Below, one piece after another: positions 1 to 30,879 of a stretch of 30,879 bases of DNA. The stretch comes from a virus. A program made the translations under genes and the position numbers. Location: positions 1 to 30,879 of IMG/VR virus record IMGVR_UViG_3300024518_000533; one strand, written 5' to 3'. The notes beneath the pieces were generated by a model. It had not been told where the DNA came from. It ran no database searches and was given only the letters and a program-made list of their open reading frames with translations. Within the stretch, counting starts at the first letter, position 1. Every line of letters begins with the position of its first letter.

Positions 1-1
1 T

Positions 2-331
2 ACTCTCTACGTAATGAATACTTTTGACGGAGAAAATGCGGCAACAACTACTGCTTTAGATATAAACGGTGTTAACGCTGTGCAGTCGTATATTGTGGAT
101 AACATCATCTACGACCATGCATCGGGCATTGATCTGGAAAAGGACAATCTTGGCAGCGGGCAGATCGGATGGAACCTCCTCAACAGCAACACCACTGACG
201 AAACTAACGTCACTGGCAGCATCAACAACCAAACAACGGCTCCTGCGTTTACTAACGAGGGCACAGACGATTATACACTAGGGGCCACTAGTGACGCTAT
301 AGACAACGGCTTAGTTAATCCGGGCACATAA
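2..331 (+). CDS. C-terminal part of a right-handed beta-helix (appendage/tail-fibre-like) protein, 5' partial
   Basis: The reading frame is open from the first bases, so the gene begins before the window; the first internal Met is at 14. What is visible is asparagine-, threonine- and glycine-rich with short hydrophobic strand-like runs (NIIYDHASGIDLEK, WNLLNSNTTDETN). This is the look of the last coils of a parallel beta-helix of the pectate-lyase/tailspike type. It closes with SDAIDNGLVNPG, which resembles the 'SPAIDAG' segment seen near the C-terminus of many such repeat proteins. The 'GAYEY' ending that normally follows is not here but at the start of the next gene, in the -1 frame. The stop overlaps the next start (TAATG). 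A role in host-surface binding or depolymerisation is inference from fold and from its place beside virion genes; no catalytic residues can be judged from this fragment. Confidence 0.6.
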   Translation, partial: TLYVMNTFDGENAATTTALDINGVNAVQSYIVDNIIYDHASGIDLEKDNLGSGQIGWNLLNSNTTDETNVTGSINNQTTAPAFTNEGTDDYTLGATSDAIDNGLVNPGT

Positions 332-948
332 TGGCGAATTCAATAGGCGCATATGCTCAGGGCGGCCTCAATGAGATAGGCGCTTATGAGTACGTGGCGG
401 CTGCTGGTAGTCTTGATCTTACAGCTACCCTAGTTGATATAACAGTAGCCGACCTAGCGGCCACCATGAACTCTACTAATAGTATGACAGCTACTCTGGT
501 GGATGTAGGCGTAGCTGACGTAGATGCTTCCGCTCAGCTAGATAAAGCACTAACAGCCACCCTAGTTGACATAGCCGTAGCGGATGTAGATGCTTCATTA
601 AGCCTATCGCACTCCCTTACAGGAACTCTGGTCGATGTGACTGTAGCGGACATAGATGCTACTGTGAGCTTAGGAGCTAACCTAGACATCACAGCTACTT
701 TAGTTGACATCTCTGTAGCTGACCTAGGAGCGAGTATAGGACTCAACAGGGACCTCACAGCGACACTAACAGACTTAGCAGTAGCTGACCTAGACGCCAC
801 GGTGCTAAATGTCTTAGAGATTACAGCCACAGAAGCAGCAGTAGTAGTGGCCAAGCTCAATGCAGTAGTCGAGCTAGCAGGCAGCGTAGGAGGCACAGAC
901 ACACAGGTACGTAGAGCCCTCTTAACGCTCATAGGGAGACGCAGATAG
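331..948 (+). CDS. repeat protein: beta-helix cap (IGAYEY) plus seven 22-residue repeats
   Basis: A 205-residue protein coupled to the previous gene by TAATG. Residues 1-25 contain two IGAY blocks, the second being EIGAYEYV, the typical last segment of bacterial beta-helix proteins. From about residue 31 to 186 there are seven tandem units with the pattern TATLVDxxVADxDAxxxxxxxL, six of 22 residues and one of 24. They alternate hydrophobic and polar residues as a beta-strand/turn repeat would. The last unit is diverged (TATEAAVVVAKLNAVV) and the C-terminus is basic (LLTLIGRRR). There is no signal peptide or transmembrane segment. No known function is recognised; a fibrous or solenoid appendage subunit is inferred from the repeats and the upstream partner. 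Its 3' end overlaps the conserved upstream part of the terminase frame. Confidence 0.7.
   Translation: MANSIGAYAQGGLNEIGAYEYVAAAGSLDLTATLVDITVADLAATMNSTNSMTATLVDVGVADVDASAQLDKALTATLVDIAVADVDASLSLSHSLTGTLVDVTVADIDATVSLGANLDITATLVDISVADLGASIGLNRDLTATLTDLAVADLDATVLNVLEITATEAAVVVAKLNAVVELAGSVGGTDTQVRRALLTLIGRRR
421..888 (+). repeat. tandem array of seven ~66-bp coding repeats
   Basis: Units begin with ACAG at 421, 487, 553, 619, 691, 757 and 823. Spacing is 66 bp except for one 72-bp unit (619-690). Each encodes TATLVD-xx-VAD-x-DA followed by a variable tail of about 8 residues ending in a hydrophobic residue. Codons differ widely between units (CTAGTT, CTGGTG, CTGGTC, TTAGTT for Leu-Val), so the repeat is conserved as protein and not as recent DNA duplication. 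Confidence 0.85.
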
Positions 949-1004
949 ATATCTATCTACATGAGGGGCAGTCCGAGATAGACGCTGACGATCATCGCTT
1001 TCAG

Positions 1005-2288
1005 GTGGTAGCAGCAGGACGACGCTTCGGCAAGAGCTTCTACGCCGCATACCGGTTATATGAGGCTGCGTCCCACATGACTAAGACACGCATGGATGGC
1101 AGTGTCATTGACCTAACATCAGAGGTAGTGTACTACGTAGGCCCTACCTTCAAGCAGGCACGAGAGAATCTCTGGGAAGTCATGATGGATATGGGCCAAG
1201 GGCTCATAGCAGGTGTCAGACAGAATGAGGGAGAGATTAAGTTAACAAACGGACGACTGATACGGTTCAAGGGCGCAGACGACCCAGACTCCCTACGTGG
1301 AGTGGGGCTCCACTTCGTCGTGATGGACGAGTACGCCTTCATGAAGCCGAGTGTGTGGGAGTATGTGATACGCCCTGCATTAGCCAAAGCCGAGGGCGGT
1401 GCCCTCTTTATCGGGACTCCTGACGGTAAGAACCACTTTTATGACATGTGGCTTGCAGCTACTAACAAGGAAGACCCCAAGAGTGGCAAACCCACCGATC
1501 AGTGGATAGCATTCCAGTTTGCGTCCAAGATCAACACGCACATTGCTGCGGCAGAGATCGAGATGCTTGTCGAGGGGTTGGGTGCCGATGCACGGAAGCA
1601 AGAGCTAGAGGCTAGCTTTGAGGCTACAGGCGGTAAGGTGTTCAATATGAACATGTTTCCTGTCCTCAGACCTGAGTACCTGCAGGGGGAGTATGTCGTA
1701 GCTATTGACTTAGCGGGCTTCTCACAGGCAGAGGGACGGAACAAGTCTAAGAACATGCTAGATGACCACGCCATAGCAGTGGCTGTTATACACGACAAGG
1801 GGTGGCACATCGAGCGCATATACCACGGTAAGTGGGATGTACGCGAGACTGCCTTACGGATAGTCAAGGCGTGGAGAGACCACGGCGGATGTCCGATAGG
1901 CATAGAACGAGGCATGGCCAAGAACGCTGTATGCGGCGAGGATGGTCAGGGCGGGTATCTAGGAGACTTCATGCACAAGTATGGCTTCTTTGAGGTGAAG
2001 ACTCTCACGCACGGCAACCAGAAGAAGCATGATCGTATTAAGTGGGCTATACAGGGCAGAGCAGAGAAGGGTCAGATTACCCTTGAGCCAGACACAGACC
2101 TCCCTATAGACCAAAAGTGGGTAGGCAAGTTCCTCGGCCAAGCTGTAGACTTCCCTAACCCCCTAGCACATGACGACCTGCTAGACGCAGTAGCATACAT
2201 AGACCAGCTCGCAGTAGACGCACACGGCTTTGGTGGTGTGACACTCTATGACGACTGGACCCCGCACGACCTTGAAGTAGGATTCTAA
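1005..2288 (+). CDS. terL: terminase large subunit (packaging ATPase/nuclease)
   Basis: DNA-packaging motor that drives DNA into the prohead and cuts it. The P-loop GRRFGKS lies at residues 5-11 counted from GTG 1005, Walker B at about 103-109 (HFVVMDE). The RNase H-like nuclease carries VVAIDLAG near residue 231, DDHAIAVAVI, and HDDLLDAVAY near 388. GTG 1005 is only the first canonical start; it is almost certainly not the true one. The frame is open back to 915, and codons 951-1004 read IYLHEGQSEIDADDHRFQ, which matches the usual sequence just before the P-loop in this family. The only start-like codon with a Shine-Dalgarno is ATA at 945 (AGGGAG at 933-938), overlapping the previous stop as ATAG. 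No small terminase is recognised in the window. The product would be about 447 residues from 945. The portal follows after one base. Confidence 0.95.
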   Translation: MVAAGRRFGKSFYAAYRLYEAASHMTKTRMDGSVIDLTSEVVYYVGPTFKQARENLWEVMMDMGQGLIAGVRQNEGEIKLTNGRLIRFKGADDPDSLRGVGLHFVVMDEYAFMKPSVWEYVIRPALAKAEGGALFIGTPDGKNHFYDMWLAATNKEDPKSGKPTDQWIAFQFASKINTHIAAAEIEMLVEGLGADARKQELEASFEATGGKVFNMNMFPVLRPEYLQGEYVVAIDLAGFSQAEGRNKSKNMLDDHAIAVAVIHDKGWHIERIYHGKWDVRETALRIVKAWRDHGGCPIGIERGMAKNAVCGEDGQGGYLGDFMHKYGFFEVKTLTHGNQKKHDRIKWAIQGRAEKGQITLEPDTDLPIDQKWVGKFLGQAVDFPNPLAHDDLLDAVAYIDQLAVDAHGFGGVTLYDDWTPHDLEVGF

Positions 2289-2289
2289 T

Positions 2290-4224
2290 ATGCCGATTGT
2301 AGAACTAGACCAAGCCAAGAATGCTAATATCCCTACTAAGGGGTTTCAAGGACTTGTTCACCACATCATGTACCTCGTACGAGAGAACAGGTCAGTACGA
2401 GATAGATTGTATAAGGATAACTGGGATCGTTATGAGAGGACCTTCAGAGGTCTGTACTCAGGATCAGACAAGACACGTGACGGGGAGCGGTCCAAGCTTG
2501 TGACTCCTGCCCTAGCTGCGGCTATTGAGTCCACAGCAGCGACTATTGAAGACGCTATATTCTCACGTGAGCGGTGGTTCGACCTCGCTGACGACAAGCA
2601 GGACAAGGACAATGAGGACATACAGAGAGCGCATGCCTTCTTAGAGGAAGACTTCGACGAGGCTGGTGTCCCTGATGCTATCGCTAAGGTAGTACTGAAC
2701 GGATGTCTGTACGGTACGGGTATTGGTAAGGTGAACATCACCCGGCGTGAGATACGCAAGATAGTAAACGGGGAAGCACAGAGAGAGTTCCGCCCACTGG
2801 TGACGTTAGAGGCTATCCCCCCGTGGGAGTTTGTCATCGACTCACAGGCGCGAGACATTCGTAGTGCGTACTTCGTGGCTCATGAGACCCATGTGCCTCG
2901 TAACGTAGTGTGGTCTCGCATCAAGAACGGGACCTACCGCAACGTACCCCTACACGGCAACACGGCAACTACTACGGCCAGACCTGCTGGTCAAGAGACC
3001 CCTGATGGCTCTCGTAAATCTGAGGAGTTCGATGGGTCTGTCTTCATAACAGAGTACTATGGCCTTGTGCCTGCTGCTATGCTGAGAGGCATCGCCAAGT
3101 TCAAGCCAGAAGATGTACAGGGCAACGGACACGTAGAGGTAATCGTGACCGTAGCCAACGAGCTAGAGATACTAAGAGCAGTGATCAACCCCTTCGCCAT
3201 GAAGGATCGTCCGATCATTGCCTACCAGCACAGTGTTGTCCCCGGTAAGTTCTGGGGGCGTGGTGTCGCAGAGAAGGGTTGGAATGCTCAACGAGCGTTG
3301 GACGCAGAGCTTCGGGCGCGAATGGACGCGCTTGGCTTACTAACCTCCCCGATGATGGGCGCAGACATCACAAGGCTGCCACGGAACCCGGATATGCGCG
3401 TTAGGCCGGGGAAGGTCTGGCTGACCCGAGGGAGACCTTCAGAGGTATTGGAACCCGTAATCCTCGGTAATATAGACCCCAACACGTTCAACCAGTCTTC
3501 AGAGATGGAGCGCATGGTACAGGTAGGCACGGGCTCTATAGAGTCGAATGCCCCCCTGAATGCAGACAGACGTAACGAGACAGCCTCTGGTATCAGTATG
3601 ATCCAGTCGTCTGCCCTCAAGCGGATGCGTCGTACGATGTGGAATATGGAACGTCAGTTCCTTAACCCCCTTATTAGGAAGTCGATGCACCGCTACATGC
3701 AGTTCTCTTCGGATAGGTATCCACAGGACTATAGGTTCAGCATTAAGGGCACTATGGGTATTGTGGCACGTGAGTTCGAGCAAGCACAGCTTATCGGTCT
3801 CCTGAGTAACATAGCCCCGGACTCGCCTAAGCATGACTTAGTGCTGCGGTCTATCATAGAACTATCAAGCTCTCCTAAGAGAGACGAGATACTGGCTGCT
3901 CTCGATGAGATGGCTAAGCCTGATCCTAAGCAACAGCAGATGCAAGAAGAGGCACAGATGCTCGAACTAGAGGCACAGCGAGAAGCTGTTATGGAGCAGA
4001 AGCTGGAGAACGAGAAGACAAAGAAAGAGATTGAGAAGCTCCAAGCTGAGATCGAGCGGATTCGTAAAGAGACTGAGCTTGAGGATGAGAAGGTAGACAT
4101 CCAAGCAGCTAATACCGTGATTGGTCACAACAAGGTCAAGGTACAGCAGGAAGCTCTACAAGTACAGCGAGAGAAGAATAAGCTAGACGCTAAGAAGGCT
4201 GCGGCTAAACCAAAGGGGAATTAA
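2290..4224 (+). CDS. portal (head-tail connector) protein
   Basis: A 644-residue protein forming the portal ring through which DNA enters and leaves the capsid; podovirus-type. The assignment rests on position right after terminase and before scaffold and coat, on length, and on family-like segments such as the N-terminal helix with RDRLYKDNWDRYERTFRG, the mid-protein KFWGRGVAEKGW and the ETASGISMIQSSALKRMRR region. Residues from about 545 to the end are a highly charged coiled coil (EKTKKEIEKLQAEIERIRK) ending in KKAAAKPKGN. A long helical C-terminus is typical of the barrel of P22-like portals (known for the family; extent inferred here). It starts one base after the terminase stop and ends directly against the next start (TAAATG). 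Confidence 0.88.
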   Translation: MPIVELDQAKNANIPTKGFQGLVHHIMYLVRENRSVRDRLYKDNWDRYERTFRGLYSGSDKTRDGERSKLVTPALAAAIESTAATIEDAIFSRERWFDLADDKQDKDNEDIQRAHAFLEEDFDEAGVPDAIAKVVLNGCLYGTGIGKVNITRREIRKIVNGEAQREFRPLVTLEAIPPWEFVIDSQARDIRSAYFVAHETHVPRNVVWSRIKNGTYRNVPLHGNTATTTARPAGQETPDGSRKSEEFDGSVFITEYYGLVPAAMLRGIAKFKPEDVQGNGHVEVIVTVANELEILRAVINPFAMKDRPIIAYQHSVVPGKFWGRGVAEKGWNAQRALDAELRARMDALGLLTSPMMGADITRLPRNPDMRVRPGKVWLTRGRPSEVLEPVILGNIDPNTFNQSSEMERMVQVGTGSIESNAPLNADRRNETASGISMIQSSALKRMRRTMWNMERQFLNPLIRKSMHRYMQFSSDRYPQDYRFSIKGTMGIVAREFEQAQLIGLLSNIAPDSPKHDLVLRSIIELSSSPKRDEILAALDEMAKPDPKQQQMQEEAQMLELEAQREAVMEQKLENEKTKKEIEKLQAEIERIRKETELEDEKVDIQAANTVIGHNKVKVQQEALQVQREKNKLDAKKAAAKPKGN

Positions 4225-4479
4225 ATGGCTAATGATGTAACACCTGCGATGCTGGAGGATGCTATCCTCACAGTGACAGGACTAGAAGACTGGAAGATCA
4301 TACAGCAAGGATTGTACAACGAGGTGCAGGCAGCACAGGCTGGTGCGCTGAATCTCCCAACGTGGGAAGATGTATGTGAGGAGAGAGGCTTCATGAGGGG
4401 TCTCATCTACTGCATCACCCTACGTGATCAGTTGCTGGCGGCAAAGGCCCAGAGGGAACGGGACCGTGCCGACCTATAA
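4225..4479 (+). CDS. small hypothetical protein between portal and zinc-ribbon genes
   Basis: 84 residues, starting immediately after the portal stop. Mostly alpha-helical in appearance (LEDAILTVTGLEDWKIIQQGL, then RGLIYCITLRDQLLAAKAQRERDRADL), with an acidic N-terminus and a charged C-terminal helix, no membrane segment and no motif I recognise. Phages of this layout often carry one unassigned small gene after the portal. Its function is unknown. The reading frame is supported by its exact fit between the portal stop and the overlapping zinc-ribbon gene. Confidence 0.7.
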   Translation: MANDVTPAMLEDAILTVTGLEDWKIIQQGLYNEVQAAQAGALNLPTWEDVCEERGFMRGLIYCITLRDQLLAAKAQRERDRADL

Positions 4480-4726
4480 CTACAAGTGCTCAGAGGATGG
4501 ATACTTTGAGTTAATACAGCGCATGAAGGATCACGCAAAGGGCGAGTGCCCCACCTGCGGGTCCCAGTGTGACCAAGTGTTACTTACACCGCCCGTACTT
4601 GATATAGAGGCCATGGCAGACATTGGAATGCCGGGTGCCTTCTCTAAGTCGGGGGACCGGATGACTAAGCGACACGAAGAAGCGGGTCAAGCTCATCATA
4701 CTGATATTAGGTATGACTACGAGTGA
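4466..4726 (+). CDS. FmdB-like zinc-ribbon protein
   Basis: GTG at 4466 gives an 86-residue protein starting MPTYNYKCSEDGYFE, the characteristic N-terminus of the FmdB/CxxC zinc-ribbon family. An ATG at 4424 adds 14 residues that do not fit the family. A purine-rich AGAGGGAACGGGA precedes the GTG and the gene overlaps the previous one by 14 bases. Cysteines at residues 7, 28, 31 and 35 (YKCSEDG, GECPTCGSQC) supply the metal site; the first knuckle has lost its second cysteine, so binding may be altered. The C-terminus is charged and histidine-rich (KRHEEAGQAHHTD). The family is usually annotated as regulatory, but its role in phages is not established. Downstream, 4727-4820 has no gene. Confidence 0.7.
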   Translation: MPTYNYKCSEDGYFELIQRMKDHAKGECPTCGSQCDQVLLTPPVLDIEAMADIGMPGAFSKSGDRMTKRHEEAGQAHHTDIRYDYE

Positions 4727-4734
4727 CCTAATCA

Positions 4735-4765
4735 ATAGCCCTACACCATTCCTCGGGCGGGCTAT
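4735..4765 (+). other. weak inverted repeat in the spacer before the scaffold gene
   Basis: ATAGCCC (4735-4741) and GGGCTAT (4759-4765) are perfect 7-bp complements with a 17-base loop. The surrounding 94-bp spacer (4727-4820) has no ORF and no T-tract. It may be an RNA-level signal between the portal block and the scaffold/coat block, or chance. Confidence 0.2.
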
Positions 4766-4820
4766 CACCTAATACCGTACACCCCTTGCGGGAGCGGGAT
4801 ACTTATGAGGAGTCATAGAC

Positions 4821-5609
4821 ATGGCAAAATACTTGGACTACGTAAAGCCCAATGGAGACGGGATTGATGTTGAGATAGGCGAGGCTGCCGAGCAGCAGCA
4901 GGCGCGTGCAAGAGACCCAGAGAGTGGGCAGTTTGTCGCTACACCTGAGACTGTTGATTGGGAGAAGCGTTATCTGGAACTTGAGAAGCTGAACAGCCGT
5001 CAGGCACAGACGCTTGGAGAGTACCGACATACTATTGATGAATACATCACCACCCCTACATCTTCTGAGCCAGTACCTCAAGCAGAAGCTCCGTCGCCTA
5101 TTACGGCGGAAGAAATGTACGAGGACCCAAATGCTGCTGTCCTACGGGCAGTAGACAACCATCCTGTAGTTCAGGAAGCACGTGACCTTAAGGTTAGTAT
5201 GGAGCGGAGGGATAGAGCTGAGAGAGCCGACGCCTTCCAGACGAAACACCCAGACTTCCAAGAGATTGGTGCAACCCCTGAGTTCCAGAATTGGGTCGTA
5301 GAGGACTCTACCAGACAGGACTTATACTCCCGAGGTAACCAATACGATTTCAGTGCTGCGGATGCACTCTTTAGGCTTTACAAGGCTGAGAAGGGCATGA
5401 AGCAAGTAACCACTCAACAGAGTATCCAACAGGCCGAGTTAGTGTCGTCCTCTGGAGAAATGGTACAAGAACCTGCAACGTACAGCCGTTCTGAGTATAT
5501 TAACAAACTCAAGCGGTCGAAACAAGGGGACTTGGACGCTGAGGATTGGGTACGGACCCATGTCGCGAACTACCGAGTAGCCCTCCAGAGTGGGAATGTC
5601 CGTGACTAA
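4821..5609 (+). CDS. capsid assembly scaffold protein
   Basis: 262 residues, acidic and charged, with long predicted helices and low-complexity Gln/Ala stretches (GEAAEQQQARARD), directly before the major capsid gene. This composition and position are typical of scaffolds, which fill the prohead and are released on maturation. Visible parts: N-terminal DPESGQF, a helical segment at about 45-75 (WEKRYLELEKLNSRQ), a Pro-rich linker at about 78-95, and a basic C-terminal region (SEYINKLKRSKQGDLDAEDWV) of the kind that contacts coat protein. GAGGAG at 4806-4811 precedes ATG 4821. The assignment is by context and composition and not by a catalytic signature. Confidence 0.75.
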   Translation: MAKYLDYVKPNGDGIDVEIGEAAEQQQARARDPESGQFVATPETVDWEKRYLELEKLNSRQAQTLGEYRHTIDEYITTPTSSEPVPQAEAPSPITAEEMYEDPNAAVLRAVDNHPVVQEARDLKVSMERRDRAERADAFQTKHPDFQEIGATPEFQNWVVEDSTRQDLYSRGNQYDFSAADALFRLYKAEKGMKQVTTQQSIQQAELVSSSGEMVQEPATYSRSEYINKLKRSKQGDLDAEDWVRTHVANYRVALQSGNVRD

Positions 5610-5654
5610 CCAATAGAAGTATTCTTTTAACCACCACGCAAGAGGTAATATATC

Positions 5655-6629
5655 ATGGCAGGTACTACTGCTTTATATACGCCAGATACAGTTGCGTCTA
5701 GTACCACGGTAACCACCGCTGCCAACTTTATTAGAGAGTTGTGGAGTGACGAAGTGATTGCCGTGTACAAAGCGAATACTGTACTGGTACCCCTCATCCA
5801 GTCGATGCCGTTCTCCGGCGTCAAGGGTGACACAGTACACATCCCCAAACCTGCACGCGGCTCGGTATCATCCAAGGTAGCAGGTACGGGCGTTACGCTG
5901 ATCGTTGAGACGTCTGGCGTCTTCAACCTCAGCATTGACCAGCACTTCGAGTACTCTCGTTTGATTGAGGACATCGCCAAGATTCAGGCGTTGGATTCCA
6001 TGCGGGCGTTCTACACGGATGACGCTGGTTACGCACACGCTCTGTCGCTTGACAGCGCGATTCACACGCAAGCTGCTACATGGGCTGGCGGCGATAGCAC
6101 ACCGACCACAGCAGGTGCTACCTACTCCAAGGCAGGCATCGGCGGTGATGGTACGACCACGTGGGTACAGACTGGTTCCGGTAACGGCTCAGCTCTGACC
6201 GACGCAGGTATCCGTCGGGCAATCCAGTATCTTGACGACAACAACGTCCCGGCGCGTCAGCGTCAACTCGTTGTCCCGCCTGTTGAGAAACGTAGGTTGC
6301 TTGGTCTCGCTCGCTTCACTGAGCAGGCATTTGTTGGGGAGAGTGGTTCTAGTAACTCAATCCGCAATGGCCTCATCGGTGACATCTACGGTATCCCCGT
6401 ATATGTGTCTACGAATGTAGCAACGGTTGACTCTTCGGACTGCACAAGCTATCGCGCTTGCCTGTTGTTCCAGAAGGAAGTCTCTGTACTCGCTGAGCAA
6501 CTCGCTCCGCGTGCGCAATCGCAGTACAAGCAGGAGTTCCTGTCTGACCTGTTCACGGTCGATACCATCTATGGCGTAGGTACACCGCGTCCAGAAGCTG
6601 GTCTCGTCCTGATGGTTCCGGCGGCCTAA
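5655..6629 (+). CDS. major capsid protein
   Basis: 324 residues, the expected size for an HK97-fold coat protein. N-terminal ANFIRELWSDEVIAVYKAN is the helical arm. GVKGDTVHIPKPARGSV at about residue 55-71, followed by a beta segment (VTLIVETSGVFNLSIDQHFEYSRLIED), is typical of coat proteins of T7-like and N4-like marine podoviruses. Further coat-type features are ARQRQLVVPPVEKRRLL and IYGIPVYVSTNVAT in the distal half. AGAGGT at 5640-5645 precedes the ATG. It follows the scaffold gene after 45 bases and is followed by a strong hairpin (6638-6656), which could help set its high expression. Confidence 0.92.
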   Translation: MAGTTALYTPDTVASSTTVTTAANFIRELWSDEVIAVYKANTVLVPLIQSMPFSGVKGDTVHIPKPARGSVSSKVAGTGVTLIVETSGVFNLSIDQHFEYSRLIEDIAKIQALDSMRAFYTDDAGYAHALSLDSAIHTQAATWAGGDSTPTTAGATYSKAGIGGDGTTTWVQTGSGNGSALTDAGIRRAIQYLDDNNVPARQRQLVVPPVEKRRLLGLARFTEQAFVGESGSSNSIRNGLIGDIYGIPVYVSTNVATVDSSDCTSYRACLLFQKEVSVLAEQLAPRAQSQYKQEFLSDLFTVDTIYGVGTPRPEAGLVLMVPAA

Positions 6630-6637
6630 TTGGAGAG

Positions 6638-6656
6638 GGGGTCCTAGTGGCCCCCA
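6638..6656 (+). terminator. GC-rich hairpin just after the major capsid gene
   Basis: GGGGG (6638-6642) pairs with CCCCC (6652-6656), extended by a G-U and a C-G pair; the loop is about 5 bases. It begins 8 bases after the capsid stop. No T-run follows (AATCCCTCAA), so it is more likely an mRNA-stabilising or attenuating element than a full intrinsic terminator. Confidence 0.45.
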
Positions 6657-6682
6657 ATCCCTCAACTTAGGAGGAACTTGAT

Positions 6683-7045
6683 ATGGCAGACGGTGTAACA
6701 TTAACCAAAGTAGGAGTACGTGGAGCCAGACAGTTTCAAGCACTGTTTGAGGAAGCTATTCCCTTTAACGTGACGTTTGAAGACGCCTCTATCCTTGACG
6801 GTGACGAGTATGTCAATGACGTCACGGTTCCGGGAGCACAGCTAGGTGACTTTGTCCTAGTGGCTCCTGAACTCGACACGGCAGACCTCGCATGGTATGC
6901 CTGCGTTACGGCGGCCAACACAGTTACTGTCCAGATTAGTAATATGACGGGCGGTACGTTGACTACCTTTGCATCAGGAGCTAAGCTTAACGGTTTGGTT
7001 CTGCGGCTAGCAGACTCTCTGTTTGCCGATGCTAGCGTAATCTAA
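6683..7045 (+). CDS. small beta-rich protein after the coat gene, possible capsid decoration/head protein
   Basis: 120 residues with a strong ribosome site (TAGGAGGAACTTGATATG). The sequence is mainly short beta strands (TVPGAQLGDFVLVAPEL, WYACVTAANTVTVQISN, LNGLVLRLADSLF), without cysteine pairs, signal peptide or membrane segment. Small beta-structured proteins directly behind the coat gene are often head decoration or head-completion proteins; that role is inference. The gene is isolated from its neighbours by two similar G5/C5 hairpins (6638-6656 and 7052-7074), unlike the overlapping genes elsewhere, suggesting that it and the coat gene share a separate expression control. Confidence 0.65.
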   Translation: MADGVTLTKVGVRGARQFQALFEEAIPFNVTFEDASILDGDEYVNDVTVPGAQLGDFVLVAPELDTADLAWYACVTAANTVTVQISNMTGGTLTTFASGAKLNGLVLRLADSLFADASVI

Positions 7046-7051
7046 AGCTTC

Positions 7052-7074
7052 GGGGGGTGTGCTTAACATCCCCC
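7052..7074 (+). terminator. second GC-rich hairpin, after the beta-rich head gene
   Basis: GGGGGGTGT (7052-7060) and ACATCCCCC (7066-7074) form a 9-bp stem with one G-U pair and a GCTTA loop, starting 6 bases after the stop. As with the hairpin at 6638, no T-run follows (ACCTATTAGG). The similar stem sequence and spacing suggest the same function. Confidence 0.45.
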
Positions 7075-7090
7075 ACCTATTAGGAACACT

Positions 7091-7840
7091 ATGTCTGAAC
7101 GACGATACGCTCTGATCAATAGCCATCCTGCGGCACCAGTTTGCTGGTCCTTCAGGACACCATCAGGTGGATCAGGTACGTACTATGTTGGTGGCTTCTA
7201 CCGGTTTCACGGGTCGGCGTTTACGCCAGCAGCGGGAGATACGGTAGGAACAGCCAACTCATCCTACGCAGCTCATGCCCTAGTGGTGCTGGGGGCTACG
7301 TCAGCAGACATGGTGGTTAGAGTGACCGGGACATCTATTAACGATGCCGGTACTCGTACTACGTCAGATACGGAGGATATAGACACCTCTGGCGGCGTAG
7401 CAGACACATACTACGAGACAGCCAAGAAGTGGTTAGGTGCTGTGTCCTACACCCGGCAGAGCGGCACAGGGGTCATAATCAACGCAGGTTTTGCTAAGTA
7501 CTATGACCAAAACAACAGTGCATTCGCTGTTACAGGCTTTGAGGTTACGTGGCTGGGTGGGGCCAACGACGCAGCACCGGACATAGAGCTGGTAAAGCAT
7601 AGCTCCGCTGGCTGGACATACGCCGCAGGCGGAACACCCACCAAGGCCTCTTCGTACGACATGGCCACCACGCATAGTACCGAAGACAACGTAAAGAACA
7701 ATGAAGAGGGTGCATACAAGAGGGCAAACATAGACCTTACGGTTGACGGACATCTAGGCGAAGGCACCATTTGGCGTATAACAACTACTGCTAATGGTAC
7801 GTTCGAGCTTGGCAATATCCTCATGTATTGCCGCACTTAA
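7091..7840 (+). CDS. hypothetical virion structural protein
   Basis: 249 residues, rich in Gly, Thr, Ala and aromatic residues with a beta-sandwich-like pattern (YYVGGFYRFHGSAFTPAAGD, VVRVTGTSINDAGTRT, FELGNILMYCRT). It has no signal, membrane segment or enzyme motif. It lies between the coat region and the tail-tube adaptor, where head-fibre, head-completion or neck proteins are found; a structural role is inferred from that. I do not recognise the family. A TAGGA site lies a few bases before the ATG and the next gene begins 10 bases downstream with its own AAGAGGA site. Confidence 0.6.
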   Translation: MSERRYALINSHPAAPVCWSFRTPSGGSGTYYVGGFYRFHGSAFTPAAGDTVGTANSSYAAHALVVLGATSADMVVRVTGTSINDAGTRTTSDTEDIDTSGGVADTYYETAKKWLGAVSYTRQSGTGVIINAGFAKYYDQNNSAFAVTGFEVTWLGGANDAAPDIELVKHSSAGWTYAAGGTPTKASSYDMATTHSTEDNVKNNEEGAYKRANIDLTVDGHLGEGTIWRITTTANGTFELGNILMYCRT

Positions 7841-7849
7841 GAGGATTAT

Positions 7850-8587
7850 ATGGCAACTCAATTAGCAATAGTAAACAACATACTTCGTAGACTGCGAGAG
7901 ACTGAGGTGAGTGCCATCACTACTGGTAGCTACTCAGCCTTGATCGCTACCTTTGTGAACGAGGCCAAGGAGCAGCTAGAGGACATGTGGTTCTGGACAG
8001 TCAACGAGACCTCTATAGATACCTCCATCCTCGCAGACGGCACACTCACCTACGACCTCACCTCTACCACAGACCGCTCTTTCTTACAGAGGTACGTGCT
8101 GGACAACCTCCCGATGGCCTTCGACATTACCGCAGGCGAGGAGCGTCAGCTATTTGATGTCCCTCTGTATGAGAGGAACCGTATCCTCAACACGTGGATT
8201 GGTTCCCCAGACGACACAGCTACTCCAGAGGCATTCTCTATACAACCGGACTCAGACGGCAGGGGCTATACGCTTGCGCTGGTCTATGGCTCCAACACGG
8301 CTCGTACGTGGCGTACCTTCTGGTATGCACCGCAGGCCCAGCTAGCTGTAGATGGCACCGCAGACTCCACACAGATACTCCTCCCAGAACGTCCTGTATA
8401 CCTAAGGGCTCTATGGCTTGCAGCCAACGAGAGAGGAGAGGAGATGGGTGAGCCGGGCAGTATGCTAGAGGTGCAAGCACGAGATGCTGCAGCGGCTGCG
8501 ATGGAGCTAGACATGCAGGTCAATAAGAAGTCAGGTCTCACAGACATGACCAACCTCGAACGGCTACGCTCAGGTATACCTATTTAA
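7850..8587 (+). CDS. tail tubular protein A-like head-tail adaptor
   Basis: 245 residues. The N-terminus MATQLAIVNNILRRLRETEV... NEAKEQLEDMWFWTVNE matches the usual start of T7 gp11/P22 gp4-like adaptors: a helical bundle that sits under the portal and begins the short tail. The C-terminal helical part (YLRALWLAANERGEEMG, then ARDAAAAAMELDMQ) fits the same family. AAGAGGA precedes the ATG. The stop overlaps the next start as TAATG at 8585-8589, coupling it to the tail hub protein. Confidence 0.8.
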   Translation: MATQLAIVNNILRRLRETEVSAITTGSYSALIATFVNEAKEQLEDMWFWTVNETSIDTSILADGTLTYDLTSTTDRSFLQRYVLDNLPMAFDITAGEERQLFDVPLYERNRILNTWIGSPDDTATPEAFSIQPDSDGRGYTLALVYGSNTARTWRTFWYAPQAQLAVDGTADSTQILLPERPVYLRALWLAANERGEEMGEPGSMLEVQARDAAAAAMELDMQVNKKSGLTDMTNLERLRSGIPI

Positions 8588-10212
8588 TGCCAACCCAGAG
8601 ACAACATGGTGGGGCAGCACTTATCCCCATTAACCTTACGGCTCCCGCACTCAGAGGACTAAACACTGAGGCTGAGGGCTCCCTACTGACCCCTGACTGG
8701 GCGACGGTGCTCTCGAACTGTGTGTTCGATGGAGCGGGACGCGCTGCAGTACGCAAGGGGTGGTTAACCCAGACAACCACTCCCGGAGCGGGTGTCATAA
8801 TGCGGGTACACGAGTATGTCAAAGCAGACGGAACGGTTGAAACCATCAGCTCGACAGACGCCGACATTTTCAAAACTGCGTCTGCGCCAACTACAGTTGA
8901 AGGCACTCTCGGAATCACAGAAGGCAACATCAAGTTCGTCAACTTCAACGACAAGTGCGTGGCGATTGGCACTGGTACGTCTTCAAACCCAAGTATCTAC
9001 ACAGGCACGGGCAATTTTACAACTGTGTCTGTTGCTACTGGGACGGCTCCTACTGGGACTATCGGTACGTCTGCGTTCGGCAGGCTTTGGGTTGTTGACT
9101 CGGATGGGCACACTATCCGATACTCCGCCCTCCTCGATGAAACCAAGTGGGCAGCAGCAGACGGAGGTGGAACGATAGACATGGCTAGAGTCTGGCCCTC
9201 GGGTCAGGACGTAGTCACAGCTATTGAAGAGTTCGCAGGTGACCTAGTTATCTTCGGGCGGCACAACACCGTTGTGTGGACAGATGGAGCAGGCTCTGAT
9301 GTGGGCCTCAACCCACTCAACATCTACATATCAGATACCATACCCGGCATAGGGTGTGTCTCTCAGTTTGCGGTGACCAGAGCTAAGGGTGACCTGTGGT
9401 TCCTGAGTTACGCGGGCATGCAGACACTGAGCCGTGTTATGCAGAACAAGACCACACCCACGCAGAATGCCTCAAAGAACGTACAGTCCAGCGTGCTGTC
9501 ACACCTAGCTAATGAGTCGGATAATAACGATATCACATTAGCATACTCTCCTAAAGAAGACTTTGTGGTGTGTGTGTTTCCTCAGAATAACAAGGTAGTA
9601 TGCTTCGACACAAAGGGACAGCTTGAGGATGGTTCCTTTCGAGCCACAGAGTGGAGTACCTCACTACAAACGGTAGAGTATTTCTCAAGTGATCAGGAGT
9701 TGTACGGGTCGCTTACCGGCACCGTCGGTGAGATTATGAAACACTCTGGCTTCTCCGACGACGGCACCGCCTATGACTTTGCATATCAATCTGGGTGGTT
9801 AGACTTTGGAGAACAGAACCAGTACCTTAAGTTTGTGAAGAGGCTTACAAGCTTTATGTTTGTGGGCGCAGACACAAGCGTTGTGTTTAATCTCTTCTAT
9901 GACTTCAACTCCAATGCCCTGAGCACAACTGTTGCTGCAGCAGGAGCCATTTCCGCTGAGTTTGGTAGTAGCACGCAGAACGGCTCTGAGTTTACACATG
10001 AAACTAATGCCTCCTTCATAGGGTACAATAACCCAGATGATATCACTCAAGGAGAGACGGAGTTCGGTGGAGGTGTCTCCCTACAAGAGATGACTATACC
10101 GGGCAAGGGTGGTGGACAATATATTAAGGTGGGATGTAGCCTCAGTACGTCTAGTGGCAACTTTGCACTTCAGCAACTCAACCTCTACGCCAAGATAGGA
10201 AGGATAGCCTAA
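8587..10212 (+). CDS. tail hub / stabilisation protein (P22 gp10-like, tail tubular protein B position)
   Basis: 541 residues with repeated beta-strand blades, suggesting a beta-propeller: RKGWLTQ, FGRLWVVDSDGHTIRYSAL, FAGDLVIFGRHNTVVWTDGAG, DLWFLSYAGMQTLSR, EDFVVCVFPQNNKVVCFD. This arrangement, including the N-terminal 'LRGLNTEAEGSLLTPDWATVLSNCVF', is characteristic of phage stabilisation/hub proteins that extend the tail beneath the adaptor. It follows the adaptor with a TAATG overlap and is coupled the same way to the next gene. The C-terminal 150 residues (FGSSTQNGSEFTHE and after) form a separate beta domain that may contact fibres (inference). Confidence 0.75.
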   Translation: MPTQRQHGGAALIPINLTAPALRGLNTEAEGSLLTPDWATVLSNCVFDGAGRAAVRKGWLTQTTTPGAGVIMRVHEYVKADGTVETISSTDADIFKTASAPTTVEGTLGITEGNIKFVNFNDKCVAIGTGTSSNPSIYTGTGNFTTVSVATGTAPTGTIGTSAFGRLWVVDSDGHTIRYSALLDETKWAAADGGGTIDMARVWPSGQDVVTAIEEFAGDLVIFGRHNTVVWTDGAGSDVGLNPLNIYISDTIPGIGCVSQFAVTRAKGDLWFLSYAGMQTLSRVMQNKTTPTQNASKNVQSSVLSHLANESDNNDITLAYSPKEDFVVCVFPQNNKVVCFDTKGQLEDGSFRATEWSTSLQTVEYFSSDQELYGSLTGTVGEIMKHSGFSDDGTAYDFAYQSGWLDFGEQNQYLKFVKRLTSFMFVGADTSVVFNLFYDFNSNALSTTVAAAGAISAEFGSSTQNGSEFTHETNASFIGYNNPDDITQGETEFGGGVSLQEMTIPGKGGGQYIKVGCSLSTSSGNFALQQLNLYAKIGRIA

Positions 10213-11228
10213 TGTCGGATTACGCAAGACAGAATGATGGTGCTACCCACTGGGCAGACCGTGACGGTCGCTCTACGGGTGACGCAAACAAGAGAGTAGT
10301 AGGAGCCCACTTCGACACAGAGTTTAACGCTGTGCTGACGGCGGTTAACTCCAAGTACGACTCTGATGATCTAGCCGACCAAGCGGCTGCTGAGGGCGAG
10401 AGCCTCACAACCAAGCTGCTCGCACCTAAGAGTCTGGCCTTCTGGTCTGATGACAACGGTGGTGTAGTAGGTGAGCTACAAGCACTGGCTGCCCCCGTCG
10501 CAGATGGTCTACTCGGCTGGGACTACGGCGCAGCAGCAGATGCTAATGTTATCTTCTTCACAGCGGGCACTGGCTTGGCTATCACGGGGACGGAGGTTCT
10601 TCTAAGTCACCTTGGCTTAGAGGCCCTGACAGACCCCGGTGCTGATCGTATAATGTTTTGGGATGACGTTGGCGGCGCGGCGCTTGCATGGCTGCAGCTA
10701 GGCACCAACCTCAGCATCAGTGCTACTACCTTATCTTATGACCTTGCGACTGCTCTAGATGGAGCCGATGTCTCTGGTGTGACCACCATGAGCATCGAGG
10801 ACCTCGACCAGTCAGCAGACGGCATCATGATGAACGATGGTGGTGTGATCAAGGTCATGCCTATCGACGAGGCAGGTATTGACGTCATTGAGACGGCTAA
10901 CGCTAGCCAGACCTTTGCAATAACTGATGCCAACACCATGCAGGTGCTCACAGGACTAGCAATAGCAGACAAGACATTCACCATACCCCTGAACGCTGTA
11001 GTAGCCTTCAAGATTGGTACCATCATCGTTATCAACGACCGTGATGGCTTTGGTGGCTCATACAACCTCAAGGTAGCTATCTCCTCTACGGGTCTCATCA
11101 GCTCCTTCTTACGAGACACAGCGGAGACTGGTGCGGGAGAGAGCACACATACCATCCTTAAGGGTGGCAGTGCTATTGCTGTTAAGATCGCCACTGATCA
11201 GTGGACCCTAGTTGGGGACATTGTGTAA
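10212..11228 (+). CDS. putative tail fibre/tail appendage protein
   Basis: 338 residues, TAATG-coupled to the hub gene. The first ~50 residues (RQNDGATHWADRDGRSTGDANKRVVGAHFDTEFNAV) look like a virion-attachment domain as found at the N-terminus of podovirus fibre proteins. The middle has repeating short segments (DADRIMFWDD-like, 'SADGIMMNDGGV') of the type seen in metagenomic marine phage fibres. The C-terminal third is beta-rich (KTFTIPLNAVVAFKIGTIIVINDRDGFG...DQWTLVGDIV), resembling the trimerising tail-end motif found in many phage baseplate and fibre proteins. Receptor binding is inferred. Confidence 0.6.
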   Translation: MSDYARQNDGATHWADRDGRSTGDANKRVVGAHFDTEFNAVLTAVNSKYDSDDLADQAAAEGESLTTKLLAPKSLAFWSDDNGGVVGELQALAAPVADGLLGWDYGAAADANVIFFTAGTGLAITGTEVLLSHLGLEALTDPGADRIMFWDDVGGAALAWLQLGTNLSISATTLSYDLATALDGADVSGVTTMSIEDLDQSADGIMMNDGGVIKVMPIDEAGIDVIETANASQTFAITDANTMQVLTGLAIADKTFTIPLNAVVAFKIGTIIVINDRDGFGGSYNLKVAISSTGLISSFLRDTAETGAGESTHTILKGGSAIAVKIATDQWTLVGDIV

Positions 11229-11683
11229 TGTTGCTCGGTCTACTAGCGCCTATCCTAAGCACTCCTATCGGCACGGTTACCCTGTCAGGTGAGGGCATAG
11301 GCGACAGCCAGTCCGCACAGGCAGCCATTGCCGGTATCCGGTTCAATGCAGACGGCACAGTGGACAAGAGAGAGGCTGGGGTCTACACCCAGATAGACAG
11401 CGCCACAGACTGGATTATACCTCTGGTCAAGGCCAGTGTTAACTACGATGTACGGGTTACTAATGTAACAGCTACGGGTGGGCTGGCTGGATTCAACTTC
11501 GTGTCAGCAGCTAGTGAGGACACGTGGATTGATTTAGGATCAGACAGAGAGTGGTCGTGCAGAGATAATAACTCAACAGATTTGGGTGACTATAGTTTCA
11601 CCTGTGACTTTGAGATACGTATTGGAGGATCAACTCGTGCCTCCACCCAGTATACCTTCACAGCAGATTACGAGGCGGTATAG
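11228..11683 (+). CDS. small beta-rich tail-associated protein
   Basis: ATG 11228 forms TAATG with the preceding stop and gives 151 residues; an ATG at 11201 in the same frame would create a 28-base overlap and is less likely. The pattern 'GIRFNADGTVDKREAGVYTQI...DWIIPL...NYDVRVTNV...WIDLGSDREWSC...FEIRIGG...YTFTADY' is one I recognise as recurring in phage and prophage tail regions, where it is annotated only as hypothetical or tail protein. The N-terminus (LLGLLAPILSTPIGTVTLSG) is hydrophobic but reads as a strand leader more than a clear signal peptide. Two cysteines (REWSC, FTC) could pair. Function unknown; virion association inferred from position. Confidence 0.65.
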   Translation: MLLGLLAPILSTPIGTVTLSGEGIGDSQSAQAAIAGIRFNADGTVDKREAGVYTQIDSATDWIIPLVKASVNYDVRVTNVTATGGLAGFNFVSAASEDTWIDLGSDREWSCRDNNSTDLGDYSFTCDFEIRIGGSTRASTQYTFTADYEAV

Positions 11684-11684
11684 T

Positions 11685-11885
11685 ATGGATTACATCACAA
11701 TAGTTCAATGGGCAGTACCAGCCCTAACTATCGCTGCAGCTTACGGGGGCACACGCCAAGCTCTCAACGGCACACGTGAGAAGGTAAAGTCTATCGACAC
11801 TAAGATGGACCACCTAACAGACACGCAACAGAAGCACGGAGAACGCTTAGCGGTAGTTGAGACTAAAGTAGACGCATTGAAATGA
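11685..11885 (+). CDS. small membrane protein with coiled coil (holin- or spanin-like candidate)
   Basis: ATG 11685 gives 66 residues; the in-frame start at 11586 lies wholly within the upstream gene and is unlikely. Residues 4-20 (ITIVQWAVPALTIAAAY) form one transmembrane helix, followed by a charged coiled coil to the end (EKVKSIDTKMDHLTDTQQ, ERLAVVETKVDALK). This one-TM plus coiled-coil plan occurs in XhlA-like hemolysin/holin accessory proteins (there with the order reversed) and in inner-membrane spanins. It lies 6 kb before the main lysis cassette, so it could also be a virion membrane-contact protein. The stop overlaps the next start (ATGA). Confidence 0.6.
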   Translation: MDYITIVQWAVPALTIAAAYGGTRQALNGTREKVKSIDTKMDHLTDTQQKHGERLAVVETKVDALK

Positions 11886-12322
11886 AGTTCCTTATAACGG
11901 GGCTGCCTAGATCACGCACTGCGTGGTTTGCGTCGTACTTCACCACAGAGGACACGCTGTGCTACCACGAAGCTAGCTTCCACAACAGCGACATGGAGTT
12001 GGATGTAAAGAACATTGGGAACAGCGAGGCAGGAGTGGAGCTGCCATGGGTGACAGACTTCGCGCCTGATCGCATTATAGTGATACATCGAGACATAGAT
12101 GAAGTAGAACGTAGTCTCGATATCATTGGTGAGCCCACCGGAGCTGCCCTCCGAGAGAGACTGGAAGAGCTTAACACTAGGCTAGATCATTTTGGTGGAC
12201 TACACGTAGACTTCTACAATATAGACCTGTGGCAGATACATGACTACTTAGGCCTGAAGTACCTACCACATCGAGCAGAGCTATTCGACACAATGAATAT
12301 ACAATCTAAGTACTGGAGATAA
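11882..12322 (+). CDS. sulfotransferase-like protein (PAPS-binding fold)
   Basis: 146 residues. The N-terminus FLITGLPRSRTAWFASYF is the 5'-phosphosulfate-binding loop of sulfotransferases. HRDIDEVERSL (Arg70 ... Ser78) has the exact 8-residue Arg-Ser spacing of the 3'-phosphate site in that superfamily. At 146 residues it is about half the length of typical sulfotransferases, so it is a minimal domain. Expected reaction if active: sulfate transfer from PAPS to a hydroxyl or amine. The usual first lysine of the 5' loop is absent (GLPRSRT), as in other bacterial members. Substrate unknown; it sits between a small membrane protein and the ejection proteins, so modification of a virion or cell-envelope component is possible. 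It overlaps its upstream neighbour by 4 bases. Confidence 0.7.
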   Translation: MKFLITGLPRSRTAWFASYFTTEDTLCYHEASFHNSDMELDVKNIGNSEAGVELPWVTDFAPDRIIVIHRDIDEVERSLDIIGEPTGAALRERLEELNTRLDHFGGLHVDFYNIDLWQIHDYLGLKYLPHRAELFDTMNIQSKYWR

Positions 12323-12326
12323 TACT

Positions 12327-13367
12327 ATGTCAGGTTGGGCAGCAGCAATACAAGCAGCAATATCCCTTTACGGGCAACACGCTGCCAGTGGTCAACTAGA
12401 CCAGACCACACGTAGACTACGTAACATGAGTAGGGGTGGTAATGCCTTTGGAGAGGGTGCATTCGGTAGCTTCGAAAATCGGCAAAGACCCGATTCGTCA
12501 GTCTTCAGAGCTACAGAAGACCCGAACTCTCAACAGTTCCGAGAACTCTTGGGTAGTCAGGGCGGACAACTACTGCAGGGTGGGTTATTCAATGACCCAA
12601 CCTTCTTAGGTACGTTCCAGTCCAATGACCTCGGTTCGGCCTTCGGGCAAGCACAGGGCGGTAACCAAGTCTTCCAATCGCCTAATGCGTTTGGTGACTT
12701 TGGTGGGCAGGTCAACAACATGTTCAGCCAAGGTAATGCTAACCTCGGCAGGGCTGGGGATGTGTCAGGTCTCGTCGCGCAGAACCTGTCCGCTTCGCGG
12801 GCACTAGCAGAGCCGTTTGAGACGGACATGCGTAACAACTTCTTTGACTCGGAGTTCGGTAAGACTCTAGGTGCCACGACAGGCTCAGGTCGTAGGGGTG
12901 CGGCATTCGCAGACTCCCTCTTCCGAGCAGATCAGAACCGGGTGCTAGGAGCACAACAGCTAGGACAGCAACAGCAACAGTTCTTCGGTAACCTCGGGCA
13001 GCAGCAGATCGGACAAGGGTTTGCAGGAGAGGGGCAAGGCTTCCAGCAACAGCTACAGTCCCTCCAGCAGAACCAGACAGCCGGACAGACTAGGCTAGGC
13101 AACGCTATGGGCTTGTTCGGCCTTGGCAGAGACACACAACAGAGCCAGTTCGGACTTGGTCTACAGTCACAGCAAGCTAACCTTGCACAAAACCAATTCT
13201 TACAGAACATGATGCTTGGCCTACTTAACGCTGACGCTAATCGCATAGGCGCACAGTCAGGCTTTGCACAGCCCATAGGACAGCTAGGCAGCAACCAGTC
13301 AGCACAGACGGGTGGTTTCTTTAGTGGTCTGGGTGGTATGTTTGGCGGCATGGACTTCGGGAAATAA
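12327..13367 (+). CDS. internal virion / ejection protein, Gln-Gly-rich (T7 gp14 position)
   Basis: 346 residues. The first ~20 residues form a hydrophobic/amphipathic helix (GWAAAIQAAISLYGQHAA). The middle and C-terminal half is very rich in Gln, Gly, Phe and Asn (QQLGQQQQQFFGNLGQQQIG, then LFGLGRDTQQSQFGLG), ending in GGFFSGLGGMFGGMDFGK. It is the first of three consecutive large genes before the lysin, the usual position of podovirus core proteins that are injected with the DNA and build a channel across the envelope. By analogy with T7 gp14 it would be the outer-membrane part; that is inference from order, size and composition. Confidence 0.6.
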   Translation: MSGWAAAIQAAISLYGQHAASGQLDQTTRRLRNMSRGGNAFGEGAFGSFENRQRPDSSVFRATEDPNSQQFRELLGSQGGQLLQGGLFNDPTFLGTFQSNDLGSAFGQAQGGNQVFQSPNAFGDFGGQVNNMFSQGNANLGRAGDVSGLVAQNLSASRALAEPFETDMRNNFFDSEFGKTLGATTGSGRRGAAFADSLFRADQNRVLGAQQLGQQQQQFFGNLGQQQIGQGFAGEGQGFQQQLQSLQQNQTAGQTRLGNAMGLFGLGRDTQQSQFGLGLQSQQANLAQNQFLQNMMLGLLNADANRIGAQSGFAQPIGQLGSNQSAQTGGFFSGLGGMFGGMDFGK

Positions 13368-13370
13368 GAT

Positions 13371-14972
13371 ATGGCTACTACTAACCCACAAGAACTAACA
13401 GGACTACTGGATCAGCTAGGTCTGGGTGCTATTAACGAGGCTCAGGCTCATCAGGCTGGTATGGGACAAGGTATCCGCACTAACCAGACGGAGGCGGGGC
13501 AGTTTGCAGCCATTGGACAGGAGCTAGGGCGAGGTACAGGTCGTGCCGCTCGTGGTCTCTTTGAGGCTGTCAGGGGCGCTAAGGGAGAGGGTGAGTTCAG
13601 CTTCCATCAAGGGGTACAGAACGTAGATGATGCTATCATCGCACGGGGCGCGGGCATCGCAGGCGGTGCTAAAGAGGTACAGAGCAGACGGAAGATTAGG
13701 AAGGCTATAACGGAGCAAGACTTCGGGGACCTCTCTAAGATAGAGTCTCAGATTAAGGTGGCTGAGTTCGTAGCAGAGCAGGCACAGAAAGATGGTAATG
13801 CCACTGCTCAGGCCGCAGCCCTAACTAAGATAGCCTCACTCAAGAGAGAGAAACTACAAGACGATAAGCTTAAAGCCACCACACAGAGTGCACAGGCACA
13901 GGCCATAGAAGAGGGTACGGTAGAGGTTGTACTTGATGGTGAGGATAAAGCCCGCACAGCACAATGGGCTCGTAGAGATAATACAATAGGTGTTGAGTAT
14001 ACTGATGATAATAATAACATACAGTTTGTGCCCACAGGTAAGTTCAAGAAGCATGAACGAACACTAGCAGGCAGTACGCCTAGAGTAGAGACTATTGGCA
14101 CGGCCATAGCCCGCAACACAAGCTCTAAAGAGATAGAGAAGCTGCGGGGACTAGTAAGCACAGGCGTAGAGTCTGCGCGCAAGATGGGCCGTGTTATGGA
14201 TACTATAATTGATCTTGACATAATGGATAACATAGACCAAGTCATGAGTACTTCTGGTGACGTCTCCACAGCACTATCACAGATAACTCGTAATGCAAAA
14301 GGTATCTTAAAGACTGCGGGCTCTGTGGTTGGTGTGGGACGAGCTAAAGACTCAAGCCCACAAGCTGTTAGAGAGAATGCAGACGGCACTAGTGGTACGT
14401 GGTCAGGAATAGACTTCTGGACTAGCGCAGATGGCGTAGCAGCAGACCCAGACCACGCTGTATGGGACTTTATAACCCTACCACCCGAGATAGAACAGAA
14501 TGCAGCAGCAGCCCAAAACTACAGGGCTCAGATCATGGAGTTAATGTACATGGCTGCCCGTCTAGCAGAGCCCAGCAACCGTGGTCTGTCAGATAATGAC
14601 ATTATCAATGCAGCTAAGCGACTAGGTGGTACTACAGCCAACCCTGCTCTTATGATGAGACGTTTTGCTGAGATGCTCCATGATAGTGCTGCTACCCTAG
14701 AGACCGAGCTAGACATCTACTATGGCGCAGTTGAGTTTGAGAACTTTCCTGTACCAGCGGGTATGACTAAGCGAGAGGTCTTTGAGGCTTTCATTGGCAA
14801 TAAAGGACTAATACAGTACCGACAGGACCTTAAGGACCTCCGAGAGAAACATCAGTTCAAGATTGATGACACCACTGGTAGGGCTACGTTTGAGTCTCCT
14901 ATTGACGCTGATCTACAGCCGGGGGCGGAGCGTGGGCCAGAAGATGATGCTACATTCTTAGAGAACTTTTAA
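13371..14972 (+). CDS. internal virion / ejection protein (T7 gp15 position)
   Basis: 533 residues, largely alpha-helical and charged, without signal peptide or membrane helices. N-terminal half: LTGLLDQLGLGAINEAQAHQAGMGQG, then an Ala-rich helix region (VAEFVAEQAQKDGNATAQAAAL) and a short beta stretch (VEVVLDGEDKARTAQWARRD). Distal half: MELMYMAARLAEPSNRGLSDNDIINAAKRLGG. No enzymatic motif is seen. The gene begins 4 bases after the previous one and ends with TAATG into the 1052-residue gene, so all three are probably translated together. Injection into the periplasm with the genome is inferred from podovirus organisation. Confidence 0.6.
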   Translation: MATTNPQELTGLLDQLGLGAINEAQAHQAGMGQGIRTNQTEAGQFAAIGQELGRGTGRAARGLFEAVRGAKGEGEFSFHQGVQNVDDAIIARGAGIAGGAKEVQSRRKIRKAITEQDFGDLSKIESQIKVAEFVAEQAQKDGNATAQAAALTKIASLKREKLQDDKLKATTQSAQAQAIEEGTVEVVLDGEDKARTAQWARRDNTIGVEYTDDNNNIQFVPTGKFKKHERTLAGSTPRVETIGTAIARNTSSKEIEKLRGLVSTGVESARKMGRVMDTIIDLDIMDNIDQVMSTSGDVSTALSQITRNAKGILKTAGSVVGVGRAKDSSPQAVRENADGTSGTWSGIDFWTSADGVAADPDHAVWDFITLPPEIEQNAAAAQNYRAQIMELMYMAARLAEPSNRGLSDNDIINAAKRLGGTTANPALMMRRFAEMLHDSAATLETELDIYYGAVEFENFPVPAGMTKREVFEAFIGNKGLIQYRQDLKDLREKHQFKIDDTTGRATFESPIDADLQPGAERGPEDDATFLENF

Positions 14973-17900
14973 TGACCACAGAGTCAGATCGCATTAGAGC
15001 ACAGATGGCGGAGCCCTTTACGGGAGGCCCTCCTGCGCATATTACTCCACCCGGAGTAACACTAGATGCGTTAAAGAAGAACCCACAGCTAGCTATGGAT
15101 ATTGGTAACCAAGCAGCTAGGGAGCTAGGACTCCCAGAAGAGGAGTTAGCAGAAGAACGTGCGAAGATAGCGCGGCGTGATCTATCTAATGAGGAAGAAG
15201 CACAACGACTTCACCAGATAATGTCTGAGCCCGGTGCTCGTGAGAGCATGACAGATGTTGATTGGGCTCGTCGTATGAATCTTCTACGAGACTGGCGCGA
15301 CGTACACCCCAAAGAAGCCAGTGAGGAACAAGCTGTTTCTTCTCTAGCCACTAGTCCAACTAAGACAGGCATACAACGTATTGATGACGCCGGTACGACG
15401 GTTATGCGTCCGTCGTTTACTGGTGCTGATTTTCCTGAGACATTCCCTGCACTAGATAATCTACGTCCAGATCACCCTGACCGTATGATGGCGCAGCGCG
15501 CTAGCGAGGGTGTGGACATGACCAGTGGCGGTCCTTTTAAGACTCGCATGCTTATAGCCACATCACCGACACAGAGGCAGCAGGGAGACGAGTTACGTAA
15601 CTTCATAGACACCTACCGCGATCAACTCCCAGAGGACTTAAAAGATAGTCCTTTCATGTACGATCAACTCCTCCAAGAATGGTTGTTCTTGCAGCCAGAC
15701 AAGGAAGAGCCCGGCAAATGGCGGTACACCACAATGGAAGGTACTGGCCTAGAGCTAGGAGACATTGGGGATATGATGGACCCAGAGGAGATATTCTCTT
15801 TGTCGGGTAGCGTGGGTGGCGTGTTACTCACGCCTAGAGGTAAGACTAAGCTTGCTGGTAAGCTGTTCACGCTAGGTCGTAAAGGACCTAATGCTCGCGC
15901 CGCAGCTACAGGATTTGTTGGGGGTCTCGTTGGTAGGGAGCTTGGGTGGTTCACTGAGGCTGCTATCACGTGGGTACGAAATGGCACACACCCAACATGG
16001 GATGAAGGTATTGATGCTGGAATACGCGCAACTGCACTAGAAGCTTTTGCTACTGTGGCAGGAGAGCTGGGCGCTAAGATACTCCGCACAGCTTCTCACA
16101 CTATACAAGACTTTGGTGCTAAGACTCAGGGCCGTGAGGGTGTCTTTACAGACCCAGAGACTGTTGACGTAGCTAACCGGAACATCAGAGAAACCCAAGA
16201 AGACATGCGCATTATGAAAGACGTACTTGGGCACGAAGCAATGCCTGTTACCGCAGGTACAGCTAGTCATAGTATAGAAGTCATTAGCAGAGAGAACACA
16301 GCACTGGCTAATGCATCCACTAAGATACGCGACAGATTCAAGGTCATAGAGGCACAAGGTAAGCGGAGCTTACGCCGCTTCATAGAGAAGGTGTGGCGCG
16401 GTAATGATAATGTTTACGGAACACTCTCTAGAGAGAACGTAATAGTAGCCGCTAACGACGCACTAGGACGCGCAGGTAGAGTCTCCGTAGCACAGACACA
16501 GGATGGAGTGGTACACTTCTCCCCTCGTGGTGTTGTGGGAGAGGACGGTGTGGTTCGTAGTGATGTTCCCGCAAGCTTTGGCGTACACGTAGAGCCTAAT
16601 GGCCCCGTGTGGAAGGTAAAAACCTCCCGACTAGTGGACGAAGATATAGACATGACAGACACAGGCATCGGCTATGAGCTATATAAGAGTGCTCATGACG
16701 AAGCCAAGTCTTATGGCTCACGGCTGGTGTCTGATGCCGATGTGTCACCCGCAGCCGAACGCATGTGGCGTAAGCTGGGGAAGGAAGATAACATCACAAT
16801 AAGACAGCACCCAGACGCTGCACGAGACCCAGAGACTGGGCATCTCCTCGCAGATGGTCCTGTTTTTGAGGTGATCCAACCTCGCAGCTACACAGAGAGT
16901 CTGTTAGACCACTACACTAAAGCACGAACTAAGGCTGGTGGTCCTAGACTACTGCCTAAGAGAGATGATCTTGGTCGCATAAAGAAGACAGAAGAACAAG
17001 CAGAGTTCTCTCGGTTTCTCCGTGAGCCCGGCAAGGATGAACTAGACGCTATCGTGGCTGATACATCAGCTAACCCCCTGATCAAGCAGCGGTTTAAGGA
17101 AGCTATATTAGCAGACTACGAGCGTGCTGTGTTCGTCAAGAACAAGAGGGGTCAGACGGTCGTAGATCAGGACTTGTTTGAGGAGTGGATTGGAGAGACC
17201 TCAGGTACTCTCCGTAAGTTCTTTGATGCAGATGACATGCTTACCATCAGACGACCGGGCGGCATACATGCTGTTGTGGAGCGCCAGAAAGCAATGATGG
17301 ACACCATCGGCGCAGAGATTAACCGTGTTATTGACATAGACATAGGCGCAGTCTCCTTACTCAAAGAGGAGAACCAACGCAGACTATGGAACCAAGTACA
17401 GAGTCTCACAGGTAAGGAGCAGCGTCAACTATTCAAGCTGTTGGATAATGTACCCGGAGTGCCCCGAGGGCAGCTCGGTAACTCTGTCCGTAACATAGTT
17501 GTGGAAGAGATGGAGGGTGATCTTTTACGTATGTCTAAGGGAGCTAACGTAGAGGCATTTAACAAATGGATTAAGGTTGTGGCACCAGAGAATGGGGATG
17601 GTGTCATACGAAATATATGGCCTGCTGAAGCTACCGAGTGGATACGTAATCTTAAGGTAATCCGCAACACATTGCAGAGACGTACGGATCGTAGGATGGT
17701 TGTGGGTACAGGAACTGATATGAACCCCGCAGGGCTAGCACTTACACGTGTTATCTTTGGCCCGCTGTCCCGAGCACAGCGCTTCTTCACGGCAGCTCGG
17801 AGGAAACAAGTACGAGGTGGCGCAGCCAAAGCCAGTGAACTAGTAACTGATCCAGAAGCCTTAAAGTTGTTCGCATCTATTAGGGTGCATAGACTTGAGT

Positions 17901-18130
17901 CCTCTGCTGCAGCTAGGGTGGTACAAGACCTTGGGGGATGGGACTTATTCCCGATGGACATAAAGAACTGGATACCGGGAGAACAGTCAGGTAATAAGGG
18001 TGAGGAGTTTGATGCTAATAACCCAGCACACAGGAAAGCAGTCGCTGACTATGTGATGTACAAGCTCTCTCTGGAGGACCTTGATCATGAAGGTGGCACA
18101 GCTAATGCTACAGCAATCCGTAACCCATGA
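14972..18130 (+). CDS. largest internal virion / ejection protein with GNAT-like segment
   Basis: 1052 residues, the longest gene here, TAATG-coupled to its neighbour; this is the T7 gp16 position. N-terminal ~230 residues are charged and helical. Residues about 285-350 include glycine-rich weakly hydrophobic stretches (ARAAATGFVGGLVGRELG) that could contact membrane. Residues about 535-640 resemble an acetyltransferase-like domain: an ordered strand (VWKVKTSRLV), then GIGYELYKSAHDEAKSYGSRLVSD, then DVSPAAERMWRKLG and a final strand before QPRSY. The rest (640-1052) is helical, ending GGTANATAIRNP. No lytic transglycosylase motif is visible, unlike T7 gp16. The domain arrangement resembles large polyvalent proteins of phages and conjugative elements that travel with DNA. 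Ejection role inferred from context. Confidence 0.65.
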   Translation: MTTESDRIRAQMAEPFTGGPPAHITPPGVTLDALKKNPQLAMDIGNQAARELGLPEEELAEERAKIARRDLSNEEEAQRLHQIMSEPGARESMTDVDWARRMNLLRDWRDVHPKEASEEQAVSSLATSPTKTGIQRIDDAGTTVMRPSFTGADFPETFPALDNLRPDHPDRMMAQRASEGVDMTSGGPFKTRMLIATSPTQRQQGDELRNFIDTYRDQLPEDLKDSPFMYDQLLQEWLFLQPDKEEPGKWRYTTMEGTGLELGDIGDMMDPEEIFSLSGSVGGVLLTPRGKTKLAGKLFTLGRKGPNARAAATGFVGGLVGRELGWFTEAAITWVRNGTHPTWDEGIDAGIRATALEAFATVAGELGAKILRTASHTIQDFGAKTQGREGVFTDPETVDVANRNIRETQEDMRIMKDVLGHEAMPVTAGTASHSIEVISRENTALANASTKIRDRFKVIEAQGKRSLRRFIEKVWRGNDNVYGTLSRENVIVAANDALGRAGRVSVAQTQDGVVHFSPRGVVGEDGVVRSDVPASFGVHVEPNGPVWKVKTSRLVDEDIDMTDTGIGYELYKSAHDEAKSYGSRLVSDADVSPAAERMWRKLGKEDNITIRQHPDAARDPETGHLLADGPVFEVIQPRSYTESLLDHYTKARTKAGGPRLLPKRDDLGRIKKTEEQAEFSRFLREPGKDELDAIVADTSANPLIKQRFKEAILADYERAVFVKNKRGQTVVDQDLFEEWIGETSGTLRKFFDADDMLTIRRPGGIHAVVERQKAMMDTIGAEINRVIDIDIGAVSLLKEENQRRLWNQVQSLTGKEQRQLFKLLDNVPGVPRGQLGNSVRNIVVEEMEGDLLRMSKGANVEAFNKWIKVVAPENGDGVIRNIWPAEATEWIRNLKVIRNTLQRRTDRRMVVGTGTDMNPAGLALTRVIFGPLSRAQRFFTAARRKQVRGGAAKASELVTDPEALKLFASIRVHRLESSAAARVVQDLGGWDLFPMDIKNWIPGEQSGNKGEEFDANNPAHRKAVADYVMYKLSLEDLDHEGGTANATAIRNP

Positions 18131-18537
18131 GTAGAACGTGGGGACGTAAGAGCCTACTGGTACATAACCAACTAGACCCTCGCCTTCAGATACTTTTAAC
18201 ACGTGTTAGAAATGAAGTAGCGGACATCTCACTGACCTCTGGGCACCGAGACTGTGCAGAGCAGAATGGGTACTTTGAGATAGGTGTTTCTACCTTACGC
18301 TGGCCAGACAGCAAGCACAACAAACTGCCTAGCCTAGCGGTAGACTTCCAGCCTTACCCGTACCCAGATACAGAGACTAAGCTGTGGGGTGCGCTAGGGT
18401 ACATAGCTGGTAGAGCCTACGAGATAGCAGCAGACATGAACATAAAGATACGATGGGGAGGTGACTGGGATGGGGACGGTGACCTGACTGATCAAGACTT
18501 CGATGACCTATTCCACTTGGAGATTGTAGATGCTTAA
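18127..18537 (+). CDS. endolysin: M15 peptidase (L-Ala-D-Glu/VanY type) with EF-hand-like loop
   Basis: 136 residues, overlapping the ejection gene by ATGA. Zn-peptidase M15 signature: SGHRDCAEQN (39-ish), SKHN with His64, AVD with Asp73, and FHLEI with His130, as in T5-type L-alanyl-D-glutamate endolysins that cut peptidoglycan cross-bridge stems. Between Asp73 and His130, residues 113-124 (DWDGDGDLTDQD) fit a canonical EF-hand loop (Asp at 1, 3, 5 and 12, Gly at 6), suggesting Ca2+ control, as is known for the T5 enzyme. There is no signal peptide, so it depends on a holin. The next gene begins 8 bases before its stop. Confidence 0.88.
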   Translation: MSRTWGRKSLLVHNQLDPRLQILLTRVRNEVADISLTSGHRDCAEQNGYFEIGVSTLRWPDSKHNKLPSLAVDFQPYPYPDTETKLWGALGYIAGRAYEIAADMNIKIRWGGDWDGDGDLTDQDFDDLFHLEIVDA

Positions 18538-18967
18538 GCTAGCATTACTTGCTTGTCTATCCCTAGCTACAGGGGCCAGCACACCGACAGCTATCCAACC
18601 CCCAATACAACTAGGACAACCATCACTAGAGATTATCTGTGCGGACATGGAGCGCAGGCAGGGTATAGAGGTAGACTGTAGTGAGCTTGACGCTCCTTAC
18701 ATAGTGACCTCTGGTATTCTTAATGATTTAGGGTATGGAGAGGGGATACTAGGACTATTTAGGCATGGAGATATAATTATCTTTGTTAGCCCTAACGTCG
18801 AGGACTTTGCGGCCATAGTAGTACATGAGACAGTGCATTATGTCATATACTGGCTAGACCTCGGGCTACCTCGGTGTGATGGAGAGAAGCTCGCACGTGC
18901 AGTCAGTGGCGGCGAATGGAACGAAAGAATAGCAGCAGGATACTCATGTCCCGTCCCGTCATCGTAG
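18530..18967 (+). CDS. exported HExxH metallopeptidase-like protein in the lysis cassette
   Basis: 145 residues. N-terminal MLKLALLACLSLATGAS is a short signal sequence; Cys9 in LLAC could be a lipobox (very short), otherwise signal peptidase I would cut near Ala-Ser. The core contains VVHETVHYVIYWL: His99-Glu100-x-x-His103 is a zincin HExxH motif in a hydrophobic helix. A third ligand may be Glu119 or Glu129 (GGEWNERIAAGY). Cysteines at 37, 50, 116 and 140 could form two disulfides, as expected for a periplasmic protein. GGAG lies 8 bases before ATG 18530, inside the endolysin gene. Candidate roles: envelope proteolysis at lysis, or a non-spanin disruption factor. The spanin position is otherwise unfilled. 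The protease activity is inferred from the motif. Confidence 0.72.
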   Translation: MLKLALLACLSLATGASTPTAIQPPIQLGQPSLEIICADMERRQGIEVDCSELDAPYIVTSGILNDLGYGEGILGLFRHGDIIIFVSPNVEDFAAIVVHETVHYVIYWLDLGLPRCDGEKLARAVSGGEWNERIAAGYSCPVPSS

Positions 18968-19185
18968 TAGTCGAGTGGGGTGACGCATTCATTGATACAG
19001 ATGACTTTGATATCAAGGACGCTAAGGAGACCACACCGGTATACCGCACTACGGTTGGGTTCTATATAGCAAAGAACCAGCACGGTATTGTACTGGCTAC
19101 AGATGTGTACGCTAAGAAAGAGGATGGAGTAGCCGCCAAGATGTTCATACCTTGGGGCATGGTCAATAAGTGGGAGGAAGTATAA
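18946..19185 (+). CDS. small conserved phage protein, late-arm copy of a two-copy family
   Basis: ATG 18946 gives 79 residues (an in-frame ATG at 18916 lies within the previous gene). It is a paralog of the minus-strand product at 20924-21160. Shared blocks in order: RPxI, W-x-DA, T/V-G-[FW], DG/HG-[IV]-VL, F-[IV]-PWGM and an EE-[VL] end. The pattern, a short beta-rich protein ending '[IV]PxGMI', is familiar from many phages, where it has no assigned function. Its last codons (GGGAGGAAGTATAATG) make the ribosome site and start of the holin gene. It sits inside the lysis cassette, overlapping the HExxH gene by 22 bases. Confidence 0.72.
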   Translation: MSRPVIVVVEWGDAFIDTDDFDIKDAKETTPVYRTTVGFYIAKNQHGIVLATDVYAKKEDGVAAKMFIPWGMVNKWEEV

Positions 19186-19577
19186 TGTGGGCAACACTCA
19201 TAAGTAACCTACTAGGTACATTCAGCGAGAAGGCTGCTGATGTATACTTGCAGAAGCAATCCCTTAAGCACGAGGCTGTTATGGCCAAGCTTAAGGGTAA
19301 GATCGCATGGCAAGAAGCCCTCACGAGGAGGGCTTCAGAGTCAGAGGGTAGAGACCACGAGTGGGAAGTAGAGAGCATCAGGAACTCGGGGTGGAAGGAC
19401 GAACTAGTTATCGTCGTCCTCACTGTCCCCATGGTCCTCGTGTTCGTTCCCGGCTTTGAGGTCTATATTATGAAGGGATTTGAACACCTCGCTAACACCC
19501 CAGAATGGTACCGATGGCTTATCATGATGATCTACTCTGCCACCTTTGGCATCCGCCTCTGGAGGCGTAAGCTCTAA
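19185..19577 (+). CDS. holin (3TM-holin-like)
   Basis: ATG 19185 overlaps the preceding stop (TAATG) and gives 130 residues; GTG 19170 is less likely. N-terminal 70 residues are charged and helical (EKAADVYLQKQSLKHEAVMAKLKGK). Then come hydrophobic helices at about 73-90 (ELVIVVLTVPMVLVFVPG) and 110-126 (RWLIMMIYSATFGIRLW), and a basic tail WRRKL. The 'GWKDE...FVPGFE...TPEWYRW...FGIR' plan matches the 3TM-type phage/gene-transfer-agent holins. It should form the inner-membrane lesion that releases the signal-less M15 lysin. It is the last plus-strand gene and ends 4 bases from the convergent minus-strand gene. Confidence 0.75.
   Translation: MWATLISNLLGTFSEKAADVYLQKQSLKHEAVMAKLKGKIAWQEALTRRASESEGRDHEWEVESIRNSGWKDELVIVVLTVPMVLVFVPGFEVYIMKGFEHLANTPEWYRWLIMMIYSATFGIRLWRRKL
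19314..19336 (+). other. perfect 9-bp inverted repeat inside the holin gene
   Basis: GAAGCCCTC (19314-19322), loop ACGAG, GAGGGCTTC (19328-19336). It lies in the charged N-terminal coding region. No T-run follows on either strand. It could be an mRNA structure tuning holin translation, or a by-product of codon choice. Confidence 0.35.
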
Positions 19578-19581
19578 GTCT

Positions 19582-20178
19582 TTACTCCCCCTCAACCACC
19601 TCTCGCGCCGCACTAGTTTGCGGCGCTTTGCTATCCGTGGGTGCATCATCGTCCTCCAGTGCAGCACACGCTGCGTCTAGTGCTCTGAGTTCTCTACGCC
19701 ACGTGGCAAGATTAGCTTCGGCTCGTCCGACACGGTCGCGGAGCGTAGCTCGTTGAGCAATAAGAGCTGCTCCGAACTCGATAACTCCCCCAACATCTTC
19801 CGAGTATGCTGGTGCTGTGCTCGCAGCATTGACCGTATCTGAGGCCACGGTATTACGTGTCCCTCCGGTGCTGACTGACCCGCCGCCCTCACTATCTCCT
19901 TGTTCAGCTCGCGCAGCAGCTTGCTTAGCTCTTGCTTCAATGGCTTCGTCATCAATTTGGTCTTCGATGAGGCTTCTGATGTAGTTTCCGTATTGTTCGA
20001 CTGCTCCTCTCTTTTTGATGGCATCTGTCAATCCCTCCATACGAATCTCTGTATCACCGATACCCCACGGTAAGGTGAGGGTCTTTATTACTACCCCATC
20101 ACCTATGTCCTGTGTCGCTGCGGTCTCCCAGAGCTTCATGTCTGACTGCATGATAGCTAATGCTTCTGTCTCATTCAT
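19582..20178 (-). CDS. hypothetical protein, last gene of the minus-strand operon
   Basis: 198 residues, starting in an ATGA overlap with the exonuclease gene. Residues 1-55 include TQDIGDGVV and LPWGIGDTEIRMEGLTD, which recall the C-terminal half of the small paralogous protein encoded at 20924-21160. Residues 80-130 are an acidic Gly/Ser/Thr linker. About 135-180 is a coiled-coil-like helix (AQRATLRDRVGRAEANLATWRREL), with an acidic tail. Codon first positions are strongly purine-rich (many G), supporting this frame over an embedded alternative. There is no recognised function. It ends 4 bases from the holin stop. Confidence 0.6.
   Translation of the reverse strand: MNETEALAIMQSDMKLWETAATQDIGDGVVIKTLTLPWGIGDTEIRMEGLTDAIKKRGAVEQYGNYIRSLIEDQIDDEAIEARAKQAAARAEQGDSEGGGSVSTGGTRNTVASDTVNAASTAPAYSEDVGGVIEFGAALIAQRATLRDRVGRAEANLATWRRELRALDAACAALEDDDAPTDSKAPQTSAAREVVEGE
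19605..19629 (+). terminator. candidate terminator of the late (plus) transcript, inside the convergent gene
   Basis: GCGCCGCA (19605-19612), loop CTAGTT, TGCGGCGC (19619-19626) form a perfect GC-rich 8-bp stem. It starts 28 bases after the holin stop and is followed on the plus strand by TTT then GC. It is the only strong hairpin at the convergent junction. It is embedded in the 3' end of the minus-strand gene, where it has no T-run after it. The short T-tract limits confidence. Confidence 0.45.
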
Positions 20179-20927
20179 ACTAGTACCTGCTTGGCCTTCT
20201 TAATGCCGCCCTGCATGCGCTTGCGTCCGCGGCCCTGCCAACCACAGTCAGCACAACGATACCTCATGTAGCTCTGCACGTTCAGCCGTTGCCAACCACG
20301 TGTGCCTACGTTCTCGGAGCCACATGCACGACACATCGGAGCCTCTTGGTCATCTACATACAGACCATGATTAGGGTGTCCTTTGATCCAGCCACGTATC
20401 TTGAGGTAGAGCATCTCTGTTATACGAACGTCCTGCTTGTTATACTTCTTCATGACGTTCCACCATGCTTCCTCGTCGCGCAAGCAGCCGAGCCATAGGT
20501 CTAAGCCTTGGTGCTCAAGCTTCTTAACGCCCAGTAGCCTACCAGATACATAGTCCAGCTTGTTGCTCGGGAACTTGAAGCGTTCCTTCACGGTCTTCAG
20601 TAGGTCTATGTTCTTCGGGGTCAGTGGGGGCAGCATATCAGCCTCTACGAACTCACGGTTGAGGTGCTTCATATCGAAGGACGTACCGTTGTAGTGTACA
20701 ACAGCGTCAGCCTTGTCGATCATGTCCCAGATGTCCTGCAGGAACCCATCGTCCTTGCATGACTTGTAGTATACCTTCTTCTTACCTAGCCACTTAGCGG
20801 ACCACGACATCATGTACGTGGGCTCTACTATGAAGTCAATGGGGATGAACTGATTGAACAGTCCCCAGAAGTACCCAAGGTTAGGGCTGGTCTCAATGTC
20901 CAGCGTAAGTATTCTCATGTCACTCAT
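20175..20927 (-). CDS. RNase H-fold 3'-5' exonuclease-like protein with C-terminal zinc ribbon
   Basis: ATG 20927 has the site GGAGGAACTAACATG and overlaps the previous stop; the frame extends to 20972 but that part lies within the upstream gene. Product 250 residues. DnaQ-like/YprB-type motifs: Asp10 and Glu12 in LTLDIETSP, VVHYNGTSFDMKHL (Asp85) and YNKQDVRIT (Asp166), the expected DE-D-D set for a two-metal exonuclease. After residue 195 a zinc ribbon with Cys199, Cys202, Cys225 and Cys228 and a basic tail (GRGRKRMQGGIKKAK) suggests nucleic-acid binding. The family is annotated in phages as a PolB-like or RNase_H_2 exonuclease; repair, recombination or host-DNA turnover is the likely setting. 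Confidence 0.8.
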   Translation of the reverse strand: MSDMRILTLDIETSPNLGYFWGLFNQFIPIDFIVEPTYMMSWSAKWLGKKKVYYKSCKDDGFLQDIWDMIDKADAVVHYNGTSFDMKHLNREFVEADMLPPLTPKNIDLLKTVKERFKFPSNKLDYVSGRLLGVKKLEHQGLDLWLGCLRDEEAWWNVMKKYNKQDVRITEMLYLKIRGWIKGHPNHGLYVDDQEAPMCRACGSENVGTRGWQRLNVQSYMRYRCADCGWQGRGRKRMQGGIKKAKQVLV

Positions 20928-21160
20928 GTTAGTTCCTCCATTCGTACTATCATACCCCACGGAACGAAGCACTCACTGCGGTATATGTTGTTACTCGCAC
21001 AGCGAGATGAGCACAGCACCACACCGTCATCGTTCTCTTCTACAAGCCATCCTATGTCTTGGGTCTCTAGACTTGTATATGCATGGTCAGGATCGTATGC
21101 AGCCTGCCCACACCACGCGTCACGCCACGTAAGTAATATTAAGGGTCTATCAGTAGCCAT
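20924..21160 (-). CDS. small conserved phage protein, early-arm copy of a two-copy family
   Basis: 78 residues with GAGGAG before ATG 21160. It shares ordered blocks with the late-arm copy at 18946-19185: RPLI, W-R-DA, T-x-DIGW, DGVVL and FVPWGM, ending RMEELT. It differs in having three extra cysteines. Its codons for MEELT (ATGGAGGAACTAACATGA) provide the Shine-Dalgarno and ATG for the exonuclease gene. Function unknown; probably a small cytoplasmic beta fold. Presence in both early and late blocks suggests a need at two stages or two diverged partners (inference). Confidence 0.75.
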   Translation of the reverse strand: MATDRPLILLTWRDAWCGQAAYDPDHAYTSLETQDIGWLVEENDDGVVLCSSRCASNNIYRSECFVPWGMIVRMEELT

Positions 21161-21320
21161 GTATCTTCTCCTCTAGCTTTTCTGTTAGTAGTTGTCTCAC
21201 TACTTTGATGTCATCTATGTCCTCTTCGGAGAACAGCTCCGGGTAGGCATCCAGTACATACTCGTAGTTGCTTACGAAGGTGAGTAACCACAGTAGATCA
21301 GCCCTCGTCAGTGCGCTCAT
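21150..21320 (-). CDS. small hypothetical protein, 56 residues
   Basis: An acidic, helical 56-residue product beginning MSALTRADLLWLLTF and ending EEKIHGY, with LFSEEDIDDIKVVRQLL in the middle. A clear site, AAGGAG then 7 bases then ATG 21320, precedes it. It overlaps the upstream gene by 23 bases and the downstream gene by 11. Without it, 137 bases between two tightly packed genes would be empty. No motif is recognised. The site, the fit and the composition make it a convincing gene despite its size. Confidence 0.7.
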   Translation of the reverse strand: MSALTRADLLWLLTFVSNYEYVLDAYPELFSEEDIDDIKVVRQLLTEKLEEKIHGY

Positions 21321-21756
21321 TCTCTATCTCCTTCTGTAGCGCGGCTAGGCACCTCCATGCTGCCTTTGCCATGTGCCGCTGCCCGTCTGTATCAAACTCT
21401 ATCCCCTTAGCCCTGTCATTAAGATGCCGGTCTGCGGAGTCATACTCCTGCTTAGACTTAGACCTGTCCCAGTGTAGTGCAGTGCCGGGGTTATGTTGTT
21501 CGTTACCTATAAAGGATACTCGTGCAACGGCCTCCAATGCATCAGGGAAGTAGGCCCTCACACCAGAGAAGAGAGGAGTCTCCTTGCGCAACTTATCATA
21601 CTCTTCTTGCTGTGTTGGGATTCCCAGAAGCGGCCTGAGTATTGCGGCTCTGTCCCCGGCACACGCAGCGCATTGCGGATTGAATGTGTGCGTACCACAG
21701 TACTTACACTCATCACTTTCACGGTACTGCTGAAGTTGATTATATAGCGTGTTCAT
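21298..21756 (-). CDS. zinc-ribbon + DUF5664 (dATP/dGTP diphosphohydrolase N-terminal-like) protein
   Basis: 152 residues. An N-terminal zinc ribbon has Cys17-x2-Cys20 and Cys29-x2-Cys32. Residues about 60-145 carry the DUF5664 pattern: RAYFPDALEAVARVSFIGN, HNPG, W, then SADRHL (Arg110, His111), a later His128 and AAWRCLAALQKE. Phage members of this group are helical MazG/HD-like proteins associated with dNTP hydrolysis; specificity for dATP/dGTP is a family label, not shown here. GAGGAG precedes the ATG, which overlaps the RusA stop as ATGA. Together with the DUF4406 gene it suggests a small nucleotide-pool module. The zinc ribbon in front is an unusual addition. Confidence 0.68.
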   Translation of the reverse strand: MNTLYNQLQQYRESDECKYCGTHTFNPQCAACAGDRAAILRPLLGIPTQQEEYDKLRKETPLFSGVRAYFPDALEAVARVSFIGNEQHNPGTALHWDRSKSKQEYDSADRHLNDRAKGIEFDTDGQRHMAKAAWRCLAALQKEIENERTDEG

Positions 21757-22151
21757 AAGTCTATCTCCTCAGTCTCCTCACTCAGCGTTATCAGACAGTA
21801 CCCATCCTCTCCGAAAGGGAGGAACCTCTTGCGCCATGTGCCCGTCGTAATCCACTTGTCGTCCAATAAGTACTTCTTCCTCTGTAACAGATCGTAGAGA
21901 CCCTTCTCGAAGTTGTCTCCGTCCCCCAGAGGGACTACTAACTTTGAGGTACGTGCCCTCGGTATCGCGAACATTACCATCACTGTCACGGGAAAATCTA
22001 TTGGCTTTCCTGTCCATTCTGCTACCTCCCTGTGGGCGTCATCGCGCCACTTCTTATATGTCTTGGGGAAGTACGGCTTACCATACCTTGGTATCCTTGG
22101 GCGACTCGCCGCTACCGGGCGTAAAGGAATCCTTATTGTTAAGTCTTGCAT
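21753..22151 (-). CDS. rusA: RusA-like Holliday junction resolvase
   Basis: ATG 22151 is preceded by AAGGAGGT and gives 132 residues, the usual RusA length; upstream in-frame ATGs add a tail with no match. The N-terminal LTIRIPLRPVAASRPRI is typical. The active site GDGDNFEK supplies Asp77, Asp79 and Lys83 and the second site YLLDDKW supplies Asp98. Spacing (D-x-D-N-x-x-K and 19 residues to the last Asp) equals that of E. coli RusA (Asp70, Asp72, Lys76, Asp91). It would resolve branched replication intermediates before packaging. The start lies 74 bases inside the upstream gene, the largest overlap in the window. Confidence 0.9.
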   Translation of the reverse strand: MQDLTIRIPLRPVAASRPRIPRYGKPYFPKTYKKWRDDAHREVAEWTGKPIDFPVTVMVMFAIPRARTSKLVVPLGDGDNFEKGLYDLLQRKKYLLDDKWITTGTWRKRFLPFGEDGYCLITLSEETEEIDL

Positions 22152-22422
22152 CCTTACCTCCTTGTTTGATAGCTCTCTTGTAATCATCGAGCCACTCACA
22201 TGCACCTCCGAGTTCATCGGGATGTGTGCCGTACACTCCGGGAACAGTACTCCCCTTCTCTATAAACCTACCGTTTGCTGTTACCTCATAGTTGAGGAGA
22301 CTCAAACAGATACGGGCAGCTATAGCTAGCTCACTAGGGTCATGCTCCGCACGCTGTGCCACCAGCACGAAGAACTGTCGTGTAGCTATGTCTTGTTGTG
22401 GTGTCAGCTTGTTGTTAGCCAT
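22078..22422 (-). CDS. hypothetical protein, 114 residues
   Basis: ATG 22422 (MANNKLTPQQDIATRQFFV) overlaps the preceding stop by 8 bases and is preferred to the earlier in-frame ATG at 22515, which lies inside the upstream gene. N-terminal half is helical (FFVLVAQRAEHDPSELAIAARICLSLLNYEV); the distal half is polar, with a Ser/Pro/Gly-rich tail (SFTPGSGESPKDTKVW) encoded by the segment that overlaps rusA. No motif recognised. The AGGA-type ribosome site is weaker than those of its neighbours. Confidence 0.55.
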   Translation of the reverse strand: MANNKLTPQQDIATRQFFVLVAQRAEHDPSELAIAARICLSLLNYEVTANGRFIEKGSTVPGVYGTHPDELGGACEWLDDYKRAIKQGGKDARLNNKDSFTPGSGESPKDTKVW

Positions 22423-22690
22423 TGATGTTGTCCTGTGCTCGTGTCTTAAAGATGCGTCGCACCTCTGCCTCCAGCACATCAGCTTCAGCTTGCGCGAAGT
22501 CCTCAGGTGCACCACTCTCTAGGAACAGAGCTTCCATCTTCTCTACCAGCCGACGTACTGAGCGCACGTTAGCCAGTGTAACATCGTCTACCTCTACTGG
22601 GTAGGCATCGAATCCTATCTCGTCCAGTGCCTCATTAGCACCGAGCAGATAGAACGGCTTTAGTCTATTGAAGTATGCTTTAACTTTCAT
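22415..22690 (-). CDS. hypothetical protein, 91 residues
   Basis: Preceded by GGAGGTACTAACCAATG. Helical, acidic in the middle (FAQAEADVLEAEVRRIF), basic at the start (MKVKAYFNRLKPFY), with no cysteine, signal or membrane segment. No family recognised. It overlaps its neighbours by 11 and 8 bases and is part of the replication operon. Confidence 0.6.
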   Translation of the reverse strand: MKVKAYFNRLKPFYLLGANEALDEIGFDAYPVEVDDVTLANVRSVRRLVEKMEALFLESGAPEDFAQAEADVLEAEVRRIFKTRAQDNING

Positions 22691-23021
22691 TGGTTAGTAC
22701 CTCCATAATCCATCGTTTCTTGTATAACTCCATGCCTTGCAGGTCGAAGACAGGCTTGTTGCAGCAGAGTGCGGTGTATGCCTCCAGTCGTGCCCCCCGT
22801 GACTTATGCCAGCCGGGTAGCACTACCACTCCATCCACTTCATCAGCTATGATAGTGACGTCAGCTCCAAGGTTCTGTCCCCATGTGTTATCAGGTTCAT
22901 CGTCCTCGGCTGGGTTGATGACCTCGTAGCCTTGCTCGCGCAAGATGGCTGCTCCCTCGTGGAACGCGGGGTAGTTGAGGTCTTTAGCACCGCTCATGGG
23001 TCCGCTCAAGTAAATCTTCAT
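22680..23021 (-). CDS. DUF4406 nucleoside 2-deoxyribosyltransferase-like protein
   Basis: ATG 23021 forms TAATG with the exonuclease stop and has GGAGGT 7 bases upstream, giving 113 residues; the in-frame ATG at 23057 is inside the upstream gene. MKIYLSGPMSG at the N-terminus, INPAEDDEPDNTW in the middle and VDGVVVLPGWHKSRGARLEAYTA (Ser74, Glu80) are diagnostic of DUF4406, a Rossmann-like family related to nucleoside 2-deoxyribosyltransferases. The Glu in GARLE corresponds to the catalytic residue of the wider family. A role in nucleobase or nucleotide salvage is likely but unproven for phage members. Confidence 0.8.
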   Translation of the reverse strand: MKIYLSGPMSGAKDLNYPAFHEGAAILREQGYEVINPAEDDEPDNTWGQNLGADVTIIADEVDGVVVLPGWHKSRGARLEAYTALCCNKPVFDLQGMELYKKRWIMEVLTNES

Positions 23022-23968
23022 TAGTCTACCTCCAGTGTTAACTCGCCCACAGTCCACTCATTCTCTTCTACTTCCTCAAAGTCCCACAGCTCCCCAGCCT
23101 CTCTCCGTATCCACACGAGCCTTCCCTGCTCCCTCATGTACTTCTGCCAGTCTTTCTTGCCAGAGTGTATCTGATACATGCGGGCACACTCCTGTATCTG
23201 CTCCTCTGGTGTCTCCATACCATGTAAGGCTTTGGCTGCCTTGCCTTTACCTATGCCGGGAAGACCGGGGATGTTATCCGTGTTGTCCCCCATTAATAGC
23301 TGCATGTGGAAGTTATACATGGCCTGCTCCGGTGTCACATCGTAATGCACGTTGTGGAGCCAGTTATACTTGAGCCCCGGTATCTGATCGAGGTCCTTAT
23401 CCAGAGAGATGATGACCGCACCGTGTGGTCCGTACTTGGTGGCGTTGATACCCAGTAGGTCATCAGCCTCCTCGTCTACCCCGGTGTAACAGTCGTACTT
23501 CTCCTTCATGTAGGCTTTGATCTTCTCCTCGTACGTGGGCCTGTGGTCCTTCTTACGGTTACCTTTGTATGGCTTAGTCTTGGCTAGCTTGTGCCTAAAC
23601 GTGGGGCTGTCACTGAAGTATACTTTCAACTCGAATGGATTGATCTGGCACTCGTCGCACAGTCTCTTGATTAGAGTCCGTACGTTCTGCAGTGCGTGCT
23701 CCAGTGGCTCTAGCTGTACCTCAGGCCATATCTTGTAGTCCTCACCCTCCACTCGGGACATGATGCCCGGACACACCTCGTCCAGACGATCTGTGCACTC
23801 ACGCTTGAACTCGAAGTCCTCGTGGTCACGAAACTCTCCTTGGAAGAGCTTAGCCTCACCATCAGGGGCTCTCTCGAACACAGGCGTCCACGCTAGGTGC
23901 CACCGGGTCCTCTCCGCCGCAAAAGCACAACGGAACAGAACAATATCACCATCGAGTAGCCCGTACAT
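23021..23968 (-). CDS. 5'-3' exonuclease (FEN/T5-type)
   Basis: 315 residues. Metal-ligand motifs in order: GLLDGDIV (Asp6, Asp8), a basic region (FRHKLAKTKPYKGNRKKD, about 124-141), GVDEEADDLLG (Asp165, Glu166, Glu167, Asp169, Asp170), VIISLDKDLDQIPG (Asp190, Asp192) and GDNTDNIPGLPGIGKGKA (227-244), the last including the helix-three-turn-helix DNA-binding element. It removes RNA primers and 5' flaps, and in T7-like phages also degrades host DNA. In cells and in some phages the domain is fused to Pol I; here it is separate and lies about 0.9 kb downstream of polA in the same operon. Coupled to both neighbours by TAATG. Confidence 0.92.
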   Translation of the reverse strand: MYGLLDGDIVLFRCAFAAERTRWHLAWTPVFERAPDGEAKLFQGEFRDHEDFEFKRECTDRLDEVCPGIMSRVEGEDYKIWPEVQLEPLEHALQNVRTLIKRLCDECQINPFELKVYFSDSPTFRHKLAKTKPYKGNRKKDHRPTYEEKIKAYMKEKYDCYTGVDEEADDLLGINATKYGPHGAVIISLDKDLDQIPGLKYNWLHNVHYDVTPEQAMYNFHMQLLMGDNTDNIPGLPGIGKGKAAKALHGMETPEEQIQECARMYQIHSGKKDWQKYMREQGRLVWIRREAGELWDFEEVEENEWTVGELTLEVD

Positions 23969-24276
23969 TAGTTTATGACTGGTTCATCAGGCAGGATCAC
24001 ATCATCAGTGGAGCCACCTTCTACGTCTACCTCGATTGCGGGGCTATCAAACAGACTTACCAGAGACTTGTCTAGATAGTCAGCTTGAAAGATAGCAACA
24101 GGGAGCATGACCGTGCTGTGCTCTACGATACCGGTAGCCTTGTTGCGTACCCCGTACCCGCAGATAGTACCATCCTTATTTGACTGGAAGTTACCGTCTT
24201 CCTGCATACACTTGGACACGGGCTCGATCACGTAGTATGTCAGCCCTTCGTTAATGATAGCTAGTTTATTCTCCAT
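23968..24276 (-). CDS. hypothetical protein, 102 residues
   Basis: ATG 24276 is preceded by AAGGAG and overlaps the previous gene's end by 11 bases; the longer in-frame start at 24318 lies within that gene. Beta-rich N-terminal part (LAIINEGLTYYVIEPVSKC) with KDGTICGYGVRNKATGIVEHST, then LPVAIFQADYLDKSLVSLF and an acidic tail ending VILPDEPVIN. No family recognised. Ends with TAATG into the exonuclease gene. Confidence 0.6.
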   Translation of the reverse strand: MENKLAIINEGLTYYVIEPVSKCMQEDGNFQSNKDGTICGYGVRNKATGIVEHSTVMLPVAIFQADYLDKSLVSLFDSPAIEVDVEGGSTDDVILPDEPVIN

Positions 24277-24439
24277 CAGTGCTCTCCTTAGCTGTAGCCT
24301 CTTCGGTCTCCAGCTCATTGATTACCTTGGCTACTTCCTCAAACAGTTTGTTCATACGTATTGCCTCGACAGGGGTGACGTTGTACTTGCCCTGTGACGC
24401 AAGGTTAGCTAGTTCGATTACTACCGTACTCCTACTCAT
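24266..24439 (-). CDS. small hypothetical protein, 57 residues
   Basis: Starts MSRSTVVIELANLASQG and ends EEATAKESTDGE; helical with a strongly acidic tail. AGGAGG lies 9 bases before ATG 24439. It overlaps the stop of the gene before it by 4 bases and the start of the gene after it by 11. It fills what would otherwise be a 159-base hole in a compact operon. Function unknown. Confidence 0.7.
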   Translation of the reverse strand: MSRSTVVIELANLASQGKYNVTPVEAIRMNKLFEEVAKVINELETEEATAKESTDGE

Positions 24440-24879
24440 GCCGCTTCCTCCTCCTCTAGCATTTGCTCGGTGACCTGCTTAATGTACCCCAACAACAGGT
24501 CAATCTTCTTGCTCTTATTCTTCTGCTGTACCGCTGTCCATGGTAGCGCATCTGTGTGTAGTGCGGCCACAACCAGACGGGTAGCATCTGCGCGGGCAGC
24601 TTGGTGTTGTATGCGCTTGCCTACGTCGGGAGCTGGCGGCAGCATGCTACCCGGCCTTACTACAACCACATCTTCCTTAGCAATAGGCTTGATGCTACCC
24701 CAGTCCACGTTGCTGTTGCGCTCCGTGAACGTGATGCTGTCACCTATCTTGAACTCAGGCACCTTCTGCCCGAGCCGCCAGAACCTCTCCACACCCTCCA
24801 GCTTAAAGCTGTAGAGCATAGTACCGTTCCAGTCCTTCTCATGTAAGCTATGGACCACGCCTGCTACTTCTGTACTCAT
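24436..24879 (-). CDS. OB-fold-like hypothetical protein in the replication operon
   Basis: 147 residues. The N-terminal ~70 residues (VAGVVHSLHEKDWNGTMLYSFKLEGVERFWRLGQ, then FKIGDSITFTERNSN) have strand spacing and a G-D-x-[IV]-x-F element typical of OB folds that bind nucleic acids. A linker with VRPGSMLPPAPDVG follows. The C-terminus is helical (IDLLLGYIKQVTEQMLEEEEAA), reminiscent of an acidic protein-interaction tail of SSB-type proteins. I infer a DNA-metabolism role, possibly a second single-strand-binding or recombination accessory protein. No firm family call. It lies 25 bases downstream of polA. Confidence 0.5.
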   Translation of the reverse strand: MSTEVAGVVHSLHEKDWNGTMLYSFKLEGVERFWRLGQKVPEFKIGDSITFTERNSNVDWGSIKPIAKEDVVVVRPGSMLPPAPDVGKRIQHQAARADATRLVVAALHTDALPWTAVQQKNKSKKIDLLLGYIKQVTEQMLEEEEAA

Positions 24880-24904
24880 TGTCTGCCTCCAAACCTAAGT
24901 GTTC

Positions 24905-26827
24905 TCATAACATTCCTGCCTCCTTAGCTATGTCCACGTACAGGGACTCCGGTGCTTCGTACGTCACCTCGTTTCTCTTTGCTTCCTTGTTCGCCCAATG
25001 TGAGCCTACCGTAACACCAGCTCCAAGGGGAACCGTCAGTCGGATATTGTATAGCTTCTCCAGTAGGATATAACAGTCCTTTATCAGACATTGCCGTCCT
25101 ATCTCGTGCCATAACTCTACCTCCTCGGGATGTATCTCAGCGACAATACTATCGTGTACAGTGTTCACCAAGAAGCTCTGCATATCTGCCATCCGATGCC
25201 ACGCACACACTAGGGCGATGGGTATAATCTCAGCCGTTGCGAACCCCTGAACAGGGTAGTTATATATGTTCGTGGTGAACAGGATGTACCCTCGCTCTGT
25301 CATCCTGCACCCCGGCCAGTGGAATATCATACCGTACTCGGTCCGTAGTGTCTTGTCGTCTAAGACTTTGTGCGTCCAACCTTTCTGCGTTCGGGCGATC
25401 TGGTGGTACTTCTCTGCGAACGCTTGGTAGTATCTCTGTTGTGCCGGGGTCCCTGACTTCCCTCCGTAAAGGGGTTTGAAGGTCTCCGGTTTGGCGTCTT
25501 GCCTTTGGTCTCCATTGACTTCCTCCTCTGGTATCTCCAGCAGAGTAGCTGCGCTAAACTTATGTACATCCACGCCGTGCGTGATATCGTACAGTGCCTG
25601 CTTGTCCCTACCCATGTGTGCTGCGATGCGGAACTCTAGCTGCGCACCATCAGCCTCTCCAACCAACCACCCCTCGTTCCTTGCGCAGAAGGTAGGCTTG
25701 AAAGCACGGTTAAGGTTCTGGAACTGTACCTTGAATTCAAAGCCAGAGCTGGTGAGGCGGTGGGTCCGCGCTACGCATTGATTAAACACAGCCTGCAGTA
25801 GACCATCTGCTTCGTTGCAGCACAGTTCAAACTTGCGTAAGTACTTTGTCACATCGCTGTGTAACGCAGCCCACTCTTTATGAAGCTTCAGCCACTCCCG
25901 CTGCCGGTCTGTCTTAGCCGTAAGCTTACTCAACACATCAGCCGCAACGCTAGGCGTACCCGACTTGGTCAGCATAAGCTTACCCCGGTAGTCTCTTGGA
26001 GGCCTGAACTTCAACACCCCATATACATACTCACTCTTCTGTTTGGTAGCTGTTGGAGGTACACCATCCATGTACCTCTGTAATTCCTCAGTCTTCTTAG
26101 CGTACTGATCCTCGGTGTCCTTGATAGCATCCATTACCATCTTAGAGTCTAGCTGCATACCTTGGAACTCCATGTCCGTGAGTGCGGGCGTTACCAAGCA
26201 CCTCTGGTACTGCAGGTGGATCAGCTTCCTGCTCTTAAGTATCTCTCTCTGTTTAAGGAACAACTCGTGTGTAGCAGCTATGTCCCTTTTACAGTAACTC
26301 AGGAGCCATGACTCAGGCATGTCTGCCGTGTCTATCCCCATCTTGAGCATTGTACCTATCAAATCTTCCTTTGGTGCTAGGCCATACCTCTTGAGGCATG
26401 CGCTGAGGCCTACCTGTACCATGTTGTACCTGTTACCTCCGCGGACGTACTCTCCGATCATAGTGTCATAGACAACTACTTTCCGTAGGTCTAGACCGCA
26501 ACGCTTAAGCCACCCAAGCTCAAACTTACTGTTATGGGCAACGATGAAGTCTGCTTGCTCACACGCTCGAACAAGCTCACCCATTCCGTACTCGTTAGCG
26601 AAGCATGAGTGAGTAGTACGTGTAGAGAGGGCCTGTCGATCCCCCCCGGCGTCGCGTATATCTCCTGCTTGGTTCCAACAGGCAAGAACGATTCTATTTC
26701 CACTAGCAAGTGGAGAGCCTTTAAGGATTGTAGTCGTTTCAAAGTCAAGTGTAACATAGTTATCACTCCAGTAGATAGCTGGGTCAGGGTTACTCACATG
26801 TGCGGGTAACCCCGCCAGCTTTGTCAT
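24905..26827 (-). CDS. polA: family A DNA polymerase with 3'-5' exonuclease domain
   Basis: 640 residues: 3'-5' exonuclease (about 20-200), then polymerase. Exo I is YVTLDFETT (Asp28, Glu30); Exo II is VAHNSKFELGWL, with Glu where Asp is usual; Exo III is YCKRDIAATHEL (Tyr178, Asp182). Polymerase motif A is EADGAQLEFR (Asp393, Arg400). Motif B is RQDAKPETFKPLYG (Arg442, Lys446, Phe450, Tyr454), so the residue equivalent to E. coli Phe762 is Phe. Motif C is VNTVHDSIVAEI (His558, Asp559), with Ser560 replacing the usual Glu of HDE. There is no 5' nuclease domain; that is the gene at 23021-23968. The gene joins the SSB-like gene by TAATG. This is the replicative polymerase of the phage. Confidence 0.95.
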   Translation of the reverse strand: MTKLAGLPAHVSNPDPAIYWSDNYVTLDFETTTILKGSPLASGNRIVLACWNQAGDIRDAGGDRQALSTRTTHSCFANEYGMGELVRACEQADFIVAHNSKFELGWLKRCGLDLRKVVVYDTMIGEYVRGGNRYNMVQVGLSACLKRYGLAPKEDLIGTMLKMGIDTADMPESWLLSYCKRDIAATHELFLKQREILKSRKLIHLQYQRCLVTPALTDMEFQGMQLDSKMVMDAIKDTEDQYAKKTEELQRYMDGVPPTATKQKSEYVYGVLKFRPPRDYRGKLMLTKSGTPSVAADVLSKLTAKTDRQREWLKLHKEWAALHSDVTKYLRKFELCCNEADGLLQAVFNQCVARTHRLTSSGFEFKVQFQNLNRAFKPTFCARNEGWLVGEADGAQLEFRIAAHMGRDKQALYDITHGVDVHKFSAATLLEIPEEEVNGDQRQDAKPETFKPLYGGKSGTPAQQRYYQAFAEKYHQIARTQKGWTHKVLDDKTLRTEYGMIFHWPGCRMTERGYILFTTNIYNYPVQGFATAEIIPIALVCAWHRMADMQSFLVNTVHDSIVAEIHPEEVELWHEIGRQCLIKDCYILLEKLYNIRLTVPLGAGVTVGSHWANKEAKRNEVTYEAPESLYVDIAKEAGML

Positions 26828-27435
26828 TACTCGGCTTCGAAGTCGGTCCAGAATCCTGCCTCGCCACCTGATCCAGTGACTAGCTCGATGACCTGCACTG
26901 CCTTCATGCGGAGGGTAACACCAACGATACCACTCGCTGCACTCGTGTACGGGACAACCTGCCCCTTGATGCGGACAACAGAGCCATCGTACACAGGCTT
27001 GGTGATCTTCTCACCTGTAGTAGCGTCAACTACCACGGGTGCTTGATCGAATGCTTCCCCGTCCTTAGGGGTTACCTTAGCCTTAAGCTTGAACCTCAGT
27101 AGCACATTACCTGTTGGTACACCCTCATGGGCATCCCTCAGAGCCTTCCTCTGCTCCGCTGTGCTGTCTTCTGGGTAGTCCGGACGTGTGTACTCCACTA
27201 GGTAGACGGGACGCGGTGTGAGCGCATCCTGCTTAGCCTGAGGGAGTGTAGCGATGAACTCGTCACGTACCGTCTCCAGCTTAGCGATAGTATCCGCTGC
27301 TAGCTCCTCAGGGATACTCAGGTCCACCTTAAACACACCCGTAGGTACGTGCTCGGTGTCTGCCTTGGTGATCCATGGGTAGATAGCAACACCCGCCGGT
27401 GTCGTTACTGCTTCGTATCGTGGTGCTTCACTCAT
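26827..27435 (-). CDS. single-stranded DNA-binding protein-like (T7 gp2.5 / DUF2815 type)
   Basis: 202 residues, immediately upstream of polA. The N-terminus AIYPWITKADTEHVPTGVFKVDLSIPEE is characteristic of phage SSB-like proteins that read 'AxYPwLxxpDtkFnp.G.Y.v.L'. The middle (LLRFKLKAKVTPKDGEAFDQAPVVVDA...VYDGSVVRIKGQVVPY, IVGVTLRMKAVQVIELV) fits the family's strands. The C-terminus ends acidic and aromatic (EAGFWTDFEAE), the usual SSB tail that recruits partner proteins. Expected to coat single strands during replication and recombination. Overlaps polA at TAATG and lies 2 bases from the sigma gene. Confidence 0.78.
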   Translation of the reverse strand: MSEAPRYEAVTTPAGVAIYPWITKADTEHVPTGVFKVDLSIPEELAADTIAKLETVRDEFIATLPQAKQDALTPRPVYLVEYTRPDYPEDSTAEQRKALRDAHEGVPTGNVLLRFKLKAKVTPKDGEAFDQAPVVVDATTGEKITKPVYDGSVVRIKGQVVPYTSAASGIVGVTLRMKAVQVIELVTGSGGEAGFWTDFEAE

Positions 27436-27437
27436 TA

Positions 27438-27878
27438 TTATTCTCCTTTTAAGAGTTTTCGTGCTTGATGTATTCTTTGGTAGATTACGTTAGCTGTTGT
27501 ACCCTCCCGTTCTGCTAGCTCCTCCGGCGTGTATCCCTCTATCAATACCAAATCCAGAGTAGCCCGGAGCAGATAACTCAAATCTTTAAGTCTAACCTCT
27601 ATCTGCTGCTCAGAGTCCCTGATGTCCATGGGGTCTGCGTTAGTCCCATCCAGTGCCAGCGTCTTTACTATTGTGTCGTAGTGAGCTTGGATAAGATCAG
27701 CATGGAGCTTAGTGGCCCTACGTTTATCTGTCAGGAGGTTAGAGTATATCGTACTCAACCATCCATCGTGTGTAGCAGCTACGTCACATTCAAGTACCTT
27801 GACGTACACTTCTTGTCGTAGGTCTTCGTCCCACTTCTGCTTCTCACAGAAGGCAATCATTTGAGGAGTTAGTTGCAT
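27438..27878 (-). CDS. phage sigma-70-family RNA polymerase sigma factor
   Basis: 146 residues, ECF-like size. Region 2-like: WDEDLRQEVYVKVLE (about 16-30), followed by THDGWLSTIYSNLLTDKRRAT, matching the 'W[LI]..I..N...D..R' helix that binds core and the -10 element. Region 4-like: LLRATLDLVLIEGYTPEELAEREGTTANVIYQRIHQARKLLKGE (about 101-146), a helix-turn-helix ending in the R-x-H-x-A-R-K-x-L motif. It would redirect host RNA polymerase, most plausibly to the late genes, since no phage polymerase is seen in the window. GAGGGAG precedes the ATG; a 46-base gap separates it from the helicase, one of the larger gaps in this operon. Confidence 0.82.
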   Translation of the reverse strand: MQLTPQMIAFCEKQKWDEDLRQEVYVKVLECDVAATHDGWLSTIYSNLLTDKRRATKLHADLIQAHYDTIVKTLALDGTNADPMDIRDSEQQIEVRLKDLSYLLRATLDLVLIEGYTPEELAEREGTTANVIYQRIHQARKLLKGE

Positions 27879-27924
27879 ATTATTCTCCCTCTACTATTAT
27901 AACGTCTGACGACGCGGTTTCTTA

Positions 27925-29133
27925 TTACCCTAGGGGCATTACTTTACTCAGATGAGGTTCGATAGCTACCGCAAAGTATTCATGCTTGCCACTTACCTTA
28001 TTCTTCGGGAGACTTATGACTATCTCCCCATTCTTTTGGTGATTCGGGTTAGCGCCGAGGCCAATCATCACATCAGCCTGCGACGGAATGCCAGTGTTGG
28101 AAAAGTCCACATCCCCCATGTCCAGTACAGCTTTGTCCTGCGCCGAGTCACCGGCCTGTGTTACACTTACCACCACGCAAGAGTATCGTTTGGCCCATTG
28201 TCGTGCTTGTTTTGCTGCTGACTCAAGTGCTAGTACGTAGTTGTCCTGAAACATGTTGAGGTTGCGAAGCTGATCCAACACCAGCACATCCGGCTTGTGG
28301 AACTCAATGAGATTTGTAATCTCTCGTGATGTGCCCGGAGCTAGTCCCTTAAGTATTAGCTGTTCGTACCCATGCTCCCGTGCTACATCATCTGCCTTCT
28401 GTGGGGCATTGATAACCTCCAGCTTGGTCATGCCACTGAGACGATTGACGACTCGCATGTTGATGTCTGCGATGGGGTCCTCGTTACCTATGTACAGGAC
28501 GGTTAGACCTTGTCGTGCGAAGCCTGCCATCATCTCAATGACGAACATCGTCTTGCCCATCTCTGGACGGGCGAATAGTATCAGGTGGTGGCCGGGTTTT
28601 ACCCCCCCATCCAGCCTGTCGTTGAGCGACTCAGGATAAATACGAATAAGATTATCACGATCAAAGTCGGTAGCAACCAAGTCGAGGACGCTGTAGCCTT
28701 GTCGGGTGTCGTCTTCTTGCTCGTCATCTCCAAGCGTTTTTGCATCCAGTATTTCATTGTACTCCTCCAGTAGTGTTGCAGCCTCGTCGCCCGCTAGGAG
28801 GGCAGCCGCAAGTTGGTTACCGATCCTCTCTCTCTTCGTCTGTATGAGGTCCTCTACTACGTTTGCCGGTGACGAGTCAAATTGTGCAAGACCCTTAACC
28901 AGTCCCTTGAACATCTCCTTGTGCTTGTCGGCGGATACCTGCCGAGCAATAGATTCACCGAGGAGTTCATCATCCACTCGTGCTGCTCCGGGGTCAGTGT
29001 CGTAGTACTCGCAGATTCCTGCCCAGACAACCGATCCTTGTTCCGATAAGTCTTGTGTCTCAACGTGCTTTTGTACAGCATCGAATGCCTCCTTAGATTT
29101 GATACATGAACTTAGTACGTGCTTCTCTCTCAT
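27925..29133 (-). CDS. DnaB-like replicative helicase
   Basis: 402 residues. The N-terminal ~145 residues are helical. The RecA-like core begins near 165 (PESLNDRLDGGVKPGHHLILF). Walker A is ARPEMGKT (188-195), the DnaB form; H1a is IGNED (215-219); Walker B is VLVLDQLR (Asp287). The sensor is VVSVTQAGDS (Gln326), with a distal DNA-binding/arginine-finger part near 350-375 (GIPSQADVMIGLG). It unwinds DNA as a hexamer. The primase is a separate gene upstream, unlike fused T7 gp4. The start overlaps the phosphoesterase stop by ATGA. Confidence 0.92.
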   Translation of the reverse strand: MREKHVLSSCIKSKEAFDAVQKHVETQDLSEQGSVVWAGICEYYDTDPGAARVDDELLGESIARQVSADKHKEMFKGLVKGLAQFDSSPANVVEDLIQTKRERIGNQLAAALLAGDEAATLLEEYNEILDAKTLGDDEQEDDTRQGYSVLDLVATDFDRDNLIRIYPESLNDRLDGGVKPGHHLILFARPEMGKTMFVIEMMAGFARQGLTVLYIGNEDPIADINMRVVNRLSGMTKLEVINAPQKADDVAREHGYEQLILKGLAPGTSREITNLIEFHKPDVLVLDQLRNLNMFQDNYVLALESAAKQARQWAKRYSCVVVSVTQAGDSAQDKAVLDMGDVDFSNTGIPSQADVMIGLGANPNHQKNGEIVISLPKNKVSGKHEYFAVAIEPHLSKVMPLG

Positions 29134-29708
29134 GTCCGTTCCTGTATGACTTTATGCACATGTCGCATATCCACTGGAGCGTAGTCGTTAAACTCAAGTA
29201 TAGCATTGTAATACCCTTTCTCTTCGTGTGTCTCCCACGGCCCACCTCTATGGCAGTGCCCATGGACATTAGTTCTCCCAAGTAGCTCGTTAGGATGCAC
29301 AGGCATGTGGGTTAGCCAGAATCTTTTATAAGCATAGACTCCCCGTACCTCATCAAATACATAGAGATAATCCTCTACTGGTAGGGTGTCGTGATTACCA
29401 CCTACCATTATCAACTTACAAGGAAACTCAGCTTCTTTGATCTTATGTATGCCCGCTGTAGTCCATGTAATATCACCAAGCACAATCAAAACATCCTTCT
29501 TAGTCACACTTTGTCGTGCTCGGCGAAGTATGTAATCGTCGTGATCTAGTAAAGATACAAACTGTGTCCTAAACTTCTCGTGTACGCCGGTATGACCAAT
29601 ATGCCAGTCAGATGTTACGTACACATGGCTCACGCTACTATAGCCTGTGCGTATCCACTGCCGGTGCGCATAGGGCCTCCTGTCGGGGTCCATCCATGCT
29701 TTATCCAT
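29130..29708 (-). CDS. metallophosphoesterase (calcineurin-like)
   Basis: 192 residues from ATG 29708. Metal-binding motifs: SDWHIGH (Asp34, His36), LGDITW (Asp79), GGNHD (Asn105, His106), LTHMP (His134) and VHGHCH (His149, His151). This is a compact single-domain phosphoesterase of the YfcE/phage type, possibly acting on nucleotides, cyclic nucleotides or phosphorylated RNA/DNA ends; substrate not predictable. The start is uncertain: there is no good ribosome site at 29708 and the frame is open further upstream without ATG, GTG or TTG. The ~27 residues before the core have no match. A GTG near VSHVYVTSDW is an alternative. Confidence 0.82.
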   Translation of the reverse strand: MDKAWMDPDRRPYAHRQWIRTGYSSVSHVYVTSDWHIGHTGVHEKFRTQFVSLLDHDDYILRRARQSVTKKDVLIVLGDITWTTAGIHKIKEAEFPCKLIMVGGNHDTLPVEDYLYVFDEVRGVYAYKRFWLTHMPVHPNELLGRTNVHGHCHRGGPWETHEEKGYYNAILEFNDYAPVDMRHVHKVIQERT

Positions 29709-29748
29709 GCATTGACTGACTTCTCCAGCTTCTTTATACTCTCTGCCC

Positions 29749-30525
29749 TCACAATTTGGTAAGTAGCTTGCATAATGCCTCCTCCTCCATGTTCTTTAGG
29801 TCTTGTTTGAGAGGTAGTACCTTGACGTCACCCCATAGTAGTGCCCACTTATGAGCAAGTCGGAACGCTTCCGCCGTGGCATCTTGATCCAGAGCAATGA
29901 CTATCGGTCGTGGGGCATACAAGTTGATTTCGTCTGCTCTCGTCAAGCCAATGCCCGTCCCAAGCAGCGCCACAGCATTCACATACCCACTCGCCCTGAT
30001 TGCGGAAGGTAAATCCTCCACTACCATAGTTGGTGCGCCTATCTTTGTCTTGTACCATGATATTCCCTCCTCGTTCTGATCAACGTATGTGAGTGCCTTG
30101 ATGCGAGACCTACCATAGATGTCACACAGCACCCACCCCCGATGCACGTACTTAGGTGACCTGATACTCATGGCCACACGCCCCCCATGGTCCGGTGTCC
30201 ACCACCAATGCAGGGGGTTAGTAATACCCCATAGCTCGCGTATTCTCTCTAGCTGCGCAGCATTCAATGCCTCTACCTTTCCCTCAAACACAGCTCTAGG
30301 CTTTGGCTTCTGTACTAACCCAGAGTTTGTCGTGTTCTTAAGGCCAGTGTATCCTTTCTCTGGGCACTTAGAACGGAAGCATTGCCAAAGTACTTGTCCG
30401 TCTTCACTAAGTGTAATAGATAAGCTTCTCTCTCGTGTACTGCCGCCGTCACACCTTGGACACATCTCTCTTATCGTGTCGCCGGGTGCTAGAGAGCCTG
30501 CTAACAGAATGATTTCTGACTTCAT
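29749..30525 (-). CDS. DNA primase (zinc-binding + Toprim)
   Basis: 258 residues. The zinc finger uses Cys22, Cys25, Cys49 and Cys54 (CPRCDGG ... WQCFRSKC). The Toprim domain has VVEDLPSAIRASG (Glu170) with VALLGTGIG and IALDQDATAEA (Asp213, Asp215). This resembles the N-terminal part of T7 gp4 without its helicase; the helicase is the separate gene two positions downstream. It synthesises RNA primers for lagging-strand synthesis. AGAGGA precedes ATG 30525 at about 10 bases. The C-terminal WALLWGDVKVLPLKQDLKNM completes the Toprim fold. Confidence 0.85.
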   Translation of the reverse strand: MKSEIILLAGSLAPGDTIREMCPRCDGGSTRERSLSITLSEDGQVLWQCFRSKCPEKGYTGLKNTTNSGLVQKPKPRAVFEGKVEALNAAQLERIRELWGITNPLHWWWTPDHGGRVAMSIRSPKYVHRGWVLCDIYGRSRIKALTYVDQNEEGISWYKTKIGAPTMVVEDLPSAIRASGYVNAVALLGTGIGLTRADEINLYAPRPIVIALDQDATAEAFRLAHKWALLWGDVKVLPLKQDLKNMEEEALCKLLTKL

Positions 30526-30565
30526 GATACTTTATTCCTCTTATTTTTCAGTATCTTATAGTATA

Positions 30566-30772
30566 TTAACGAATGGGAAGCCCCTTTCTTAGATTCTTAC
30601 TCATTCTACGCTCTGCTGGGAGCACCGTAGGGGTCAGAAATGCATCATCGACACCCCATTTGTTCCGTAACCTCAGTCTAACAGTGATAAGTTTAAGTGT
30701 ATCTGGGGACGTAGTGCGCCATGCCTCAGCTATCGACCTATACATAATTCCTTTAACAGTTACTGGTAACAT
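30566..30772 (-). CDS. small NUMOD/HTH-like DNA-binding protein
   Basis: ATG 30772 is preceded by AAGGAG (7 bases) and gives 68 residues; the longer in-frame ATG at 30796 has no such site. The pattern 'VTVKGIMYRSIAEAWRTTSPDTLKLITVRLRLRNKWGVDDAFLTP' matches the 'G..Y.SiaeAa......v..Rl..GW..edAl' motif found as NUMOD-type modules of homing endonucleases and as stand-alone HTH proteins in phages. The basic tail (RRMSKNLRKGLPIR) fits DNA binding. There is no nuclease domain, so a regulator is possible. Confidence 0.6.
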   Translation of the reverse strand: MLPVTVKGIMYRSIAEAWRTTSPDTLKLITVRLRLRNKWGVDDAFLTPTVLPAERRMSKNLRKGLPIR

Positions 30773-30879
30773 TATTGTTCTCCTTATAGTTAACACGTGT
30801 GAAAGTTACTCCTTCATCCTTATAGAACAGGAATCCGAAGGTTCCATCTTCATATTGTACGCTGAACTGAGCAGAGAGG
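30753..30879 (-). CDS. 3' end of an upstream gene of the minus operon, partial
   Basis: The frame is open from the right end of the window to TAA at 30753-30755 and reads 41 residues with a coding look, including VQYEDGTFGFLFY and GVTFTRVNYKEN. It overlaps the start of the next gene by 20 bases, in keeping with the packing of this operon. It is beta-rich; no family can be named from this fragment. Confidence 0.5.
   Translation of the reverse strand, partial: LSAQFSVQYEDGTFGFLFYKDEGVTFTRVNYKENNNVTSNC

Follow-up and report, generated by a model that had tools for sequence, protein, structure and literature searches.

Translation of the terminase large subunit (TerL) of a phage recorded in IMG/VR very probably starts at an AUA codon, which lies at position 945 of the window analysed here. 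The basis for this start is the position of the codon, the boundary of conservation that coincides with it, the lack of other starts, the Shine-Dalgarno sequence, and the recurrence of such a codon in the family. Rare AUH starts as such have been described before. The open-licence literature searched contains no report of a phage packaging motor that starts at AUA, nor of repeated gains of such a start, and it is in this respect that the TerL of the window differs from known phage terminases. What makes the finding interesting is that ATA recurs in a single essential phage gene.

Gene identity and the start region

The window is the whole 30,879-nt virus record IMGVR_UViG_3300024518_000533 (IMG/VR, positions 1 to 30,879; ~30.9 kb), in which the structural genes reside on the plus strand and the replication genes on the minus strand. 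TerL is recognised by profile matches (phrog_2, i.e. PHROG 2, 1.2e-39; Pfam Terminase_6N, PF03237, 2e-14) and by the motifs AAGRRFGKS and LH..Q, both invariant across the aligned sequences (n = 29). The fold match is T4 gp17 (3cpe, E 3.1e-14), with a low TM-score, a domain arrangement that is not superposed and a model mean pLDDT of 72.6. The P-loop ATPase and nuclease are features shared with phage terminase large subunits (PHROG 2; T4 gp17; Thermus phage P74-26 TerL), as indicated by these fold and profile matches, and an SU10/P22-type portal gene, likewise assigned from profile matches, follows downstream at 2290. The GenBank phage and plasmid collections contain distant TerL relatives only (<60% identity). 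Among prokaryotic genome contigs there are three TerL matches, the best of which (L353, 51% identity) resides on a contig binned with a Myxococcota metagenome genome; this contig may be a prophage or a mis-binned virus, and the match is uninformative on the host of the window phage. The features of the TerL start region are as follows.

331-948, plus strand: upstream ORF of 205 aa with imperfect repeats (ATLVDxxVADLDA-like), ending in TAG 946-948 and overlapping ATA945
912-914, plus strand: in-frame TAG that closes the TerL frame upstream, read from the sequence
933-938, plus strand: Shine-Dalgarno sequence AGGGAG, with a 6-nt spacer to ATA945 and a predicted duplex of -9.0 kcal/mol
943-958, no strand assigned: perfect 16-bp palindrome AGATAGATATCTATCT, spanning the ATA codon
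945-947, plus strand: ATA, very probable TerL start codon, aligned with an ATG/GTG/TTG start in 26/29 sequences
945-2288, plus strand: terminase large subunit (TerL; ATPase and nuclease), 447 aa plus stop, from profile and fold matches
951-1004, plus strand: conserved N-terminal segment IYLHEGQSEIDADDHRFQ, comprising helix 7-13, which carries the LH..Q motif, and the start of strand 19-23
1005-1007, plus strand: GTG, earliest canonical codon in the frame; rejected as the TerL start, as it lacks a Shine-Dalgarno sequence and the conserved N-terminus would be lost
1017-1037, plus strand: Walker A motif (P-loop) GRRFGKS, from translation and alignment

The TerL frame is open from 915 to 2285, and reading it onward from the TAG at 912-914 confirms the earlier claim that it contains no ATG, GTG or TTG before GTG1005. 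Other major genes of the window have a usable ATG. The original prediction had also identified codons 951-1004 as IYLHEGQSEIDADDHRFQ, the conserved N-terminal segment of the family, which the alignment and codon comparison bear out, and had described AGGGAG six bases before the ATA together with an ATAG overlap with the preceding ORF, both of which are present (AGGGAG at 933-938; the stop of ORF 331-948 is TAG 946-948). The weight given to this overlap as evidence of a start should be tempered, however, because codon 2 is a conserved Asp (GAY), which makes ATAG automatic; in one of the relatives that also has ATA (L021), the upstream gene does not end at the ATAG. The proposed likeness to ATGA overlaps elsewhere in the window holds at some junctions (e.g. 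18127-18130) but not at others, where TAATG or a gap is found. The repeat ORF at 331-948 has no Pfam or PHROG match, and the gene upstream of TerL is a different one in L021. A reassigned genetic code is unneeded, since TerL reads normally by table 11 and aligns with its relatives; no tRNA genes are found in the window.

Conservation at position 945 and recurrence of rare starts

Comparisons were made with 80 IMG/VR TerL relatives and an alignment of 29 sequences. Among the 80, members of the close clade start at the homologue of codon 945, which is ATG in L002, L003, L004, L006, L007 and L010, GTG in L011, L024 and L035, and TTG in L008 and L018. The start column of the alignment holds Met (ATG/GTG/TTG) in 26/29 sequences and Ile (ATA) in the other three, namely the window, L016 and L021. 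Relative to six relatives (L002, L003, L004, L006, L007 and L008), codons 2-20 are mostly identical or synonymous, with 7 identical, 11 synonymous and 1 nonsynonymous against L002, and 2, 14 and 3, respectively, against L006. In the 30 nt that precede 945, by contrast, the same six agree with the window at 5-13 of 30 positions. From the synonymous pattern downstream and the low identity upstream it follows that selection on the TerL protein begins at 945, and the boundary of protein-level conservation is, by these codon comparisons, at that position. The original prediction had envisaged, as an outcome that would remove the claim, relatives that start at GTG1005 with no conservation upstream; instead, codons 2-20 are conserved and the relatives start at the homologue of 945.

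L016 (tataggggacgaagATA) and L021 (cataggggaataatATA) have ATA at the same codon as 945, each with a GGGGA Shine-Dalgarno sequence. A complete exact scan of IMG/VR for ATA at the start position before the LH..Q and P-loop motifs returned 45 stretches, in which L016 and L021 alone, besides the window, have ATA there without a nearby canonical start. Two contigs with the same junction, L133 and L213, lack a canonical start and read TAA ATA AGC ATC GAC ATA GAC; their first ATA sits four codons further up, where relatives have M (ATG). The remaining stretches carry ATG, GTG or TTG at the expected start or close to it. The matches listed by scans of IMG/VR for ATH and for ATC/ATT provide no estimate of AUC or AUU frequency. 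Among the further members listed that have no canonical start, L122 and L189, sister TerL genes from different samples, share ATC at the start position, the ATC of L189 being the first codon past an in-frame TAA. Also among them, L191 has ATC, or an adjacent ATT, where relatives have ATG or GTG, with GAGGGAG upstream, and in L156 an ATT three codons upstream occupies the place of the ATG of its relatives.

In a tree of 46 close members, built with the start residue left out, the three ATA lineages are separate and each is nested among ATG, GTG and TTG lineages. Placing an ATA/ATC label on this tree requires 5 changes, at least 4 of them by well-supported branches; as judged from these sequences, the TerL family has gained the ATA start more than once. 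The nearest relatives of the window TerL (78-82% identical) have ATG, and ATA is not conserved within its own subclade, so that retention of the rare start by close relatives, a supporting rather than a defining feature, is not seen for the window ATA, and the recurrence is one across lineages. A canonical start is missing in 2/105 distinct TerL genes (~2%) in a set that was not selected for start codon and from which L301, cut by a contig end, was set aside; most loci numbered L082 and above had been chosen for an ATH start codon and are unusable as rates. The corresponding figure for the portal gene is at most 1/102, and the excess in TerL is not significant.

These comparisons bear on the possibility that the ATA stems from faulty sequencing or assembly, with G as the actual base 947 and ATG as the start, a reading that we consider improbable. 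A single A/G difference would be enough, the close relatives have ATG at the homologous position, and base 947 is covered by one contig: contig L001, although identical, stops short of the start, its first residue corresponding to residue 33 of the query made from GTG1005, and an exact pattern search found no second contig with the window junction and, for L016, its own contig only. ATG at the junction in L002, L003, L004, L006 and L007 had in fact been named beforehand as telling against the original prediction. That outcome makes the window an ATG-to-ATA variant, but the alternative of an error, which had been raised at the same time, is weakened, as the same variant occurs in two separate lineages. 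With ATA in three separate lineages and a canonical start missing in several further members, a variant found in ~2% (2/105) of distinct members is a much more likely cause than a random error that happened to hit this very codon.

Initiation signals and other candidate starts

The predicted anti-Shine-Dalgarno pairing is -9.0 kcal/mol at ATA945 versus +0.3 at GTG1005, and a pairing of -9.0 or better occurs at 2.6% of random window positions. For L016 and L021 the predicted energy is -6.4 each. Shine-Dalgarno strength is not significantly higher for ATA/ATC starts than for other starts within the close clade (p = 0.13) but is so when all members are pooled (p = 0.013); compensation of the rare start by Shine-Dalgarno strength is thereby suggested.

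The palindrome at 943-958 is the sole one of 16 bp in the window, and the exact 16-mer is absent at the L016 and L021 starts. It could have arisen by chance, act as a protein site or fold into a small hairpin; such a hairpin is predicted over the AUA and would hinder initiation. The nearby stretch CTCATAGGGAGA (928-939) was considered as a promoter for a phage RNA polymerase and rejected, its exact match being unique and its near matches occurring at chance frequency.

The initiation signals also speak to the choice among codons in the frame. Initiation at a nearby near-cognate codon, either ACG939 or ATC951, seems quite unlikely: although each is in frame and one base from ATG, and an ACG at the offset of ACG939 occurs in L016 as well, ACG939 abuts the Shine-Dalgarno sequence with no spacer and is missing in L021, ATC951 lies two codons past the family start with a spacer of 12 nt, and both fall outside the start column. 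Still less probable is a -1 ribosomal frameshift within the overlap at 915-948, which would yield a fusion of the repeat protein with TerL. The repeat ORF and the TerL frame do overlap by ~33 nt in the window, but no slippery heptamer was seen on inspection of 915-948, ATG-bearing relatives have a different overlap or none, and conservation does not extend upstream of 945. The upstream gene of L021 stops 22 nt before the ATA, and a separate stop 12 nt upstream closes the TerL frame; the upstream gene ends before the TerL frame opens, and frameshifting is ruled out there. An overlapping upstream ORF with a slippery site is not kept among the relatives (L021 lacks the overlap, the window the heptamer), and the -1 shift listed in the original prediction falls on the same two points.

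As foreseen, a start at GTG1005 would truncate the protein near the P-loop, since GRRFGKS begins four residues after the beginning of that codon, and, going by the structural model, the product would lack helix 7-13 and the LH..Q motif, together with the first half of the strand that leads into the P-loop. In the isolated phage SSU5, the annotated TerL start lies well upstream of the GTG1005 equivalent. That the window phage makes a shorter TerL from GTG1005 is scarcely credible, even though this is the first canonical start in the frame, for it has no Shine-Dalgarno sequence (+0.3 kcal/mol), purifying selection acts on codons 2-20, both the LH..Q motif (invariant in 29/29 sequences) and half of the strand before the P-loop would be lost, and a canonical-only reading would put the L016 start at codon 38, beyond the P-loop.

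Proposed mechanism and comparison with known rare starts

The original assignment of ATA945 as the TerL start is thus supported by the family start column, by the sole well-placed Shine-Dalgarno sequence, and by recurrence in separate lineages. From it we infer initiation at the AUA itself, the residue inserted, a low yield and sensitivity to IF3. The AGGGAG at 933-938, as a strong Shine-Dalgarno sequence, would position the 30S subunit, and ribosomes terminating at the overlapping UAG (946-948) perhaps help in its placement; such coupling via the upstream stop may contribute in the window and in L016 and would not be required, as L021 shows. The ordinary initiator fMet-tRNA (anticodon CAU) would then read AUA with a third-position mismatch, giving TerL a predicted N-terminus of fMet-Asp-Ile-Tyr-Leu-His. 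IF3 would penalise this mismatch and hold TerL synthesis to a fraction of that from an AUG. TerL is required in few copies per virion, and because few copies of this motor protein are needed, a weak start and the reduced output that it entails would probably be tolerable. In a reconstituted system, rising IF3 disfavours weak third-base pairs (PMC10158994). A more far-reaching proposal, which we regard as doubtful, is that IF3-sensitive AUH starts (AUA, AUC, AUU) evolve repeatedly in the TerL family because selection favours a brake on synthesis of the packaging motor. Late packaging might in this way be linked to the state of the initiation factors in the infected cell.

Natural AUA starts found in the open-licence literature searched are cellular. 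In Staphylococcus aureus, infC, ccpN and citZ have proven AUA starts and cvfC1 an AUU start, and extended Shine-Dalgarno motifs are reported for infC, ccpN and cvfC1 (PMC13009471). These last three resemble the window TerL in combining AUA or AUU at the gene start with a strong Shine-Dalgarno sequence. Reporters in S. aureus reached ~10% of the AUG level when the medium was poor, and ccpN as much as 30% when it was rich (PMC13009471). Unlike the window TerL, the S. aureus genes are cellular, and the ccpN and cvfC1 starts are shared by relatives and have been confirmed by ribosome profiling. TerL, in contrast, is a packaging ATPase of a phage; its nearest relatives use ATG, and its start is assigned here from sequence.

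Similar comparisons can be drawn with other bacteria. As cited in PMC13009471, the AUU starts of Escherichia coli infC and pcnB keep expression low, with infC under IF3 autocontrol; a rare AUH start is common to these genes and TerL, but the codon is AUU rather than AUA, and phage TerL is not known to be linked to IF3. When the rpoS start of E. coli O104:H4 is changed from ATG to ATA, production of the protein continues, though reduced by up to 5-fold (PMC12864459), and earlier reporter work, as quoted in that paper, gives ATA an efficiency of up to 1%. The rpoS change is the same single change as in the window TerL, although it is a laboratory-acquired mutation and not a lineage-level feature. 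A GTC start in Streptomyces sigR is described in PMC5472188 as mediating repression of that one gene through IF3; both sigR and TerL have a non-canonical start, but the codon and gene class differ, and in the account given there the regulation of sigR is shown experimentally.

Gene calling limited to ATG, GTG and TTG would truncate the window TerL next to the P-loop and that of L016 beyond it, with other members likewise affected. The occurrence of AUG, GUG, UUG, AUA, AUC and AUU at one homologous TerL site amounts to a natural series in an essential phage gene, which could be used to test how start codon strength relates to packaging-motor dose, as well as compensation by the Shine-Dalgarno sequence.

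Elsewhere in the window, the sequence GGAGTCATAGACATGGC at 4809-4824, which lies before and at the ATG of the gene at 4821, is nearly identical in L369, L371 and L374, a degree of conservation among several relatives that exceeds the need of a Shine-Dalgarno sequence alone.
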